Below are positions 1 through 64,000 of a stretch of DNA of 64,000 nt, piece by piece. Made by a program: the position numbers and the translations under genes. Numbering within the stretch: the first letter of the stretch is position 1; each line of letters starts with the position of its first letter. This DNA comes from Methylococcus mesophilus. GTDB lineage: Bacteria > Pseudomonadota > Gammaproteobacteria > Methylococcales > Methylococcaceae. The DNA is taken from contig NZ_CP110921.1 in NCBI RefSeq assembly GCF_026247885.1, forward strand, positions 3,231,501 through 3,295,500, read 5' to 3'. Under the pieces are notes generated by a model. That model was not told where the DNA came from, did not search any database, and worked only from the letters and a program-made list of their open reading frames with translations.

Positions 1-2082
1 ACCAACGGCCAACCGACCGGAATTCCGACCGAATACAATTTCGACGTGTTGGCGGGGTCAACAGAAGCGAAGCTTGATGATAACGAAGGGTACCTTGCTC
101 TGGGAAAAGAAGCTCATCCCGGACTTCCTCTCCTGCGCGCAAAGGACATTGTCGCCGCCGGTTCGCCTCCATATTCGGGATCGGATCAGACGATCACTAC
201 GCCATTGTGGTCGTCGCTGTCGGTGACCCTCGTGTCGTTCGATCGCAGCACGCGTAAGGCCGTATTGAATCTGTCTAACTGGCGTGAAGCCGCATTTTTC
301 CCGTACCTGCGGGACAATTCGACCATCGACCTCCTGAACGATATCTTCATCACTAAAGGTCAAGGATCATTCAAATGGTACGAGACGGCCAAGAATATTC
401 TGACTACTGTCGGCAACCCTTCGCTCGCGGTCGCTGATAGCAATGCGGCCACTGCGATGGGGGCGAGGCCGCCGCGACCCGGCACAGACCCAGTTACCCC
501 TCTTGCCCGAGTGCTCTGGGAGGCCGACATTCTTCACGCAACGTCCGTCGTGGCTGCAACGCCAGCTGCATCGGTTGCTGCCTACGCCAAGGCCAAGCAC
601 AACCTGAACAGTAGTCAGACCGATGCTGTCGCCCACGCGACGGAAAAGCAGCTGACGATCATCTGGGGTCCTCCAGGCACTGGAAAGACCCAGACCCTTG
701 CCGGATGCATTCATGGTCTTGTCCATGATGCCGCGCCGAACCGGCAGCCATTGAAGCTACTGGTCGCCGGGCCAACGTACAAAGCTGTTGAAGAGATTAT
801 TGGTCGCGTTGTTGATGCGCTGGATAACGACGCAACATGCCCTGCCGAGGTATATGTTGGATATTCCTCGTCGCAAGCTCCAAAGGCATTTCCAGCGGGT
901 AGCTCGCATCTACGCGTCGAGTCATTCAAGCTCGACCGGACCAATCAGGAAACACAGGACTGTCTTGCCAGTCTGGCAAAGGCCGATGCTGTCACGATTG
1001 TCGGCACTGCGATGATGCAGGCCTACAAGCTCGCGGAGTGGACGTGTGGTAGCAGTGTCGGGCCGATTTTCGACGTTGTCATCATCGACGAAAGCTCTCA
1101 GGTTCAGGTAACCGCAGCAATCTCAGCATTGGCCACTCTGAAAGAGGACGCACGATTGATCATTGCCGGCGACCACCTTCAGATGCCGCCAATCATGGCG
1201 CTTGAGCCACCCAACGGTGCCGAATACTTGGTGGGCAGCATCCAGAAATACCTGCTCGACCGTCCGTTTGGCAGCCAAATCGTTTCATGTCCGCTCGAAG
1301 AGAATTACCGTTCGGCGGAGGACATAGTGGCCTATGCTCGTACGATCGGCTACCGAGCGACGTTGAAGGCGTCAAACGCCGCGACGGCACTTCATCTCTT
1401 GGCGGCAGTACCTACTTCCGCATCCGGCTTTCCAGGCGGCATGCCTTGGTCGACTTTGTGGCCGCAAATTCTGGACCCCAAGAAGAAGGTGCTGACGTTG
1501 CTCCATGACGATGACCTGTCGTCGCAAAGCAATTCCTTTGAAGCAAAGATCGTCGCCGCCTTGACCTGGTGCCTTAGGCAGACAGTGAGCGCGGAACTTG
1601 ATGGGCGAGGTGCCGTGACGCATGCGGCGCCAACGCCCGATCAGTTCTGGGGGCAGTGTATTGGAATCGTGACGCCACATCGCGCCCAACGCGCGTTGGT
1701 GGTTCGCGAACTGAGGTCGATATTTCCGTCTGATCCGCCGGATTTGATCGACTCGGCGGTTGATACCGTGGAAAAGTTCCAGGGTGGTCAGCGGCACACA
1801 ATCATCGTGACTTTTGGTGTCGGGGATGCGGACGTGATCATGGGGGAGGAAGCGTTCCTCATGCAGTTAGAGAGGACAAACGTGGCCATCTCTCGCGCGA
1901 TGGCTAAGTGCCTGGTGATTATGCCGATGACGCTTGCCGGGCACGTCCCTCACGACAAGAAGGCTCTTGAGACAGCTCATGCGATCAAAGATTATGTCGA
2001 CGAGTTCTGTAATCAAGAAATGACGGACCAGATCACGTCCGGACCGACGCCGAAGCAAGCGAAGTTGCGCTACCACCAGTAA
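1..2082 (+). CDS. Superfamily 1 (Upf1/Dna2-like) ATP-dependent helicase, 5' partial
   Basis: The frame is open from the first base, so the true start is probably outside the window; the first in-window start is GTG at 46. SF1 helicase motifs occur in order: Walker A GPPGTGKTQT (about nt 669), motif II IIDESSQ (about nt 1080), AGDHLQMPP (about nt 1168), ENYRS (about nt 1300), VEKFQGGQ (about nt 1771) and NVAISRA (about nt 1879). This is the AAA_11/AAA_12 architecture of Upf1/Dna2-type nucleic-acid translocases. No nuclease domain is visible in the part seen. It converges on a DNA methyltransferase 12 bases away, a pairing common in defence islands, but the missing 5' part and neighbours prevent naming a system. 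Confidence 0.85.
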   Translation, partial: TNGQPTGIPTEYNFDVLAGSTEAKLDDNEGYLALGKEAHPGLPLLRAKDIVAAGSPPYSGSDQTITTPLWSSLSVTLVSFDRSTRKAVLNLSNWREAAFFPYLRDNSTIDLLNDIFITKGQGSFKWYETAKNILTTVGNPSLAVADSNAATAMGARPPRPGTDPVTPLARVLWEADILHATSVVAATPAASVAAYAKAKHNLNSSQTDAVAHATEKQLTIIWGPPGTGKTQTLAGCIHGLVHDAAPNRQPLKLLVAGPTYKAVEEIIGRVVDALDNDATCPAEVYVGYSSSQAPKAFPAGSSHLRVESFKLDRTNQETQDCLASLAKADAVTIVGTAMMQAYKLAEWTCGSSVGPIFDVVIIDESSQVQVTAAISALATLKEDARLIIAGDHLQMPPIMALEPPNGAEYLVGSIQKYLLDRPFGSQIVSCPLEENYRSAEDIVAYARTIGYRATLKASNAATALHLLAAVPTSASGFPGGMPWSTLWPQILDPKKKVLTLLHDDDLSSQSNSFEAKIVAALTWCLRQTVSAELDGRGAVTHAAPTPDQFWGQCIGIVTPHRAQRALVVRELRSIFPSDPPDLIDSAVDTVEKFQGGQRHTIIVTFGVGDADVIMGEEAFLMQLERTNVAISRAMAKCLVIMPMTLAGHVPHDKKALETAHAIKDYVDEFCNQEMTDQITSGPTPKQAKLRYHQ

Positions 2083-2094
2083 TGGCTGCTGAAA

Positions 2095-3246
2095 TTAAAC
2101 TCGTTCGACGTGAAAATCGAATTCAACGGCGGCGGCGGATTCAGCTTTCATCTGATCGGCTTGCCGCTTGCCAGCATCTGCGGACTTTGCAGGGCGGGTC
2201 GACACCAAGCGCCACGGGACACCGGATTCCTCCAATGAGTTCTTGAAAATACTTTTCGCGTCGACTGCGGCAGAAGGAATGATGCCGAAGCGGACGTACA
2301 TGTGCAGTGTTTCAGAAGAATCTGCGCTATCAGCAATATTTCGCCATACCCTTCCGAGTGAAGTCGCGAAGACGCTCTGTCCGCCGTGGTCAAGCTGGGG
2401 GCCGGCCGAATAGTCAATGAAATCAGGGCCGCCGAGGAACCAGTTTCTCAACCACTGATCCTGAACGTACGTCCGCATTCCGTAGTAGGGAGGGGATGTG
2501 ATTACAACTGACGGTGCAGTACTAACCGATCGAAACACTTCGACCGACTGAGCGTCGCCATGCAAGACTTGAGATATCGGACATGGAGATTCTTGCTCTA
2601 GTCCTACTAAACGCTCGATCTTGCGACGGAGCACCCGAATAACGTCAATCCTAGGGGCTTTTAGCTTTCTTTCTTTCCAGAAACGCACCGCGTAATCAGG
2701 CTTCGACGCGTAGGTTCTGGGCATTTGGTTCGAGAAATAGCCCGCGTTCTCCATGTGCTTGGGGACAGGGCCGTGCAGGCAGCCCAGGGCCGCAGCGCGC
2801 AGGATGGCGGATGCATCGGTCTCCGCCCCGAGGTTTAGCAGCCCTTCTCGCAACGCACAGACATTTCTAAGCGTGTCGCGGTGATATGCAGATCGAAAGA
2901 ATGCTGTGTCGGGGATCTCCGATGGATCGACTTCTGAGATTAGCCTTTCGGCAAGCCGGAGAGGTTCTTCAGTATCGCAGCTTGCGAGCTTGGCCCTGGC
3001 AATGGCAACAGCGACCGGAGATGTGTCAATACCCCATGCGGCAAGCCCGAGCGTGCGAGCGGCAAACAAAGTAGTGCCTCGACCACAAAAAGGGTCGAGA
3101 ACAACGGGCCTTTCTTTGCGATGCTTATTGAGTACCTTGGCGGGGTACTCCAACGGGAACATCGTGAAGTAAGGACAAATCGCGTTCAGTGCATTTTCTT
3201 TGCTATATGCAAGGGCCACGTTTTTGGTTCTTGTGTTGTGCGTCAT
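2095..3246 (-). CDS. DNA methyltransferase (motif I before motif IV)
   Basis: The 383-residue protein has an AdoMet-binding motif I, DPFCGRGTT, at residues 51-59 and a catalytic motif IV, TSPPYYG, at residues 250-256. S/TPPY motifs are used by N4-cytosine and some N6-adenine enzymes. Motif I precedes motif IV with about 190 residues between them, which would hold a target-recognition region (alpha-like order). The ATG at 3246 is preceded by AT-rich sequence. It converges on the SF1 helicase. No restriction nuclease is visible beside it. Base composition is less GC-rich than the phage genes to the right, consistent with an acquired island gene. Target site unknown. Confidence 0.8.
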   Translation of the reverse strand: MTHNTRTKNVALAYSKENALNAICPYFTMFPLEYPAKVLNKHRKERPVVLDPFCGRGTTLFAARTLGLAAWGIDTSPVAVAIARAKLASCDTEEPLRLAERLISEVDPSEIPDTAFFRSAYHRDTLRNVCALREGLLNLGAETDASAILRAAALGCLHGPVPKHMENAGYFSNQMPRTYASKPDYAVRFWKERKLKAPRIDVIRVLRRKIERLVGLEQESPCPISQVLHGDAQSVEVFRSVSTAPSVVITSPPYYGMRTYVQDQWLRNWFLGGPDFIDYSAGPQLDHGGQSVFATSLGRVWRNIADSADSSETLHMYVRFGIIPSAAVDAKSIFKNSLEESGVPWRLVSTRPAKSADAGKRQADQMKAESAAAVEFDFHVERV

Positions 3247-3573
3247 TTCGGGATATAAGGGTCAGTTTACACGGCCGACCGCCGACGGGGAACGGAGTAG
3301 GGTCACGTTTCTGCTCCTCTTGACATCAGTTTTGCCCGAGTAGCTGCAAACATTCTGCGGTTCGCCGCGCGACCAATCCGGGGAGCACCCTGTCCCGCCA
3401 TACACCCACCGCCCCTGCTCGCTCGCGGCGGCGATCCAGTCCCGCTGATTCACTTTTCGCCGCAGGGCCGACGTCTGTAGCCTTCCCCCTCCGAGATTGA
3501 ATGTGAAATCTTCGATGGCCGTGAGACGCGTCCGTATCACAGGGATAGCCGTACTCCAAATAGAGGCGTGATC
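3247..3573. other. Gene-poor stretch at the left edge of the prophage
   Basis: About 330 bases between the methyltransferase and the tail genes. Short open frames exist on the minus strand (for example 3262-3540), but none has a family resemblance, coupled start or good ribosome binding site. This is a candidate position for the left attachment site or for remnants of an older insertion. I saw no sequence here that continues the parE gene cut at the right end. Confidence 0.4.
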
Positions 3574-3705
3574 CTAGGCCCCCTTTTCAAATCGTCCCCA
3601 GATCCAGAATGAACTGCTCCACCCTCGATTCTTCACGACCGATTCGAGCGGTTTCCTGAGGTCCTCTTCCGACCGGTACAGTACCTCCCCGGCTCTTAGG
3701 CGCAT
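3574..3705 (-). CDS. Small tail-region ORF or 3' remnant
   Basis: This 43-residue frame begins at the only ATG available. The same frame stays open upstream to about 3775, past the stop of the preceding tail segment, and reads like protein (acidic and aromatic rich, ending near WIWGRFEKGA). It could be an independent small gene or the true C-terminus of the upstream tail protein reached by another -1 shift. No function can be assigned. Confidence 0.3.
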   Translation of the reverse strand: MRLRAGEVLYRSEEDLRKPLESVVKNRGWSSSFWIWGRFEKGA

Positions 3706-3767
3706 CCGGATGCCCCAGGTACGGATTTCGTAGCGATTGCGGTCAAAATTCGGCCAGCCGCTTCCCC

Positions 3768-4634
3768 TTAATACAAATTCAACGGCGCGTAAAAATCGGC
3801 GTAGCTGCCCGGGGCGCCCGCGCTCAATCCGGTCACTTCGCGCAGCTGCTGCCCGGTGGAGATCGCGCTGAACGTCCGGTACCGCAACCGCTGCGGCGGG
3901 TCCGCACTTTCGTGCCAGACGGGAAGCTTGAACGAGGCCACGGTGATCCCCGAGTCCGGCAGCGTGACACAGCCGCCATAGTCGATCGACTTGAACGACT
4001 TGCACTTCACCAGCGCACCCTCCGTCTCCGGCCACCCGGTGTGCAATACCTCGGTCATGAATTTGCCGCCCAGGAACTTCTCCAGCGTATCGATATTGAC
4101 GATCTCGCCCGAGGCCAAGCCCGGAGCCACGCCATACAGAATGCTCGAGAGTCGCGCGTCGAAAAACGGGTCCGTGCTGTTCTGGACGGTTGTCCCATAC
4201 CACGCGCCCTGGTGCGTCGACTTGGCGAAGAGGTAATTGTTTTGCCGGGGGTCCATCCAAATGATGCGCGCCAACAGGTCGGATTCGACGTAAATCAGCC
4301 CTTCCGAAATGAAAAAGAACTCGCCCGGCACGCCGTTCATGCCGTACGCGGTGTCGTAGGGCGGACCGGGGGGCGGCTCTCCCGTGCCGTCCCTGATCGT
4401 TACCCGCTCCATGACCGGGTAGCCCGCATAAGGATGCGAGGCATACACCTTGAGCGAACGCGCCTTGCGGCAGGTATTGTCGGTGTAGTCCTCGCCATAC
4501 ACCGTATCCACGCTGCCGAAGTAGTACACCTTCTGATTGGCGCCGTCGTGCGACTGTATTCCGACGATACTGCTTCCCGAGATTTCCTCCCCGTAGCCGG
4601 TCGATCCCATCCCGGACTCGCCGACCGGTACCAC
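3768..4634 (-). CDS. Distal tail protein, third segment of a frame-split gene
   Basis: The 288-residue frame opens with GTG at 4634, but it stays open upstream and overlaps the end of the preceding segment, whose stop at 4652-4654 follows an AAAA run. A -1 shift there joins the two smoothly. The sequence is rich in Gly, Tyr and Asp with beta-type character, as expected for a tail fibre or baseplate appendage. No family recognised. Lying last in the minus-strand late operon fits a host-range or tail-tip role, which is inferred from position only. Confidence 0.5.
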   Translation of the reverse strand: MVPVGESGMGSTGYGEEISGSSIVGIQSHDGANQKVYYFGSVDTVYGEDYTDNTCRKARSLKVYASHPYAGYPVMERVTIRDGTGEPPPGPPYDTAYGMNGVPGEFFFISEGLIYVESDLLARIIWMDPRQNNYLFAKSTHQGAWYGTTVQNSTDPFFDARLSSILYGVAPGLASGEIVNIDTLEKFLGGKFMTEVLHTGWPETEGALVKCKSFKSIDYGGCVTLPDSGITVASFKLPVWHESADPPQRLRYRTFSAISTGQQLREVTGLSAGAPGSYADFYAPLNLY

Positions 4635-4651
4635 ACCAGAGGCGTGAAATC

Positions 4652-4909
4652 TTATTTTCTCGGTGTATTGATAAGTATCTTCCCGAAGAATCGGATAAAG
4701 GACTTCATGTCCTCGTCGTCGTAATAAACGTAGACGGGCAGGTCGAAATGGCTTTCGTAGCCCCGCTCGATGGTGTAATCCACGAAGGATTCTCCGGCGT
4801 GGCGCTGATTATTATTGCGGCCCGGATCGTAATCGCCGGGCGACCCGGTCGCGATCAACTGCGCCGGATCGGGGTTGGTGTTGTATATCTTGTAGGTCGA
4901 CCAGGACAC
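4652..4909 (-). CDS. Distal tail protein, second segment of a frame-split gene
   Basis: This 85-residue frame starts at an internal codon (GTG at 4909), but the reading frame is open back to about 5030 and overlaps the end of the 427-residue segment. Translating that upstream part gives plausible protein (ESFWTPNSARVETLNPHT), while the first segment's own C-terminus becomes Arg/Pro/Thr-rich out-of-frame sequence. It ends with TAA straight after an AAAA run. I read it as the middle part of one ancestral protein of roughly 790 residues, not as a separate gene. Confidence 0.45.
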   Translation of the reverse strand: MSWSTYKIYNTNPDPAQLIATGSPGDYDPGRNNNQRHAGESFVDYTIERGYESHFDLPVYVYYDDEDMKSFIRFFGKILINTPRK

Positions 4910-6138
4910 GGTCGCCGTGTGCGGGTTGAGCGTTTCGACCCGGGCGCTGTTGGGCGTCCAGAACGACTCACCCCTTGATGCGCATCCACCCGTGTCGCCC
5001 GGCCCTGCACGGCGGATAGCACCTTCTTTTTATTTGTCTTGTTCTTGTCATCCTGGCTCCAGATCAATTCCACGTCATGGAGATAGCGCTGGAAAAACGG
5101 CACCCGTTTGAAATTGGGATTCAACCGCGCCGCGCCCAATTTGTTGATGACCGACTCCATGGGGGATTCGTTCAGGAACGTGATGACCGCTTCCACGTCG
5201 TCGGCCAGGTCGCTATTCGCCCAGTTGTAGGGCACGCCGTCGCTGAACTCGGAATCGACGTCGCCTTCCTCCTCGGATTTATAGCCGTTCGCAATGCGCC
5301 AGTGCCGCCGCGCCACATACATGCTGGTGTCAGGGAAGCGATAGCTTTTGGCAATGCAGGAGGCCTGCGTGCAATCCGAATTGAATTCAAACGGCGTATC
5401 GATCTGCGGATAAATGGGGCCGTGAAAAACGAAGCCCGGCGGCGTGGGCTTGACCGTGAAACCGGGGTAGAAGGTATAACCCGGCAGATCCTGGACCTGA
5501 GGCGTCAGCTTGTAATACGTCACCGACACGGTTTGACCGTCGGCATAAGGTTTCGAGATATCGAGGGGGGCGAAGGCGATTTCGTTGCGATGGATGGCCG
5601 CCAGCACCAGGGTGTTCTCGTCGCGGATGCCGACCCCGACGATCTTGCCGAAGAAATCCGAGTCGTAAACGTTTTTCTTGGCGTCGATATACAGCCGTTT
5701 TCCGCGCAGGTAGATGTAATTGCTCCAGGGTTCCTCGGAGTAGCGGTCCGTGCCCACATCCCAGCCGTAGGGCTGCAGGTCGTTATCGACGAACACCCGG
5801 TTGAACGGCCCGTCGAACGACACCCGAATCCAGCGCTTACCGATCTTGCGCTGAACCAGGCAATTGCCCACCTTGCGGCCGGAAGCGCGCCGCTGGACCC
5901 GCAGGGCCTTGGGCTTTTTGGGATCGGTCTCGGCCGACAGCTCGACGCCGATGGCTCCCGCCGCCGGGGCGTAAGTGCCCAGCGGCGGGTGGATCGGCGC
6001 TCCTTCAGCATCCTTGAACGGCTCGCCCCAGCCGTCCGGATAGTTGCCGGCGGTCGGCGTGCACAGCAGCCCTTGGGACCGGATATCGACGATCCGCACC
6101 AGGTCGAACGGATCGCCGGGCCGCTCGATCGTTTTCAT
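4855..6138 (-). CDS. Distal tail protein, first segment of a frame-split gene
   Basis: The 427-residue frame overlaps the upstream gene's stop by the four bases ATGA. The first 370-385 residues look authentic, with many aromatic and beta-prone stretches. The last 45 or so residues turn into an Arg/Pro/Thr-rich tail typical of reading out of frame. The natural continuation is in the -1 frame. The switch lies between the A5 run at 5027-5031 and the G4 run at 4971-4974. No named family; position suggests a tail-tip or fibre component. Either real decay, recoding or a base-call error could explain the split. Confidence 0.55.
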   Translation of the reverse strand: MKTIERPGDPFDLVRIVDIRSQGLLCTPTAGNYPDGWGEPFKDAEGAPIHPPLGTYAPAAGAIGVELSAETDPKKPKALRVQRRASGRKVGNCLVQRKIGKRWIRVSFDGPFNRVFVDNDLQPYGWDVGTDRYSEEPWSNYIYLRGKRLYIDAKKNVYDSDFFGKIVGVGIRDENTLVLAAIHRNEIAFAPLDISKPYADGQTVSVTYYKLTPQVQDLPGYTFYPGFTVKPTPPGFVFHGPIYPQIDTPFEFNSDCTQASCIAKSYRFPDTSMYVARRHWRIANGYKSEEEGDVDSEFSDGVPYNWANSDLADDVEAVITFLNESPMESVINKLGAARLNPNFKRVPFFQRYLHDVELIWSQDDKNKTNKKKVLSAVQGRATRVDAHQGVSRSGRPTAPGSKRSTRTRRPCPGRPTRYTTPTPIRRS

Positions 6139-6500
6139 GCCGTCGTCCCCAGTGCTTTATCCGGGTCCGGCTCGGCGAAATGGAACTCGACCGCCTCGCC
6201 GTTGGCATCCTGGAACTTCAACGTCTTGATGGCGGCGTACTTTATGACGAACTCGCCGTCGGTGGTTTGCATATCCCGAGCCGGGTAATACTCCCGATCC
6301 GCCCAGAACTCGCCAGTTGCGTTCGGCGCCGTCGTCTCGCTGAGGGGGGAGGCGATGCCGCCGCCGCGCTTGGGCGCTCCCACCCCGGTGCGGGCGCCGA
6401 TACCCGGCTTGGCGGCCGGTTCGGGCAAATCATCTCCCCCGCTCCGCACTGCATCGACGATGGCGTTGATATCGTTGACGAAGAACTTCTGAACCGTCAT
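6135..6500 (-). CDS. Small phage tail-region protein, unknown
   Basis: A 121-residue protein between a 141-residue tail protein and the frame-split tail gene, whose start codon overlaps its stop (ATGA). It has a Gly/Pro-rich middle (residues 20-55) and a more ordered C-terminus ending in a hydrophilic, acidic stretch. No motif or family recognised. The tight spacing suggests translational coupling within the late operon and a structural or assembly role in the distal tail. Confidence 0.6.
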   Translation of the reverse strand: MTVQKFFVNDINAIVDAVRSGGDDLPEPAAKPGIGARTGVGAPKRGGGIASPLSETTAPNATGEFWADREYYPARDMQTTDGEFVIKYAAIKTLKFQDANGEAVEFHFAEPDPDKALGTTA

Positions 6501-6524
6501 GAATACTCCACCGATCGATCCGGA

Positions 6525-6950
6525 TTACACGACAGCCGTTTCCCGCACGTCGGCGATCACCACCGACAGCTCCGTCGCCGTGCCGACCACGTGGGTGGCA
6601 TCGTTCACCTCGATCCAGATCGGCTTGGCGTTGGCCGCGTCCGACAAAACGGACGTACCCAGGTCCAGCGCGGCGCCGCCGACCGCCGACGCCAGGCCGG
6701 CTTGAGTCGCTGCCAATTTCACTTCGCTTACGTCGTGCCCGCTACCCGCGCCAGCGTCCACCACGGTGGCCTGAATCTGATCCACACCGGGATTGGCGTT
6801 GGCTTGGATCATCCGGCTGGCGGTGGTCGAGCCCAGGTATAGGGTGAACTGAATGGCCGGGGTGGAGCCGTCGGCATTCTGGGTGGCCACCAGGCTGCCC
6901 GTCAGCGGGGTGGTCAAGGCGGCATCGGTGTACAGCTTGAACGAGGACAT
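6525..6950 (-). CDS. Small tail protein rich in Ala/Thr/Val
   Basis: The 141-residue protein has low charge and alternating Val/Thr/Ala strands (for example IQATVVDAGAGSG), the composition of a beta-sandwich structural protein. It sits 5 bases downstream of the 771-residue tail protein and 25 bases upstream of the next gene, so it is part of the minus-strand late operon. No cysteine, signal peptide or catalytic motif is visible. A tail-tip accessory or decoration role is inferred from location only. Confidence 0.6.
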   Translation of the reverse strand: MSSFKLYTDAALTTPLTGSLVATQNADGSTPAIQFTLYLGSTTASRMIQANANPGVDQIQATVVDAGAGSGHDVSEVKLAATQAGLASAVGGAALDLGTSVLSDAANAKPIWIEVNDATHVVGTATELSVVIADVRETAVV

Positions 6951-6954
6951 GGTT

Positions 6955-9270
6955 TTAGGCCTCCAAAAGTAGTTCGTCGTCGGGGATGAAAATGCTCACA
7001 TGGTCGGCCGGGGCCGAGTGGGTGGCGTCGATGTGCTCCTGCGCTACGCCCGGCACCGTGACCATGAATTCTCCGGTGCTGCTGTCGTAGCTCGCCGAGG
7101 GGCGCTCCATCGGATATTTCAATGGCGGCTGCACCACCGCCGGCTTGGCCGGGGCCTGCAGATCGTAGGGCGTGTCGACCATGCCGACCCCGTAGGCTTT
7201 CGACACGGCGATGGCGACTTCGGTCAGCGCCGAGCCGGCATCGAAATCGAGGTTGTGCGTCACCCGCCGCACCTTGCCCTTGGCGGTCAGCCGCGCGGAC
7301 AGCATCCGTACCGTATGCGTCCGGTCCAGCAGCGGCGCGATCAGACCGGTAAAACTCAGCGTGGTTTGGCGGTGCGAAGACAGGATGTCGCGCTGGGCGC
7401 GGGCGATGCCGGTCATGTAGCCGTTGGAGAGTCCGGCCCGGTTGTCGGCCACGCCGTCGTCCAAGTCGTAGTACAGGTCGCCGCGGGGATTGGCTAAAAC
7501 GTCCTGGGACGGCAGCCGTTTCGCGCCGTCCGGCGTGGCGACGGTGTACTGTTTGATGTTCAGCGGGTGGTAGGGGATGAACGAGGTGTCGCCGGCAATG
7601 GGCGATATCGTGCCCTGGCCGGCCAGGGTGAACTTCGTTTCCCGCTCGGTGATCCGGTCCCAATGGGTGTAGCGCGGATCCTTGTCGGCATTGGAGTCGA
7701 AGTTGGCCGTGGTGCTGCCTTTGCGCTTGCCGATGACCTGGATCGAGTCCGGCGCGTCCACCGTCACGCTCCAGTCTTCCGTGACCGTCTGGGTCCAGCG
7801 CTGCGCCAGCGCGCAATGTAGCCCCACCGTCAGGCTGTAGCGCGGCACGTCGCCCAGCAGGCCGACGCCCTCGAATGCCCCCGTGGGCACCGGCAGCATT
7901 TCCAGGCCGTAGCAGGCCCAGCCGGTGCCATCGACGGCCTGGAACACCGTTTCCACCGAGGGCGCGGCACCGCCGGCCACCAGCTCGTGCATGTCCATTT
8001 CCCAGAAAATGCCGACGTCGCGCTGCATCAGGCGTTCATAGCGGTACTGCATCTTCACGTCGATGGTGTTCACCAACTGCCGGGCCGAAGCCATGTCGAT
8101 GCGGATGCTGTTCTCCAGCACGGCATCGGGGCGGAAGGTGAAATCGGGGGCCGTCTTGGCACGCCAGGGGGTGACGACGCCTTGCAGATTCAGGTCGAGG
8201 TCGTAGCTGGCCGGCAGCGTCGACAGCCGGTCCTGCAGGTATTGCCACTCGTCGGCCTTCTTGTCGAACACGTACTCGGACCAGAATCCGCCGATGATCT
8301 TGGCGATGTCCTTGCGCTTGATGCCGTCGAAGCGGTTTTGCAGGTTGTCGGTGCAGGACAGCTGCAGCACACCCTGCACCGGGTCCCAACCGGGAATGTC
8401 CAGGATGCCTTGGAAGATCGGCAGGTGCGTCGTCCCCGCCACCAGGTAGATCGTGATCGGCAAGCCGGTCAGCGCGTTGATGTTGATCGGGCCCGGCTCC
8501 GGCAGCACGCTGAATTCGGCGATCCGCGCCGCGCCTTCTTCCGCATCCACCGTCATCTGCCCGGTCAGCCGGCCCAGCAGCGCGCCCATCACCGCCCCTG
8601 TCCCCGCATTCAGCGGTTCGCCGTCGCCGGCGGCATTGCCGATGTTCACCAAGACCGCCCAGGCGGTGATATCCGCGCTGGCGCTCATCGCCTGGGCGAC
8701 GAAGGCCCCGCCGCCGACGGCTTGGGCGTCGAACACCGTGTGGCGGATCGGCACATCCATGGCTGTGAGAACTTCGTACACGGTCAACTCGACCTGCGCC
8801 GCCAGATCGAACGGGAGGTCATCCACCACCAAGGTGATCGGCGCGGCAATGCCGTAGACGTCGGCGATCTGCTGTGTAAGCCAAGCTGCGCGGCGGTAGG
8901 GTTTGAAGAAGATGCTTTGCTGTAGGGGAGCCGCAAGCAATGAGATCGAGAACTGGACTTGCTGGATCGGCGCCGAGTTGCCGGCGACCGCCAAGACCTC
9001 GAACCGGAGCGGCGCCGTCATGCCATAGACGTCGAGCAACGTCTGCTCGACGGCGACGCTCAGGCCGAAGCGTTCGAAGACCGGCTGATCGATGACACAA
9101 AAGACGTCGTAGGCGTCGATGTCGACGACAGCCTGGGTGATACCGGTCCCGAGGCCGTAAACGGAGAAGACCGCTTGTTCCAGTACCGCGGTAAGCGCAT
9201 ACCGCTCGCCGACATCCGGCCCCGCCGCAACACCGCCGATGCCGGTAACGCCGCCGACGGGGAGCGTCAT
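6955..9270 (-). CDS. Large distal tail/baseplate protein with N-terminal short repeats
   Basis: A 771-residue protein immediately after a 249-residue tail gene. Residues about 20-190 hold degenerate units of 13-20 residues built around DVYG followed by an AP pair (VYGLGTG, DVYGMTAP, DVYGIAAP). The rest resembles a tail hub or tip protein: long, few cysteines, with a short predicted helical region near residues 615-650 (RAQRDILSSHR). Its place after the tape measure and lysis genes fits a distal-tail role analogous to J-type proteins. No enzymatic motif seen. Function is inferred from size, order and composition. Confidence 0.65.
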   Translation of the reverse strand: MTLPVGGVTGIGGVAAGPDVGERYALTAVLEQAVFSVYGLGTGITQAVVDIDAYDVFCVIDQPVFERFGLSVAVEQTLLDVYGMTAPLRFEVLAVAGNSAPIQQVQFSISLLAAPLQQSIFFKPYRRAAWLTQQIADVYGIAAPITLVVDDLPFDLAAQVELTVYEVLTAMDVPIRHTVFDAQAVGGGAFVAQAMSASADITAWAVLVNIGNAAGDGEPLNAGTGAVMGALLGRLTGQMTVDAEEGAARIAEFSVLPEPGPININALTGLPITIYLVAGTTHLPIFQGILDIPGWDPVQGVLQLSCTDNLQNRFDGIKRKDIAKIIGGFWSEYVFDKKADEWQYLQDRLSTLPASYDLDLNLQGVVTPWRAKTAPDFTFRPDAVLENSIRIDMASARQLVNTIDVKMQYRYERLMQRDVGIFWEMDMHELVAGGAAPSVETVFQAVDGTGWACYGLEMLPVPTGAFEGVGLLGDVPRYSLTVGLHCALAQRWTQTVTEDWSVTVDAPDSIQVIGKRKGSTTANFDSNADKDPRYTHWDRITERETKFTLAGQGTISPIAGDTSFIPYHPLNIKQYTVATPDGAKRLPSQDVLANPRGDLYYDLDDGVADNRAGLSNGYMTGIARAQRDILSSHRQTTLSFTGLIAPLLDRTHTVRMLSARLTAKGKVRRVTHNLDFDAGSALTEVAIAVSKAYGVGMVDTPYDLQAPAKPAVVQPPLKYPMERPSASYDSSTGEFMVTVPGVAQEHIDATHSAPADHVSIFIPDDELLLEA

Positions 9271-10019
9271 TACAACTCCTCGGCCAGCACGCTGACGTTG
9301 GCGAGTTGAAAGCCGCCGGATACCGCAGCGCCTGTGTTGGATCGGCTGAGCATGAAGCAGACCAGGCTGTCAGGCCCCACGGTCACCGTGTTGACGTTAT
9401 TCGACTTGAAGCCATAGTCGCCGGGCGATACCACCACTTGCAAAGCGGACGGGGACGTCGGCGCCGTCGAGCCCGCTTCCACCGAGACCACGATGCTGTC
9501 ACCGCTGAAACTCGAACCGGTCGAGAGCGCGGCGACGAGATTGGAGAGCCGGAGGGTCTTGCCGGTACGATTGATCCAGTACGCCGTGCCCATGGACCCT
9601 GTGGTGCTGCCCGAAAACGGCGCCACGAACCGGGTGCTGGTCATCGTGTTGGTCCCGGTCATCGACGCCGACAGGATCATCCGCCAGCGCGACTCCATCT
9701 CCTCCACCCCCGGCGACCATTGGACGAAGGCCCCTTGGGTGAAGGTCTGAGCCACCCCGGTGGAACTGGCGACGTTGCGGGTGATCGCCAGCAGGCAATT
9801 GGCCCCCATCCCCTGGCAGGCGGTGACTTTCACCCGCTCCCACTTCGTCGGGTAATCCTGATCGATGATCGTCAGGTAGTAGTATTCGCCGCTGGCCAGC
9901 ACCGGCGGCAAAACCCAGGGCGCACCCAGTGCGCTGACGTTCATCGTGAAATCCGACGGCGCTACCAAGGCGTCCGTCACCATGGCCTTGACGCCATTGA
10001 GCCCGGCGAGATTCAGCAT
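9270..10019 (-). CDS. Phage tail structural protein
   Basis: A 249-residue protein whose stop overlaps the next gene's start region at 9270. It is beta-rich with Ser, Thr, Gly and Asn abundant and contains a stretch like the jelly-roll sections of receptor-binding proteins (GSMGTAYWINRTGKTLRLSNL). No catalytic motif. It lies between a 153-residue hypothetical protein and the 771-residue tail protein in the same operon. A tail-tip or receptor-binding accessory role is plausible, not demonstrated. Confidence 0.6.
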   Translation of the reverse strand: MLNLAGLNGVKAMVTDALVAPSDFTMNVSALGAPWVLPPVLASGEYYYLTIIDQDYPTKWERVKVTACQGMGANCLLAITRNVASSTGVAQTFTQGAFVQWSPGVEEMESRWRMILSASMTGTNTMTSTRFVAPFSGSTTGSMGTAYWINRTGKTLRLSNLVAALSTGSSFSGDSIVVSVEAGSTAPTSPSALQVVVSPGDYGFKSNNVNTVTVGPDSLVCFMLSRSNTGAAVSGGFQLANVSVLAEEL

Positions 10020-10020
10020 G

Positions 10021-10482
10021 TCATGCTCCTAGGGGATCGACCATTTCGGCGTTCAGGCGCCACGAATAATTCCCGCTCACCCCGTCCAACTGCTGCTCGG
10101 GGGGCTCGCAGTAGACAGTGATCTTCGGGTAGTAGTAGGTGATGGCCACGCCGTCGACGTCGATCGTCACCGTGGCGAAATCGGGCTCCGTCCGCACCGG
10201 AACCGGGGGCGATCCGCCGCCGACGACGGACAGGGGCGCGGCGCAGGCCAGCACTAAAGGCTGCGAGTAGTCCAGCGCCGACAGCCCCGGCGGCACCCAG
10301 CCGCCTCCGCTGATTTCGGTCGCCAGCTTGCGCCAGGTCTGCTGCTTCACCGAGCGGCCGGACCACATCCGGTGGGTGGTGGCCCCCTGCAGCCAGCGGT
10401 AGGTCTGCGACCATTCCAGCCGGGCATACAGCGGCACCACCACGCCGCCGAGCTTGAATGCCGTGTCGCGGAGATCGCTCAC
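10021..10482 (-). CDS. Phage protein of unknown function downstream of the lysis genes
   Basis: The 153-residue protein starts with ATG overlapping the stop of the Rz1-like gene (ATGA at 10479-10482). It has several Trp and Tyr residues and a short YYYPKITVY strand near residue 117. No membrane segment or signal sequence. Being placed after lysis genes and before tail genes, it may be a distal-tail protein. No family recognised. Confidence 0.55.
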   Translation of the reverse strand: MSDLRDTAFKLGGVVVPLYARLEWSQTYRWLQGATTHRMWSGRSVKQQTWRKLATEISGGGWVPPGLSALDYSQPLVLACAAPLSVVGGGSPPVPVRTEPDFATVTIDVDGVAITYYYPKITVYCEPPEQQLDGVSGNYSWRLNAEMVDPLGA

Positions 10483-10643
10483 CGTTCATCGGGCTCCGGC
10501 TCGTCGCAGCGCAAGGCCAGGCCGACTTCATCGACGCCGGCGACGAGGTCGGTAGCCCGAACCGGCCACGCGCACGCCCGTGGCGCCAGCGTGACCCACA
10601 GCTCCAGCGAGCAGCAGCCCGTCAGTGTCAGCACGACGCCCAC
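10479..10643 (-). CDS. Rz1-like outer-membrane spanin lipoprotein candidate
   Basis: A 54-residue frame beginning at GTG (10643) with a very short hydrophobic leader and a lipobox-like LTGC at about residues 7-10, the cleavage motif for lipid attachment. It overlaps, in another frame, the 3' end of the 32-residue membrane peptide upstream, as Rz1 genes overlap Rz genes. It follows the lysozyme gene. Family features of Rz1 are a short lipoprotein partnering an inner-membrane spanin; the proline richness usual for Rz1 is weak here, so the call is tentative. Confidence 0.4.
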   Translation of the reverse strand: MGVVLTLTGCCSLELWVTLAPRACAWPVRATDLVAGVDEVGLALRCDEPEPDER

Positions 10644-10726
10644 CCCAGCAGTAAGCCGGCAAGCCCGCCGAATACCAGCACGGCGACCGTGGACAACGTG
10701 ATTTCCCGTAGCGTCAGTACGATCAT
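10628..10726 (-). CDS. 32-residue single-span membrane peptide in the lysis cassette
   Basis: ATG at 10726, two bases after the lysozyme stop, encodes a peptide with one hydrophobic span (VAVLVFGGLAGLLLGW) ending WASC. It overlaps the Rz1-like frame by 16 bases. It is too short to be a normal Rz protein with a coiled coil, so it may be a reduced Rz, a holin or anti-holin accessory, or a chance frame. Location within the lysis genes is the main support. Confidence 0.4.
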   Translation of the reverse strand: MIVLTLREITLSTVAVLVFGGLAGLLLGWASC

Positions 10727-10728
10727 GC

Positions 10729-11202
10729 CTAGCCGACCCGGGCAGTGCCGACGCACAGCGCATATTCCGCCTCCCGGCGCCGCACCAGGCCGTTTTGAAC
10801 GCGGCCGCCGGCCTTGTTCCAGCGCAGGATTTCGCGGCAGGCCTCGGCATAGCCGGGCGGTGTGGAGCGCAGCTTTTTGACCAGGGTCGATCCGCAGAAC
10901 GCATTCACGCCGATGTTGTAGGTCAGCGAAACATAGGCGTCGAACTCGTGCTGATACAGCGGTACCTCGCCCACGCAGCGCGCTACCGCCTGCGACACCC
11001 GAGTTGCGTCGGCGGCCAGCCGCTGCACCGCCCGCACCGGATCGGTCCGGTCTCCGCGCTTCACTCCCGCCGTCGAGCCGAAGCCAATCGTCTGGACCCC
11101 GACTCCGTCGTCGTAGGCCTCGCCCCGGTAGCCTTCATGCAGGGCAATCATGCCGACGATCAGCGCGGAGGCTGACATGGCCGCCGCCGTCGTGCGCCTC
11201 AT
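10729..11202 (-). CDS. Phage lysozyme (GH24) with N-terminal SAR-like anchor
   Basis: The 157-residue protein degrades peptidoglycan at the end of infection. Residues about 8-22 (MSASALIVGMIAL) form a weakly hydrophobic signal-anchor like that of phage 21 R endolysin. The GH24 E-D-T catalytic set is recognisable: Glu in HEGYRG, Asp in AYDDGVG and Thr in GFGST, followed by the family's YQHEFDAYVSLTYNIG region. ATG at 11202 overlaps the holin stop (ATGA). A SAR enzyme is exported by Sec and released on depolarisation, so it needs only a small holin, matching the gene upstream. Confidence 0.85.
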   Translation of the reverse strand: MRRTTAAAMSASALIVGMIALHEGYRGEAYDDGVGVQTIGFGSTAGVKRGDRTDPVRAVQRLAADATRVSQAVARCVGEVPLYQHEFDAYVSLTYNIGVNAFCGSTLVKKLRSTPPGYAEACREILRWNKAGGRVQNGLVRRREAEYALCVGTARVG

Positions 11203-11465
11203 CGCCTCCCCGCCTCCTTGTTGCTCGCCCGGTGGAGCACATCGACCACGATGACGCCCAGCACACCGAGGCCCTGGGCCACTGCGGCGATATCCGTACC
11301 CGTGGCGTCGACGTCGTAGCCCAACGCCCGCGCAAGGCCGACTCCAGCGGTCAGCAACGCAGTCAGCGCTGCAATCAGACTCGCGCGCTGGCTCCACAGG
11401 CGAGGGTTCTGCAGGCTCTTGCCGGCCTGCATGCACTCGTACAGATATTTCACTTTTTCGAACAT
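11199..11465 (-). CDS. Putative holin/pinholin
   Basis: An 88-residue protein with two predicted membrane segments, about residues 28-48 (ASLIAALTALLTAGVGLARAL) and 58-80 (DIAAVAQGLGVLGVIVVDVL), a charged N-terminus and a basic C-terminus (HRASNKEAGRR). It is translationally coupled to the lysozyme gene. Two-span small proteins next to SAR endolysins act as holins or pinholins that depolarise the inner membrane and time lysis. No family-specific signature, so the call rests on topology and neighbourhood. Confidence 0.6.
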   Translation of the reverse strand: MFEKVKYLYECMQAGKSLQNPRLWSQRASLIAALTALLTAGVGLARALGYDVDATGTDIAAVAQGLGVLGVIVVDVLHRASNKEAGRR

Positions 11466-11507
11466 ATCGCCGCCCTCCTGTCGAAATTCACCGTGTTTTT
11501 ATGCACG

Positions 11508-11783
11508 TCAGGGCGCTTTCACGCCGAACGAGCGCACGAACCACAGCGCGGCCTCGATGAGGAAATGGACGACGTTGGTCCGGACACCGCTGACGAAGGT
11601 GCCGATGTAGGCCGCCGCCTCCTTCTTCTTGATGTCGTTCAGCGTGGTCTTGTCGACGATCCCTTTGATCGTCCGGGTTTCCAGAGCCGCCACCTTGTCC
11701 TGGATCAGGCCCCATTGCTCCTTGGTGATGCCGGAGACGGCCTGCACTACAAGCCAGAGCGCCCAGCGTAAGATCGGATTCAT
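11508..11783 (-). CDS. Small phage protein with hydrophobic ends
   Basis: A 91-residue protein with a hydrophobic N-terminus (ILRWALWLVVQAVSGI), a charged middle (residues 20-55) and a hydrophobic segment near residues 70-85. It lies between the tape measure gene and the holin candidate. It could be membrane associated or a tail accessory. No family recognised. The late-operon position and normal codon use support it as a real gene. Confidence 0.5.
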   Translation of the reverse strand: MNPILRWALWLVVQAVSGITKEQWGLIQDKVAALETRTIKGIVDKTTLNDIKKKEAAAYIGTFVSGVRTNVVHFLIEAALWFVRSFGVKAP

Positions 11784-11811
11784 CGGGTATTGCTCCTGTC
11801 GGTTGGGAAAC

Positions 11812-14800
11812 TCATCGCACGATCCGCCCGTGCTTCAGCGCCGCCCGCGCCACCTCGCGCTTAAGCGCCGCCACCACTTGCGGGTCGCCGTTGAGGGGGA
11901 ACGATCCCGGTATGCCGGGCAAATGGATGTGCACCGCCTGGCCGCCGTTGGACGAACGCGCCAGCGAGGCGTCGAATGCCGGCACCGCTTGCGCGACGTA
12001 GCCGCCGATGCTGAAACGGGGGAGGGCTAAGTTGTTGAGGGCGTACAGCTTGTCGAGGCCGAGTTTGCGCACCGCCTCCTTGCGCAGCACGAACTCGCCT
12101 TCCTCCAACAGCGCCGGGATGCGGTCGCCGCCGCCATAGCCCTTGATCCAGCCGCCGCGGCGGAAGCCGGGCAAAGCGGCGTCGCCGCCGGTGGCTCCCC
12201 CTTGGCTGTTCATCACCACCGTGATGGTCTTGGTTTCGGGTTTCAGCAGCTCCGCCAGTTGGCTTTGCAGGGTCTGGAGCGAAGCCGGGTCGACGTCGAC
12301 TCGCAAGGCGAACCCTTTCGTCAGCTGCTGGTCGATGTCGCTGATTTCGGCCTGGACGCTCTGCAGGTTTTGAAGGGTTTCCTGGATCTTCTGGCTGACC
12401 GCGGCGGCCGCCTGGGTGTCGGCCTGTTCCTGCCGGGCGGCGGCTTCCGCCAGGACCTGCCCGGCCTGCCGGCGCGCCTCGATCAGCCGCTGCAGGTCCT
12501 CGGTGCTGAACTGCGGCTGGCCGGGATCGGCCGGGGTCTGTTCGCCTTTGAGCGCGTTCAGGCGCTGTTCCCGTAAAGAGGCCGCGGCCTGCTGCCCGAG
12601 GGCTTCGGCGAGGCCGGCAGCTTGCTCTCCGGCCTGTCGCGAGAGTTCCAGGTTGCCGTTCGCGAGTTCCTGCCGCTGCTGAGCGAGCAACTGCTGGAGC
12701 TGCGCGAACTGGGCCCGTGCGGCCTGCAACGGCGTCAGGGCCGCCTGCTCGATGCCGGCCACCGCCCGTGCGGTGCTCTGCTCGATGCTGCGGCGTTCCT
12801 GGGCTGAGGCGCGCGCCGATTCCAGCAGCCGCTGTTCCTGCCCGATCAGCTTGTCGATGGTGGCGGTGTAGGCCGATTCCAGGTCCGCGTAGATGGCCCG
12901 CCGGGCTTGCAGCGATTCGCGCTCCAGGGCGGCCTTGCGGGCTTCGCCGTCCTTGAACTTGGCGATTTCCTGGGCATAGACCTGATCGACCAGCCCGAGG
13001 CGCTGGGCGGCATAGTCCCGCACGGCCTTCAGGCGGGCGCCCTCGGCTTGCAGGGTCAAGGCATGGAGCTGACGGGCCTGCTCCAGCTCCGAACGGGCTT
13101 GGGTGGCTTGCACGCCGTTCCGGGCGTAGACGATGGGCGGTGCGGCATCGGCTTCGATCGGTTGCGCCTGGATGCGCGTCTCGGCCAGCTTCTCGAGGGC
13201 GTCGATTGCCGCCGTCCGGCGCTGGTAGGCATCCTCGAGGCCTGCCGTCGCATCTTTCAGCGCGTTCTGGGTGTCCTTGAAGCTCTGCTGGACCTCTCTT
13301 TCCTTGGCCTTGACCGTGTCGCCGCTCTCGGCCGCGGCCTGCTTGCGCTTGGCCAGCTCGGCCCGCATCTCCTGGAGCAGCGTGGTTTCGCCGGCCAGCT
13401 CCCGCCCGATCCTGCCGCCCATGAAGGCCTGGTCCGCCGCCTGACCGACTTCCTTGTAACGCGCCGCCAGCCGGGCGACGACGGCTTCCTGTTTCTTCAC
13501 TGCGGCTTCGTCCTGGAGCAGGCTGAGATCGGCTTCCGATTTGCCCCGGGTGTCCTTGCCGGTTTCCTTGGCCAACTCGCGGCGTTTTTGGATGATGCGC
13601 TCGATTTCTGAGGTACCGGCCTGGCCGAACAGATGCCAGGCGGACACTGCCGTCAGCAGCGTCACCGCGATCCCGGCGGGGCCGCCGAGGAAAGAAGCCA
13701 AGCCACCCAGTGCAATCTTGAGCGGTCCGGCACTGGCCGCCACTTCCGCCTGGGCGACGGCCAGGCGCTGCGATGCGGGAACAAGCTGGGTTTCCACCAG
13801 CGCCAACCGCGCCATGCCGGAGGCATTCGTCACGGCAGCTTCGGCGGCGGCGAGCGTGGCCCGAGCGTTGTATTCTTCGTTGAGGGCGTGGTTCCGCGCC
13901 GCGGTCGCCGCCGCCAGATTCGCTTGCACCAGCCGCGCCTGGCTCCCGGCGAAGGCCGCCACGGCGGCCGTGCCTTTGCCCGCCAGCACCGCCACCAGGA
14001 GGGAGCCCGCGATCTCGACCCCGTTGGCGATCGTGTCGATGTTGCCCGCCGCGGTATTGATCGCGCCGGCGATGGCCTCGGCCGCGCGGGTGATCTCGGT
14101 CGAGGTGCCGACGAACTTCAGGGCGGCGTTATCCCAGCGCACTACCGCCTGCTCGATGGTATCGGGCAGCCCGGCGGCATCGGCGTCGATGCTGGCCTTG
14201 GCCTTTTGCAGCGCGCCTACGACCTTCTGCGTGGTCAGCTCGCCGGCTTCGGCCATGGCGCGCAGCTTGCCGATCGGCACATCGAGTCCGTCGGCGATGG
14301 CCTGGGCCAGCCGCGGCGATTGCTCCATGATCGAGTTGAATTCGTCGCCGCGCAGCACGCCGGAGGCCAGCGCCTGGGAGAACTGCAGGGTGGCGCCCGA
14401 GGCCTCTTCCGCCGAGGCGCCGGAAATCCGGAAGGATTTGGCGACCGAGTCGATGATGCTCAGCACTTGTTGCTGAGATACACCCATGTCCCCGGCACCC
14501 TTGGCGATGCGGGAATACAATTGAGAGACGCCGGTCAGGGCTTGCGCGTTGTTCTGGGCGATGGCGAACAGCGCCCGCTGCGCCTCTGTGAACTGGTTCT
14601 GGGAGCCCGCCGCCAGCTTGACCCGGCCCTCGAGGTTGCGGTACTGGTCCGAGAGTTTGCCCAGATCGCGGGCAGCCTGCAGGGCTTCGGCGGCGCCGAA
14701 CGCGCCGACGGTATACTGCCCGATGCGCCGGAGCGATCCGGTCAGCCGGTCGACCTGCGCCGCGACGTTGCCGAGCCCCTTCTCGGCCGCGGCCGTGTTC

Positions 14801-14835
14801 GCCGCGATCTCGATGACCGTCTTGAAAGTCGTCAT
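11812..14835 (-). CDS. Tail tape measure protein
   Basis: A 1007-residue protein, the longest in the late operon. Residues about 1-240 match the tape-measure N-terminal domain (RDLGKLSDQYRNLEGRVKLA, then SGASAEEASGATLQFSQAL and the conserved RGDEFNSIMEQSPRLAQAIA region). A hydrophobic segment lies near residues 370-395, followed by Ala/Gln-rich coiled coils over about 400-830 and a Gly-rich C-terminus. The protein sets tail length and helps DNA pass into the cell. It directly follows the chaperone genes, the standard order. Confidence 0.93.
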   Translation of the reverse strand: MTTFKTVIEIAANTAAAEKGLGNVAAQVDRLTGSLRRIGQYTVGAFGAAEALQAARDLGKLSDQYRNLEGRVKLAAGSQNQFTEAQRALFAIAQNNAQALTGVSQLYSRIAKGAGDMGVSQQQVLSIIDSVAKSFRISGASAEEASGATLQFSQALASGVLRGDEFNSIMEQSPRLAQAIADGLDVPIGKLRAMAEAGELTTQKVVGALQKAKASIDADAAGLPDTIEQAVVRWDNAALKFVGTSTEITRAAEAIAGAINTAAGNIDTIANGVEIAGSLLVAVLAGKGTAAVAAFAGSQARLVQANLAAATAARNHALNEEYNARATLAAAEAAVTNASGMARLALVETQLVPASQRLAVAQAEVAASAGPLKIALGGLASFLGGPAGIAVTLLTAVSAWHLFGQAGTSEIERIIQKRRELAKETGKDTRGKSEADLSLLQDEAAVKKQEAVVARLAARYKEVGQAADQAFMGGRIGRELAGETTLLQEMRAELAKRKQAAAESGDTVKAKEREVQQSFKDTQNALKDATAGLEDAYQRRTAAIDALEKLAETRIQAQPIEADAAPPIVYARNGVQATQARSELEQARQLHALTLQAEGARLKAVRDYAAQRLGLVDQVYAQEIAKFKDGEARKAALERESLQARRAIYADLESAYTATIDKLIGQEQRLLESARASAQERRSIEQSTARAVAGIEQAALTPLQAARAQFAQLQQLLAQQRQELANGNLELSRQAGEQAAGLAEALGQQAAASLREQRLNALKGEQTPADPGQPQFSTEDLQRLIEARRQAGQVLAEAAARQEQADTQAAAAVSQKIQETLQNLQSVQAEISDIDQQLTKGFALRVDVDPASLQTLQSQLAELLKPETKTITVVMNSQGGATGGDAALPGFRRGGWIKGYGGGDRIPALLEEGEFVLRKEAVRKLGLDKLYALNNLALPRFSIGGYVAQAVPAFDASLARSSNGGQAVHIHLPGIPGSFPLNGDPQVVAALKREVARAALKHGRIVR

Positions 14836-14839
14836 GGGC

Positions 14840-14935
14840 CTAGCGCCGCCGCATCAAACGCGCCTGCAGGAACAGCCGCCAGGGGTAATGCCAGACGCCG
14901 GCGTGGCCGCGCTCGATCAGCGCCAGCGCCGTCAT
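14840..14935 (-). CDS. Small ORF between tail chaperone and tape measure (GT-extension candidate)
   Basis: A 31-residue frame beginning at ATG 14935, 11 bases after the chaperone stop. Upstream it stays open in the -1 frame relative to the chaperone gene (GNLENLE before the Met). In lambda-like phages a second chaperone, or a -1 frameshifted GT extension, occupies exactly this slot. The peptide includes HYPWRLFLQARL, aromatic and basic. No classic slippery heptamer is visible, so a separate small gene is equally possible. Confidence 0.4.
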   Translation of the reverse strand: MTALALIERGHAGVWHYPWRLFLQARLMRRR

Positions 14936-14946
14936 CTCCAGATTCT

Positions 14947-15306
14947 CTAGGTTGCCGGCGGCGCCGTAGCGGCCGCCTGGGCCGCGTTGGCCAGGCGTTC
15001 GCGGAGCCCGAAAAAATGCGGGTTCAGGCTCTTGGCCGCCTCCCGCACTTTGTCGAGCTCCGACGGCAGCATGGCGTCGAGCTCGGCCCGGGAGAGGTCC
15101 GAGAACCGGGTCAAATCGTCCAGGGTGATGTCCGCGAACAGCGCCAGCGCCACCAGGTCGTTCCGATCCAATTCGGCGTTGGCGTCCTTCAGCCAAGCCC
15201 GGACCTCGCCCACAGTCAGCTCGCGCACCACGACCTTGCGGCCGCCGGCCTCGATGGTGCGTTCGGCGCGGAGGCCCTTGGGGTGCGTGGTGTCGAGCTC
15301 TGCCAT
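14947..15306 (-). CDS. Tail assembly chaperone (gpG-like)
   Basis: A 119-residue soluble, Ala/Leu/Asp-rich, mostly helical protein between the tail tube and tape measure genes. It opens with a short beta section (RTIEAGGRKVVVRELTVGEV) typical of tail chaperones that bind the tape measure protein before the tube polymerises. The C-terminus (AAQAAATAPPAT) is low complexity. The call is by order and general character. Confidence 0.65.
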   Translation of the reverse strand: MAELDTTHPKGLRAERTIEAGGRKVVVRELTVGEVRAWLKDANAELDRNDLVALALFADITLDDLTRFSDLSRAELDAMLPSELDKVREAAKSLNPHFFGLRERLANAAQAAATAPPAT

Positions 15307-15312
15307 AGGGAA

Positions 15313-15816
15313 TTACACCGCCGGCGTGATGGTGGCCTTGAAGTACTGGCTGACGCCCGCCCCGGTCTTGCTGGTGTCCTTCAGCACCTTGCCGGTCAGC
15401 TCCAGCACTGCGAAATCCTCCGTACCGGGGCCGGGCAGGCTGCTGGCCGGCGAGAACTTCACCTTGTAGAAGTCGTAGGCCACGGCATCGCCGTTGACCT
15501 CGTTGACGCCGTCGAAGGTGATGTGCCAGTCCTCCGCGGTCTGGGTCAGCGCCTCGATGCTGTTGCCGCTCACCGTGCCGCGGGTGGCCAGCGCCAGGTT
15601 CTCCTTGCTGATCGACCACAACTTCAGTTTCAGCGTGACCGACTTGATGCGGCTCAAGGAGGCGATCGAGCCGCCGCCCGGGTTCTGGTAATCGGCCAGT
15701 TCCTTGGTGTCCTCTTCGATGCTGAGGTCCAGGGCGGCATTGCCCAGGTCCACCGGGGTGCCGGCGCCGACGGCGCCCTTGATGGTGCCGGTCAAAAGCA
15801 TGGCAGTCGTAGTCAT
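15313..15816 (-). CDS. Phage tail tube (major tail) protein
   Basis: A 167-residue, beta-rich protein six bases upstream of the chaperone gene. Composition and features such as SISKENLALATRG, VAYDFYKVKFSPAS and a Thr/Val-rich C-terminus agree with the lambda gpV/HK97-type tube fold that stacks in hexameric rings around the tape measure. Size is typical (150-250 residues). No sheath gene accompanies it, in keeping with a flexible non-contractile tail. Confidence 0.75.
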   Translation of the reverse strand: MTTTAMLLTGTIKGAVGAGTPVDLGNAALDLSIEEDTKELADYQNPGGGSIASLSRIKSVTLKLKLWSISKENLALATRGTVSGNSIEALTQTAEDWHITFDGVNEVNGDAVAYDFYKVKFSPASSLPGPGTEDFAVLELTGKVLKDTSKTGAGVSQYFKATITPAV

Positions 15817-15879
15817 GTGTCAACTCCTTAGAAAAAGGGATGGATGAAAAAAGAAGGGAATATCGACGCCGACCGGGCG

Positions 15880-16317
15880 TCACGGGGTCCCGGTGTCCAG
15901 CGGCAGCGGACGCACCTCGAACACCAGGGAAAACTCGACATGGCCGAGATCGAACCAGGGGTCGTCCAGGCCGACGTGCTTCATGCGGCCCCAGCCCGGT
16001 TGCGGGGACCAGTGCTCCAGCGCGCGCAGGATCCGCAGCACGTATTCGCCGCCCGTCACCACGGTGCTGGCCGGCGGAGCGTGGGCGACGCACACCGTGA
16101 CCTGCCAGCGCTGGCGCTCGGCCAGGAAAACGTTGGGCGGCGGCGTCCCGACCGGCCCGGCGAAGCCCAAGGGCAGCACTAAGGCGGCGGGGCAGAGCGG
16201 TTCCAGGTTCTGCACCCCGGCCAGGATGCCGACGCTGTCCACCGTGACGAACTCCGGCAGGGTCTCGCGCAGGCGCCGGATCAGCGCCGGCTCGATCTCG
16301 AACAGGCTGGCGATCAT
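15880..16317 (-). CDS. Tail terminator/completion protein (DUF1834-like)
   Basis: A 145-residue protein overlapping the gp10-like gene by four bases. It begins with a helix followed by alternating strands, with WQVTVCVAHAP and LGHVEFSLVFEVRPL consistent with the Mu gp37/DUF1834-type terminator fold. Terminators cap the tail tube and connect it to the head. Position between the gp10-like gene and the tube gene is standard. Confidence 0.6.
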   Translation of the reverse strand: MIASLFEIEPALIRRLRETLPEFVTVDSVGILAGVQNLEPLCPAALVLPLGFAGPVGTPPPNVFLAERQRWQVTVCVAHAPPASTVVTGGEYVLRILRALEHWSPQPGWGRMKHVGLDDPWFDLGHVEFSLVFEVRPLPLDTGTP

Positions 16318-16826
16318 CGCGGCAGCGCGTCCTGCGTCATTTCACGGATCATCGCGGCCAGCCGCAGCGTGGCCCGGCCCGCCAGCGCTTCGGCCAGGGC
16401 CGGCACCTGCGGCAAGGCCACCACGTCCTCGAGGATGGGCAAGGATCCTCGCCCGACCCGGTGAAAGATCCCGCGATGGCCGCTGGGCATCCGGGCGACG
16501 AAGCTGCCGGGAAAGAGATAGGCCCCGGCGCTGCTGCCCCATTCCTCCTGGCGCAGGCGGCCGACATAGGCGGCCTTGATCGGGGCGTGGCCGGTCCAGA
16601 CCCGGGCGCTGAACCCGGCCAGCCGCAGATACGCCTGTACCCGGCGCGAGCGCAGCGCCCTCAGCGGAATGCCGTAGGTTGCTCCGATCGCCCGGACCAT
16701 CGCCTCGCGGGTCTCCCGCGCGGTCTGGCCCACCGCCCGGCGGGACGCTTTGCGCAGCACCGCCGGCAAGCGGCGCAAATCCTGAGCGGTATCGCCGTGC
16801 AGCTGCACGCGCAAGCCGAGACTCAT
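16314..16826 (-). CDS. Minor tail protein Z / HK97 gp10-like head-tail protein
   Basis: The 170-residue basic protein has a helical N-terminus (DLRRLPAVLRKASRRAVGQTARETREAM) characteristic of the prophage minor tail protein Z family, involved in joining or terminating the tail. It is ATGA-coupled to the terminator gene. Arg-rich composition fits a connector protein. Family call is by visible similarity, not a search. Confidence 0.65.
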   Translation of the reverse strand: MSLGLRVQLHGDTAQDLRRLPAVLRKASRRAVGQTARETREAMVRAIGATYGIPLRALRSRRVQAYLRLAGFSARVWTGHAPIKAAYVGRLRQEEWGSSAGAYLFPGSFVARMPSGHRGIFHRVGRGSLPILEDVVALPQVPALAEALAGRATLRLAAMIREMTQDALPR

Positions 16827-16835
16827 GCCTGTTGC

Positions 16836-17162
16836 CTAGCCCCGACTCGAATGGATCAGCAAACCGAACCAGCGCGCCCCGAGATGCCCGGCGACGATCG
16901 CCGCCCACAGGCTCTCGTAGTAGCCCAGGCCCTCCCGCTCGGCCAGCAGCCACACCGAGAAGCCGACCAGGCTGCAGGACACGACGTCGACCAGCAGGCA
17001 CCACAGGCACGGCCGCCACGGCCGGGGATGGCGCCGCCATCGATTGAGCTGGGCCACCAGCCCCGACCAGATCGTCACCAGGATGATCTGCAGGGCCAGC
17101 CGGACCTCATCGCCATTGCCGTGGGGCGACACCAGCAGGAGCTTCTTCGGCGGGGCGTTCAT
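16836..17162 (-). CDS. Small membrane protein in the head-tail region
   Basis: The 108-residue protein starts with ATG overlapping the upstream stop (17159-17162) and has up to three hydrophobic segments: about residues 20-38 (LALQIILVTIWSGLVAQL), 52-72 (CLWCLLVDVVSCSLVGFSVWLL) and 84-101. It resembles phage holin-like or membrane-anchored accessory proteins. It is far from the lysis genes, so a second holin is possible but unproven. Confidence 0.5.
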   Translation of the reverse strand: MNAPPKKLLLVSPHGNGDEVRLALQIILVTIWSGLVAQLNRWRRHPRPWRPCLWCLLVDVVSCSLVGFSVWLLAEREGLGYYESLWAAIVAGHLGARWFGLLIHSSRG

Positions 17163-17467
17163 CGGGGCCGCAGGATCAAGGTGGTCAGGCCGTCCAGGCG
17201 ATCGAGGCGGGAGGCGATGCCGTAGGGGAGGCCACGCAGCTTCAGGGGATCGCCCATGCGAACCGCAGGCAGGTCCGCACTCCGCACGGTCAGTCGCGGG
17301 TCCGCCTCGGGACGGGGCGCGCCCATCGGCCCCGGGCGTTCCAGTCCGGCCGGGACCGAGACGATCCCCGTCAGGTGTACCGGCGGCGGATCGGTCCGGT
17401 CCGGCCACAGGATCACCGTCTCGCCGAAGGTCGACAGGCACACCGCATTGACCGCATCGAGGTCCAT
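17159..17467 (-). CDS. Head-tail joining protein (gpFII-like candidate)
   Basis: The 102-residue protein starts with ATG at 17467, two bases after the capsid stop, with an AGGG element just before it. It is mostly beta (ETVILWPDRTD, LTVRSADLPAVRMGD, GIASRLDRLDGLTTLILRPR), and the C-terminal pattern recalls head-tail attachment proteins of lambda-like phages. Position directly after the major capsid gene is as expected. Confidence 0.6.
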   Translation of the reverse strand: MDLDAVNAVCLSTFGETVILWPDRTDPPPVHLTGIVSVPAGLERPGPMGAPRPEADPRLTVRSADLPAVRMGDPLKLRGLPYGIASRLDRLDGLTTLILRPR

Positions 17468-17469
17468 CC

Positions 17470-18471
17470 CTAGACCGTCAGCTTGACCAGCAGCCCCGGC
17501 CGGTGGCACATCGGCAGCGGGTTGGACTGGGTGTGGAGATCGGTGCCGCGGTCGAACTGGCGCGGGGCCTGCTTGGCATAGAGCGGCTGGCCCAAGGTGT
17601 TCACCGTTTCGTTGAAATCGGCCGGGGCGACATAGGTGGCGAAGGTATCGACGGTGCCCAGCGGGAAGGCATGGGCCTCGCCAGCGGCGATGAAGCGCCG
17701 GGTCACCCCGTGCACGTCGGTGGCGCGGCCGCGGTACTCCTCGAAGGTGATGCCGCCGAAGGTGAAGCCGCGGCGCACGTCGTTGATGAGGATCGCGCCT
17801 TGTTGCCAGTGGGTGAAGGCCGTCTTGACGTCCTTGTGCCCGGTCAGCGCGGCGAGGAACTCCGGCGAGCACAGGCAATGCACCTCGGTCATGAACTCGC
17901 CCAGCAGGCTGTCCTCGATGTGGGCCAGCACCTCCATGCATCGCGCCTTGACGTCGGTGGTGGCCGCGCCCAGCTGAAAGCCGACCGTCTTCGGCGGGAT
18001 GTCGAACTCGTCGTAGAGGTCGTACAGCACCGAGCCGTCGGCATCCAGGATCACCCCCTTGAGCGCGCCCATGCGCAAATGCTCCAGGGTGATCGCATGC
18101 TTGTTGCGCATGGTCTCCAGATGGCGCGCCATCACGCCGGCTACCGCCTCCAGCTCGGTCTCCGAGCCGAAGGCCCGGATGCCCTGGACCTCCTCCGGCA
18201 GCACTACGTCGTCGTGGGGGATGTGCGGAATCACGAACGAGCGCAGGGTGCGCTTGCCGCGGACGCCCACCGTGCCCGGCGCCCCCGGCGGCAGGGTCGG
18301 CAACAGGTTCAGCACGCCGTTGCGCTCCTCGACGAGGATCTGGCGCTGCCGCACCGGTTTCACCGGCATGAGATTCAGATCCTCCAGCCGGCCGTAGCGG
18401 TTGGGGATGATGTTGATGGCGGCGGTCAGCGCCGCCATGGAAAAGGCGGGATTGTGAAACGGGTTCTGCAT
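17470..18471 (-). CDS. Major capsid protein (lambda gpE-like)
   Basis: A 333-residue protein starting at ATG 18471. It follows the decoration protein and precedes head-tail joining genes, exactly the lambda D-E order. Visible gpE-family features include the N-terminal AALTAAINIIPNRYG, the middle HLRMGALKGVILDADGS and the C-terminal QPLYAKQAPRQFDRGTDLHT followed by a polar tail. Length agrees with gpE (about 340). It forms the icosahedral shell. Confidence 0.88.
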   Translation of the reverse strand: MQNPFHNPAFSMAALTAAINIIPNRYGRLEDLNLMPVKPVRQRQILVEERNGVLNLLPTLPPGAPGTVGVRGKRTLRSFVIPHIPHDDVVLPEEVQGIRAFGSETELEAVAGVMARHLETMRNKHAITLEHLRMGALKGVILDADGSVLYDLYDEFDIPPKTVGFQLGAATTDVKARCMEVLAHIEDSLLGEFMTEVHCLCSPEFLAALTGHKDVKTAFTHWQQGAILINDVRRGFTFGGITFEEYRGRATDVHGVTRRFIAAGEAHAFPLGTVDTFATYVAPADFNETVNTLGQPLYAKQAPRQFDRGTDLHTQSNPLPMCHRPGLLVKLTV

Positions 18472-18473
18472 GA

Positions 18474-18851
18474 TCAGGCTCCGGTGCGGACGAGGATGCC
18501 CAGCGCTTGCAGCTGGGCGATCGCGGTGGCCTTCTGGGCCGGGTTGATGCCGGCCGGCCACACCAGGGCCGAATCGGACACGACGGCATGGCGGGCGAGC
18601 AGCAGGGCCTGCGGGACTTCGGCCGCGGTGGCATCGACCGCTTCGATCAGCACCCCCACCGCCTGAGCCGAGGCATCCGTCGCGGCGGGATCGAGCGCCT
18701 GCAGCCGAATGCCGTCCGGCTCACGCGCTACCACTGCCCCCAGCGCCAGCTTCTGGCCCAGGGCCACTGGGGCGAGGTCGCGGGAATAGCGGTTGGGCGC
18801 CTCGTACTTCAAGAGATCGCCGAGGTTCTTCGGTTCTCGCAGCTTGGGCAT
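18474..18851 (-). CDS. Head decoration protein (lambda gpD-like)
   Basis: A 125-residue protein two bases upstream of the capsid gene. The N-terminus (KNLGDLLKYEAPNRYSRD) and the following VALGQKLALGAVVA, then VGVLIEAVDAT, match head decoration proteins that trimerise on the expanded capsid and stabilise it. Size is close to gpD (110). Ala-rich with alternating strands. Confidence 0.85.
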   Translation of the reverse strand: MPKLREPKNLGDLLKYEAPNRYSRDLAPVALGQKLALGAVVAREPDGIRLQALDPAATDASAQAVGVLIEAVDATAAEVPQALLLARHAVVSDSALVWPAGINPAQKATAIAQLQALGILVRTGA

Positions 18852-18854
18852 GGC

Positions 18855-20180
18855 TCAGCTCCGGGCGATGAGTTTCTGGACGGCGGCGACCACGGGACCC
18901 GTCTCCGGTCGAATGGACGTGCCGGCATCGACGGCGATGCGGGAAGCGATCTCGGGCGTCTCGGCCCGCGCCGCCAGCAAGGCCCGCCGCACCTGGGCCT
19001 CGGACAGTCCGGCCGCCAGGAACTCCGCGGTGCGCAAGGCCGCGCCGGCGATCAGGCAGAGCTCGGCGATAGCCTGGGCTTCGCTCCGCCCTGCGTGGTG
19101 GGCTTCGGTCGCGAGGGATTGGGCAGTCGGATCGCCGAGGACAGGGGTAGCCGCAGCCAAGTCGTTCGGGGGGGACGGTGCGGCAGGCGACGTAGGGTTG
19201 CCGGCCGCATCGGTGTCCTTGTGGATTTCGGCGGCCGCTTCGTCATTGAGTGGACCAGGCGCGTGATCGTGCATAACTGACTCCGAATGAAGGAGAGAAA
19301 CGGGTAGGGGTGACATCACCGCCGCCTTGGGGCTTGGCGGCGAGATCAGTCGTTGTCGAGCGTTGATTGCATCGGCGAACTCGCTCAGCACGGCATCGAA
19401 GCCGAGCACGCCGTCGGCGAGTCCCGCGGACACGGCGTCCTCGCCGAAGAACAGTCCGGCCTCGGTGGCGCGTACCGCGGCCTCCGGCAGTCGCCGCAAC
19501 GCCGCCACGTCCCGGATGAAGATCCCGTAGAGCCGGTCCACCTCGGACTGGAGCGCTTCGGCCGCCTGCGGCGACAGCGGCGCGTGCGGATTGAGGTCGT
19601 TCTTGTGATGACCGGCATAGAGCGCGGTGTAGGTCAGTCCCTCGCGGGTATCCTTGACCGACTGGTCGACGTGCAGGGCGATCACTCCGATCGAGCCGAC
19701 CCCGCCGGTCTGCGCCAGGGTCACGCGCGAGGCGCCGGCGGCGATCGCATAGGCGGCCGAGAACGCCGTGTCGTTGGCATGGGCCCAGATCGGTTTGTGA
19801 GAAGTCCCCGCACGGATCTTGGCCGCCAGCTCGAACACCCCGCCGGATTCGCCCCCGGGCGAGTCGATGTCGAGCAGGAGACCTGCGACCTCGGGATCCC
19901 GGAGCGCGGCATCGAGCCGGACGCCGATCTCGGCATAGGAAGTCAGGCCGGAATGCGCGTCCAGTCCCTGGGTGCGTCGGACCAGGGTGCCGTGGATCGG
20001 GATCACGGCGATGCCCGGAAGCGCTTGGGCGGCTGTCCGGGGCATCGGTGCCGGCGGCACCAGAGCATCCGCTGCCGGCAACCCGATCCGGGATCCCAAC
20101 ACCGCCAGGATCACCTCGAGCTTCGGTCGGGCGACGAGGAGCGGTGTCCCATACAGCCGGCCGGCCAAGTGGGGAAGCAT
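18855..20180 (-). CDS. S49-family prohead protease with C-terminal scaffold
   Basis: A 441-residue protein of the lambda gpC/SppA type that matures the prohead. Residues 104-113 show DIDSPGGESG, the nucleophile Ser is likely S141 in AFSAAYAIAAGA, and the general-base Lys is likely K193 in HHKNDLNPHAP. The region from about 280 to the end is polar and helical, like the scaffold (Nu3-like) extension in this family. The ATG at 20180 lies back to back with the promoter of an inserted toxin-antitoxin pair. Confidence 0.9.
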   Translation of the reverse strand: MLPHLAGRLYGTPLLVARPKLEVILAVLGSRIGLPAADALVPPAPMPRTAAQALPGIAVIPIHGTLVRRTQGLDAHSGLTSYAEIGVRLDAALRDPEVAGLLLDIDSPGGESGGVFELAAKIRAGTSHKPIWAHANDTAFSAAYAIAAGASRVTLAQTGGVGSIGVIALHVDQSVKDTREGLTYTALYAGHHKNDLNPHAPLSPQAAEALQSEVDRLYGIFIRDVAALRRLPEAAVRATEAGLFFGEDAVSAGLADGVLGFDAVLSEFADAINARQRLISPPSPKAAVMSPLPVSLLHSESVMHDHAPGPLNDEAAAEIHKDTDAAGNPTSPAAPSPPNDLAAATPVLGDPTAQSLATEAHHAGRSEAQAIAELCLIAGAALRTAEFLAAGLSEAQVRRALLAARAETPEIASRIAVDAGTSIRPETGPVVAAVQKLIARS

Positions 20181-20185
20181 CAGCC

Positions 20186-20214
20186 TTGCCCACCTCGGTC
20201 GCTCTGACTACAAT
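20186..20214 (+). promoter_or_regulatory. Promoter of the first ParD-RelE pair
   Basis: TTGCCC (20186-20191) and TACAAT (20209-20214) are separated by exactly 17 bases, close to sigma-70 consensus, and lie 26 bases before the antitoxin ATG. It gives the pair its own transcription, opposite to the late operon in which it sits. Confidence 0.6.
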
Positions 20215-20240
20215 TGTGGCGAACCACTTGAGAACTGATC

Positions 20241-20465
20241 ATGAGCGTCTCCGTCCGTATCGATGAAACCTTGATCGAGGAAGCCCGCGCGGCGGCCAAG
20301 GCCGAGTTCCGCACCGTGCAGGGGCAGATCGAGTTCTGGGCCAAAGTCGGGCGCGCCGCGCTGGACAACCCGGATTTGCCGGCTTCCTTCATCGCCGAAA
20401 GCCTGATGGCGCTGAATGAGTCGCGTGAGCAAGCCACGCCGTTCGTGCCGCGCACCCGTCGGTGA
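20241..20465 (+). CDS. ParD-like antitoxin
   Basis: A 74-residue protein of the ParD_like type: N-terminal beta strand (MSVSVRIDE), helices IEEARAAAKAEFRTVQGQIE and a tail with FIAESLMALNES, ending in a basic PRTRR. Such antitoxins bind DNA as dimers, repress their operon and neutralise a RelE/ParE toxin. The stop overlaps the toxin's GTG start. It is transcribed against the surrounding structural genes. A close homologue is at 25944. Confidence 0.85.
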   Translation: MSVSVRIDETLIEEARAAAKAEFRTVQGQIEFWAKVGRAALDNPDLPASFIAESLMALNESREQATPFVPRTRR

Positions 20466-20740
20466 ACTGGCAGGTGCTGCAGACGCGCCGTTTCGCGCGT
20501 GCCTACAAGAAACTGCACGATCCAGTGGCGGCCGACGTCGATGCGGCGGTCGAGGTGATCGCCAGCGATCCGGGCGTCGGTGAGAAAAAGAAAGGCGATC
20601 TGGCCCGGCTGTGGGTCTATAAAATCCGCAGCCAGGTGCAGCTCTACCTGCTCGGCTACACCCGCGATGACGGCTTGAGCCTGGTCTATCTCGAGGCCGT
20701 GGGGCCGCACGAGAATTTCTATCGCGACCTCAAACGCTGA
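20462..20740 (+). CDS. RelE/ParE-family toxin
   Basis: The 92-residue protein starts with GTG overlapping the antitoxin stop. It has the RelE-like pattern: N-terminal strand, two helices (FARAYKKLHDPVAADVDAAVEVI), a central KKGDLARLWVYKIRSQ strand and a C-terminus GPHENFYRDLKR shared with the second toxin at 26153. Known members inhibit translation or gyrase; which applies cannot be told. Its last 11 bases overlap the 3' end of the portal gene on the other strand. Confidence 0.85.
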   Translation: MNWQVLQTRRFARAYKKLHDPVAADVDAAVEVIASDPGVGEKKKGDLARLWVYKIRSQVQLYLLGYTRDDGLSLVYLEAVGPHENFYRDLKR

Positions 20741-22220
20741 CCCGGTTTCCACCGGCTGCCGGCGCCGATCCCCTGGCCGGCGCGGCAGCGCGGTCATGCC
20801 GGGGGTCCGAATCGAACACCAGCCCCAATGCATCCGCCCGGGCGTTGTCGGCGGCGATCTCCCGGTCGACGTCTTCGGCGTCGTAACCAAAGGCCGAGAT
20901 CGCCTCCGAACGCGACAGGAGGCCGGCCCGGATCGCCGTCTGCAAGGCATCGAACTCCTTCTTGGGATCGACCCACTGCCAGCCCTGCGGGATCCATTTC
21001 ACCGCCAGGTAGTCGCGTGGCCTGCGGCTGAAGCCGGGAAGTTCCAGGGCACCCTCCAGCACCGCCTGGGTCATCCAGGCCCGCCATACCGGCCGGCACA
21101 GCTGGAACACGATGACGCCGTGCTGGATCGCCTCGCAGCGGCGGCGGAACTCCAGCAGCCCCGCGCGGATCGAGGAGTAGTTGACCTGGGTCAGGTCGCC
21201 GGTCAGCATCTCGTAGGTGATGCCCATGGCCGCCGCCACCGCCCGGAACTGCATACGCAGGAACTCGGCATAGCTCGCCCCCACATCGGCCGGCTGGCTG
21301 AACCGCACGTCCTCGCCCGGCTCCAGCAGCTGCAGGGTCCCCGGTTCCAGCCCCGCCAGGGCCACCCCCTGGGCGTCGGCCGGTCCTTCGCCCATGAGCG
21401 GATCCTCCGGCGCCAGCCGGGTGATGAAGCCGGCGAACATCGCCGCGGTCTTCTTCCGCACCAGCTCGGCGTCGTCGTACTGGTCCAGCTCATGCAGCTT
21501 CACCAACGCCCGCGCCAGCCAGGGCTCGCCCCGGATCTGGCCGGGGCGCAGGGGACGGAACAGATGGATTACCTCGCTGGCGTCGACCCGCACCGTGTCC
21601 AAGCCGCCCGCCCCGGACATCGGCGCCAAGGCGCCGTCCTCCGGATGCGAGCGGTACAGGTGATAGGCCACCCGCCGTCCCAACCGATCGAATTCGATGC
21701 CGGCTCGGATCACGTTCCCTGAAGGCAGCTCCCGGTTCAGGGCGACGGGCAGATGTTCCGGCTCCAGCACCTGCAGCTGGAGTCCTACGCTCAAGCCATC
21801 CTCCGGCCGCCGGTAGCGCAGCCGCACCAGCGCCTCGCCGCCTTCCACCAGGGCGCGGCAGGCCAGGGCCTGCAGCCCGTAGACATCGGTCAGTCCGGCC
21901 GCATCGGCGTCATCGCCCCAGTGGGCCCAGAGCGCCTGGATGGCGGAGCGGACCGTGACGTCGGCCGCCATCGACTGCGGCTTGATGCCGGTGCCGATGG
22001 CATTGGCCACATAAGCCTCCACCCCGGCGGCGGCCCAGACGTTGCGCCGCACTTGGTCGCGGCTCTTGGCCCGCAGCTCGTCCTGGCTGTAGGCCAGCGC
22101 CGCCACCGCGCCCGGATTGCCGACCTGCCAGGCCAGCGCCCGGCGGCCGCCGCCGGTGCCGTCGTAGGTCGGCGCCGGTCCGCCGAACAGCCCCAAGCGC
22201 AACCGCTGCCACCAGCCCAT
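20730..22220 (-). CDS. Phage portal protein (lambda gpB-like)
   Basis: The 496-residue protein forms the dodecameric DNA gateway of the head. Lambda-type portal features are visible: GNPGAVAALAYSQDELRAKSRDQVRRN near residues 33-60, AEFLRMQFRAVAAAMGITYEML near 315-335 and INYSS-like VNYSSIRAGLLEFRR just after. It follows gpW and terminase in standard order. Its stop overlaps the convergent toxin stop, so the last residues may have been reshaped by the insertion. Confidence 0.9.
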   Translation of the reverse strand: MGWWQRLRLGLFGGPAPTYDGTGGGRRALAWQVGNPGAVAALAYSQDELRAKSRDQVRRNVWAAAGVEAYVANAIGTGIKPQSMAADVTVRSAIQALWAHWGDDADAAGLTDVYGLQALACRALVEGGEALVRLRYRRPEDGLSVGLQLQVLEPEHLPVALNRELPSGNVIRAGIEFDRLGRRVAYHLYRSHPEDGALAPMSGAGGLDTVRVDASEVIHLFRPLRPGQIRGEPWLARALVKLHELDQYDDAELVRKKTAAMFAGFITRLAPEDPLMGEGPADAQGVALAGLEPGTLQLLEPGEDVRFSQPADVGASYAEFLRMQFRAVAAAMGITYEMLTGDLTQVNYSSIRAGLLEFRRRCEAIQHGVIVFQLCRPVWRAWMTQAVLEGALELPGFSRRPRDYLAVKWIPQGWQWVDPKKEFDALQTAIRAGLLSRSEAISAFGYDAEDVDREIAADNARADALGLVFDSDPRHDRAAAPARGSAPAAGGNRVSV

Positions 22221-22423
22221 CAGGTGGCCTTGCGCGTGGTGATGCGGAGCTGCCGGGCCACCGGTCCGACCTGGGCCGCCAAGCCGCGTTTCACCTCGCG
22301 GATCGCTGCCTTCAGCTCCTCCACCGAGCGGTACTCGACACTGCGGTCCTGGAACGTCACCCGACGCTCGCCCCGGGCCAGGGCGGTTTCCAGGGCTTGC
22401 AGGTGTTCTGCGGAATAGGCCAT
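22220..22423 (-). CDS. gpW: gpW-like head-tail joining protein
   Basis: A 67-residue helical protein between large terminase and portal, as in lambda. SAEHLQALETALARGERRV followed by a beta hairpin VTFQDRSVEYRSVEELKAAI matches the gpW fold. In lambda gpW stabilises DNA in the head and prepares tail attachment. The stop shares a base with the portal start. Confidence 0.85.
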   Translation of the reverse strand: MAYSAEHLQALETALARGERRVTFQDRSVEYRSVEELKAAIREVKRGLAAQVGPVARQLRITTRKAT

Positions 22424-22442
22424 CGATAAGCTTTCTTCGGTC

Positions 22443-24410
22443 TCAAGCCAGCCAGCGGCTGCGGATCACCCGGCGCGAAGATCGACCGGGGCTGGAAACG
22501 GAACGCCCACCGGAGTCGGTGGGCGCTGGGGGATCGATCGGTTGTAACGGCGGTTCGGAATCCGGCGGCGGACCGACACCGAGCTGTTCCTCCAGGGCGC
22601 GCCAATGTCGTTCCTCGTAGCGGTCCAGCCCGGCGGCCGCGGCAGCGGCCCGGGCGTAGACGTAGCAGTCCAGCGCCTCGTTGCGCTCCCTGAGCTTCTG
22701 CCACTCGCGCCGGGCGAAGCCGTGGCGGTCGCGGCGGGTCACCAGCTGCTCGGCGCAGAGCTGCTGCAGGTACTCGGCGTCCATCCTCGGCAGATGGATG
22801 TAGCCCGGCGGATAGACCAGGGTGGTGCCGTCCTCGCCCACCTCGGCGGTCTTACGCAACGCGTTGTAGAACTCCAGCTTGGCGATGCCGACCGCCACTG
22901 CGAACACCTTGATGCCGCGGCGCAGTTTCCGGCCGCCCTGGGTGAGGTCCACCGCGGTGGGGGTGCCGATCAGGGCCGCGCCGCGGGGGACGCCCTTGAC
23001 CGCCATCACCCGAGGATCCTTGAGTCGGCGGACGAAGGCATAGGCCTCCTGGGTGGCGTAGCCGGTGTCCAGGGCAAGACGCGCCAAGGGCAGCAACGCC
23101 CCGACGGCATGGCTCCAGCGTTCCTCGAGCATCGACGCGAGCTCCGCCCATACCGGTTCCCGGCCCGTATCGCCCATCAAAACCCGGTGTTCCACCAGCC
23201 AGGCGGACTTGCCGCGGCCGAAGGCCCAGATCGAGACCTCGATGCGATCCTTTTGCACGTCGGCGCCGCCCGCCAACAACAAACCGCCGAGCGGTACCGT
23301 GCCGATCGTATAGTCTTCGCGGCGTTCCAGCAGGCGTTGCCAGTCCGGCGTCTCGCCGTCCTCGACCCAGGTCTCGCCCAGCTCGGTGTTCTTGAAGGTC
23401 TTGATCGCGGACGGGCCACCCGAGACCGGGTGCACCGCACTGTCCCAGGCCGCGGCGATGTCACGCCAGCTGCGCCAGCCTAGCGGGCTGTACAGCGAGG
23501 ACAGATGAAAACCGGCAGTCTTGGCGCCGTGCTCGGGCGCCAAGGCCCGCCATTCACCCTGTGCCAGCATGTCGCCCTTGTGATGTTCCGGAATCGGCCG
23601 TTCGCAGCCTTCGCAGACGTAGCCGACCGTCTCCGGCCGCCCGCGCTCCCAGCGCAGCTGCTCGAAGCGCAGCCATTGGAACTGGCCACAGTGTGGACAC
23701 GGCACGAAATAGCGGCGCTGGTCCGAGGCCTCGTACTCGCGCTCGATGGCGCTGGCCCCCGAGATCGTCGGGGTCGAGACGATGAAGATCTTGCGGCGGG
23801 CGAAGGTGCGGGTGCGGGCCTCGGCCAGCGCGATGGCATCGCCTTCGCCCTCGACGTCCGGCGGATAGCCGTCGACCTCGTCCAGGAACAGGTAGCGTAC
23901 CGGCATCGAGCGCAGGCCTACCGCGCTGTTGGCCCCGGTCATCACCAAAACTCCGCCGCGGAACTCCTTGGCCAGGATCGTGTTGCCGGAGTCGCGGCTG
24001 CGGGCCGGCGCGATCAGCTCGACCAAGGACGGCGACTCCTCGATCAGCGGATCGATGCGCTGGCGGGAGTTGCGCTTGGCCATCTCCACCGTCGGCCACA
24101 CCGCCATCATCGGGCCAGGCGCGTGATGGACACAAAAACCGATCCAGTTCGAGCCCATCTCGGTGGCGCCGAGTTGAGCCCCTTTCATGAACACCACCCG
24201 CTCCACCGGCGAGGCCGGCGACAGGCAATCCATGATCTCGCGCAGGTACGGCGTCCGGGCGGTGCGCCAGCGGCCCGGCTCGGCCGAGGCTTTGCTGGAC
24301 AGCACCCGGTGGCGGTCGGCCCACTTGGACACGGTCAACAGCGGGTCCGGCGTCAGCCCGTCGCGCCAGGCGCGGGCAATGGCGGTAAGGCCCTCCTCGT
24401 CACCGAGCAT
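22443..24410 (-). CDS. Terminase large subunit (lambda gpA-like)
   Basis: A 655-residue packaging ATPase-nuclease. Walker A-like FMKGAQLGATE at residues 75-84, Walker B FLDEVDGYP at about 175-183, coupling motif IVSTPTI near 207 and the nuclease half with GGADVQKDRIEV near 395 and LDTGYATQEAYAFVR near 462 are all gpA-family features. A CPHCGQF...CEGC zinc site lies near residues 238-270. Length matches gpA (641). It starts one base from the small subunit stop. Confidence 0.93.
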   Translation of the reverse strand: MLGDEEGLTAIARAWRDGLTPDPLLTVSKWADRHRVLSSKASAEPGRWRTARTPYLREIMDCLSPASPVERVVFMKGAQLGATEMGSNWIGFCVHHAPGPMMAVWPTVEMAKRNSRQRIDPLIEESPSLVELIAPARSRDSGNTILAKEFRGGVLVMTGANSAVGLRSMPVRYLFLDEVDGYPPDVEGEGDAIALAEARTRTFARRKIFIVSTPTISGASAIEREYEASDQRRYFVPCPHCGQFQWLRFEQLRWERGRPETVGYVCEGCERPIPEHHKGDMLAQGEWRALAPEHGAKTAGFHLSSLYSPLGWRSWRDIAAAWDSAVHPVSGGPSAIKTFKNTELGETWVEDGETPDWQRLLERREDYTIGTVPLGGLLLAGGADVQKDRIEVSIWAFGRGKSAWLVEHRVLMGDTGREPVWAELASMLEERWSHAVGALLPLARLALDTGYATQEAYAFVRRLKDPRVMAVKGVPRGAALIGTPTAVDLTQGGRKLRRGIKVFAVAVGIAKLEFYNALRKTAEVGEDGTTLVYPPGYIHLPRMDAEYLQQLCAEQLVTRRDRHGFARREWQKLRERNEALDCYVYARAAAAAAGLDRYEERHWRALEEQLGVGPPPDSEPPLQPIDPPAPTDSGGRSVSSPGRSSRRVIRSRWLA

Positions 24411-24938
24411 TCAGTCGACCCGCGGGCGCAGTTCGCCCAGTTCCTGCAGGTGTTCTCGCACGGCCGTCTCCAGGGCGACGTGCAGGGTGTGCGGATCGAT
24501 ACCCAGTTCCGCCGCAAGCGGCGCCGAGATCCGCGCAGGCCAGTTCAGCCAGGCGTCGCGCTCGGCCCGGGCCAGGGTGAACACCTGGGCGATGGCCGCA
24601 GCGCGGTCGACCAGATCGCCCTTGAGTTTGGCCAGCCGGACCTTGTTGGTCTGGGCCTTGACCACCTCGTTGACCGTGCGGGCCTGCAGCAGGGAGGTAC
24701 CGCCGCCGGGCAAGGACGGCCCGCCGTCGTGGGAGGCGTCGGGCACCGCAACCCGTACCGCGGGTTGACGCGTCCCGGCCTTCGGCGCATCCGAATTCCT
24801 GGCCCATTCCCGATCGGCCTTGTCCGGATCGATGCTCCCATCGGCTTCGGGCGTGATGCGGCCGGTCCGGATGGCCTTGTGCACGGCGGTGTCGGTGACG
24901 CCGCGGTGGCGGGCGTAGGCGCGGATCGAGAGTCCCAT
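24411..24938 (-). CDS. Terminase small subunit (Nu1-like)
   Basis: A 175-residue protein with an N-terminal winged HTH (IRAYARHRGVTDTAVHKAIRTGRI, residues about 5-28) that recognises the packaging site, a Pro/Gly-rich linker and a helical C-terminus (ARTVNEVVKAQTNKVRLAKLKGDLV) that binds the large subunit. It is the first gene of the minus-strand late operon, directly before the large subunit. The call combines order and the HTH. Confidence 0.8.
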   Translation of the reverse strand: MGLSIRAYARHRGVTDTAVHKAIRTGRITPEADGSIDPDKADREWARNSDAPKAGTRQPAVRVAVPDASHDGGPSLPGGGTSLLQARTVNEVVKAQTNKVRLAKLKGDLVDRAAAIAQVFTLARAERDAWLNWPARISAPLAAELGIDPHTLHVALETAVREHLQELGELRPRVD

Positions 24939-25031
24939 CGGCCGCTTCGAATGGCTGTGGATTTTGCTTGGCTTGTGTTCGGAACAGCGCGTTCATGGCG
25001 TCGTCATCCACGCCACCACGAGAACTACGCC

Positions 25032-25226
25032 ATGACGCCACGCGACGCCTTACTGACCCGGAACGCCCAGCAGCATCTCGGGATCGATACCCTAGAAACC
25101 CAAAACTCGGATCACCTCGATTTCCACGACATGGCGGTCTGGTGCCTCAAAGCCGCGCTGGAGGCGGCGTACCAGGCAGGGATCGAGGCTGGACGGCGCA
25201 CCAAGTCCGCCGCCGCCAACACTTGA
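25032..25226 (+). CDS. Small conserved protein, DUF6900-like
   Basis: A 64-residue protein with the pattern HLGIDTLETQNSDHLDFHDM then VWCLKAALEAAYQAGIEAG, which I associate with the DUF6900 family found in plasmids and phages. No catalytic motif. It starts a short plus-strand run (to 26431) divergent from the terminase operon. Function unknown. Confidence 0.6.
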   Translation: MTPRDALLTRNAQQHLGIDTLETQNSDHLDFHDMAVWCLKAALEAAYQAGIEAGRRTKSAAANT

Positions 25227-25323
25227 ACACATCAATTGCACGCCTGGCGGATCCCGTCGGGCGTCCACTGACAGAGGGACGGCGGCGACGCTGCCCCAAA
25301 CCCAAGCACTGAGGAGCATCGAC

Positions 25324-25833
25324 ATGAACACACTCTCCCTGACCGACACCCAGCGCCGGATCCTCGACCATGCGATCGAGCACACGGCGGGGCGCATCGA
25401 CTGGTTTCCGGACAACATCAAGGGCGGCGCCCGCCGGAAAGTCCTCGACGGACTGCTCAAGCGAGGATTGATCGCATTGAACGGCGGGGATCATTGCGTC
25501 ACCGCCGAAGGTTTTGCCGCCGTGGGCCGAACGCCTCCGGTGCCGATATCTCCCAGCGCAGAAACCGAAATGCCCGCCAGCAACGCCGAGGCCGCCGAGG
25601 CCAACGCCACCGGGAAGCGAATCCAAAAGAGCCGCGAGGACAGCAAGCAAGCCGAAGTCATCCGGATGCTGCACCGACCCGAAGGCGCCACGATTCCGCA
25701 GATCTGCGCCGAGACCGGATGGCAGGCCCACACCGTGCGGGGCGTGTTTGCCGGCGCCTTCAAGAAAAAACTCGGGCTCACTCTGGTGTCGGAGAAGCCG
25801 GAAGGGGGCGATCGCATCTACAAGATCGCCTGA
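25324..25833 (+). CDS. DUF3489-family protein
   Basis: A 169-residue protein. The N-terminal half (LTDTQRRILDHAIEHTAGRI, residues 6-25) and the C-terminal half (RREDSKQAEVIRML-type helix then IPQICAETGWQAHTVRGVFAG, about 125-145) match DUF3489, whose C-terminal part looks like a winged HTH. The centre is low-complexity Ala/Glu. Possibly a DNA-binding protein; no role is established. It lies just upstream of the second ParD-RelE pair, with its own spacing of 110 bases. Confidence 0.7.
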   Translation: MNTLSLTDTQRRILDHAIEHTAGRIDWFPDNIKGGARRKVLDGLLKRGLIALNGGDHCVTAEGFAAVGRTPPVPISPSAETEMPASNAEAAEANATGKRIQKSREDSKQAEVIRMLHRPEGATIPQICAETGWQAHTVRGVFAGAFKKKLGLTLVSEKPEGGDRIYKIA

Positions 25834-25891
25834 ACGAGCGGGGGCGCGGGACCGCCTGCGCCCCGCAGCCCCACCGGCGTGATGCGGAAAG

Positions 25892-25920
25892 TTCCTTCAA
25901 GGCACCTTTGGGGCTACACT
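25892..25920 (+). promoter_or_regulatory. Possible promoter of the second ParD-RelE pair
   Basis: TTCCTT (25892-25897) and TACACT (25915-25920) are 17 bases apart, 23 bases before the antitoxin ATG. The match to sigma-70 consensus is moderate, but the layout copies that of the first pair at 20186. Confidence 0.4.
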
Positions 25921-25943
25921 GCGATTTTGCGCTGGAGGCCGCC

Positions 25944-26153
25944 ATGTCCGTCACCGTCAAACTGTCCGAGCACTTGGTGGAGCAGGCCCGTCGCTATGCT
26001 CACATTGAGCACCGTTCGGTGCCCAAGCAGATCGAGCACTGGTCGATGATCGGCAAGATCGCCGAGGAGAACCCGGATCTGCCGTTTACCCTGATCCGCG
26101 ACATCCTGATCGCCGATGAGGAAGAGGCTGTCGGCGAATATCACTTCGGCTGA
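25944..26153 (+). CDS. ParD-like antitoxin (second copy)
   Basis: A 69-residue homologue of the antitoxin at 20241: MSVTVKLSEHLVEQARRYA, then RSVPKQIEHWSMIGKIAEENPDLPF parallels the first copy. It has an acidic C-terminus instead of the basic one. The stop overlaps the toxin's ATG (TGATG). It should repress its own promoter and bind the toxin. Confidence 0.85.
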   Translation: MSVTVKLSEHLVEQARRYAHIEHRSVPKQIEHWSMIGKIAEENPDLPFTLIRDILIADEEEAVGEYHFG

Positions 26154-26431
26154 TGCGCCTGGAAGTTACGCCGACCTTCGATCGGACGGCGAAAAAACTC
26201 AATCGGCATCAGAAGATGGACCTCGACGAGGCGGTGCGCGCCATTGCGGACGATCCGGAAATCGGCGTCGCCAAGGTCGGCGATCTGGCCGGTGTTCGGG
26301 TCTACAAATTCCGCTTGTCGAATGCGCAGTGTCTGTTGGCTTATCGGATCCTCGCACCGGACACCCTCAAGCTGCTCACCTTCGGTCCGCACGAGAATTT
26401 CTACCGCGATCTCAAACGGCTAGACGTCTGA
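26153..26431 (+). CDS. RelE/ParE-family toxin (second copy)
   Basis: The 92-residue protein shares layout and the GPHENFYRDLKR C-terminus with the toxin at 20462. Other common parts are FDRTAKKLNRHQKMDLDEAV and KVGDLAGVRVYKFRLS. Divergence in the middle may give specificity for its own antitoxin. It ends seven bases before the convergent ParB-methyltransferase gene. Confidence 0.85.
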   Translation: MRLEVTPTFDRTAKKLNRHQKMDLDEAVRAIADDPEIGVAKVGDLAGVRVYKFRLSNAQCLLAYRILAPDTLKLLTFGPHENFYRDLKRLDV

Positions 26432-26437
26432 GTCCGA

Positions 26438-27700
26438 TTAAACCGCGGTCGCCTCGGAGGCGAGGGCATCGAACGCGAGCCCATCCGCTTCGCGGGTGGC
26501 TTGTTTCCCCGTCCAATCCTCCCATCTACGCACGATGACATCGACGTATTTCGGGTCCAGCTCGATCAGCCGCGCCACCCGTCCCGACTTCTCCGCGGCG
26601 ATCAGCGTGGTGCCCGAACCGCCGAAGGGGTCGAGCACAAGGTCGCCGGGCCGACTGGAGTTGCGGAGGGCTCGCTCCACCAGTTCCACCGGCTTCATGG
26701 TCGGGTGCAGATCGTTCCGGGCCGGCTTGTTGATCTGCCACACATCGCCTTGGTCACGATCGCCGCACCAATGGCGCTGGGCGCCTGCGGCCCAACCGTA
26801 CAGGATCGGTTCGTACTGGTGCTGGTAATCTGCACGGCCCAGGGTAAACGTGTTCTTGGCCCAGATGATGAACGTCGACCAGTGGCCGCCGGCGGTACGG
26901 AAGGCAGACTGCAGCGTATCGAGTTCGCTGGAGGACATAGCGATGTAGACGGCGCCCTTGCAGTGGGCGAGCATCGGAGTCAGCGCCGCCAGCAGAAAGT
27001 CCGAGAAGCCCTCGCCCAGGTTGTCGTTCAGGATCGCGCGATGCTTGCCGCGCAGCTTGTCCTTGGCCGAGTTGGCGTAGTTCACATTGTACGGCGGGTC
27101 GGTGAACACCATGTCCACAGATTCGCCGGCAAGGAGGCGGTCGTAGTGCTCCGCCAGGGTGGCGTCTCCGCACAGCAGCCGATGGGAGCCCAGGATCCAG
27201 ACATCGCCCGGCCGAGAGACCGGTTGCACCGGCACGTCGGGCGCCACGTCGTCCTCGGTCTGGCCCTCGGTGACTGATGCCTCGTCGGCCAAAAGGTCCA
27301 GCAAGGCGTCGGCATCGAAGCCGGTCAAGCCCAGATCGAAGTCTTCGTCCTGCAGGGCCGTCAGCTCGAGCTTGAGCAAGGACTCATCCCAGCCTGCGTT
27401 CTCGGCGATGCGGTTGTCGGCGATCACCAGGGCGCGGCGCTGGGTGGGGCTCAGGTGATCCAGCACGATCACCGGCACCTGGGACAGGCCCAGCTGGCGG
27501 GCCGCCGCCCAGCGCCCGTGCCCGGCCACGATCACCCCGTCCGCGCCCGCCAGGATCGGCGCGGTGAAGCCGAACTCGGCGATGGAGGCGGCGATCTGAG
27601 CGATCTGCGCGTCCGAGTGGGTGCGGGCATTGCATGCGTAAGGCAGCAACTTGTCGACCGGCCAGGACTCGACCCGGTCGGCTACCCAGGAATGACGCAT
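26438..27700 (-). CDS. ParB-domain DNA methyltransferase fusion (first)
   Basis: A 420-residue protein from ATG 27700. Residues about 1-110 are a ParB/Srx-like domain (PVDKLLPYACNARTHSD, then GVIVAGHGRWAAARQLGLSQVPVI). The second part is a beta-class adenine methyltransferase with motif IV DPPYNV near residue 208 and motif I DPFGGSGTT near 365, the order used by CcrM-like enzymes. Phages use such orphan enzymes to guard against restriction or mark replication. The longer upstream frame runs antisense through the phd gene, so the ATG at 27700 is preferred. Confidence 0.88.
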   Translation of the reverse strand: MRHSWVADRVESWPVDKLLPYACNARTHSDAQIAQIAASIAEFGFTAPILAGADGVIVAGHGRWAAARQLGLSQVPVIVLDHLSPTQRRALVIADNRIAENAGWDESLLKLELTALQDEDFDLGLTGFDADALLDLLADEASVTEGQTEDDVAPDVPVQPVSRPGDVWILGSHRLLCGDATLAEHYDRLLAGESVDMVFTDPPYNVNYANSAKDKLRGKHRAILNDNLGEGFSDFLLAALTPMLAHCKGAVYIAMSSSELDTLQSAFRTAGGHWSTFIIWAKNTFTLGRADYQHQYEPILYGWAAGAQRHWCGDRDQGDVWQINKPARNDLHPTMKPVELVERALRNSSRPGDLVLDPFGGSGTTLIAAEKSGRVARLIELDPKYVDVIVRRWEDWTGKQATREADGLAFDALASEATAV

Positions 27701-27742
27701 GCGTTGTACATTGAATGCATTTTGCCGGAAGTGCTTAACGCC

Positions 27743-28024
27743 ATGACGCTCGAAATCACCTACAGCCGGGCCCGCGAGCAACTCGAATCGCTGATGGATC
27801 GCACCGTCGATGATTGTGAGGTGATCATCATCCGCCGCCGTTCCGGTGGGGCCGTCGCCATGATTGCGGCCGATGAGCTGGAAAGCCTGATGGAAACCGC
27901 GCATCTGCTGCGTTCGCCCCGGAACGCCGAGCGGCTGCTGGCGGCGCTGGCGCGCGCCCGGGCCGGTGAAGTCGAACCGACCCCGCTCCCGGCGTTGAAG
28001 CAGGCGCTCGGATTTGAAAAATGA
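27743..28024 (+). CDS. Phd/YefM-family antitoxin
   Basis: A 93-residue protein with the Phd/YefM fold: TYSRAREQLESLMDRTVDD then VIIIRRRSGGAVAMIAADELESLMETAHLL. These bind operator DNA through the N-terminus and a toxin (Doc or YoeB) through the C-terminus. No YoeB or Doc gene follows; the next gene is a different RelE-type toxin with its own promoter. It may pair with that toxin or be an orphan. It is divergent from the methyltransferase, whose start is 42 bases away, so the intergenic segment may be autoregulated. Confidence 0.8.
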   Translation: MTLEITYSRAREQLESLMDRTVDDCEVIIIRRRSGGAVAMIAADELESLMETAHLLRSPRNAERLLAALARARAGEVEPTPLPALKQALGFEK

Positions 28025-28039
28025 GCGGCTGGCGAATAT

Positions 28040-28068
28040 AACAATAGCTTTCGGATATTGGTTATAAT
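28040..28068 (+). promoter_or_regulatory. Promoter and operator of the RelE-XRE pair
   Basis: A perfect TATAAT lies at 28063-28068, 12 bases before the toxin ATG at 28081. The AT-rich segment contains TAACAATA and TATTGGTTA, an imperfect inverted repeat able to bind a dimeric repressor. The -35 element is poor, suggesting weak or regulated transcription. The AT richness contrasts sharply with surrounding DNA. Confidence 0.5.
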
Positions 28069-28080
28069 TTGTTATGCGCC

Positions 28081-28338
28081 ATGAAAACGATCGTTTGGCA
28101 GCCGAGAGCTCTGAAGCAACTTAAGAAGTTGGGCGACAAGGCGGCTCAACAGCGGATATTGACTGCAACGACAGCGCTGGAGCGGTTCCCGGCAGTGGGT
28201 GGCGTCAAGGCGCTGGTCAATCATGCCTGTGGTTACCGGCTGCGCGTGGGCGATTACCGGATTCTGTTCAATGTCCTGGACGCCATCGAGGTGGTCAGCA
28301 TCGAGGAGGTCAAGAAACGCGATGAAAGCACCTACTGA
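28081..28338 (+). CDS. RelE/HigB-family toxin
   Basis: An 85-residue protein with the compact RelE fold: VWQPRALKQLKKLGDKAAQQRI helices, ALVNHACGYRLRVGDYRILFNV strands and a C-terminal EEVKKRDESTY. RYRLRVGDYRI-type motifs are diagnostic of RelE mRNA interferases. ATG at 28081 is chosen over the upstream TTG because it has normal spacing from the -10 element. Its 3' end overlaps the XRE antitoxin gene, the toxin-first order of HigBA-type modules. Confidence 0.85.
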   Translation: MKTIVWQPRALKQLKKLGDKAAQQRILTATTALERFPAVGGVKALVNHACGYRLRVGDYRILFNVLDAIEVVSIEEVKKRDESTY

Positions 28339-28666
28339 ATACCAGACCATCTACCATGACGGACAGCCTGCTTTCGTGTTGGTGCCGGTCGCCGATTTCG
28401 AACGGGTCCGCCCCCTACTCGAACGCCGCAGTGTCCGTGACGCCATTCCCCAAGCGGTGGTGGAAGCCCATGTCCTGCACGATATGCCGCTGATCCGTGC
28501 TTGGCGTGAGTACTTGGGGCTGACGCAGGAAGACGTCGCGCAACGGGCCTGCATGCAGCAACCGGCGTTGGCCCGTCTGGAGCGCGGCGACAGTACGCCC
28601 CGTAAGGCCACGCTGACCAAGCTCGCCAAGGCCATGGGTCTGAGCGTGGAGCAGTTGGCCGAGTAG
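28322..28666 (+). CDS. XRE-family antitoxin with N-terminal extension
   Basis: The 114-residue protein overlaps the toxin gene by 17 bases. Residues about 55-112 form a helix-turn-helix (YLGLTQEDVAQRACMQQPALARLERGD). The N-terminal 40 residues (YQTIYHDGQPAFVLVPVADFERV) resemble the toxin-binding part of RelB/HigA-like antitoxins paired with RelE. It should repress the promoter at 28040. Confidence 0.85.
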   Translation: MKAPTEYQTIYHDGQPAFVLVPVADFERVRPLLERRSVRDAIPQAVVEAHVLHDMPLIRAWREYLGLTQEDVAQRACMQQPALARLERGDSTPRKATLTKLAKAMGLSVEQLAE

Positions 28667-28697
28667 CGGCTTCCAAAAGACGATCGGCAGGCGATGA

Positions 28698-30092
28698 TCA
28701 TCCAGCCGTCGTCTGTATCGCTTGCCGCTGGGAGGCAACCGCTTCCCAAGTTTCGCCGGTGTCTAGCAGTGTCACCGGGATGGCCGGAAAACTCTGACGG
28801 AAACGCAGGATCGCGACATCCACATACCCCGGCGCGATCTCCACCGCATACCCCCGGCGCCCGGTGCGCTCCGCCGCCAGCAGGCTGGTCCCCGAACCGC
28901 CAAAAGGTTCATATACCGGATCGTCCGGATCCGAGTAGGCGGTCAGGACAAACTCCGGCAGCGCCACGGGAAACACCGCCGGGTGGTCGATGTCCCGTCC
29001 GATCTTGCCCTTGTGGCGCATGATGCGGATGACGGAATCGGGGATCCGGCGGTCCTGGGTCGGTTGACCCGCATGGGTCCAACCGCCGACCTCACCGTCC
29101 TTGCCACGCAGGGCGGTGGAACTGCCGTCCTGGCGGAGGTGCGTCTCCTGACCTGCGAACTTGCAGGCCACGGTCTTGTTGGGCTTGCGGCTCTGACGGT
29201 TGAAGTGGAACACGAACTCGAAGCTCGGCGCCAAGCGTCCCGCCCAGTCGCCCGGCATCCCCGGCCCCTGGTCCCAGACGTACCAGCCGAAACGGCGCCA
29301 GCCCTGGGTCCGCATCCACCCCAGCCAGGGATCCCAGTAGGGGATCACCTCGTTGTCGCGATGGATCAGCCCCAGATTCACCAACACCTGGGCATCGTCG
29401 GTCAGCGGTAACTGGGCGAACACGCCGCGCATCAGGCCGTCCCAGTCGCCGATGCCGCCGGAGGTGTAGTCGCGCTGATTGTCATACGGAGGCGAGGTAA
29501 AGCAGAGACGGGCCAACTCGCCGCCCATCAACGCCGCGACGACGTCCGGGTCCGAGGCATCGCCGCAGATCAACCGATGTCGGCCCAACTGCCAGACATC
29601 GCCGGGACGCGACACAGGAGTCGCCGGCGGCTCGGGGACATCATCGGCCGTCTCGGGTTCGCCGTCTTCGGCGTCATCCGAATCTTCGGTATCGATCGAC
29701 AGCAGAGCTTCCAGCTCATCATCGTTAAACCCCGTCAGCGCCAAGTCGAACCCGGCACCGGACAACTCGGCCAGTTCCAGCGCCAGCAACTCCTCGTCCC
29801 AGCCGGCATCGAGAGCCAGGCGGTTGTCGGCCAGCACATAGGCCCGCTTCTGGGCCGGCGAGAGGTGACCCAGTTCGATCACCGGCACCTCCGCCAGCCC
29901 CAGGCTGCGGGCGGCCGCCAGGCGGCCGTGCCCGGCGATGATCCCCTGTGCCCCGTCCACCAGGATCGGGTTGGTCCAGCCGAATTCCACGATGCTGGCC
30001 GCGATCTTCGCCACCTGATCCACGCTGTGGGTGCGCGGATTGCGGGCATAAGGGATCAACTTTTCCAGCGGACGGTATTCGACCTGCAACAT
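28698..30092 (-). CDS. ParB-domain DNA methyltransferase fusion (second)
   Basis: A 464-residue protein from ATG 30092. The ParB-like part (PLEKLIPYARNPRTHSVDQ, GIIAGHGRLAAARSLGL) is clearly paralogous to the first fusion. The methyltransferase part has motif IV TSPPYDN near residue 205 and motif I EPFGGSGTS near 408. TSPPY instead of DPPY suggests a different base or target than the first enzyme. A longer N-terminus to 30395 would run over the repeat array and is rejected. Confidence 0.87.
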   Translation of the reverse strand: MLQVEYRPLEKLIPYARNPRTHSVDQVAKIAASIVEFGWTNPILVDGAQGIIAGHGRLAAARSLGLAEVPVIELGHLSPAQKRAYVLADNRLALDAGWDEELLALELAELSGAGFDLALTGFNDDELEALLSIDTEDSDDAEDGEPETADDVPEPPATPVSRPGDVWQLGRHRLICGDASDPDVVAALMGGELARLCFTSPPYDNQRDYTSGGIGDWDGLMRGVFAQLPLTDDAQVLVNLGLIHRDNEVIPYWDPWLGWMRTQGWRRFGWYVWDQGPGMPGDWAGRLAPSFEFVFHFNRQSRKPNKTVACKFAGQETHLRQDGSSTALRGKDGEVGGWTHAGQPTQDRRIPDSVIRIMRHKGKIGRDIDHPAVFPVALPEFVLTAYSDPDDPVYEPFGGSGTSLLAAERTGRRGYAVEIAPGYVDVAILRFRQSFPAIPVTLLDTGETWEAVASQRQAIQTTAG

Positions 30093-30183
30093 GAAGGGTT
30101 CGTAGCAATCCCAAAAAAGTACGGCCCGGCGCAGGGTCCGATCGGAACCTGCAACGAGCCGTAGACACGAGGTAACGCAGCAA

Positions 30184-30217
30184 CAAAAAACCCGCCGACG
30201 GCGAACCGGGGCGGGTC
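30184..30217 (-). terminator. Rho-independent terminator, minus strand
   Basis: On the minus strand ACCCGCC and GGCGGGT pair around a 13-base loop and are followed by a run of five T. It would stop transcripts arriving from the HigA-like/TumEA region before the second ParB-methyltransferase. Confidence 0.6.
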
Positions 30218-30243
30218 TTGGGAAATGAGGTAAGCACCAAGGG

Positions 30244-30408
30244 TGCAAACCTCGATGGCAGCACCCGGTTTGCAGTGTGGGGTTTGCACCCAGGTTTGCA
30301 CTGGGGGCGTTGGGCGCTCCCGTGTGAGCGCCAGCACCGGCGCGGCCTCCAGGGTGGTGCGCTCCGGCTGGGGGTGCAAACCGCAAACCCTGCAAACCTT
30401 GGTTTGCA
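30244..30408. repeat. Array of eight TGCAAACC sites in both orientations
   Basis: TGCAAACC or its complement GGTTTGCA begins at 30244, 30267, 30281, 30293, 30375, 30391 and 30401, with one copy carrying a single mismatch at 30382. Copies at 30391 and 30401 form the perfect palindrome TGCAAACCTTGGTTTGCA. The two clusters are separated by about 75 bases. The array lies in a 600-base gene-free interval, as expected for a replication-initiator or repressor binding region. Confidence 0.75.
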
Positions 30409-30697
30409 GTCTGACGCTAGCGAAATCCCGCGTGCGTTCCCCCCGTAGCCCTCAGGGGCCGGGAAGGACCCGCGACCGTTCGCGGCGGCGGGGCGTCTCG
30501 CCCCTTGGGTCACACCTGCTGTACTTTGAGCGCTACTCTACGCCTGCCGACCCCCAGATGCGACAGGCCAAAATCCTGCTGTTTTCGCAGCCGCCCGCAG
30601 CGTTCCCCGATGACCTTCAAACGCTATCGACTTCGGTTAAGTTCCCGCATGCAGTGGAGGCGATCACCGGCTCTGATGGCCGCTCAGGCAGCCTGGT
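30409..30697. other. Gene-free interval after the TGCAAACC array
   Basis: About 290 bases with no supported coding frame; open frames on the plus strand are arginine and serine rich and unmatched. A GC-rich inverted repeat (GGGGCG near 30492 with CGCCCC near 30503) may act as a small hairpin. Otherwise I see nothing specific. Together with the array it forms a 600-base non-coding block in the middle of the prophage. Confidence 0.4.
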
Positions 30698-31021
30698 TCA
30701 CAGAAGAAGTTCCAAGCCCTTGCGATCGATCAGGTTGAGTAACTTCAAGGACGGACCGCTCGGCTTCTTGTCGCCGATCTCCCATTTTTGCACGGTCGAC
30801 AGGCTGGTGTTGAGAAGGTTTGCCAGAACGGCTTGGCTGATCTGGCATCGCTCCCGTAGCGCACGAATGCTGCTGCTGTCATACACCGGGACGGGGCGGA
30901 GGCACAGGACATCGAATTCCCGCATCTTGCATTTGTCGATGAATCCCAAACGGTGGAGATCATCGGCCGTTTCATGGACGGCCTCGAGGATTCGGCTATT
31001 GGCTTTAGCGGTCTGGGTCAT
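30698..31021 (-). CDS. HigA/NadS-like XRE antitoxin, apparently without toxin
   Basis: A 107-residue protein with a C-terminal HTH (IRALRERCQISQAVLANLLNTSLSTVQKWEIG, residues about 53-83) ending KLLNLIDRKGLELLL, the standard layout of HigA-like antitoxins that partner RelE/HigB toxins. In this family the toxin gene normally lies directly upstream. The 110 bases upstream carry no toxin frame, so this is an orphan or has been recruited as a regulator. Confidence 0.75.
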   Translation of the reverse strand: MTQTAKANSRILEAVHETADDLHRLGFIDKCKMREFDVLCLRPVPVYDSSSIRALRERCQISQAVLANLLNTSLSTVQKWEIGDKKPSGPSLKLLNLIDRKGLELLL

Positions 31022-31134
31022 GACATATTTCCTGTAACGTGCCGTCCAATTCGGCTCTGGAACCTTTCCGCCTGGATCAATTCTTAGTCAACGCCTTCAA
31101 GGAAATCCGCAACAGTACTTCTACCGTTTTCGAA

Positions 31135-31485
31135 TTAGGCTGCAACGATCCTGAACTCCGTTCCCTTGGCGATGGGGCGGACATGATTTTTTTCACGCTT
31201 CATCTCTACGAGGCCGTAATGAGACATCGTCTTCAGCGTTCGAGAAAGGTTGCCGGGCTTCCTGCCCGTCGCTGCCGCAAGAGACGTGATCGATTCAGGT
31301 TTTGTTTCTCTGATCACCTTGAGCAGTGCCCTGTTTTCATCGCTCAGGACCTCGGCAAGCGATCTCATCGAAGTGAACCATATCTTGGGATCCCCCGCTT
31401 TGGGCTTGAGTTCGCCCCGCGCGATGGCCAGCAGACGCTTGCGAATGTCCTCTTGCGGCATGATGCCTATCACAATGGTTTTCAT
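31135..31485 (-). CDS. Winged-HTH antitoxin (TumA/HVO_A0114-like)
   Basis: A 116-residue protein with a wHTH (ALLKVIRETKPESITSLAAATGRKPGNLSRTLKTMSHYGLVEMKR, residues about 54-98). Such MarR-like proteins follow DUF6516/TumE toxins as antitoxins. Its ATG overlaps the toxin stop (ATGA), supporting coordinated expression. Confidence 0.75.
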   Translation of the reverse strand: MKTIVIGIMPQEDIRKRLLAIARGELKPKAGDPKIWFTSMRSLAEVLSDENRALLKVIRETKPESITSLAAATGRKPGNLSRTLKTMSHYGLVEMKREKNHVRPIAKGTEFRIVAA

Positions 31486-31853
31486 CGCTTTTTTACCTCC
31501 AGCAGAACTTGGTCCACTTCAGAAAAGAAGTCAGCCAACAATTGATGTGCATCCTTGAATTCATACGGAACGCCCGGGTCTCTGGCATGCCGGTGCATGT
31601 GGTCGAAGGTTAAACGTCGACCCGCATACTTGAACTTCTTCGGCGGCTTTACGGCGTGGGCATTGTCATAACCGAGTATTCTTTTGCCGTAGGGCTCATG
31701 CAGTGTCAGGGAGTAGCGGATGCCATGAGGTACATCGGGCGTTGGCGCAACCTGATAAGCCTCGATCTTGACCCAATATCCGCTGCCCTGATCAATGATC
31801 TGGTCCTGTAAATCCAGGAGGGTTTCAATGCCAGGGTCCACTTCCATGCACAT
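31482..31853 (-). CDS. TumE-like (DUF6516) toxin
   Basis: A 123-residue protein with a TumE/DUF6516 pattern: YWVKIEAYQVAPTPDVPHGIRYSLTLHEPYGKRILGYDNAH followed by basic FKYAGRRLTFDHMHRH and an acidic C-terminal helix LLADFFSEVDQVL. The predicted partner is the wHTH protein immediately downstream. ATG at 31853 or 31847 could be the start; the promoter's -10 ends directly before 31853, favouring a leaderless message from 31847. Confidence 0.75.
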   Translation of the reverse strand: MCMEVDPGIETLLDLQDQIIDQGSGYWVKIEAYQVAPTPDVPHGIRYSLTLHEPYGKRILGYDNAHAVKPPKKFKYAGRRLTFDHMHRHARDPGVPYEFKDAHQLLADFFSEVDQVLLEVKKR

Positions 31854-31862
31854 ATTATATCA
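31854..31862 (-). promoter_or_regulatory. Extended -10 promoter for the TumE-TumA pair
   Basis: On the minus strand TGATATAAT is a perfect TATAAT preceded by TG at the extended -10 spacing. Its last base is next to the first possible ATG, so transcription should start at or inside the first codons, giving a leaderless mRNA starting near 31847. Confidence 0.5.
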
Positions 31863-31894
31863 GCGGCTAATAAAGTATCCACGCTTGGGAAGCG

Positions 31895-32266
31895 CTAGCC
31901 ATTGAGCCGGTCCGCGACCTGTCGCAAGGCCTGCTGCCAACGCCGCTGGGCGGTTCGGGTGCAGCATGCGAACCGCCGGGCGATGTCCTTCCATCCCCGT
32001 CGCTCGGCCCGCATCCAGATCAGATGGCGCTGATCTTCCTCCAGCCACAGCACCCAGCGCATCGTTTCCAGCATGCGATCCACCGCATCGGGGCTCGGCT
32101 GGACCCGGCACTCGCGGGTCTCGTCGGCATACCCCTCCCAGGCCTGGCGGGCGATGGCCGGCCAGCAGTTGAAATACCCTTGCACCTTGACCGGCGGCAA
32201 GTCCTGGGCGGTCCAGGCCGCCTCCTCGAAGCGGGCGGCCACGCGCTCAATCGTCCACTCAGCCAC
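31895..32266 (-). CDS. DUF6362-like DNA-binding protein
   Basis: A 123-residue protein. Conserved-looking parts are ARFEEAAWTAQDLPPVKVQGYFNCWP at the N-terminus and WKDIARRFACCTRTAQRRWQQAL, a sigma region 4-like HTH, at the C-terminus. I associate this with the DUF6362 family in phages. It ends the minus-strand replication operon and could act as a late regulator. The start overlaps the upstream stop by 8 bases. Confidence 0.65.
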   Translation of the reverse strand: MAEWTIERVAARFEEAAWTAQDLPPVKVQGYFNCWPAIARQAWEGYADETRECRVQPSPDAVDRMLETMRWVLWLEEDQRHLIWMRAERRGWKDIARRFACCTRTAQRRWQQALRQVADRLNG

Positions 32267-32468
32267 GGCGGGACTCCCGTCGGCCGTACAGCCGCTCGCC
32301 GATCTGCCGGATCAACTCCCGCTCGACGAAATCCAGCCGCTCGTCGATCAGATGGACCACCAGGATGCGCTGCTCGCGCCAGCCCTCGCGCTTGACCGCT
32401 TCGAGGTCGGTGACCTGCGGCTGCAGCTTTCCCAGCGGGCAACGGGGATTAGGGTTCGGTCCTCTCAT
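32259..32468 (-). CDS. Small basic helical phage protein
   Basis: A 69-residue protein from ATG 32468, overlapping the RuvC-like stop by ATGA. The second half, ILVVHLIDERLDFVERELIRQIGERLYGRRESRRG, is an amphipathic helix. No family recognised. Tight coupling on both sides supports it as a real operon member. Confidence 0.55.
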   Translation of the reverse strand: MRGPNPNPRCPLGKLQPQVTDLEAVKREGWREQRILVVHLIDERLDFVERELIRQIGERLYGRRESRRG

Positions 32469-33244
32469 ACGCCCACCCCTTGGGTCATCCGTGCCCAGTG
32501 CAGCAAAGCCAGGGCGTCGGCTTCGTTGTCGTCCACCGGATCGAAGCCCAGTGACCGCATCGCAGCGATCATGGCGGCCTTGTTGGCATTGCCCTGGCCG
32601 GTCGCGTGTTTCTTGATCGTTCCCACCGGTACGCCTTGATAGGGAACCCCGTGGTGCTCGCACCAAGCGGTGAGGTGGGCCAGGAACCCGCCATAGGCGT
32701 GGGCGGCATCGACGCCGGCATGGCGGCGGACCTCCTCGAAATAGACCGCATCCAGATCGCCGGCGGCTTGCTTGATTTCGGTCAGCCAGCGCTTGAAACG
32801 CAGGAAGCGCATCCCGCCGCCTTCGAAGCGTTGGGGCTTGAAGGTTTCGGAGCCGCTGATGACCGTACCGTCCCGCTGATGCAGAGCCCAGCCGGTGTGA
32901 GTACCCAGATCGAGGGCCAGCAGCGTGGTCCGGTCACCTTCGTCGTTATCTCCGAGCCCAGAGAGGCCCCTACGGGACGGGGAGAGGGCGCGTAGCGCGC
33001 CTCTCCCCCGTAGGGGGAGGGAGTCTCCGCCATCTGGAATTCCATAAATTGTTTCGTATAAACAATCGGTTGCGCCAGATGGCGAGTTGGCGGCGCTGCC
33101 ATCTGGAAATTCCGCCATCTGGACCGTAAGCGATTGAAGGATATCGATTCTCAGATGGCGGACGTTTGCCATCTGGATCCAGATGGCAGATTTCAAGGGG
33201 CAGATGGCGGAGCGTCTGCCATCTGGAATTAGGGTCGTCGTCAT
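32465..33244 (-). CDS. RuvC-like Holliday-junction resolvase with repeat-filled N-terminus
   Basis: The frame begins with ATG overlapping the primase stop (ATGA at 33241-33244) and encodes 259 residues. The RuvC core starts near residue 100: TTLLALDLGTHTGWAL gives the first catalytic Asp, YFEEVRRHAG the Glu, and DDNEADALALLHWA the C-terminal acidic pair. The first 95 residues are unlike RuvC and coincide with the GCCATCTG array and a strong hairpin. No ATG, GTG or TTG occurs between that block and the core, so the repeats are probably translated. It should process branched phage DNA. Confidence 0.75.
   Translation of the reverse strand: MTTTLIPDGRRSAICPLKSAIWIQMANVRHLRIDILQSLTVQMAEFPDGSAANSPSGATDCLYETIYGIPDGGDSLPLRGRGALRALSPSRRGLSGLGDNDEGDRTTLLALDLGTHTGWALHQRDGTVISGSETFKPQRFEGGGMRFLRFKRWLTEIKQAAGDLDAVYFEEVRRHAGVDAAHAYGGFLAHLTAWCEHHGVPYQGVPVGTIKKHATGQGNANKAAMIAAMRSLGFDPVDDNEADALALLHWARMTQGVGV
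32965..33020. repeat. GC-rich REP-like hairpins beside the GCCATCTG array
   Basis: GGGGAGAGG and CCTCTCCCC flank GCGCGTAGCGCG-type sequence (about 32978-33008), and CCCCCGTAGGGGG follows directly, making two strong stems. The block sits between the array and the RuvC core inside one open frame. It looks like an intergenic REP-type element that has become coding. Confidence 0.55.
33029..33225. repeat. Nine GCCATCTG sites in both orientations
   Basis: The 8-mer GCCATCTG or CAGATGGC begins at 33029, 33076, 33098, 33114, 33152, 33168, 33180, 33201 and 33218. The wider motif is GCCATCTGGA, and the pair at 33168-33187 is the perfect palindrome GCCATCTGGATCCAGATGGC. The array lies inside the 5' end of the RuvC-like gene, just after the primase-helicase gene. 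Dense iteron-like sites next to replication genes suggest an origin or a regulator-binding region. Confidence 0.8.
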
Positions 33245-35394
33245 GGATGGTCCTCGTCGTGGTAGAGCCAGATCGTGGCGTCTTCGACCGGCAGCAAGGC
33301 GCCGGTCTGGGGGCATTTGTAGTGGGAGGGGTAGACCGAAACCGGCCACATCGGGATTTCTCCGGTGTCAGGATCCGGGGGACCTTCCCGCCGTAGCACC
33401 ATGCCCTCGACGCATTGGTAGCCGAACTTGCTGCGGTGTAACGGGGGAAGTCCGTAGTCCTCGGCGTTACGGAAGAACTTGATGTAACCTTGAGTGGCGA
33501 GTACCGAGAGCCGCTCGCGGATCGTGCGTTCCGCGCCCAATCCGGCGCGACCCTCGAAGGCTTCGGCGAACTGGGTGGCGCTGTAGCAGCGCCCATCCGC
33601 CGCCTCGTCGAACAGTATCTGCAGGATCACGTCATGCTTGCGCCGGCGCTCGGCATCGAGGCGTTCGGCGTAGTCCTGCAGGACCCGTCGCCCGGTGTTC
33701 GCCACCTCGCGCCAAGTACCGTTGAACTTGTCGACGGACTTCACCGGGAGCGCCGCGCCATTGCGCAGCTCGAAGATGAGTTGGCGGGTGGTTTGGGTCT
33801 CGTCCGGCCGGAACAGCAGCATCCCGGTGCTGTAGTAGCCCCTGAGGCTGCCGGCTCCGGCCAGGGCCTGGAACGGATCCTCCTCGAAGGGTTTCTTGCC
33901 GAGCTTCTTGGTGTGGTGCACCAGCACGAGGCCGGCGTCCGGGTTGACTGCCGTGCGCAGCTGTTCCACCCGCTGCGACAGGAAGAACAGCATCGCGCCG
34001 TTATCGTTCTCGCCCCCGGCCTCGCCGCCGTCGAACACATTGCGGATCGGATCGATGGCGATCAGATCGGGCGGAGTGTTGCCGAACGCCTGAACAATGG
34101 CCGGGATCACCTGGGCCAGGCCGGCCTCGTCCAGGACCAGACGCAGTTGCGGGGTGGCGACGAAGTTCACCCGCGCCTCGGATATCCGGTGCGACGGTAA
34201 GGGGATTCCCTTCACCCGTTCCCGCAGGTAGTGGTACTGCACCTCCGCCTGCAGATAGAACACCCGCAAGGGACGCGGCGGTGTCATGCCGAGGAAGCTG
34301 GCCCCCGCCGCCATGTGCATCAGCCAGGCCAGCAGGAAGTCGCTCTTGCCGACCTTGGGCGCCCCGCCGAACACCAAGAGGCCGCCGGGCGTGAGTACGC
34401 GCGGCGCAATCAGGTCCGGCGGGACGGGAGAGTCATCATCGAGCAAGGCGCCCAAGGTATGCGTCGGCAATGCCGGGGAGGCGGCCTTGATGACCCGGCG
34501 CTCGCCGTGGGTGATGAACGCGACGCAATCGAAGTCCTCGGACACGGCATCGGCTGCGTCCCACTTGTCGGGCTTGTCCGTCGGCGGCACGAGGATGGCC
34601 ACCGACGCCGCGCCTGCCGCCATGCAGGCACGGGCGGCGTTCTCCGCGTAGTCCCAGCCCGGCGCATCCCGATCCGGCCAGATCAGCACGGCTTTGCCCC
34701 GGAGCGGCGACCAGTCGGTCTTGTCGATCGGCGCCTTGGCCCCGTTCATCGCCGTGGTGGCGGCCACACCCTGATGGACCAGCGCGTCGGCGCACCGTTC
34801 GCCCTCGACCAGCACCACCTCCTTCGCCTGGGCGATCGCCGGCAAGTTGTAGAGCGGACGCGGGTCGGGGGCGCGCCACAGGCGGGCGCGCACGTCCCAC
34901 GGCCGGAATTCCTTGCCGGTGGGCGGGTCGTAGCGGTAGACGCAGGCGATCAGCGTGCCGTCCGCCGCGACGTAGTCCCACTTCGCCGTGGCGGGGCCGA
35001 GCCGATCCACCGGGGCTTTCTCCCGCAGCGGTGTCGGTTCGACCCGCGCCGTACCCAACAGCTGACCGGCCAGAGCCATCACCTCGGCGAATTGGCCGTG
35101 CGTCTCCAGGCCGTGGACAGCGGCGATCAAGGCGAAGAGATCCCCGCCCTCGCCGGTCGCATGGTCGTACCACAACCCGGCCTTTTCGCCCGAAAGCGCC
35201 ACTTCCAGGCTGTCGCCCGGATCGCCCTGGACGTTGCCGATCGCGAAGGCACCCCCGCGCACCTTGCCGGCCGGGAACAAGGTCTTCAGCACCGACGGCA
35301 ACCGGGCCAGCAAATCGGCGCGCAGGGCTTCGCGCTGGAGCGTCAGATCGGCGGGGTTGGCAGGCCTGGGCAGCGCGTCGTTGAAGTCAAGCAA
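33241..35394 (-). CDS. Primase-helicase (Toprim plus RepA-like ATPase)
   Basis: A 717-residue replication protein with a TTG start at 35394, 8 bases after GAAGGAG; an in-frame stop just upstream excludes a longer start. A Toprim segment is visible around residues 190-275 (EVVLVEGERCADAL, later KAVLIWPDRDAPG). A RepA/DnaB-like ATPase follows, with GGAPKVGKSDFL near residue 346 and a downstream DLIAIDPIRNVFDGGE acidic motif near 440. A C-terminal winged helix is likely (RTIRERLSVLATQGYIKF). It is expected to prime and unwind phage DNA. No N-terminal zinc motif is seen. Confidence 0.85.
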   Translation of the reverse strand: MLDFNDALPRPANPADLTLQREALRADLLARLPSVLKTLFPAGKVRGGAFAIGNVQGDPGDSLEVALSGEKAGLWYDHATGEGGDLFALIAAVHGLETHGQFAEVMALAGQLLGTARVEPTPLREKAPVDRLGPATAKWDYVAADGTLIACVYRYDPPTGKEFRPWDVRARLWRAPDPRPLYNLPAIAQAKEVVLVEGERCADALVHQGVAATTAMNGAKAPIDKTDWSPLRGKAVLIWPDRDAPGWDYAENAARACMAAGAASVAILVPPTDKPDKWDAADAVSEDFDCVAFITHGERRVIKAASPALPTHTLGALLDDDSPVPPDLIAPRVLTPGGLLVFGGAPKVGKSDFLLAWLMHMAAGASFLGMTPPRPLRVFYLQAEVQYHYLRERVKGIPLPSHRISEARVNFVATPQLRLVLDEAGLAQVIPAIVQAFGNTPPDLIAIDPIRNVFDGGEAGGENDNGAMLFFLSQRVEQLRTAVNPDAGLVLVHHTKKLGKKPFEEDPFQALAGAGSLRGYYSTGMLLFRPDETQTTRQLIFELRNGAALPVKSVDKFNGTWREVANTGRRVLQDYAERLDAERRRKHDVILQILFDEAADGRCYSATQFAEAFEGRAGLGAERTIRERLSVLATQGYIKFFRNAEDYGLPPLHRSKFGYQCVEGMVLRREGPPDPDTGEIPMWPVSVYPSHYKCPQTGALLPVEDATIWLYHDEDHP

Positions 35395-35746
35395 GTCCTA
35401 GCTCCTTCGGCGTGTGCTTCACTCCGACTCCCTGCGCCGTCTCGCTCGGCAGATACCCGCCCTTGTGCGCAATCGCACGCACGAACGCCGGTTCCAGGCC
35501 GACCGCATCGCACCAGAACTCCAGGGCCGGGCCGGCGAGGAAGTACCGCGCCTCGGCGCGGAGGGCGTCGTCCGGATCGATGCAGTCGCCGATGGCCAGG
35601 GTGATCACCGCCACTGCCAGGTGGGCTTCGGGGCAGGCGAACACGATATGCCGGCGCAGCAGTTTGTCGATGACCGTCAGACGCACCAGAGGCCTGGGCG
35701 GCTGCCGCTGCACCCGTTTGTCATCGGAAGGCTGCCGGGTCTTCAT
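35387..35746 (-). CDS. Phage protein of unknown function in the replication operon
   Basis: A 119-residue protein from ATG 35746, overlapping the nuclease stop by ATGA. Its 3' end carries the ribosome binding site of the TTG-started primase. Contains LTVIDKLLRRHIVFACPEAHLAVAVITLAIGDCI, helical and moderately hydrophobic, and FLAGPALEFWCDAVGLEP. No family recognised. Confidence 0.6.
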   Translation of the reverse strand: MKTRQPSDDKRVQRQPPRPLVRLTVIDKLLRRHIVFACPEAHLAVAVITLAIGDCIDPDDALRAEARYFLAGPALEFWCDAVGLEPAFVRAIAHKGGYLPSETAQGVGVKHTPKELGLA

Positions 35747-36480
35747 GCCCCGCCTCCCCGGCAGCGCAGGCTCCAAGCACATTGCCGGCACTCGACGTGG
35801 GCCGGATCGGCAAAACCCCGCGGCAACAGCTCGCCGGCTTCGGTCGCAGTAATGACACGCACGGCCCGATCCGACATCCGCTGCGCCAGCCCGCCGTCGA
35901 AGGGGACGCGCTCGGCGTAGATCTCCATCGAATCCGCGTTGACGGCGGTGAACAGCGCCGGCTGTTCGTGCAGTGCGAGGTAGGCCTGGTATACCGCGAT
36001 CTGGGCTGCGTAGACCGGCTTGGCTTTGGCCAAGCGGTGCTTCACCAGCTCGCGCCAGGATTTCGCGCCCAGGCATTTGTTCTCCCACAAGGCCGGAGTA
36101 TCGAAGCGTTCGGGCCCGCCGACGATGACGCCGTCGACATGGCCCTGCAGGTGGCCGTTCAGCGCCGAGAACCCGAACTGCTTGCCGTCGGCCTGATGGG
36201 GGCAGAGGCCGAAGCCAGCCGCGCGCAGCCAGCCCACTACCGCCTCCTCGATGCGATGACCGCGTTCGAAGATGCGCAACAGCCGTCCTGAAAACTCACG
36301 GCCGGGATCGACCGGCGCCTGGGCGTATTCGTACTGAAGCGCGCGCTCGCAGGCCACGCCGAGGCGAGACGCGCCGAGATAAGTGCGGCGTGGCTCACCG
36401 GCCTGGCGACGCTGCAGACCGGCATCGATCAGCGCCGTGAGCCGTTCGTTGAACAAGGCGCCATGGTTGTAATCCAGCAT
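35743..36480 (-). CDS. PD-(D/E)XK exonuclease, Cas4-like
   Basis: The 245-residue protein from ATG 36480 has the nuclease core: GHVDGVIVG (Asp), ALWENKCLGAKSW (E-x-K) and an AAQIAVYQAYLAL helix, typical of Cas4/RecB-type phage exonucleases. A C-terminal cluster CRQCAWSLRC fits the iron-sulphur cysteines of Cas4-like proteins, with a further Cys near residue 54. It probably resects DNA ends for recombination together with the Sak4-like ATPase. Confidence 0.8.
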   Translation of the reverse strand: MLDYNHGALFNERLTALIDAGLQRRQAGEPRRTYLGASRLGVACERALQYEYAQAPVDPGREFSGRLLRIFERGHRIEEAVVGWLRAAGFGLCPHQADGKQFGFSALNGHLQGHVDGVIVGGPERFDTPALWENKCLGAKSWRELVKHRLAKAKPVYAAQIAVYQAYLALHEQPALFTAVNADSMEIYAERVPFDGGLAQRMSDRAVRVITATEAGELLPRGFADPAHVECRQCAWSLRCRGGGA

Positions 36481-36490
36481 GGTCGCCCCC

Positions 36491-36847
36491 TCAGAACGGC
36501 ACGTCATCGGGATCGTGTTCCCGCAGGTGGTCGAAATAGGCGGTCAGCACCACGTCGACCAGTTGCAGGATTTCCGCCCGGCTGTAGGCCGACAGCGGCC
36601 GGTCCATGCCGATCGCCGCGACGTAGTCGCCGAGGCGGGGCAGCACGGCCTCCATCGCCGCCTTCTCGTTATGGGTGGGGTCGATCACGACGCCGTCCCT
36701 CCGTTTCAGTCGTTGCAGATGGATGTCCTGGCAGCGTCGCGAGCAGAAGCGCTTGAACAGTCGCTTGCCGCCTGAGTCGCGGGGAGCGTCGTGGGACGAT
36801 GCCCAGCAAAAGCCCCGGCCTTCTCTTCCGCAGATAGCGCAAATCAT
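36491..36847 (-). CDS. Small zinc-binding phage protein (DUF6511-like)
   Basis: The 118-residue protein begins with ATG at 36847 (MICAICGREGRGFC) and has CAIC, then FCSRRCQDIHLQRL, giving a plausible four-cysteine zinc site in the first 50 residues. The rest is helical with an acidic end (EHDPDDVPF). I associate this layout with DUF6511. It ends 11 bases before the nuclease gene. Confidence 0.6.
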   Translation of the reverse strand: MICAICGREGRGFCWASSHDAPRDSGGKRLFKRFCSRRCQDIHLQRLKRRDGVVIDPTHNEKAAMEAVLPRLGDYVAAIGMDRPLSAYSRAEILQLVDVVLTAYFDHLREHDPDDVPF

Positions 36848-36856
36848 GGCGTGCAT

Positions 36857-36963
36857 CCCTGTACGCCACCCTTCGGGCAGCCGCTGCGCGGCTGTGCACA
36901 AATCCGCCGGGAGCGGATTTGAACAACCGAAGGGGTGCCCGGAGGGTGGGCCACAGGGATGTG
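36857..36963. repeat. Extended inverted repeats between helicase and DUF6511-like genes
   Basis: AAATCCGC and GCGGATTT (about 36900-36921) form a perfect stem around CGGGA. Flanking segments CCACCCTTCGGGCA and TGCCCGGAGGGTGG form a longer imperfect outer stem across about 36866-36951. The 100-base block could fold as a cruciform or act as a terminator in the replication operon. Confidence 0.55.
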
Positions 36964-36992
36964 GCCCATAGATGTTCTGTCCTGATCATTTG

Positions 36993-38678
36993 TCAAGCCG
37001 CCCTCCGTTGGGTATCGTGGGCCGCGGCATCTGCGCCCAGCACCAAGGATTGAATGGCCCGCTTGTTGAACTGGAACGAAAGCAGCGCGGAGGCTTGGTA
37101 GCGCGACAATCCGAAATCGCTTTGCCACTGGGGTGGCAGGTAGCGGAGTTGTTTCTCGGTGGGCGGTTCGTTCAGCCAGCGACGGGTCTTGTGGGCGGTG
37201 TCGACGGACTCGTGCTCGTTCAGCCAGTCGTCGGCCTTGGCCATGCAGACGGTGCGTTCGCCTACGCCGAGGAGATGGGTGGGCAGACCCTTGCCGCCGC
37301 CCACCGCGTACCAACGGCCGGTCAGGAAGAACACCCCGCCCCAGGCACTGAAGCCGGCGGCCATCAGGGCGTCGTCACTACCGAACAGATCGCACCAGCG
37401 GAAGTGCGAGCGTTTCAGCAGATCGATCTCGCTCATGACGAAATCGCTGAGCACACCGCGGTCTTTAGGCTGCCGCTCCCAAAGGTGGCCGCACAGCGGA
37501 CACGCCAGACAGGCTGCAGGAACGATCGCGCCGCATTCGGGGCAGTCTTTGGTCGGCGCCTCGCCCTGGCCCAGATGGCCGTCGAGATCGACCGTCTGTT
37601 CAAGGGTGCCGTGCATCAGGCTGGCGGTGCCGAAATCCAGCACGATGCAGTCGGTCTTGATGGCACCGGGAAAGACTTCCGGGTCCACCGTGCGCAGGCC
37701 CCGGCCCACCATCTGGATGAAGGTGGACTGGTGGGAGCTTGGCCGCAACAACACCACACAGCCGGTCGGTGGGTAGTCGTAGCCTTCCGTCAGCACCGCC
37801 ACGTTGACTACGACTTGGGCCGGCCCGGACTCATAGTCGGCCAAGCGCGCCTTGCGCTCGGCGTCGGACAAGTCGCCATGGATCAGCACCGCGTGGATCC
37901 CAGCGGCGATGAAGGCCTCGTAGACATGGCGGGCATGTGCCACCGTCGAGCAGAACACGATGGACTTCCGCCCGGAGGCCTTGTCCTGCCAGTGTTGGAT
38001 GACCGCGTCGGTGACCAGCTGCTTGTCGAAGATCGATGCCACCTCGTCCATGTCGAAGTCGATCGCGGTGCGGCGGACCTGCTGCAAGGCTGCCTGTACA
38101 CCGATGTCGATGACGAAGGTGCGGGGCGGCACCAAGTGGCCGGAGGCGATGAGCTCGCCCAGGGTGATCTGGTCGGCTACGTTGGAGAACACCTCGCGCA
38201 GGCCTTTGCCGTCGCCCCGGTTCGGCGTCGCGGTTAGGCCACAAAGCAGGGCCTTCGGATTGCGGGACCGTACCCGGTCGATCACCGCACGATAGCTGGG
38301 CGAGGCGGCGTGGTGCGCTTCATCGATCACCAGAAGATCGAGCGTCGGCATCTGCTCGAGATGTCGGCCTCGCGCCAAGGTTTGCACCATGGCGAAAGTG
38401 GCCGCACCGGCCCAGGATTTCTCCAGGGCGTCGAACACCGAGGTGGTCAGCCCCGGATTGACGCGGCCGAACTTCTCCCGGTTCTGGGCGGTGAGTTCGT
38501 CGCGGTGGGCGAGGATGCAGGCCTTGGCGTCCGGCTCCTCCAGCACGCCGCCGGCCACCGCCGACAGCATGATGGTCTTGCCCGAGCCGGTGGGACCGAT
38601 GGCCAAGGTGTTGCCGTGCTGATGCAGCGCCGCGAGCGAGCGCTCCACCAGCAGGGTCTGACGGGGACGAAGCATCAT
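36993..38678 (-). CDS. Superfamily 2 DEAD/DEAH-box helicase with zinc ribbon
   Basis: The 561-residue protein has Walker A GPTGSGKT near residue 28, motif II DEAHH near 116, motif III LTATP near 151 and motif VI QMVGRGLR near 311, the SSL2/ComFA-like SF2 set. After the helicase core a zinc ribbon CPECGAIVPAACLACPLCGH lies near residues 351-370. The C-terminal 120 residues are phage specific. It likely drives replication or recombination. Confidence 0.88.
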   Translation of the reverse strand: MMLRPRQTLLVERSLAALHQHGNTLAIGPTGSGKTIMLSAVAGGVLEEPDAKACILAHRDELTAQNREKFGRVNPGLTTSVFDALEKSWAGAATFAMVQTLARGRHLEQMPTLDLLVIDEAHHAASPSYRAVIDRVRSRNPKALLCGLTATPNRGDGKGLREVFSNVADQITLGELIASGHLVPPRTFVIDIGVQAALQQVRRTAIDFDMDEVASIFDKQLVTDAVIQHWQDKASGRKSIVFCSTVAHARHVYEAFIAAGIHAVLIHGDLSDAERKARLADYESGPAQVVVNVAVLTEGYDYPPTGCVVLLRPSSHQSTFIQMVGRGLRTVDPEVFPGAIKTDCIVLDFGTASLMHGTLEQTVDLDGHLGQGEAPTKDCPECGAIVPAACLACPLCGHLWERQPKDRGVLSDFVMSEIDLLKRSHFRWCDLFGSDDALMAAGFSAWGGVFFLTGRWYAVGGGKGLPTHLLGVGERTVCMAKADDWLNEHESVDTAHKTRRWLNEPPTEKQLRYLPPQWQSDFGLSRYQASALLSFQFNKRAIQSLVLGADAAAHDTQRRAA

Positions 38679-38692
38679 GGCGATGTCCTCCC

Positions 38693-39319
38693 TTACTGGG
38701 CCCAGGCCGGCTTGCCGCCTGGGACGCCTGGGGATGTAGCCGGCGTCGAAGCCGCATAGGCCGGCGCTGCCGCTGCCGGTATCGCACCCGAAGGCGAAGT
38801 TGGGACCGGCGGGGCGAAGTGCTGGCCCATGAGCTGGGCATAGTCCTTGTGATCAGGCTCGATGACCGCCCGGACGGTGTTGCGGTCATTGCCGCGACCG
38901 TCTTTCTCGATGTCGATGCGGCCGGCAAACTCCAGCCCGTCCAGCTCGGCGAAGCCGGCGATGCGGCGGGCGTTCTGGGCCTGTGGGCCGGTGTCGGCGG
39001 GATGGATGCGGCGGGCGCTGTTCAGCAGCGACCGAATGAAACTGCGGCCCATCGCCTGCCAGGTCGGCCCCTTGGGTGAGTGCAGACCGATGTTCCACCA
39101 CAGCTTGCGGCGGGCGTAAGGGCCATCCAGCACCACGCCTTCGCATGCGAGATAGACGGCGCCGGTCTCAGGACTGCGGGTGGCCCAACCACCGGTCCAG
39201 CCCTGGCTGGCATCGTCGAACCCGCCCGGCTTGAGGGTCAGGCGGAGCCGCACCAGGGTATCCTTCGGGATCAGCTCGAAGCTCGCCTGCTCGGCGGAAT
39301 TGAAATCGAAATAGCTCAT
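38693..39319 (-). CDS. Phage single-stranded-DNA-binding-like protein
   Basis: The 208-residue protein from ATG 39319 lies between SF2 helicase and Sak4-like ATPase genes. The first 150 residues mix strands (FELIPKDTLVRLRLTLKPGG, FAGRIDIEKDGRGNDRNTVRAVIEP) and the last 40 are Pro/Ala/Ser-rich, ending PAWAQ. An OB-like domain with a low-complexity tail beside recombination genes suggests ssDNA binding, but no clear family signature is visible. Confidence 0.55.
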   Translation of the reverse strand: MSYFDFNSAEQASFELIPKDTLVRLRLTLKPGGFDDASQGWTGGWATRSPETGAVYLACEGVVLDGPYARRKLWWNIGLHSPKGPTWQAMGRSFIRSLLNSARRIHPADTGPQAQNARRIAGFAELDGLEFAGRIDIEKDGRGNDRNTVRAVIEPDHKDYAQLMGQHFAPPVPTSPSGAIPAAAAPAYAASTPATSPGVPGGKPAWAQ

Positions 39320-39321
39320 GG

Positions 39322-40185
39322 TCAGGTCTCCTGGGTGGGGATCGTTGCGGGGACAGGACGGCTGAAATCCAGCCGTTCCAGCGGCGGACGGGCGGGGCCG
39401 GCGATCTTCTGCATCAGCTGGCCGAGGTGCGGCGGTTCGATCGGATCGAGCCGGCCGGAGCGGTCTTTGGCGGGATAGCCCCAAGGGTTCAGTGTCTGGC
39501 AGACGAACGCCCGGTAGCGGCTGCCATCGTCCGCAGGCAGTTCGGCCAGGGTGACCACTTCATCGACGATCCCCGGCAGTTCGAGCCCGGTCTTGGCGCC
39601 GTCGATCTGCAGCGCGAACACTCGGCGATTGAAGTCGTCGAGCTTCTCGTCCAGGATCCCGACGAACCAGACGTTCTTGTTGCGGGTATGCTGCAAATGC
39701 GTCAGCCAGCCGATCATCTCCTGGCCCATCAGGCCGTAGGCGCCGCGGCTGTCCGGCTTGCCGGTCTTCTCGGAGTAGGCCTGCGGCTGCCCCTTGCACC
39801 ACTGCAGGCACAAGCGCCCGGCGACGGTGATCGAGTCGACGAACACGGTCTGGTATCGTTCCAGCGCACCGGGGTCGCCGAAGCGCGCGCACACCGCGTC
39901 GAAGTGGGCTGGGCTGAAGGGCTGGTCATCCCGCAAGGCCGGATTGGGGCCGCCGATGAAGACCGCGAAGTCGCGGCATTCGGGCCAGGTGCGCGGCCGG
40001 ATCGTATCGCCGGCCCAGCCTTCGACCGCGAGGTCGCCGGCTTCCAGGTCGAAGAACAGGGTCGAGGCGGCTTCCAGCGTCCACAGTTGCGAGGTCTTGC
40101 CGAGGCCCGCTTTGCCGACCAGGACGCCCTTGACGCCGCGCCGTTCCGCCAAGCGCTGGTCGGCGCTGATGATGGGGAGAGTCAT
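39322..40185 (-). CDS. Sak4-like RecA-type recombination ATPase
   Basis: The 287-residue protein has Walker A VGKAGLGKTSQ at about residues 22-32, FFDLEAGDLAVEGW near 44 and FVDSITVAGRLCLQW near 114 (Walker B). This is the layout of phage AAA_24/Sak4 single-strand annealing ATPases, which act with an exonuclease and SSB. It starts at ATG 40185, four bases into the upstream gene's stop. Confidence 0.8.
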   Translation of the reverse strand: MTLPIISADQRLAERRGVKGVLVGKAGLGKTSQLWTLEAASTLFFDLEAGDLAVEGWAGDTIRPRTWPECRDFAVFIGGPNPALRDDQPFSPAHFDAVCARFGDPGALERYQTVFVDSITVAGRLCLQWCKGQPQAYSEKTGKPDSRGAYGLMGQEMIGWLTHLQHTRNKNVWFVGILDEKLDDFNRRVFALQIDGAKTGLELPGIVDEVVTLAELPADDGSRYRAFVCQTLNPWGYPAKDRSGRLDPIEPPHLGQLMQKIAGPARPPLERLDFSRPVPATIPTQET

Positions 40186-40661
40186 ACCGCGTCCTCCCCG
40201 AGCAGCGCCAAACGGAAGCCGGGCTTGCCGGTCCTGAGCGTACGGGCCGGTGCGAAGCTCTGCTGGAGGCCGGCCGGCCAAGCGTTGAACTTGGTCTCGG
40301 ATACCCGGTAGCCGATCTCGACGTATTGGGCAGGGTCCTCGCCGCTGTCGGCGATCCGTCGCACCAGGGCGGCGAGCTGTCGGGCATCCCACTCGACCTT
40401 CTTGGGGAGGTCGGCGGTGACCCGCACCGGGCCGTCGTCGAAGTGGACGATGCCGGTGTCTTTGCCCGTAGCCAGCCGCAGTTGGCGGGCGCGCTCGGCG
40501 TATCTGATCTCGAGGGCGCGGTCCAAGTGTTCGTTGAGGGTCTTGGCGGCGGCCAGTTGCGCGGCGGCGTCGTGCTTGAACCGGCACAGCGATTCCGCCG
40601 GCAACTCGGCGAGCTGGCCGGCCGGAGTGGCGAGGAGGATGTCGGGGTTCATCGAGGTCAT
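40182..40661 (-). CDS. Phage protein of unknown function upstream of the Sak4-like ATPase
   Basis: A 159-residue protein from ATG 40661. A helical N-terminus (ESLCRFKHDAAAQLAAAKTLNEHLDRALEIRYAERARQLRL) is followed by a beta part (GIVHFDDGPVRVTADLPKKVEWD). Coupled to genes on both sides by ATGA. Similar small genes precede Sak4-like ATPases in other phages; no mechanism can be stated. Confidence 0.6.
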   Translation of the reverse strand: MTSMNPDILLATPAGQLAELPAESLCRFKHDAAAQLAAAKTLNEHLDRALEIRYAERARQLRLATGKDTGIVHFDDGPVRVTADLPKKVEWDARQLAALVRRIADSGEDPAQYVEIGYRVSETKFNAWPAGLQQSFAPARTLRTGKPGFRLALLGEDAV

Positions 40662-40870
40662 GCCGCACCTCCGGCCTGAACGCATTGGCCGGGACTTCTC
40701 CGGAGGTGGCGGGTCTCGTAGGCCTCGATGTCTTCCTGACGATAGAGCACCCGGCCGTGCAGCTTCAGATAGACCGGGCCGATGCCTTCGGACCGCCAGC
40801 GTTCCAGCGTGGCTTCGCTGACGCCCCAACGATCCGCCAGTTGGCGTTGATTCAGATGTCTTACGTTCAC
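40658..40870 (-). CDS. AlpA/excisionase-like HTH protein
   Basis: A 70-residue protein with GTG start at 40870. LNQRQLADRWGVSEATLERWRSEGIGPVYLKLHGRVLYRQEDIEAYE is a MerR-like HTH_17, as in AlpA and phage Xis/Cox proteins. It is the first gene of the replication operon, so it may regulate that operon or excision. The upstream 186-base interval contains the terminator of the DUF2188 gene. Confidence 0.75.
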   Translation of the reverse strand: MNVRHLNQRQLADRWGVSEATLERWRSEGIGPVYLKLHGRVLYRQEDIEAYETRHLRRSPGQCVQAGGAA

Positions 40871-40999
40871 GAGTCGCTCCTGTGGGTTGTTGCGGAAACG
40901 TGAACAAATTCTGGGCTTCAGGGGGTGGGCAAAGCGGGGGGCAAAACGGGCGGCAGGGGTGGGCAAAACCTGCAATTCGAATTTCAGGCGACAGAAACG

Positions 41000-41025
41000 A
41001 AAAAGCCCGGAGGGATGCTCCGGGC
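41000..41025 (-). terminator. Rho-independent terminator after the DUF2188-like gene
   Basis: Minus-strand GCCCGGAG and CTCCGGGC pair across a 5-base loop and are followed by TTTTTC. It separates the DUF2188-like gene from the replication operon. Confidence 0.75.
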
Positions 41026-41056
41026 CGGTTCGATCGATAATGCGATTACGGCGAAA

Positions 41057-41278
41057 TCATCCGGGTGGGGGAAAAGGATCGTTGCCGTAGCTGTTGCGCT
41101 CGCGGATCTTCCCATCCTCGCCTTGGATGATGACTTCACTGCTCTGATTGCGCGCGATGTCTCGTGCGCGTTCGATGGCTTCGTGTTGGGTTTCGTGCTT
41201 CGAGGTCAATCGGCTATTGCCTTCGCCCCGGACGCCCCAGCCGTCGCCGTTCTTGACGACCCATTGGTTCTTGCTCAT
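41057..41278 (-). CDS. DUF2188-family protein
   Basis: A 73-residue protein typical of DUF2188: NQWVVKNGDGWGVRGEGNSR, then helix TQHEAIERARDIARNQSSEVIIQGEDGKIRERNSYG, with HGxxGxIxxxxxYGxDP-like ending (YGNDPFPPPG). Function in the family is unknown. It has its own terminator. Confidence 0.8.
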   Translation of the reverse strand: MSKNQWVVKNGDGWGVRGEGNSRLTSKHETQHEAIERARDIARNQSSEVIIQGEDGKIRERNSYGNDPFPPPG

Positions 41279-41344
41279 CGGTTTACCTCATGTCGAGTAC
41301 GCTGTGGGAAATGTCGGATAAATATGGAATTAGGATGATTACGG

Positions 41345-42304
41345 TCATTCACCTCCTCGTCGGCTCAGGAACTCGGGTTTGAGCCAGTAGCGGCCCTCGG
41401 TGTCATGTTCGATGAAGGTTCGGTAGACCGCTTTGTGCCGCTTGAAGATCTCGGACCCTTTGCAGGCATCGACATCCATTTCCAGTGCATCGGCGAGCAC
41501 TCTTTTGTGCACGGGCTTGCCGTCTGCGTCGATCAAAATGCTGAGAAATCGGTAGATCTGGGGTGAGACTTTGATCTGTTTGCCGTCGATCAAGGCGAGC
41601 CGGCCGGAACGCAGCAGCCGCAACGAAGTCTCGGCAACGTCCTCATCAGCAATCAGGGGCGCGTCAAGATAGGACTCCAAGTTTTCGACGACGAAGCCGG
41701 CTTTGCGCAGATGTGACACGGCGCGAAGGGGTACGAGCCGACCGTTCGCGAGCGGTGGCGCGATCGAATCCTGCGGGGTGGTCGTAATCAGGATCTCGGT
41801 CCCCGGCGCGGCGACGGCACGGATGCCGGCGTCGATCGTTTGCGCATCGCTCGACTCGTTCAGCCGCCTGCCGAAAAACACCGTGCGGCGTTTCCGCCGA
41901 TGTTCGATGTCACCCAAACGCCAAAGCCGGGCCGGTACGCGTTCCTCGAGTCGAAAGCGTCCCTGCAGGCCGAGCGCGGAGGCGATCCAGCGGACGATGC
42001 GTTGATACTCGACCCGCAGGGGTTTCACCTGGTGGGTGGCAAGATTCAGCCAGCCACAATCGCTGCAATAGCCGCGATAGCCTTCTTCGGAGAAACTGAG
42101 CGAACACAGTTCGTCGTCTCCACACCAAGGGCAGAGAACGGAACCCGCAAGGCCCGTACCCACTTGCAGGGCTTGGAGTTCGTGCAGGTGCTCGTAGGCT
42201 TCGCGCCTACCGGAACATCGGACGGTATCGGGGTGGATATCCGCATGGGGCGCCTCGATCAGCTCGCAAAGCAGGCCGAAGGCGATGTCGTTGCAGGCCG
42301 GCAT
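41345..42304 (-). CDS. Zinc-ribbon protein with C-terminal winged helix, unknown
   Basis: The 319-residue protein has a C58-x2-C61 and C80-x2-C83 pair forming a zinc ribbon (CPWCGDD, CSDCGW). The middle is mixed alpha/beta with TEILITTTPQDSIAPPLANGR. The last 90 residues (GKQIKVSPQIYRFLSILIDADGKPVHKRVLADAL) resemble an OmpR/PhoB-type winged helix. It sits downstream of a 408-residue unknown gene and both are divergent from an XRE-ImmA pair. It may be a DNA-sensing or regulatory protein. Confidence 0.55.
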   Translation of the reverse strand: MPACNDIAFGLLCELIEAPHADIHPDTVRCSGRREAYEHLHELQALQVGTGLAGSVLCPWCGDDELCSLSFSEEGYRGYCSDCGWLNLATHQVKPLRVEYQRIVRWIASALGLQGRFRLEERVPARLWRLGDIEHRRKRRTVFFGRRLNESSDAQTIDAGIRAVAAPGTEILITTTPQDSIAPPLANGRLVPLRAVSHLRKAGFVVENLESYLDAPLIADEDVAETSLRLLRSGRLALIDGKQIKVSPQIYRFLSILIDADGKPVHKRVLADALEMDVDACKGSEIFKRHKAVYRTFIEHDTEGRYWLKPEFLSRRGGE

Positions 42305-42311
42305 CGGTCAC

Positions 42312-43538
42312 CTAGGCGGCCAGCTTGGCTTCGAATTCGCTCGGTTCGGTGACCTGCCACGCGCGTAGCAGGGCGTCGGCGAGTTGCGCGTCGTTCTCGC
42401 TCATGTCGCGCAGGTTGGACACGCCGGACTGTTTCAGCACGATGTTCAGGACATGGCCGATTTTTCCCGGTTCATTCGGGACGAAGTAGACGCTGATCAC
42501 CACTTCGACCAAGTTGAAGGGGCCTCGGAAGAAGTCTCTCTCCTGCAAGTGCGTACTGGATGCCGTGAATGCGCAAGCTTCGTTCGGATCCGCTGGCGTC
42601 TCGACCCAGAAATCGCAGTGCGGGGGGATCGTGGCACGTACTCGGACTTGCCGCAGCCGGATTCGATCCACGCCATGGGCCGCCAGATCGATGGCATCGC
42701 CTTCGACAAACGCGAGTCCAAAACGCAGACGGTTGAGATGGAACATCGGCTGCTTGACAGCCTCTGGTTTGACGTCGCGGTTGAGGAGATGTTTTGCGAA
42801 CAGGGTGACGAGGGCGACATGGATCCGTGCGCCGCCTCGACCGACACTGTCGACGATCCCGGAGATCGGGTAATACACCAGCGCCAGATTGCCCGCCGGT
42901 CGGGTGGTCCGGCGTTTCATGCCTTCCTCGACGAATTCCACCAGATCGTTCGGGTCGTCCTCGATGTAGATGTTGACCTGAACGCCGCCATCGAGGCACC
43001 GCTCGCAGACATCGATCCGGCACGCCCGTCGGGGGCCTTTCCGGCGCGACATCAACGTCGACAGCGCCGTTTCCAACGCCCGGATATTCTCTTCCTCTTT
43101 AGATACGGGTTCGCTGACTTTGATGGCCTGCCGTTTCCAGGCCCGGGTGCCGGCACTCAGATCGAATTGCAACAACCGCTCGCCGATCTGAAACACCGCC
43201 GGCCAATGCACCCAGGTCCAAAGGGCGCGCTCGGCGTGGTTGTGCAATTGTTCGAAACCTTCCTGAATCTCGGACTGTCCATGCCCTGCGTTGAGCAGCG
43301 CGTAGATGCCTTTGCGCTGGGCCAGTCGGTGAACCCTGCGCATTTCCGCGTGGACCGCCGCGCGTTGTTCACTGTCCTCGAGACTCTCGAAGCGGGCAAT
43401 CAGGGCATTTGCCAGCGCGGTTTCTTCCGCCTCCCAATCGAAATCGTCACCGACCTCGATAGACCGCTTTGCCAAATAGTCGCGCCAGGTTTTTCCGGGG
43501 ATCTCCCGGATGAGGTGACGAAGATTGAATGCAGCCAA
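42312..43538 (-). CDS. 408-residue protein of unknown function in a divergent module
   Basis: The protein begins MAAFNLRHLIREIPGKTWRDYL. Residues about 55-150 are helical (AEMRRVHRLAQRKGIYALLNAGHG). A central region from about 170 has CRIDVCERC, VQVNIYIEDDPNDLVEFVEEGMKRR and a beta-rich second half (HCDFWVETPADPNEACAFTAS). No catalytic motif is recognised. It shares an intergenic control region of about 215 bases with the XRE-ImmA operon, so it is probably switched by that regulator. Candidate accessory or immunity gene. Confidence 0.55.
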   Translation of the reverse strand: MAAFNLRHLIREIPGKTWRDYLAKRSIEVGDDFDWEAEETALANALIARFESLEDSEQRAAVHAEMRRVHRLAQRKGIYALLNAGHGQSEIQEGFEQLHNHAERALWTWVHWPAVFQIGERLLQFDLSAGTRAWKRQAIKVSEPVSKEEENIRALETALSTLMSRRKGPRRACRIDVCERCLDGGVQVNIYIEDDPNDLVEFVEEGMKRRTTRPAGNLALVYYPISGIVDSVGRGGARIHVALVTLFAKHLLNRDVKPEAVKQPMFHLNRLRFGLAFVEGDAIDLAAHGVDRIRLRQVRVRATIPPHCDFWVETPADPNEACAFTASSTHLQERDFFRGPFNLVEVVISVYFVPNEPGKIGHVLNIVLKQSGVSNLRDMSENDAQLADALLRAWQVTEPSEFEAKLAA

Positions 43539-43617
43539 GATGATTTCTCCTGTACTGAAGAAAAAACGAGGAATGAGCGGCTTGAGCCACGAACACTGAC
43601 CAAATGGGACGGATAGG

Positions 43618-43703
43618 TTCGGTACACCGAACGATGCGAATTATTGCGGGCTGCTGAATGTTCTGTCAAGCCGATACGAATTCGTTCGGCACGGTGCTAT
43701 ATT
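43618..43703. promoter_or_regulatory. Divergent operator/promoter region of the XRE-ImmA module
   Basis: TTCGGTACACCGAA at 43618-43631 is a palindrome with a two-base centre, and ACGAATTCGT at 43676-43685 is a second perfect palindrome, followed by another TTCGG half-site. TATATT at 43698-43703 is a -10-like element for the XRE gene. Two dimer sites between divergent genes are the usual layout for a phage-type repressor. Confidence 0.5.
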
Positions 43704-43754
43704 CCTAAGGTCGCCTGCGGTGACATGAATAGACCTGACGAGAGGAGAAACACC

Positions 43755-44078
43755 GTGCCATCGCCCTTGGGTGAGAAAATCCGGGGGTTGCGCAAGCAGA
43801 AGAAACTGAGCCTGGATCAGCTTGCCGACCTAACCGAATCCAGCAAGAGCTATCTTTGGGAGCTCGAAAACAAGGAGGCTCCCAACCCGTCTGCAGAAAA
43901 GATCGCCAGAATCGCCGCCGTGTTGGAGGTCACGACGGAGTTCTTGATGAATGACCAGGAAATGACGCCCGACGCGGCAGTCGCGGATGAGGCCTTTTTC
44001 CGGAAGTACAAGAAGATGCCGGAGGAAACCAAGAAGAAGCTGCGGCAACTCATCGATGTCTGGGACGACGATCCATGA
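43755..44078 (+). CDS. XRE-family transcriptional regulator
   Basis: A 107-residue protein with a GTG start at 43755, seven bases after GAGGAG. HTH residues about 6-62: LGEKIRGLRKQKKLSLDQLADLTESSKSYLWELENKE. The C-terminus (EAFFRKYKKMPEETKKKLRQLIDVW) is the helical dimer or protease-recognised part common in ImmA-linked repressors. The stop overlaps the protease start (ATGA). Confidence 0.85.
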   Translation: MPSPLGEKIRGLRKQKKLSLDQLADLTESSKSYLWELENKEAPNPSAEKIARIAAVLEVTTEFLMNDQEMTPDAAVADEAFFRKYKKMPEETKKKLRQLIDVWDDDP

Positions 44079-44986
44079 CCGAGCGCAAGTGGCCAACGGC
44101 CGAGGCCAATCGGCTCAACGTGATGCTCGGGCAGGTACTGGGGCGCGAACGGTTTCCGGTCGATGTGGAGGCACTGGCGCTGGAGTATTCGAAACAGTGC
44201 TTCCCGCACGCACCGATCACCCAGATCAAGGGCGCCGATCTACCGGGGTTCGAAGGCATGCTAGCGGCCCATCCCAGCAAGACCCAATGGAAAATCGTCT
44301 ACAACTCTGCAGTCCGGTCCAGGGGGCGGATCCGTTTTACGCTGGCTCATGAATTCGGCCATTACCTGCTGCACCGCGACCGGCAGGAGATCTTCAGCTG
44401 CAGCCAACAGGACATGGAGGAATGGGATGCCGAAGAGCGACAGCTCGAAACCGAAGCGGACACGTTCGCGTCCTACCTCCTGATGCCTTTGGACGACTTC
44501 CGGCAGCAGATCGGCAAGGAGCGTGTTTCCTTCGAGCTGCTGGGCCACTGCGCCGAGCGCTACGGCGTTTCGCTGACGGCAGCTGCCTTGAAATGGATCG
44601 AGATCGCCGAAAACCGGGCGGTGCTCGTCGCCGTCCGTGATGATCATTTGTTGTGGGCTCGATCCAATCAGGCCGCATTCAAGTCGGGTGCGGTATTCGC
44701 CACTCGCAAGCGTACCTATGCCGTTCCCCCCGAGTCCCTGGTCCATGGTCGCAATGGCGACATTCCGATACAGGCAGGGAGCCTCTCGGCCAATACCTGG
44801 TTTCCCAAGGAGCCCCGGGATATGCCATTGACGGAGTTGATCTTCGTCAACGAGCACTACGACTACACGCTCGCCCTCCTGCTGATGCCGAAGGCCGAGC
44901 TGCGCTGGCAGGGTGAAGAGGACGAGGACGACGATCCGGCCGAGCGGATGGATTCGGCCATCCGCCAGGGACGATTCAGGCGATAG
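44075..44986 (+). CDS. ImmA/IrrE-family metalloprotease
   Basis: The 303-residue protein has the HEFGH zinc-protease motif at residues 92-96 within FTLAHEFGHYLLH, followed by AEADTFASYLLMP-like ETEADTFASYLLMP (third ligand Glu) near 130. Family members cleave the partner XRE repressor to induce mobile elements. The C-terminal 150 residues add a beta-rich domain (WARSNQAAFKSGAVFATRKRTYAVP) that may sense a signal. Confidence 0.88.
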   Translation: MTERKWPTAEANRLNVMLGQVLGRERFPVDVEALALEYSKQCFPHAPITQIKGADLPGFEGMLAAHPSKTQWKIVYNSAVRSRGRIRFTLAHEFGHYLLHRDRQEIFSCSQQDMEEWDAEERQLETEADTFASYLLMPLDDFRQQIGKERVSFELLGHCAERYGVSLTAAALKWIEIAENRAVLVAVRDDHLLWARSNQAAFKSGAVFATRKRTYAVPPESLVHGRNGDIPIQAGSLSANTWFPKEPRDMPLTELIFVNEHYDYTLALLLMPKAELRWQGEEDEDDDPAERMDSAIRQGRFRR

Positions 44987-45203
44987 CAGGTTCTTTATCA
45001 CAGCAAGTTCTGGTGTCGAAACCTGGGCTGCCAGGTCGTCGAAAGCACCCTCCAAAGCGGTTTCCGAGCGGAAACATTCGCCCCGTTTTTGCAATGGCCT
45101 GCAACGACCCGTAGACCTTCGAAATCTCGGGATGGTGCGGCGATCGGGTTGTGACGGAGACTGGTAGGCATCCCTTTCGTGCCAAACGATTGTTGAGTTG
45201 CCT
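44987..45203. other. Intergenic region before the recombinase cassette
   Basis: About 215 bases without a supported gene. Open minus-strand frames run through it but have no start context or family resemblance. An AT-rich stretch near 45183-45203 (ATTGTTGAGTTGCC) could hold a promoter for the recombinase cassette. I see no strong hairpin or repeat. Confidence 0.35.
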
Positions 45204-45395
45204 ATGACGATGCCATCCCTCACACCGCCCGAACGTCTCTCCTCCGCTCAACGCGTCCACGAGATCACCACGATCCTGGCCGCCGCGATCCTTCGTACCT
45301 ACCTGATCGAACCCGAGAAAAAGACCGGGTTGGACCTTGGCTTACTGGCCGGGAAGCGCGTCCATACCACTCCCTCTCAACCGGAGCGTGTGTGA
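45204..45395 (+). CDS. Small protein at the head of the recombinase cassette
   Basis: A 63-residue protein from ATG 45204: SLTPPERLSSAQRVHEITTILAAAILRTYLIEPEKK. The helix HEITTILAAAILRTYL is a recurring feature of small genes found before DUF2924 and serine recombinases. Its TGA overlaps the next ATG. No function known. Confidence 0.6.
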   Translation: MTMPSLTPPERLSSAQRVHEITTILAAAILRTYLIEPEKKTGLDLGLLAGKRVHTTPSQPERV

Positions 45396-45847
45396 TGAAC
45401 GACCTCAAACTCTCGGTGGCGGCCCAAGTAGCCTCGCTCCCGACCTTGCCGATCAAAGACCTCTGGACGTTGTGGGATCAATATTTCCCGCGCCGTCCGA
45501 CCCATCCCAATCGGAACTACCTGGAATCCCGCATCGCCTACAAGATTCAGGAAGCCGCCTACGGCGGCCTCGCGCCCGAGACCCGTCGACGCCTGGAGCA
45601 GGTCGGCCAGCGCCACTCGAAGATCAAGTCCCGGCGGGTGTCGCCGGCGATTCACCTCCCGCCCGGCACCGTGCTGGTGCGGGAATGGGGCGAGCAGGAC
45701 CACAAGGTCACCGTCACCGCCGAAGGGCGGTTCGACTATGCCGGCCAGAGCTTCAAGAGCCTGACCGCGGTAGCCCGTCACATCACCGGCACCGCCTGGT
45801 CCGGCCCGCTCTTCTTCGGCCTGCGCCAAGCCGGGGAGGGGACATGA
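45395..45847 (+). CDS. DUF2924-family protein
   Basis: A 150-residue protein with DUF2924 hallmarks: AQVASLPTLPIKDLWTLWDQYF, YLESRIAYKIQEAAYGGL and the C-terminal PPGTVLVREWGEQDHKVTV...FKSLTAVARHITGTAWSGPLFFGL. DUF2924 genes normally sit directly before a serine recombinase, as here (ATGA overlap). Probably a DNA-binding helper of the recombinase. Confidence 0.88.
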   Translation: MNDLKLSVAAQVASLPTLPIKDLWTLWDQYFPRRPTHPNRNYLESRIAYKIQEAAYGGLAPETRRRLEQVGQRHSKIKSRRVSPAIHLPPGTVLVREWGEQDHKVTVTAEGRFDYAGQSFKSLTAVARHITGTAWSGPLFFGLRQAGEGT

Positions 45848-47241
45848 GGGCATCGAACCGTATGGAAGTGCAAACCGGCGCCCCGTCCAAGCCCCGCCAA
45901 CGCTGTGCCGTCTACTGCCGGGTGTCCTCCGATGAACGGTTGGACCAGGAGTTCAACTCCATCGACGCCCAGAAAGAGGCCGGCCACGCCTACATCGCCA
46001 GCCAGCGGATCGAAGGCTGGATCCCGGTCGCTGACGACTACGACGACCCCGGCTACTCCGGCGGCAACACCGAGCGGCCGGCTTTGCGGCGCTTGCTGGC
46101 CGACATTGAGGCCGGCCGGATCGACATCGTGGTGGTGTACAAGATCGACCGGCTGACCCGGAGCTTGGCGGATTTCTCACGCATGGTCGAAGTGTTCGAG
46201 CGCCAGGGCGTGTCCTTCGTCTCGGTGACACAACAGTTCAACACTACCACCTCGATGGGACGGCTGATGCTGAACGTGTTGTTGTCCTTCGCCCAGTTCG
46301 AACGCGAAGTCACCGGCGAGCGCATCCGCGACAAGATCGCCGCGGCCAAGCGCAAGGGGTTATGGATGGGCGGGGTGCCGCCCTTGGGCTACGACGTCGC
46401 CAACCGGCAGTTGGTCGTCAACGACAGGGAAGCGGCCCTCGTCAAACGGATTTTCCAGGACATGCTCAGCGTCGGCTCCACCACCCGGATCGCCGCGGCG
46501 CTGAATGCCGAAGGCATCACCACCAAGGCCTGGATCACCCAGGACGGCAGACATCGCCCCGGCGCCCGGATCGACAAGAAACACCTGCACCACCTGCTGC
46601 GCAACCGGATCTATCTCGGCGAAATCTCCCACAAGGGCAGTTGGCATAGCGGCGCCCACCCGGCGATCATCGAAGCCACTTTGTGGGACGCTGTCCACGC
46701 CGTCCTGGCCCGGGATGCCCGCAGCCGCGCCACCGAAACCCGGCAACGGGAACGGACCGACGCGCTCCTGCGCGGTCTGCTCTACGACGCCGAGGGCGAA
46801 AAGATGTACCCGACCTACGTGCGGAAAAACGGCCGCCAATACCGCTATTACTTCTCCAAGGCCGAAGCGCGTTTCGGCGCCGGACACAAGACCAGCGTTC
46901 GGCTGCCGGCCGAAGAAATCGAAGCGGCCACCCTCGCCCAGATCCGGACCGTCCTGGCCAGTCCCGAAGCCATTGCGGCCATATGGCAGGCGGTGCAGGC
47001 GCAAACGGCCGACCTCGACGAAGCCCAGGTCGTGGTTGCCCTGGGACAGCTCGGTGCTGTCTGGGAGCAACTGTTCCCGGCCGAGCGGCACCGCATCGTT
47101 CAGCTCATGATCGAGCGGGTCGAACTCGCCGACGGCGGTCTCAGGATCCGATGGCGGGCTTTGGGTTGGAAAGAACTGCTCAGCGAATTCGCGCCCAGGA
47201 CGATAGGGGCCGAGTTGGTAGAGATGGAGACGGCAGCATGA
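45844..47241 (+). CDS. Large serine recombinase (integrase)
   Basis: A 465-residue protein starting at ATG 45844. The resolvase domain has YCRVSS with the likely nucleophile Ser28, then SIDAQKEAGHAYI and VVYKIDRLTRSLADF. A recombinase domain follows (GYDVANRQLVVNDREAALVKRIF, LNAEGITTKAW). The usual zinc-ribbon Cys pairs are absent; instead there is a GLLYDAEGEKMYPTYVRKNGRQYRYY segment, seen in DUF2924-linked recombinases. It should integrate and excise the prophage. Confidence 0.9.
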   Translation: MRASNRMEVQTGAPSKPRQRCAVYCRVSSDERLDQEFNSIDAQKEAGHAYIASQRIEGWIPVADDYDDPGYSGGNTERPALRRLLADIEAGRIDIVVVYKIDRLTRSLADFSRMVEVFERQGVSFVSVTQQFNTTTSMGRLMLNVLLSFAQFEREVTGERIRDKIAAAKRKGLWMGGVPPLGYDVANRQLVVNDREAALVKRIFQDMLSVGSTTRIAAALNAEGITTKAWITQDGRHRPGARIDKKHLHHLLRNRIYLGEISHKGSWHSGAHPAIIEATLWDAVHAVLARDARSRATETRQRERTDALLRGLLYDAEGEKMYPTYVRKNGRQYRYYFSKAEARFGAGHKTSVRLPAEEIEAATLAQIRTVLASPEAIAAIWQAVQAQTADLDEAQVVVALGQLGAVWEQLFPAERHRIVQLMIERVELADGGLRIRWRALGWKELLSEFAPRTIGAELVEMETAA

Positions 47242-47603
47242 AAACCGACGCCTGGGAATCCTTCGTGCCGCTGACCTTCCGACGACGTGGAGTGCAACGG
47301 CTGGTAGCGACGGCCGCCCCGGCGCATGATCTCCCGTTCCTGGTCGGCCTGGGCCGGGCGTTGTACTGGCAGCATCTCCTCGACACCGGTGTCGTCCACA
47401 GCGGGTCCGACATCGCCCGCCAGGAAGACTTGCACCCCTCCACGGTGAACGAACTGCTGCGCCTCACCCTGTTGGCGCCCGACCTCATCGAACGGCTGAT
47501 GGCCGGACGACAACCCCGGCCCCTGACCTTGATGTGGTTCCAGCGGCATCCACTGCCGGTCGATTGGGCAGAGCAGCGGGATCTCATGGTGAGTTTCGAG
47601 TAG
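47238..47603 (+). CDS. HTH protein downstream of the recombinase (paralogue 1)
   Basis: A 121-residue protein overlapping the recombinase stop (ATGA). The core GRALYWQHLLDTGVVHSGSDIARQEDLHPSTVNELLRLTLLAPDLIERLMAG holds a ParB-like HTH, and LTFRRRGVQRL near residue 12 is basic. It is clearly related to the next gene. Possibly a directionality or DNA-binding accessory factor. Confidence 0.65.
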   Translation: MKTDAWESFVPLTFRRRGVQRLVATAAPAHDLPFLVGLGRALYWQHLLDTGVVHSGSDIARQEDLHPSTVNELLRLTLLAPDLIERLMAGRQPRPLTLMWFQRHPLPVDWAEQRDLMVSFE

Positions 47604-47611
47604 AGGCGACG

Positions 47612-48076
47612 ATGGCGAAGAAAGACCGCGGGATCATCATTGGCAAACCCCGCACCGTATCCCTTCCCCAGCCGGCAGGCGGGGTTCAGTTGGAAACCTT
47701 TCTGCCCTGGACGCTGGTGAAGCGAGGGCTGAAACGGGAGATCCTGACGCCCTTGGGAACTCCGGCGGCGTTTCAGGAAGAAGCCAAGCGGGAAGTGGAA
47801 AAGCGTAGAGGCGAGCAGGACACGCCGCTCATCCGAGCACTCGGCCTCGCGCATTACTGGCAGCGGTTATTGGATGAGGGGAAGTTCGAATCGTTGTCAG
47901 AACTCGCGGCGGCGGAGGGCATCGATATAGCGCAGGTCAGCCGGATTGCGCGGCTGGTGCGCTTGGCGCCGGGAATCGTGGAGGCTTGCGTAGCCGAGAT
48001 GGCTCCGGTTCTGACGCTGGAAGACTTGAATCGGCGGGCGAAATCTGTCCACTGGGATGTGCGGCAGCGTGTTTAG
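47612..48076 (+). CDS. HTH protein downstream of the recombinase (paralogue 2)
   Basis: A 154-residue protein with the same core as the preceding gene: GLAHYWQRLLDEGKFESLSELAAAEGIDIAQVSRIARLVRLAPGIVEACV, plus a basic N-terminus (MAKKDRGIIIGKPRTV) and a VHWDVRQRV end. It is the last prophage gene at the right end. The two genes look like an old tandem duplication that has diverged. Confidence 0.65.
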   Translation: MAKKDRGIIIGKPRTVSLPQPAGGVQLETFLPWTLVKRGLKREILTPLGTPAAFQEEAKREVEKRRGEQDTPLIRALGLAHYWQRLLDEGKFESLSELAAAEGIDIAQVSRIARLVRLAPGIVEACVAEMAPVLTLEDLNRRAKSVHWDVRQRV

Positions 48077-48186
48077 ATGGCTTGACAAGGAGCGACAGTT
48101 ACGGCGGCGAGCGGGTTGTCCTGGCTGATGTAGTCGATGATGTCGGCGCGGTCTTGCTCTGCAGCAGCGGCCCAGAAGACCCTCAT
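48073..48186 (-). pseudogene. ParE toxin truncated at the prophage right end
   Basis: ATG at 48186 overlaps the antitoxin stop (ATGA). The first 29 codons are a normal ParE start (FWAAAAEQDRADIIDYISQ). From about 48100 the frame loses resemblance (VTVAPCQAI) and ends at TAA 48073-48075, next to the last prophage gene. Full ParE proteins are about 95 residues, so roughly two thirds is missing. The junction probably marks insertion of the prophage or an older deletion. Confidence 0.75.
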
Positions 48187-48476
48187 TCGCCAGCACGCCC
48201 TGCCTTGGCCAGCAACTGCGCACGTCGTGCAGCGAACCGGGCCTCCACATCGTCAGCGCTGGCGCACTCTCCTGCACGGATCTGTTCCCGAGCATCGGCA
48301 ACCTTACCGCGCAGAAACTCGTCGTACTCCCGCGCCTCGCGCTGGCGTTGCACGAACTCGCGCATCAATTCACGTAGGATCTGTGAGGCGGGTCGATGGC
48401 TGGCCTTTGCCTCGGCCATGAACTCGGCACGTAGCTCTGGCTCCAGCTTCATGGTGAAAATAGCTTCTTTGGACAT
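48183..48476 (-). CDS. Ribbon-helix-helix antitoxin (ParD/RelB-like)
   Basis: A 97-residue protein from ATG 48476. IFTMKLEPELRAEFMAEAKASHRPASQILRELMREFVQ is an RHH DNA-binding fold, followed by a charged helix that would wrap a ParE toxin. The partner toxin is truncated, so the antitoxin is now unpaired here but could still act in trans. Confidence 0.8.
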   Translation of the reverse strand: MSKEAIFTMKLEPELRAEFMAEAKASHRPASQILRELMREFVQRQREAREYDEFLRGKVADAREQIRAGECASADDVEARFAARRAQLLAKAGRAGE

Positions 48477-48581
48477 AGCGGAACCTCCGGCACTTGACGT
48501 AGTAATGAAGAATATACGTTGTAAGTATGTCTGTTTGTCTCGGAAGTGACCCATCACCACACATCACTCCCTGCCGATGGA

Positions 48582-48902
48582 TTATTTCGCCCGCCACTTG
48601 GCTAACAGCCGGGCCTGCAGCGCTTTGCATTCCGGCTTCAATGGGCTACGGCGGGTGGCGATGCGTTCCGCCATCTCACGTTGGCGGCGCGGATCGAACC
48701 AGTGTTTTCCATCCTTGGCCATATCCCAAGTGCTCGACACGGCTTGGCGATGCACCGGCAACGGATCGCCGTCTGGACCGAGGGATGCCAGTTGATCGCG
48801 TTCGCGCGAGCGCCAGCGCTTGTGCCACAGGCGTTTGTCATCGGCTTCCGAGCGGGCGGTGGTGTGGCCGAAAATCGGTGTCTTGCGGCGGCTGCGACTC
48901 AT
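48582..48902 (-). CDS. Small Arg/Lys-rich hypothetical protein
   Basis: A 106-residue very basic protein (RSRRKTPIFGHTTARSEADDKRLWHKRWRSRERDQL, then WDMAKDGKHWFDPRRQREMAER). It overlaps the YggL-like gene by four bases (ATGA). Similar short proteins accompany YggL and nucleotidyltransferase genes on genomic islands. No function known. Confidence 0.6.
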   Translation of the reverse strand: MSRSRRKTPIFGHTTARSEADDKRLWHKRWRSRERDQLASLGPDGDPLPVHRQAVSSTWDMAKDGKHWFDPRRQREMAERIATRRSPLKPECKALQARLLAKWRAK

Positions 48903-49279
48903 GGCGCATCGTCCCAGCCGTACCAGCCATCCATGAAATCACCGGCTTCTGCGCCGGCCACACGGGGGTGGCGCCGCAGCCAATCGAGCACGGCCTGCCG
49001 GTCCTCTTCGGTGGGCGAACCACGTCCCCACGCGGACACGATGCCATCTGTTTCCATCAAGGGAAGTTGGCCGCCCAGCCCACCAACGGCGAGGTGGCGC
49101 GACTCGATCAGCGCGATGAACCCATCCAGAAAATCATCGTGGGCGGCATCATCCATGGGGTTGTGGAATCGCATTCGGACCTCAAACACCCGTTCCTGGA
49201 ACTCGCCCACGCGCAGCTTTTTGCGTTGCCGGCGATTCATGCGCAGAAGTTTTCCGGCAGAAGGCAAGCGGTTCAACAT
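48899..49279 (-). CDS. YggL-like (DUF469) protein
   Basis: The 126-residue protein has NRRQRKKLRVGEFQERVFEVRMRF then FLDGFIALIESRHLAVGGLGG, the YggL/DUF469 pattern; E. coli YggL binds the 50S ribosomal subunit. The core begins at Met14 (ATG 49240), a possible alternative start. Gene order (hypothetical-YggL-nucleotidyltransferase) is one operon. Confidence 0.7.
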   Translation of the reverse strand: MLNRLPSAGKLLRMNRRQRKKLRVGEFQERVFEVRMRFHNPMDDAAHDDFLDGFIALIESRHLAVGGLGGQLPLMETDGIVSAWGRGSPTEEDRQAVLDWLRRHPRVAGAEAGDFMDGWYGWDDAP

Positions 49280-50085
49280 TCGGGTGTCCTCCGGGCTTCC
49301 GGCTGCAGTACGGTGTCCAGCAGCAACCGGTCCAAAATCGAAAAGTCAGTGTCGCGCGGCAAGGGTGGCAACACCGATTCGAGCCGGGTCAGTTCGTCAT
49401 CGATGAAAGCATTGATGATCGGCAGTGGCTGGCCGTATTCCGACTCCAGCGCCGCGCGCTTGATGGCCAGCAACTGGGCGATGGCCTCGCGCAAGGCTGG
49501 ATCGGTCACGATGGCATCGACCAGATCCTGAAACCGCATCGGCGCCGCACCGCGTCCTTGCTCGATCCACAGCGTGGCCAGCAGTGGGCGCAGCACGTAC
49601 AGATATTTCTTCAGGCGCACAGTGTCGCCGCGCAGGTACTCGCGGTAGTTCTTACGCGCCATGTGCACGTAATGGTGGAAAGAGCGTTCGGCCTGATGGG
49701 TCTGGCGGGCCGCCTCCCGCATCGCGTGCAGAAAGTCCGTTTCAGCCCGGTACACCACCGGCGAGTCCAGCCACTCGATCAGCGTGGCGTTCCCCTTTTT
49801 CAACAGGCCCAACGCCTTGCGCAGTTCCCAGCCGTTGATGTCCAGCTCGTCAGAAATCGGCACCCCGATCACATCGCGCTGCGCACTGACCTGCAAGTAC
49901 CAGGGCAGTGAATGAACGTAGATGAAGCGGACATCGTAATCGCTGTCGGGCGAGGCAAAACCCCATCCCCGGCTGCCGGACTCGCAGGCATAGAGTACGC
50001 GCACGCCGTGTTCGGTTTCGATGGCCGATAGACGGGCCTGGATGTCGGCACGGAGGGCTGGGGCTATGGGATGCGAATCGACCAT
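49273..50085 (-). CDS. Predicted nucleotidyltransferase (YcgL/COG3541-like)
   Basis: A 270-residue protein from ATG 50085. ESGSRGWGFASPDSDYDVRFIYV is the GS-x(n)-DxD nucleotidyltransferase motif, followed by KALGLLKKGNATLIEWLDSPVVY and a helical domain, matching COG3541. Family members are linked to RNA or antisense-type nucleotide transfer and sometimes to defence islands. A frame to 50127 is open, but the 50085 start fits the fold. Confidence 0.8.
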   Translation of the reverse strand: MVDSHPIAPALRADIQARLSAIETEHGVRVLYACESGSRGWGFASPDSDYDVRFIYVHSLPWYLQVSAQRDVIGVPISDELDINGWELRKALGLLKKGNATLIEWLDSPVVYRAETDFLHAMREAARQTHQAERSFHHYVHMARKNYREYLRGDTVRLKKYLYVLRPLLATLWIEQGRGAAPMRFQDLVDAIVTDPALREAIAQLLAIKRAALESEYGQPLPIINAFIDDELTRLESVLPPLPRDTDFSILDRLLLDTVLQPEARRTPEC

Positions 50086-50262
50086 ATCTATTAATCCGGC
50101 CCGAATTGAGCGTACAAGCCAACGCACGCCGGCTGCGGCTTACGGTAGGTTCGGCGTACAAATAAACGGGGCCGGAGTAATAGCAGCGCGATCAGGCGAG
50201 CGTTTTCGGCCTGAAGGGCCGCAACGGAAAACGTGTCAGTCATTGACACTGTACTCGGCCAG

Positions 50263-53200
50263 TTACTCACTTCCCCACTCAGAATACAAAAGTCGCTCCA
50301 GCTCAAGCATCGTTACGGGGAACTGCGTTAGTAGTTCCCCCAACCTGTTCTGATCAACTAACATTACACCGTTCAGCTCAGCTTGTTCGAGCGCTTGGGC
50401 ACTGAAGAATTGATTTGTCATTCCAACTTTCTTGAATTGTACGTTGGGGTGCTTGCGCTGGTAAAAAGCTTCGCCGCCAACAAGATCCTTGATGGCCTCC
50501 CAGCCGAATTTTGCCCCCTCATTGCTTGAAGTCTTGGTTTGAATCAGCACGCCATGACCATCTGAGATGGCCACGACATCTACACCCTGGTCATTCGTAC
50601 CAGGAGTGCAATAGCAAACGTCGAAGCCCTGCTTGCTCCAGAGTGCAGCCGCCAATCCTTCGAAGTGACGCCACTCCATTCGCAGGACAAGGTCCAGATC
50701 GATACGCTCCTGAAGCTCAGCAGCGTCACCGCCAGGAACTACGTCGACAATGTCGAAATCACCGGGAGCAAGGTCGCCGGAGCCGTTGAGCATGTCGCTC
50801 GCCAACCTCCGCTTCTTGGTCAGCAACTGGTCGAGTTTGACGTCGAAAGTGGAGAAGTCGTCGGCGGTCACGACTGGGTAGTAGACGAAGACGTCCTTCT
50901 CCTGCCCGATGCGATACGCACGGTCCGTCGCCTGGTCCTCTTTGGCAGGATTCCAGGTCCGTGTGTAGTGGATGACGTGGTTGGCAGCCTGAATGTTCAC
51001 GCCGAAGCCGACAGCCACCGGTGAGAGGATGATGACCCCGAAACCAGGCTTCTCCTGGAAAGCCTTGATACGCTTCTGACGGCTCGCGGCGTGGCTTGTT
51101 GCAGCGCTGGTTTCGCCGTTGATGATGTCCGCGCGTACCTTGAAGGTCTGCTCAATGTAGTGCTGCAGCAGCCGCTGGATGTTTCGGAATTCGCAGAAGA
51201 TGATGGCCTTCTCATCCTTGGTTCGAATGCGTTCGAGCTGACCAAGCAGCCAGTCCAACTTCGGCGCCTTGGCTCGGTAGTCCGACAGTGGCTCGGGCTT
51301 GGACGCCGCTAACCCATGTCGCCGAGGGTCTGTGCATACGAGCCTGAGGTACTGCAGCAGCCCCAGATGGTTCTTGAAGGGAACTGAGGCAGACGGGTCG
51401 TTGCGCTTCTTGAAGTCCTCAATCGCCTTGGCGTACAGGTTGCGTTGTGTCGTCGACAAACGAAGTCGGCGGCAGTCGTCGACGATGACCTTCTGCGGCA
51501 AGTCTTTGGCGACCTCGGCCTTCGTGCGCCGCAGAATCTGAGGGGAGATGCGGGTGCGAAGTTCCTCGACCCGAGCGCGTTCTTCATCGTCCCGCGCCTC
51601 AATCGGCTTTCGATACCGTTGGCCGAAGTCGTTGAGGGCACCCAGCAGACCTGGCTGGACGAAGTCGAACAGACACCAAAGGTCAGCGAGAGTGTTCTCG
51701 ACCGGCGTTCCTGTGCACGCCACCTTGAAGCCGACGTTCTGCTTTTTCGCAGCCCGGGTAACCATCGCTGCTGGGTTCTTGATGCGCTGGGCCTCGTCGC
51801 AAACCATCACAGACCAGCGCTCAGCAGCAAAGGAGAACTCGAGGTCGCGCAACGTCTCGTAGGTGGTCAAAACTACCTTTGCCCCACCGACCCAGCCAGG
51901 CTTCAGGAAGCGCACCAAGCCATCCTCAGTGCGCAGGCGCTCATCAATGGCTTCTCGCGGCACCCGCAGTGGCGCGAGGGACTCGCCGTAGGCCGTGAGG
52001 ATGGGCAACGTACCCGGCCGTATGAACTTGCCTGCTTCGTCCTTCCAGTTCTCCAGCAGGGATACAGGGGCGACCACTAGCATCGGCGCGACGCCGCGGT
52101 CGTTCTCGGCAAGCCAGCCCATGAACGTGAGCAGCTGGTAAGTCTTGCCAAGGCCCATGTCGTCGGCAAGCACTGCGCCGCGTACATGGTACTCCGCCCG
52201 GGAGCGGTGCAAATGCTGCAGCCACGCCAAGCCCTGCTGCTGATGAGGCAGTAGGTTGAAGTTCGGGTTCAAGCAGCGAGGAAGGTCTGGCTCGGCGGGA
52301 AGCGCCAGCAGCGCTTCTCGCCGCTGTTCTTCATAGTCGACCGCCTGGATGTTAGCTCGAAGGATGAGCGTCTTTCTTGCGCCGAGCTTCTCCTTGCGCT
52401 CGACAACCTTCCGTTCCGGGTCGAAATTCTTACGCTTAACCTCGTCCAGAACCTCATCGAAGATTCCAGCGATGTCTTTTGCGTCCTCAATGGGCATCGG
52501 CTTGGGCAGCCAAGGAACCTCGACGGCGTCCTTTCCGGCTGCCTCTGCCTTGCCCACCGCTTCCCGTAGCTTGTCCAATGCGTCCTTCGTTGCAGGGACA
52601 GCCACGAGCTCGGTGTCGCCCTCGGGTGTATACGCAATCAGAGGTAAGACGTTCTCCGGGAACCAGCCTTCATCATCCTTTTTCTTGGTGATGTACGGCG
52701 AGTAGTACGGTTTCTCGACGTCGATACCCTCGATACGGGTGGAGTACGCGCTGAGGTCATGTACTTGGGCGTAGGAGACCATCGCGGCGGGCTTGCGCCG
52801 CTGCTCCAAGACCCCTCGCAGTTCAGCCAGGTGCGCCGGTGTCTCGCCTTGCAGCTCCAGGTCGTAGCCGTTCCAGCCCAGCAGTTGGAAGCCCTTGGCG
52901 AGAGAGCCTTCCAACCGTGTGACGAACTTCCCAAGGTCCTCGTCCGTCAGCCACTCGGTTTCGGACGTTGCCGGGCCTGTCGCGCTCGCCGACTCAATTA
53001 GGAGGCCAACGCGCAACGGGTAGCCAGTGCCGTCGCGCTCTATCATCGGAGCGAAGCGCTCGTACTGCAGGCCAGCGCTTTCGCGGGCAGACTCAAACTG
53101 TCCTTCGTCGATGACTTCCTGGGCGTCCGGGCCCAGGGCTGCGTACGGGTTCAGGATGAAGGCTTGAGCCCGCGAGCCTGCAACCCGGCGCAGGGGAAGT

Positions 53201-54009
53201 CGCTTCACCTCCTGGAGGACAGTCTTGACCTGCGGCGTGATGAGGACTTGGACGATGCCCTCGGGCGTGACGATGTCGTATCTGTCCAGGACTTCCCGAG
53301 ATCTGTCGAAGCGCTCCAGCCAATCTGGAGGTGCACCGGCGAACGTCGGCTCAATCTCAATGACGTTATCGTCGGCTATCTGCGCAGACTTGCGCAGCGC
53401 GATGTCGAGCCGCTCCGGGGTGAGCACCACCGAGCGATGAAGGAAGTCGTCGAGTCGTGCGCCAGCCTTCAGTGCCAGAGTCCGGATTCGACCCCAGGCC
53501 TGGCGATGCAGCCGCTCATCGCGTTGCTCTTGTCTGCGCCGTGCGAAGTCGCGGACCTCGGAGAAGAGCTCCCATTGCTCCGGGCGCATGAGCTCCATCC
53601 GCTCATCGCGAAGCAACATCGCTCCGATGACATCTGGCTGGTTTCTGAACTTGTCAGAGCGCCAAGCGGCCACGGCGATGGAAAAGTCATGGTCAATCAG
53701 GGAGTTTCGGCTTTGTAGTGTAACTTCACTGTCTGTGAACGGTGGCAATTCCAATACTGCGGGTAGCTCATCGTATCCAGGGCTGCGCATTGCCTCGTAG
53801 ACTGCGGGCCAAGGGATCAGCACCTCGTCTTCTGCCAATTGGTCTGCCAGTCCATCATCGACGAGCTGAGCAAGGTAGCCAGAAAGAAGTTCGCTGTGCA
53901 GATGGGCCCCGCTGCCCGTTCGACCGACGTGAACGCCTTGATCCGAGAGTCGGCGGTGCCAGGAGATGTCGGCGGTCGCCTGCGCTTTCTTGAAAAGTCT
54001 GAACACCAT
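50263..54009 (-). CDS. zorD: ZorD: SNF2-type helicase with C-terminal Mrr-like nuclease
   Basis: A 1248-residue effector of type I Zorya. SNF2 motifs are clear: LADDMGLGKTYQLL near residue 613, CDEAQRIKNP near 735, and GVIILSPVAVGFGVNIQAA...DQATDRAYRIGQEKDVFVY in the C-lobe. The last 150 residues form an Mrr-type PD-(D/E)XK nuclease (FEGLAAALWSKQGFDVCY, DQGVDVVAISDGHGVLIQTK). ATG 54009 has AGGA upstream; GTG 54045 would overlap zorC. ZorD is thought to degrade phage DNA after activation. Confidence 0.92.
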   Translation of the reverse strand: MVFRLFKKAQATADISWHRRLSDQGVHVGRTGSGAHLHSELLSGYLAQLVDDGLADQLAEDEVLIPWPAVYEAMRSPGYDELPAVLELPPFTDSEVTLQSRNSLIDHDFSIAVAAWRSDKFRNQPDVIGAMLLRDERMELMRPEQWELFSEVRDFARRRQEQRDERLHRQAWGRIRTLALKAGARLDDFLHRSVVLTPERLDIALRKSAQIADDNVIEIEPTFAGAPPDWLERFDRSREVLDRYDIVTPEGIVQVLITPQVKTVLQEVKRLPLRRVAGSRAQAFILNPYAALGPDAQEVIDEGQFESARESAGLQYERFAPMIERDGTGYPLRVGLLIESASATGPATSETEWLTDEDLGKFVTRLEGSLAKGFQLLGWNGYDLELQGETPAHLAELRGVLEQRRKPAAMVSYAQVHDLSAYSTRIEGIDVEKPYYSPYITKKKDDEGWFPENVLPLIAYTPEGDTELVAVPATKDALDKLREAVGKAEAAGKDAVEVPWLPKPMPIEDAKDIAGIFDEVLDEVKRKNFDPERKVVERKEKLGARKTLILRANIQAVDYEEQRREALLALPAEPDLPRCLNPNFNLLPHQQQGLAWLQHLHRSRAEYHVRGAVLADDMGLGKTYQLLTFMGWLAENDRGVAPMLVVAPVSLLENWKDEAGKFIRPGTLPILTAYGESLAPLRVPREAIDERLRTEDGLVRFLKPGWVGGAKVVLTTYETLRDLEFSFAAERWSVMVCDEAQRIKNPAAMVTRAAKKQNVGFKVACTGTPVENTLADLWCLFDFVQPGLLGALNDFGQRYRKPIEARDDEERARVEELRTRISPQILRRTKAEVAKDLPQKVIVDDCRRLRLSTTQRNLYAKAIEDFKKRNDPSASVPFKNHLGLLQYLRLVCTDPRRHGLAASKPEPLSDYRAKAPKLDWLLGQLERIRTKDEKAIIFCEFRNIQRLLQHYIEQTFKVRADIINGETSAATSHAASRQKRIKAFQEKPGFGVIILSPVAVGFGVNIQAANHVIHYTRTWNPAKEDQATDRAYRIGQEKDVFVYYPVVTADDFSTFDVKLDQLLTKKRRLASDMLNGSGDLAPGDFDIVDVVPGGDAAELQERIDLDLVLRMEWRHFEGLAAALWSKQGFDVCYCTPGTNDQGVDVVAISDGHGVLIQTKTSSNEGAKFGWEAIKDLVGGEAFYQRKHPNVQFKKVGMTNQFFSAQALEQAELNGVMLVDQNRLGELLTQFPVTMLELERLLYSEWGSE

Positions 54010-54035
54010 TCGAGTCGTCCTATCGCCCTGTCGAG

Positions 54036-55754
54036 TTACCGCCACCAGCCCTTACCAGCCTTGTATCGGAACCCCCAGCCCAGCAATGCCTTGTTCACTT
54101 GAAGGTCGGAGTCATCCGTCCTCACCCATAGATTGCCATTCAGCTTTCTGAGGTCTTCGACCTTCAGGCCATGCTCCCTCGCGTAGACATCAAGTTCGAC
54201 CTGACTGAAATTTTCTTGGGGCCTCGCACGTCGATCGCTATTTCCAACGCCCAGTTCGTGACCTACATGGCGCGGGGGTGACACGGCAGCTGGCTGGGCA
54301 GGGATAGAAGCGGGCGTGGCAACACGTTGCGCAACGTTTTTGCGAATCGTGTTCGGGTGAATGTCAAAGTGCTTCTTCAACGTGCCTTCGAACATATCCT
54401 CCCAGCGGTTCCAGCCGTGAATTCCGTCCTGGTGCTTCATCCAAAGAATTCTGTTGCTGTGCTTCAACGAGTTCGGAGCATCCACGGCCGTTCCCACTGG
54501 ATGGGTTGCATTAAACGGGAGCTTCTGGCGCACGTCGTAGCCGTAGAAAGCACCTCCGTCGCCGAACTCTACGGCGACCAAGTCGCCGAGGGTCATGATG
54601 AACGCGTTGTTCGCGCTGCCCGATGCCTTGAGCTCGGTGTACAGGCCCTTCATCTTTTCGCGCAGCGCTTCGAAGTCCCTGTCCCGCGAATATAGGGCCC
54701 TGGCACCCAGAGCAAACTGAATGTTGTCCATCGACTTCACGTAGCGCAGCCAGAAGTTGGCCCGTCTGCGGTCGCCGACACCGTCCTCCGCGAGCTTGGT
54801 GAAGAACGCTTCGATGAATTCGCGCTTGAGCCACTCCGACACCATTTCACGCGCGGCTGGTACAACCCCGCCCCAGCGCATTTCGTTCGAAGGCAGCCAT
54901 GGGTTACCCCACCATTCGACCGACGCGTTGCGAAGCGGCTCATTGATGCCTGGCTGGCTCGCCGACGCGTACTTGTCGAGCATCAGGATGAGACCCCGGT
55001 CGCGGAGGACATGGTTGCTTGCCAGGATTTCAAGCAGTCGCGGGATGAGGTCTTTGAAGCGCTCCTGGCTGAGTGTGGTGGCTTGGCGGATTTGGGCGAG
55101 TACGAGCTCGCGCAAGAACCAGGATGACTTGACCACGCCGAGTTGTTCGCACAGGAGGTCAATCTTGATCGTGTCTCCTGAGAGCATGTCCGCTGCGTAT
55201 GGCGCGCACGGGTCATCGCCGAATAATTGGCGATTGCCCACGGCCGTGTTGACCCAATCAGGGTTTAGCTTCTCATCAACGATATTGCGCGTGCGCTCAT
55301 TGAGGTAGTCCCTCAGGTCGCCCCAATTTTTCTTCGCAACAGTTGGAGCCTGGTCAATCTTGGCGTCGTACGTGAAGTAGCTTCGGACTAGGCCCTGATA
55401 GCACCGCCTGTACCAGCGTGGCTCCCCCAACCACTGGTCCACGCCAGCTTTGGCGTCCAAGACCGCCATGAACCGTTGTCGGTCTTCCATGATGCAGGGG
55501 CCAGAAGGGCTGCTTGGTACACACATGCCGAACGAGACCAACCTGGCATCCTTGAGTGTCTCGAGCCGTTGCGTCTCCCAGAATGTCCGGACCGCGGCCT
55601 GCTGCAGATCCTGAGGCACGGTGTTCCCTGTGCCAGCCTTGTTGTGGCGCTGGAGGGAAGCGATGACCGGATCGAGGCCATCATCGGTCACCTTGAACGA
55701 TCGCTCGGTCAGGCTGCCCCGTAGGAGTCCAGAGAGGCGGTCAAGCGCTGTCAT
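54036..55754 (-). CDS. zorC: ZorC: EH_Signature protein
   Basis: The 572-residue protein overlaps zorB by ATGA and precedes zorD, the type I order. It is largely helical with WETQRLETLKDARLVSFG near residue 55 and the EH_Signature-type region RILWMKHQDGIHGWNRWEDMFEG near 450. The C-terminus (REHGLKVEDLRKLNGNLWVRTDD) recalls a DNA-binding or kleisin-like tail. ZorC is proposed to bind DNA and link the membrane motor to ZorD. Confidence 0.9.
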   Translation of the reverse strand: MTALDRLSGLLRGSLTERSFKVTDDGLDPVIASLQRHNKAGTGNTVPQDLQQAAVRTFWETQRLETLKDARLVSFGMCVPSSPSGPCIMEDRQRFMAVLDAKAGVDQWLGEPRWYRRCYQGLVRSYFTYDAKIDQAPTVAKKNWGDLRDYLNERTRNIVDEKLNPDWVNTAVGNRQLFGDDPCAPYAADMLSGDTIKIDLLCEQLGVVKSSWFLRELVLAQIRQATTLSQERFKDLIPRLLEILASNHVLRDRGLILMLDKYASASQPGINEPLRNASVEWWGNPWLPSNEMRWGGVVPAAREMVSEWLKREFIEAFFTKLAEDGVGDRRRANFWLRYVKSMDNIQFALGARALYSRDRDFEALREKMKGLYTELKASGSANNAFIMTLGDLVAVEFGDGGAFYGYDVRQKLPFNATHPVGTAVDAPNSLKHSNRILWMKHQDGIHGWNRWEDMFEGTLKKHFDIHPNTIRKNVAQRVATPASIPAQPAAVSPPRHVGHELGVGNSDRRARPQENFSQVELDVYAREHGLKVEDLRKLNGNLWVRTDDSDLQVNKALLGWGFRYKAGKGWWR

Positions 55755-56461
55755 CGCAGCGCACAGTCGCCAAAGTTGCCCGCAACGGCCGGCGGAGTAG
55801 CGCGTGTTTCATCGACACCAAGGAATTCCAATCGCATCTCAACGCGGCGGCTCTCCTCGGCCGTATCCTTTGAATCATTGAATGAGTAACCGCCTACGAA
55901 GAACAGTCCACGAACTTGTTCTTTCTGGTCGTCATTGAGCAAGCTTGGGCCGCTGGTAGCGAACATTGCGCAAAGCACCTTCTGGCTGCGAAGGAGGCTC
56001 AGATTCAGGTTGGCGAGATAGGTTCCCGTCTTGTCGGTGTAGCCCTCGACGACGATGCGCTTGAGGACGCTTTTGCCTAGGTCGTCATTGGCAAGGTTTA
56101 GGATTTCCGGGACGAACTTTCGCAGGACCTCTTCCTGCTGGCTATTCAGGCGCCAGTCTCCGAAAGCGAATTGCGCGCGCTGGCCGAAATCGATAACCTG
56201 GCGAAGCTTGTCGACCTTGATGTCCTCATGACGCCTCGCTGCCTCTTCGAAACGCTTCAAGATTTCTTCAATGTTCTTGCGATGTTGCTCTTGCTTGCGC
56301 TCATGTTCAGTCACGTTCTTGGTGACCGCCAGCAGCGCAACGCCCATGACGACAAGGAACAGCACCATCAGAGCCGTCATAAGGTCGGCGAATGAAATCC
56401 AGAAGGGCTTCTCCGCCTCGTCGCGGTTTCCCCTTCGCCGAATAGCATGAATGCCGAGCAT
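55751..56461 (-). CDS. zorB: ZorB: MotB/OmpA-like motor anchor
   Basis: A 236-residue protein. One membrane span near residues 22-48 contains the proton-carrying Asp in SFADLMTALMVLFLVVMG. A coiled linker is followed by a peptidoglycan-binding OmpA-like domain (IVVEGYTDKTGTYLANLNLSLLRSQKV) near 145-175. ZorB forms a proton-driven complex with ZorA. ATG 56461 is preferred over GTG 56464. Confidence 0.92.
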   Translation of the reverse strand: MLGIHAIRRRGNRDEAEKPFWISFADLMTALMVLFLVVMGVALLAVTKNVTEHERKQEQHRKNIEEILKRFEEAARRHEDIKVDKLRQVIDFGQRAQFAFGDWRLNSQQEEVLRKFVPEILNLANDDLGKSVLKRIVVEGYTDKTGTYLANLNLSLLRSQKVLCAMFATSGPSLLNDDQKEQVRGLFFVGGYSFNDSKDTAEESRRVEMRLEFLGVDETRATPPAVAGNFGDCALR

Positions 56462-56464
56462 CAC

Positions 56465-58435
56465 TTAGCGCCTCGGGGCAAGGCTGCCGAGCGAGACCTC
56501 AAGCTCTTGGACAGCAGTAGAAAGGAGGCCGACGGCACTGCTCAGCTTGGAATGGAAATCATAGTTAACCTTTGCCAAGGTCGAGACCACAGACTCGCGG
56601 AATGCTTCGCTGGAATCAGCCAGAACCTGACTTACGCCGTCCAAGTACTCGTCAGCGGTCTTCTGCGCTTGGCTTAACTTATTCGTCGATGCCTCGATTC
56701 GCTGCAGCACGTCGCCGGTGAGGCTGGCTTCTTTCCTCGCCAATTCGACAGTCGAACGTACCTCTGCGAGCAGCGCACTAACCGAGTCCCGCTGTGCCTT
56801 GTAGTCTCGAAGGGCGTCCTGCAACGCGCCAGAGCTTGTCGTGAGTGAGCCAGACAATTCGGCCAGTTTGCCGCTGACCGTCGCTGTTTGCCCCATGACT
56901 GCCGCGACCCGGTCGCCGGCTGCGGCAAAATTCGTCGCTGCCGTATCCAGGCGGCTCGCACCCGCACTCATCTTGTCCACGGTCGAGGATGTGGCAGTCG
57001 TGAGCGTGGAGATGCTTTGTGCCATCGTTTGCGAGGCGGTAGAAATCTCCTTGACTGCGGCTTCGACGCTGCCGGTCATCGTAGAAACGACTGTGGAAGC
57101 CCGTTCGGTCATCGACTGTTCGCGTGTCCGGTTTTCTTCAAAAACCTTGGCCTGCGACTCGCTGAGCTTGCCCAGAATGGCCGTCATTTGCTGACCGATA
57201 GAATCTAGCGTGGCCTGGAGTTTCTGTTGCGTCTCGGCTTGGGAGGACTGAACCAACTGTCGAATCTGGTCAACGAACTCCTGCGTCTGGGTGTTTATAC
57301 TGGTTTGACGTTCCTCCATCGCCTTGATGGAAACTGCCATCTGAGCGGCCATATCGTCAGTTGTCCTGCGCCCGCTCTCTTCGAGCTTGTCAACCAGGGC
57401 GTTGAGCGAGGCGACAGCGTCCTGCATCCCTTGGGCGGTCCGCTGATTCAGCTCGTTGATACCGTGGATTTGCCCGCCAAACAGATCGTTCAGGCGCTGG
57501 CTGAAACTGACCATAACGTCGTTGAGCATATTGACGGCGGTAGCGCTCTGCTCGCCGGACGCAGTTTCAACGGAATTGGCAATCTTGTCCAAGGGGGCTT
57601 TGAGGCTGCGCTCGATGCTGCCAGCGATGACGTCGCCCAGAAGCTGGTTGTTTTCGCGGGTTGACGCTAGCTGTGCGTCCGTGAGCTCTCTCAAGATGTC
57701 GCTCAGTTCCTTGACCAGTGCATCCTTGAGAATCTTGGTTTGACTGGCGGATGCTTCTGACGCGTTAACCAAACGGAACAGGTATTCCTCGCCGGCACCA
57801 GACTCGAAGCGTGCGTCGATGCCATGAGCGATGGCTTCCGTCTTCCGGTAAAGCGCGGCCAAGAGCAATTTTTCGACGAAGGTAACCAGCATAGCGGCTG
57901 TAATTGCAGCAGCCGAAATGAGGAACGCCTCGCCGACCGTGTGCATCAGGGATTCGAGACTGGCACGAACTGTTGCCGCGTTTTCGCTCACCTGAAAGCG
58001 ACGCAACCCTTCAATCAGTCCGGTGAAGGTTCCGATGATGCCCAAGCCGGTAAAAATGCCAGGCAAATGCTTGAAAAATTCGGTGCGCAGACGGCTGTCG
58101 ACAACAAACTGTTCATTGAAAAACGTTTCGGCAGCGACTGTGGAACGAACTGCGACAACCTGCATTTGACCGTCTCGCTCCTCCCTCTGCTCATGTAGCG
58201 TGTCCTGAAATTCGGCCCAGAGATGGGCAAGTTGCCCGTCGCCAGCAAAGAGTTTCTTGAAATCACTGGGATTCGTCTTGGCCTCGAACGACTCGATCTC
58301 AAGAAGGATCTTCCGCAGCCTGAACCAGTGAATCGCGGCAGGCAGGAAGAAAAAAATACAAAACGCTACAACCAATAAACCGAGAAACCCGCCAGTCACC
58401 AAGAGGTGGGCGGCAATTCCGGAAAGCTCAAGCAT
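56465..58435 (-). CDS. zorA: ZorA: MotA/ExbB-like motor protein with long tail
   Basis: The 656-residue first gene of the operon. Membrane spans lie near residues 10-35, 128-148 (GIFTGLGIIGTFTGLI, ExbB/MotA signature) and 173-198 (FLISAAAITAAMLVTFVEKLL). From about 240 to the end it is a long coiled coil (repeated QSATAVNMLNDVMVSF, TMAQSISTLTTATSS), the intracellular tail that signals from the membrane motor to ZorC/ZorD. GGGAG lies upstream of ATG 58435. Confidence 0.93.
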   Translation of the reverse strand: MLELSGIAAHLLVTGGFLGLLVVAFCIFFFLPAAIHWFRLRKILLEIESFEAKTNPSDFKKLFAGDGQLAHLWAEFQDTLHEQREERDGQMQVVAVRSTVAAETFFNEQFVVDSRLRTEFFKHLPGIFTGLGIIGTFTGLIEGLRRFQVSENAATVRASLESLMHTVGEAFLISAAAITAAMLVTFVEKLLLAALYRKTEAIAHGIDARFESGAGEEYLFRLVNASEASASQTKILKDALVKELSDILRELTDAQLASTRENNQLLGDVIAGSIERSLKAPLDKIANSVETASGEQSATAVNMLNDVMVSFSQRLNDLFGGQIHGINELNQRTAQGMQDAVASLNALVDKLEESGRRTTDDMAAQMAVSIKAMEERQTSINTQTQEFVDQIRQLVQSSQAETQQKLQATLDSIGQQMTAILGKLSESQAKVFEENRTREQSMTERASTVVSTMTGSVEAAVKEISTASQTMAQSISTLTTATSSTVDKMSAGASRLDTAATNFAAAGDRVAAVMGQTATVSGKLAELSGSLTTSSGALQDALRDYKAQRDSVSALLAEVRSTVELARKEASLTGDVLQRIEASTNKLSQAQKTADEYLDGVSQVLADSSEAFRESVVSTLAKVNYDFHSKLSSAVGLLSTAVQELEVSLGSLAPRR

Positions 58436-58652
58436 GTCTTTGTCACTCCCTGTTCTTGTGAATGCGCTCTCTCCGGCTCATCTTCGGCGCCACCCGCGCG
58501 CAGTTATCGACCTCGGACACCTGGAATTTCCACAATCGCCCGACGCGACGTGCAGCCAGACCCTTGCAGGCAATCCAGCGGTAGATCGAGTCGCGTGTGA
58601 CACCTAAATGTTCGGCAACCTAGTCCACAGACACCCACAGTTCAGCGGTCAT
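58396..58652 (-). pseudogene. Excisionase/AlpA-like HTH gene with in-frame TAG upstream of zorA
   Basis: ATG 58652 opens MTAELWVSVD, then a TAG (58620-58622), then the frame continues VAEHLGVTRDSIYRWIACKG and RRVGRLWKFQVSEVDN, a textbook HTH_17 domain, to TGA at 58396, 40 bases into zorA. The missing residue is normally acidic or Glu in this position, so GAG to TAG is the simplest cause. No usable start lies after the TAG before the first helix. Probable regulator of the operon, now broken or read through. Confidence 0.75.
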
Positions 58653-59140
58653 GGCGGTGCTCCTGCGGCAGAGTTTCGGGGCGCAGAAAGTCAGTTTCAA
58701 TCGCAATCGCAAAGGACGTAATGTATCAACTTGGCGGGTGGTGGGCGAACGTTCGACGCATGGACCGCTATCCAAGCCAAGCTGACTCGATGGCAGCATC
58801 TGGCTGACGACCACTTCGGTCGCGATCCACTAGCCTTTCAGTGAGGCAAGGTTGGTGACCTCGCACGGGTAGGCCCAGACCATTTGGACTGTTGATTCAT
58901 CCCGCACATTTTCATGCCAGTACCCATTTTCAATGCCCACCACCGACCAATTTACTGTTGCAACCCGACTGGCTGGAACCCCTAATTTTCCTGGGGACGG
59001 CCTCTTGAGCAGTCAAGAGCTCGGCAGAGAACAGAGAGAGAAAATCAGCCAATTTGGGCCGAAAATCGACTTTTTCGGGGATGGCTGGTCAAGAGGCCAA
59101 ACGCGAACTCCGCGCCAGCCGTGGCCTGTAGAGCGGGCAC
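58653..59140. other. Non-coding interval between the Zorya operon and tmRNA
   Basis: About 490 bases with no supported gene; a plus-strand frame at 58933-59196 has no family resemblance and ends antisense to the tmRNA. CTCTTGA and TCAAGAG (59002-59019) form a perfect 7-base stem with a 4-base loop. The region should contain the promoter of the HTH-zorABCD operon, but I see no strong -35/-10 pair. Confidence 0.4.
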
Positions 59141-59168
59141 AAAAAAGCCAGAGAATATTCTCTGGCTT
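59141..59168 (-). terminator. Rho-independent terminator of tmRNA
   Basis: A perfect 24-base palindrome, AAGCCAGAGAAT followed by ATTCTCTGGCTT (59145-59168), gives a 10-11 bp stem on the minus strand ending in TTTTTT (59146-59141), just after the tmRNA 3' end. Confidence 0.85.
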
Positions 59169-59174
59169 GGTGTC

Positions 59175-59530
59175 TGGTGGAGGCGGCGGGAATTGAACCC
59201 GCGTCCGCAAATCCTCTGCCATCGGCTCTACATGCGTATCCTCTCTATTGATTTAACCGGACGCTACCCGAGAGGCAGGGAAGACGGACGGCGATTCCGT
59301 TAGGTTTTAGCGCTTCGGCTCCGGACAGGCTTCAGCGCGAGCTTACAATTGGGTTACCCCCAACCAGCCGCTTGTAAGCGAGCTGCTGATCAGAGGCCGG
59401 CCGGCTTAAGCGGCCAGTGCGTAAACGTCGTCGTTGGCGTTTATTTGGTTTGCAGATTGATTTACGAGGTTATCTGCACCTCGGCATGCACCTCAGGTTT
59501 CGCGATCCACGTCGAAGCCATGTCGCCCCC
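59175..59530 (-). ncRNA. ssrA: Transfer-messenger RNA
   Basis: On the minus strand the gene starts GGGGGCGACATGG, contains the tag frame GCC AAC GAC GAC GTT TAC GCA CTG GCC GCT TAA at 59438-59406 (ANDDVYALAA) and ends with a tRNA-like TTCAATTCCCGCCGCCTCC ACCA at 59175. tmRNA rescues stalled ribosomes with SmpB and tags the peptides for ClpXP. The 3' end is a known integration hotspot, and here it is next to the Zorya island. Confidence 0.95.
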
Positions 59531-59618
59531 GAGTTGTATGATCAGACCGCGTGTTTCAGAGAAAGTTTCCCTGACGGCCGACCGAACGGGAATCATACCA
59601 GAAATGCCGGCAGCCTTG

Positions 59619-59640
59619 GGAGGGCGCTGCGGCGCCCTCC
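59619..59640. terminator. Stem-loop between the tmRNA and a minus-strand gene
   Basis: GGAGGGCGC and GCGCCCTCC (59619-59640) form a perfect 9-bp stem with a 4-base loop, directly downstream of the gene at 59651. A T-run is lacking, so it may be a weak or Rho-assisted terminator. Confidence 0.5.
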
Positions 59641-59650
59641 ACTCGCGGCT

Positions 59651-60118
59651 TCAGATTTCGTGAAGCATCTGCTGCGTGTCGCGGACGATGCGCTGCTTTT
59701 CCTTTTCGCTCGCCTCGGCCAAGTTGTTGAAGACGTTCCTGGCCTTGGGATCGTCCATTTCGGCGGCGGCCTCCTTGTATAAGGTCACGAGCGCGTCGTC
59801 GAAAGCACAGGCGATCTGCACCACTTCGTCGACACTCATGCCAGGGCGGGTCGCCGCGCTTGCGAGTAGCCCTTCTACGCGGTCGCTGGGGGCGAACTGC
59901 AGCCAGGTATTGAGGATCGCGCTACGAGCATTTTCCTCGAATCGCTCCAGCATTTCCTTCTGTTCGTCTTCGTGCCGGCTCAGGTAGTCGAGTGCCATTT
60001 TCAGGCGGATTTCTGTGTGATCCGCCTGTTTTTTCAGGGTTTCGTAATAGTCCCGTATCTGATCGTGGAGTGCCTTGCCATGATCCAGAACATCCCTGAC
60101 CTGTTCGAAATTTCTCAT
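59651..60118 (-). CDS. Helical protein of unknown function
   Basis: A 155-residue protein, nearly all helix: FEQVRDVLDHGKALHDQIRDYYETLKKQADHTEIRLKMALDYLSRHED, then FDDALVTLYKEAAAEMDD. Glu/His-containing helices (residues about 30-60 and 115-145) suggest a ferritin-like four-helix bundle, but a complete metal-ligand set is not certain. It lies upstream of cysD on the other strand. Hypothetical. Confidence 0.6.
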   Translation of the reverse strand: MRNFEQVRDVLDHGKALHDQIRDYYETLKKQADHTEIRLKMALDYLSRHEDEQKEMLERFEENARSAILNTWLQFAPSDRVEGLLASAATRPGMSVDEVVQIACAFDDALVTLYKEAAAEMDDPKARNVFNNLAEASEKEKQRIVRDTQQMLHEI

Positions 60119-60353
60119 GATGCCGTCCTCCGTGCTGTAGGTTGCCTTAAGCTTTTCTGCTTTGGTCTAACCCATATCGGGGTGAGTGCCGCGGGGCCGT
60201 AGCGATGAAATCCGGCTCCTTAAGCGGCCATATAGCGCTTCGGCGGTGGGGAGTCAATGGTCTGGCTCGGGTGGAAGCGCGATCGGTGAGCAGGATGTAG
60301 CGTTATGGTATTCTCTGCAAGTTTTACCGAGATCTTTTTGTCCGTTGCACCGC

Positions 60354-61262
60354 ATGAACGCTCATAAACTGACCCACCTGAAGCACCTGGAATCCGAGAG
60401 CATCCACATACTGCGCGAAGTGGTGAGCGAATTCGAGCGGCCGGTGATGCTGTATTCGATTGGGAAGGACTCGGCGGTGATGCTGCATTTGGCGATGAAG
60501 GCGTTCCATCCGGGCAAGCCGCCGTTTCCCCTGATGCACGTGGACACCACCTGGAAGTTCCGCGACATGATCGCCTTCCGCGACCGGCGGGCGCAGGAAC
60601 TGGGGCTGGACCTCATCATCCACGTCAACGAAGACGGGGTGCGCCAGGGCATCAATCCCTTCGTCCACGGCAGCAAGAAGCACACCGACATCATGAAGAC
60701 CGAAGGGCTCAAGCAGGCCCTGGACAAGTACCGCTTCGACGCCGCCTTCGGCGGGGCCCGCCGGGACGAGGAGAAATCCCGCGCCAAGGAACGGGTGTAC
60801 TCGTTCCGCGACAAGCACCACCGCTGGGACCCCAAGAACCAGCGTCCCGAACTGTGGAATTTGTACAACGGCAAGATCAACAAGGGCGAGAGCATCCGCG
60901 TGTTCCCCCTGTCCAACTGGACCGAGCTCGACGTCTGGCAGTACATCTATCTCGAGAATATCCCCATCGTCCCGCTCTACTACGCCGCCGAGCGGCCGGT
61001 GGTCGAAAGGGACGGCATGCTCATCATGGTCGACGACGAGCGCATGCCGCTCGAGCCGGGCGAGGTGCCGATGCTGAAGAAGGTGCGGTTCCGCACCCTG
61101 GGCTGCTATCCCCTCACCGGCGCCGTCGAATCCGACGCCGCCACCCTGCCCGAGATCATCCAGGAAATGCTGCTGACCAAGACCTCCGAACGCCAGGGCC
61201 GGCTCATCGACCACGACCAGGCCGGCTCCATGGAAGAAAAGAAGAAGGAAGGGTATTTCTAA
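60354..61262 (+). CDS. cysD: Sulfate adenylyltransferase subunit 2 (CysD)
   Basis: A 302-residue protein, the same length as E. coli CysD, chosen from ATG 60354 because [23 protein letters not shown] matches the family start. The PP-loop ATP pyrophosphatase motif is [14 protein letters not shown] near residue 36. [22 protein letters not shown] is the conserved family segment near 126. With CysN it makes adenosine 5'-phosphosulfate from ATP and sulfate. Confidence 0.97.
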
Positions 61263-61265
61263 GCC

Positions 61266-62915
61266 ATGTCACACCAATCCGACCTCATCGGCACCGACAT
61301 CCACGCCTACCTGGCCCAGCACGAGAAGAAGGAACTGCTGCGGCTGCTGACCTGCGGCAGCGTCGACGACGGCAAGAGCACCCTGATCGGGCGGCTGCTG
61401 CATGACTCCAAGATGATCTACGAGGACCAGCTCAGCGCGGTCCGGCGCGACAGCCTCAAATCCGGCACCACCGGCGGCGAGCTGGATCTCGCCCTGCTGG
61501 TCGACGGCCTCCAGGCCGAGCGCGAGCAGGGCATCACCATCGACGTCGCCTACCGCTACTTCTCCACGGCCCAGCGCAAGTTCATCATCGCCGACACCCC
61601 CGGCCACGAGCAGTACACCCGCAACATGGCCACCGGCGCCTCCACCTGCGACTTGGCCATCATCCTGATCGACGCCCGCCACGGGGTGCAGGTGCAGACC
61701 CGGCGCCACAGCTACATCGTCTCGCTCCTGGGGATCAAGCACGTCCTGGTCGCCATCAACAAGATGGACCTGATGGACCACAGCGAAGCCGTATTCGACC
61801 GCATCCGCGCCGACTATCTCGCCTTCGCCGACAAGCTCGAGCTGCACGACGTGCGCTTCATCCCGATCTCCGCCTTGAACGGCGACAACGTGGTGCACAA
61901 GAGCGCGGCCATGCCCTGGTACGGCGGGCCGTCCCTGATCGCGCTGCTCAACACCCTCGAGATCGCCCAGGACCGGAACTTCGACGACCCGCGATTCCCG
62001 GTGCAGTACGTCAACCGGCCTCACCTCGACTTCCGCGGCTACAGCGGCACCGTCGCCGCCGGGGTGTTCAAACCGGGCGACCCGGTCCTGGTGCTGCCGG
62101 CCAGGACGACCAGCCGGATCCAGTCCATCGTCACCTACGACGGCGAACTGGAGGCAGCCTTCCCGCCCCAGGCCGTCACCCTCACCCTGGAGGACGAGAT
62201 CGACGTCAGCCGCGGCGACCTCCTGGTGCACCCCGACCGCCTGCCGCACCTCGACAGCCGCTTCGAGGCGCATCTGGTGTGGATGACCGAAGCCCCGCTG
62301 ATTCCGGGGAAGCAATACCTCCTCAAGCACGCCACCCGGACCCTCACCGGCTCGGTGGCCGCCATCCGCCACCGGATCGACGTCAACACCTTGGAACAGC
62401 ACCCGGCCGGCCAGCTCAATCTCAACGAGATCGGTTTGTGCGAGCTGGCATTGAGCGCTCCGCTGGCATTTGACGCCTATGCCCGCTGCAAGGATACCGG
62501 CGCCTTCATCGTCATCGACCGCCTGACCAACGTCACCGTCGGCGCCGGCATGATTTCAGGTCCGGTCCAGGGCGAAACCGGCTTCCGCAAGGTCACCGCC
62601 GAGGAGCGCGCCGCCCGCTTCGGCCAGAAGGCCCTCACCGTCTGGCTCACCGGACCCCAGCGTCATGAGATGGCTTATCGGCTCGAGCGGGCGCTGTTCG
62701 ATATCGGCCATCCGGCGACGGTGCTCGAGGATGAGGCCTTCGGTGCCGAGCTGATCCGGGCGGCGCAACTCGTCAACCACGCAGGGCTGATCTGTTTGTG
62801 CCCACTGGCGCATGGCGAGCTCGGTTCGGGCGAGGGGCGGGTGGTGCTGTCCGTGGACGGACGGGACGTGGCCGAGCTCATCGAGGCGCTGCGCCAGCAG
62901 GGGATTCTGTCCTAG
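61266..62915 (+). CDS. cysN: Sulfate adenylyltransferase subunit 1 (CysN) with degenerate CysC-like tail
   Basis: A 549-residue GTPase: P-loop GSVDDGKST at residues 31-39, [11 protein letters not shown] near 111 and NKMDLMDH near 168, followed by EF-Tu-like domains. It drives CysD. Starts three bases after cysD. E. coli CysN is 475 residues; here about 95 more (from about residue 455) resemble APS kinase ([34 protein letters not shown]) but lack the GxxGxGKS loop, so kinase activity is unlikely. Confidence 0.93.
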
Positions 62916-64000
62916 GCGCGGTATCGTGCCAGTAGCGGCGATGGCTCAGGCGATAGGGAATGAGTTCGGGTCCCGTACCATCGGCACCGGGCGGGACGGT
63001 CAATGCGCCGCCGCTGGCGGTGTCGAATACCCGGATGCCGAGGCGCCGGTAGCGTTCCATCACCTGAGGACTCGGAAATCCCCAGCGGTTGCGATAGCCG
63101 GCCGAAACCAGAACGGTGGACGGCCGCACTTCGCTCAAGAATTCCGGGGTGGACGAGGTCTTGCTGCCGTGATGCGGCGCGACCAGTACCGTGCTGGCCA
63201 GTGCCGCGGCATAGCGCGTTACCAGGCCGGACTCGGCGCCGCGTTCGATGTCGCCGGTCAGCAGGGCGCCGCCCTGAGTGGCGCTGATCTTCAGCACGCA
63301 GGACGTGTCGTTGTCATCGTCGGCCGTGCCTTCCCCCTCGGCTCCCTCCGGGGTGGGCGGCCACAGCATCTCGAACCGCGCTCCGTCCCATTCCCAGCTT
63401 TGCCCGGCCCGGCAGCTTTTCGCGGCGGGATGTGAAAGTTTGTCCGGCACGCTGCTCAGTGCCGCGGCGACCGGGAAGCGCTGCAGCAGGGTGGCGGCTC
63501 CTCCGATGTGGTCGTTGTCGCCATGACTGACCACGAGGGTATCGATGGCCGAGATGCCGCGGCTGCGAAGATAAGGCTCCAGCACCGCCGTGCCCATGTC
63601 GAAGCTGTCGCTCAGGCGTGCGCCGGTGTCGAACACCAGCGTATGGGCATGGGTTTCCACTACGCTGGCCAGCGCCTGGCCGACGTCCAGCACGGTGAGC
63701 CGGTAGCTGCCTTCGGGCGGCGGGCCGGGGGCATAGGTCGCAGCCGGCAGCAGCAGGAACAGGCCCAGCCAGCGTCCCGGAATGCCGCGCGGAATCATCA
63801 GCACCGCTGCGCCAAAGGCCGCGAGCAGCGCCATCGGTAACGGTGGGGCGGCATGCTGCCATTGTGCCCAGGGGAGGGCGGAGAGCCATTCGAGCGCTTT
63901 CCAGGTCCAGGCGACAAGCGTTTCCGTGAATCCCATCAAGACGATCCCTGCCGCGGGCCAGACCAAGAGCACCAGGGCGCCGAACAGCGCCAGAGGCGTG
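62878..64000 (-). CDS. comEC: ComEC/Rec2 competence protein, C-terminal part
   Basis: The frame is open to the window edge; only the last 374 residues are seen. A membrane segment ([18 protein letters not shown]) precedes the metallo-beta-lactamase domain: [24 protein letters not shown] (metal ligands), [10 protein letters not shown] and [13 protein letters not shown]. ComEC is the DNA-translocation channel in natural transformation; the hydrolase domain degrades the second strand. Its 3' end overlaps the cysN 3' end by 38 bases. Confidence 0.92.

What the first reader, a model, noticed from the sequence alone, without database searches (positions are those of the whole stretch)
33029..33225. 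Nine-copy GCCATCTGGA array inside the 5' end of a RuvC-like gene
Nine 8-mers in about 200 bases in both orientations, including the 20-base palindrome GCCATCTGGATCCAGATGGC, sit between the primase-helicase and the RuvC core. This is far beyond chance. The frame is open through the array and no start codon separates it from the core. It looks like a replication origin or regulator array that has been embedded in coding DNA.
Basis: partly seen in the sequence, partly recalled or inferred. Interest (0 to 1): 0.75.

Follow-up and report, generated by a model that had tools for sequence, protein, structure and literature searches.

The report
Phage replication origin with rewritable address
A short word repeated nine times beside a viral DNA-copying gene looks like the virus's replication start site, and in related viruses the repeated word differs in step with the part of the copying protein that seems to read it.

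Summary
Nine exact CAGATGGC/GCCATCTG words, in both orientations, lie in window 33029-33225, directly after the primase-helicase gene and inside the open 5' end of a RuvC-like gene.

Of 287 distinct relatives with a complete helicase 3' end, 251 carry at least 5 copies of one 7-mer at this spot; shuffles reach at most 3. Layout is largely kept, but the word differs in nearly all copies: CAGATGGC here, CAGTTGGC or AAGTTGGC in the same genus, CAGATTGC, CAGAATCC, AAGTTGGG and others elsewhere.

Word positions 4-8 covary more with the helicase's C-terminal winged helix than with its ATPase domain, RuvC or a DUF6362 neighbour. Residue 623 is Arg in 54 of 54 words with G7 not followed by G8, Asp in 8 of 8 with G7G8, Ser/Thr in 24 of 24 ending C7C8 or T7C8. 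Covarying hairpins follow the array.

Best reading: an iteron-type replication origin read by the fused primase-helicase, translated as an N-terminal extension of RuvC in 39 of 65 nonredundant lineages. Origin activity is inferred, not shown.

The parts
33241..35394 (-). Primase-helicase gene (717-aa ORF, TTG start as listed): N-terminal primase part, AAA_25 (RepA/RecA-like) helicase, C-terminal winged helix
   Evidence: AAA_25 E 4.9e-20 at aa 319-499; phrog_239 DNA primase/helicase E 3.1e-62; NF005477 matched over aa 1-305 only; Toprim only E 0.26
33430..33627 (-). Coding DNA of the winged-helix domain (aa 590-655), the proposed reader of the array
   Evidence: HTH_65 E 8.4e-4 on the last 150 aa, below the curated cut-off; AlphaFold2 model pLDDT 87 with helices 22-32, 39-46, 55-67 then strands; covarying columns 607, 622, 623, 626
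33493..33531 (-). Predicted recognition helix (aa 622-634; E622, R623, R626)
   Evidence: model residues 55-67; residue numbering; covariation
33241..33244 (-). ATGA: helicase stop overlapping the ATG of the extended RuvC ORF
   Evidence: sequence; ATGA in 52 of 65 nonredundant relatives
33218..33225 (-). array word 1
33201..33208 (+). array word 2
33180..33187 (+). array word 3 (right half of the 20-bp palindrome 33168-33187)
33168..33175 (-). array word 4 (left half of the palindrome)
33152..33159 (+). array word 5
33114..33121 (-). array word 6
33098..33105 (-). array word 7
33076..33083 (+). array word 8
33029..33036 (-). array word 9, separated from word 8 by an AT-rich stretch
33036..33065 (.). 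AT-rich stretch (73% A+T over 30 bases) between words 8 and 9
   Evidence: no comparable local peak in the mean of 38 relatives
32983..33017 (-). Two adjacent hairpins after the array (33005-33017 and 32983-33004); strand 33009-33016 can instead pair with 32967-32974 into one long stem
   Evidence: fold; 27 chosen relatives: 93.1% of cells paired, 8 of 14 pairs with double changes, covariation score above 500 of 500 shuffles
32465..33244 (-). RuvC-like ORF: array and hairpins read as an N-terminal extension of about 100 aa, then the RuvC core
   Evidence: phrog_159 RuvC-like resolvase E 6.2e-33 on aa 96-256; frame open from the ATG

Best explanation
The array is the replication origin of this temperate phage. 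The words are iterons bound by the winged-helix domain at the C-terminus of the primase-helicase encoded immediately upstream. Many bound copies gather the protein, the helicase part is loaded (perhaps at the AT-rich gap and the hairpins just downstream), and the N-terminal primase part starts synthesis. The origin lies just after its own initiator gene, where in most lineages examined it is also translated as a tolerated N-terminal extension of the RuvC-like protein. When the winged helix changes its base preference, all or nearly all copies of the word change with it, so that phage lineages have different addresses. Supported by computation: the array, its kept place and partly kept layout, the change of word, the covariation with the winged helix, the hairpins, the open frame. 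Inferred: binding, loading, priming, origin activity, and why addresses change.
For: (1) 251 of 287 distinct relatives have at least 5 copies of one 7-mer right after the helicase stop; one shuffle per locus reaches at most 3. (2) Exact words: median 6 per 330 bases in the array against 0.017 per 330 bases elsewhere in the same loci, 65 loci. (3) Layout kept while the word changes: window 19> 36< 57< 69> 85< 123> 139> 161< 208>; L011 16> 33< 54< 66> 82< 120> 135> 158< 205> plus one extra, some copies with one mismatch. L278, L322 and L294 (ATPase domain 94% identical; words CAGTTGGC, CAGTTTGC, CAGATTGC) have 11, 11 and 10 words, seven of them at identical positions in all three. (4) In 94 representatives the top of 335 variable columns (C-terminal 430 aa) lies in the winged helix for word positions 4 (607), 5 (626), 6 (622) and 8 (623), and 623 is second for position 7. 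R626 goes with 43 of 43 G6 words; R623 with 54 of 54 words having G7 not followed by G8; D623 with 8 of 8 G7G8; S/T623 with 24 of 24 C7C8 or T7C8. (5) In the same loci the winged helix exceeds the ATPase domain, RuvC and DUF6362 at positions 4-8 (75 representatives; ATPase, tail and RuvC also, 59 representatives). (6) The covarying residues fall at the start of the predicted recognition helix and in helix 2. (7) On a tree of the ATPase domain alone, independent pairs go the same way (on average 4.3 of 6 for G6/R626, 5.0 of 5 for A5/residue 626) and 0.0 on average the other way; two swapped controls show little or no association. (8) A sister lineage with the same primase N-terminus but a P4-family helicase (AcaML1) has its own word set at this spot.
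Against: No experiment shows binding or origin activity. The tree tests have few pairs and none reaches 0.05 at the median; for position 4 and residue 607 only 3.0 of 7 pairs agree and 3.9 do not differ. At word position 7 the top column is 668, outside the winged helix, and position 1 shows no winged-helix excess over RuvC. Twenty of 51 T6 words keep R626, so the code depends on context. CAGATTGC keeps N607 although position 4 is A (10 of 10). Foldseek finds no significant solved structure (best E 0.24). A local AT-rich element is not general. Forty-three of 251 arrays have words outside the canonical pattern and were left out of the covariation; 36 of 287 loci have fewer than 5 copies. One of five hairpin measures, further pair types, was not above shuffles (475 of 500 as high). 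Cumulative GC skew of the window has a shallow local minimum at 34-36 kb, near the array, but the swing is small and the window's end is lower, so it is no evidence either way.
Confidence: 0.8

Rival explanations
1. Operator array: the same winged helix binds the words to regulate transcription or translation of the replication operon, not to start replication.
For: The covariation points to who reads the array, not to what follows from binding. The hairpins after the array could be a terminator or attenuator.
Against: The array lies inside a run of genes on one strand, after the helicase stop and overlapping the next ORF, not at the head of that run; the proposed reader is a primase-helicase; nine or more sites over 200 bases is more like an origin (general knowledge). 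Promoters were not searched.
Confidence: 0.1
2. The words are read by another protein, such as the DUF6362 protein or a ParB-like methylase, for partition, incompatibility or regulation.
For: A DUF6362 gene and two ParB_N-methylase genes lie nearby.
Against: In the same 75 representatives the best DUF6362 column scores below the best winged-helix column at every word position tested, for example 0.12 against 0.49 at position 5. The ParB-methylases were not tested.
Confidence: 0.05
3. A mobile or selfish palindromic repeat inserted in frame, as REP-like elements do, without a role for the phage.
For: Short words in both orientations and C-rich hairpins inside an open frame.
Against: Paired words are found nowhere else in the genome except in the sister prophage; arrays sit at one place in 251 of 287 relatives; the word covaries with a protein domain.
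Confidence: 0.02
4. Linkage only: the winged-helix gene end and the array travel together by recombination, and the covariation is shared ancestry without recognition.
For: They lie within about 300 bases, and in some pairs the winged helix differs far more than the ATPase domain, e.g. L053/L067 with ATPase 0.90 and winged helix 0.62 identical.
Against: The RuvC core, close on the other side, and the helicase tail score lower at positions 4-8; column 668 at position 7 is an exception. The best columns sit at recognition-helix positions, and residue-base pairs recur on separate branches.
Confidence: 0.05

Closest known systems
Phage P4 alpha protein and its origin repeats
   Same: One protein binds origin repeats with a winged-helix domain, unwinds and primes (passage in PMC4234260; fused helicase-primase also in a passage of PMC7145576).
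   Different: P4 alpha has another helicase type (recalled). Here the helicase is AAA_25. The sister lineage AcaML1 does carry a P4-family primase-helicase.
pRN1 and BIP-1 type origins
   Same: Origin directly 3' of the gene of a fused primase-helicase-winged-helix protein, with a large stem-loop (passages of PMC4234260).
   Different: pRN1 has no iterons, an archaeo-eukaryotic primase and a superfamily 3 helicase (same passages); here there are many iterons plus hairpins.
RSF1010 / IncQ oriV
   Same: Iterons, a RepA helicase, a primase and hairpin start sites (details recalled; that three separate polypeptides do this is in a passage of PMC4234260).
   Different: Separate RepA, RepB' and RepC proteins (names recalled); here one protein.
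Geminivirus iterons and the Rep iteron-related domain
   Same: Iteron sequence differs between viruses and correlates with residues of the initiator's DNA-binding region; iteron arrangement is conserved within clades (passages of PMC10653810).
   Different: Rolling-circle replication of eukaryotic ssDNA viruses (same passages); another DNA-binding fold and far fewer iterons (recalled).
PLE / ICP1 RepA_N origins
   Same: Origin and DNA-binding domain of the initiator covary as a module, and an origin-directed nuclease acts against one address (passages of PMC8263062).
   Different: Two module types said to be exchanged; here many words with related layout that differ by one or a few letters.
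Lambda ori inside a gene
   Same: Iterons inside a coding sequence (passage of PMC11447400).
   Different: In lambda the iterons lie within the phage replication gene itself; here they lie in the 5' end of the next gene, RuvC, and in some lineages ahead of it.

Membership tests
Iteron-type replication origin | Multiple short repeats close to the initiator gene | tested here: met
   251 of 287 distinct relatives with at least 5 copies right after the helicase stop
Iteron-type replication origin | Cognate initiator with a DNA-binding domain specific for the repeats | tested here: inconclusive
   Covariation of word and winged helix and predicted winged helix; binding itself cannot be tested here
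Iteron-type replication origin | AT-rich unwinding element beside the repeats | tested here: inconclusive
   73% A+T over 30 bases in the window, but no general local peak in 38 relatives
Iteron-type replication origin | Autonomous replication when supplied with the initiator | not testable with these tools
   needs an experiment
P4 alpha-type primase-helicase | P4-family / D5 helicase region | tested here: not met
   Window protein: AAA_25, no D5_N or TIGR01613 match; NF005477 matched over aa 1-305 of 717 only. Met by the sister protein of AcaML1 (TIGR01613 E 3.4e-110)
P4 alpha-type primase-helicase | C-terminal winged helix that binds origin repeats | tested here: inconclusive
   winged helix predicted, weak HTH_65; binding not tested
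RSF1010 / IncQ oriV | RepA-type helicase, primase and initiator as separate proteins | tested here: not met
   One 717-aa ORF holds the helicase, the primase-like part and the winged helix
RSF1010 / IncQ oriV | Hairpin single-strand start sites for the primase | tested here: inconclusive
   Covarying hairpins in 27 chosen relatives; function unknown
REP-like mobile palindromic element | Many dispersed copies in the genome | tested here: not met
   Paired words only in the two prophage arrays; palindrome once

The most novel reading that the evidence does not exclude
A large group of temperate phages carries a replication origin whose address is a short word that varies at five or more positions. 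The word has been rewritten across the array many times (at least 46 word changes on a tree of 94 representatives), in step with two to four residues of the winged helix fused to its primase-helicase, while the array keeps its place and much of its layout and in most lineages examined is also translated as part of RuvC. The result would be a natural, readable amino-acid-to-base code and a system of private origin addresses, possibly driven by rivals or parasites that target or use each other's origins.
Probability: 0.5. Interest if true: 0.75.

Novelty: new variant of a known kind. Interest (0 to 1): 0.62.

Why it matters
How a binding protein and many dispersed sites change specificity together is an old question. 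The set gives testable residue-base rules for a winged helix, a likely origin for many uncharacterised prophages and viral contigs, and a candidate basis for compatibility groups among phages. I found no description of this origin in eight literature searches, which cover open-licence papers only and of which I saw the listings. In a 2026 paper on Methylococcus prophages (PMC12924245, term search of the main text) the terms origin of replication, iteron, RuvC and primase do not occur.

Tried and rejected

My first frame test used a RuvC query in the wrong frame and its counts are void; one search repeats it correctly. number helicase residues one higher than the 717-aa ORF numbering used here (their R627 is R626). 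In one search one word (L336) was misparsed; it was set by hand to AAGTTGGC from then on. Some loci are fetches of the same contig by different scans, so the per-locus counts contain duplicates; covariation and the 65-locus counts use nonredundant representatives. One search lacked some loci after removal of duplicates, so I repeated the pairs.

The hairpin count uses 27 sequences chosen from 61 regions printed. I first aligned 32 and dropped five that aligned badly; the other 29 were not tested. The covariation uses 208 of 251 arrays (canonical word), 202 of 208 after dropping short or ambiguous proteins, and 94 representatives.

Full report
What is there. On the minus strand the window carries a phage replication block: Sak4-like annealing protein, a phrog_2300 protein, DNA helicase, Cas4-like exonuclease, primase-helicase, RuvC-like resolvase, DUF6362 protein, a TumE-like ORF, and two ParB_N-DNA methylases. 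Between the primase-helicase and the RuvC core lie nine exact copies of CAGATGGC in both orientations within 197 bases, with five more copies in the rest of the window. The helicase stop codon overlaps an ATG (ATGA) from which the RuvC frame runs open through the array and through a C-rich hairpin region to the core. The host genome holds a second prophage, 97-98% identical over the matched stretches, with eight exact words in its array.

The array is general, but its word is not. In two relatives of the same genus the place and much of the layout are the same but the word is CAGTTGGC (L011) or AAGTTGGC (L012). I collected relatives by RuvC and helicase similarity; each scan keeps only its best 80. 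Of 549 loci given to the final analysis, 501 have a complete helicase C-terminus and 287 are distinct (not identical) with at least 250 bases after the stop; many are still close relatives. Of these, 251 have 5 or more copies of one 7-mer; one shuffled version per locus never exceeds 3. Of the 251, 208 have a word of the form [CA]AG[AT][AT][TG][GCT][CAG]. Exact words occur at a median of 6 per array and at 0.017 per 330 bases elsewhere, in 65 nonredundant loci.

The copies change together. L278, L322 and L294 have ATPase domains 94% identical and arrays with spacers 61-63% identical; the two alignments printed have no gaps. Their words are CAGTTGGC (11 exact), CAGTTTGC (10 exact, one with a mismatch) and CAGATTGC (8 exact, two with a mismatch); seven positions are the same in all three. 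The alternation of orientations is partly kept across wider distances. One related prophage (L101, with the same printed sequence as L164, titled Methylococcus sp. UBA6136) has a mixed array with CAGATGGC and CAGTTGGC, which could be a transitional or decaying state.

Who reads it. The last 150 residues of the helicase are predicted as a winged helix (AlphaFold2 pLDDT 87; HTH_65 E 8.4e-4, below cut-off). In 94 representatives I ranked 335 variable columns of the C-terminal 430 residues by mutual information with each word position, less a shuffled mean. Best columns: position 4, T607; position 5, R626; position 6, E622; position 8, R623; position 7, 668 and then 623; position 1, 700. Residues 622, 623 and 626 are model residues 55, 56 and 59, the start of the recognition helix 55-67; 607 is model residue 40, in helix 39-46. 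The rules are sharp for 623: Arg in 54 of 54 words with G7 not followed by G8, Asp in 8 of 8 with G7G8, Ser or Thr in 24 of 24 with C7C8 or T7C8; the other 8 words, with G8 after C7 or T7, have Asp 4, Ala 3, Ser 1. Arg626 accompanies 43 of 43 G6 words; of 51 T6 words, 31 have Asn, Ala, His or Val, and 20 keep Arg, all 20 without Arg at 623. Arg with guanine and Asn with adenine are classic pairings (general knowledge), which fits R626 with G6 and N626 with the A opposite T6.

Controls. In 75 representatives with all genes present, the winged helix exceeds the ATPase domain, RuvC and DUF6362 at positions 4-8, but not RuvC at position 1. Pairs with the same word share more of the four contact residues than pairs with different words at ATPase identities of 55-85% (for example 3.93 against 2.77 of 4 at 80-85%), but hardly at 85-100% (3.96 against 3.79 and 3.93 against 3.88), perhaps because close relatives often differ only at position 1. 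On a tree of the ATPase domain, independent pairs agree on average in 4.3 of 6 (G6/R626), 5.0 of 5 (A5/626), 3.5 of 4 (G8/D623), 2.5 of 4 (G7/R or D623), 1.9 of 3 (G7C8/R623) and 3.0 of 7 (A4/607), with 0.0 on average in the opposite direction; mismatched controls give 0.7 of 6 and 1.0 against 0.9 of 3. The numbers are too small for significance at the median.

Hairpins and coding. After the array come two adjacent hairpins; the first competes with a longer stem. In 27 chosen relatives 93.1% of cells pair, 8 of 14 pairs show double changes, and no shuffle of 500 reaches the covariation score, though the count of further pair types is not above shuffles; slid versions fall to 38-56% paired. RuvC follows the array in 190 of 192 loci, and in 136 of 190 it is open from the overlapping ATG (duplicates included). 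In 65 nonredundant loci the RuvC frame is open across the array in 47 and starts at a codon overlapping the helicase stop in 39; the other two frames are open in 8 and 5. In others (L265, L087, L089, L127) stop codons intervene and an in-frame start lies later. So translation of the array is common but not required.

A second version of the module. AcaML1 and 27 other loci match AcaML1's primase C-terminal part; AcaML1's protein shares the primase N-terminus with the window's and is a P4-family primase-helicase. Between primase and RuvC these loci carry TGAC-containing words on both sides of an alternating CG-rich tract, again differing between phages (read by eye). The same spot thus carries repeated words with either helicase type, which favours an origin.

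Mechanism. Most likely the winged helices of several primase-helicase molecules bind the words, the helicase is loaded near the array, and the primase starts synthesis, perhaps at the hairpins. Close precedents, of which I read passages only: P4 alpha and pRN1 (PMC4234260), geminivirus iterons and the iteron-related domain (PMC10653810), PLE origins that covary with RepA_N and are cut by an origin-directed nuclease (PMC8263062), and lambda ori in a gene (PMC11447400). What differs is the combination: AAA_25 helicase, primase and winged helix in one protein; an origin in the 5' end of RuvC; and many small changes of address across whole arrays. Why addresses change is open: recombination of the gene end with its array, drift with coevolution, or escape from elements that target or exploit an origin.

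Limits. All of this is comparative and predictive. Words outside the canonical pattern (43 of 251) and arrays with few copies (36 of 287) were not explained. The host genus is probably Methylococcus, inferred because same-genus relative G001 has a contig of the same length (214,802 bases) as a Methylococcus capsulatus Texas contig.

Noticed in passing
G000:C1:1926001-1946000 (L009) against window 22659-43090: A second prophage in the same genome matches about 20 kb of the window's prophage at 97-98%; one of its array words carries a substitution that breaks the 20-base palindrome.
   Followed up: partly
L015 and 27 loci among L045-L096: Sister phages with a P4-type primase C-terminus have TGAC-containing words flanking an alternating CG-rich tract between primase and RuvC; the words differ between phages.
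   Followed up: partly
L101 / L164, first 190 bases after the helicase stop: Mixed array holding CAGATGGC, CAGTTGGC, CAGTTTGC and CAGATGGA, possibly a transitional state.
   Followed up: no
L337 and L144, from about 220-240 bases after the helicase stop: More array words lie downstream of the usual array, with RuvC starting later.
   Followed up: no
L213, L262, L235, L252, L097: Arrays with quite different words (AGGAGTTA, CTTTGTCA or CTCTGTCA, AACTATTC types) and unusual recognition helices.
   Followed up: no
window 59175-59530: tmRNA gene (tag ANDDVYALAA) in the same window as the prophage; a possible attachment site, not examined.
   Followed up: no
window 31482-31853: ORF with a TumE toxin match (E 8.4e-9).
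   Followed up: no
window 26438-27904 and 28698-30395: Two DNA methylase genes with ParB_N domains; a stretch of each also matches another place in the second prophage at about 75%, as if the two genes share a duplicated part.
   Followed up: no
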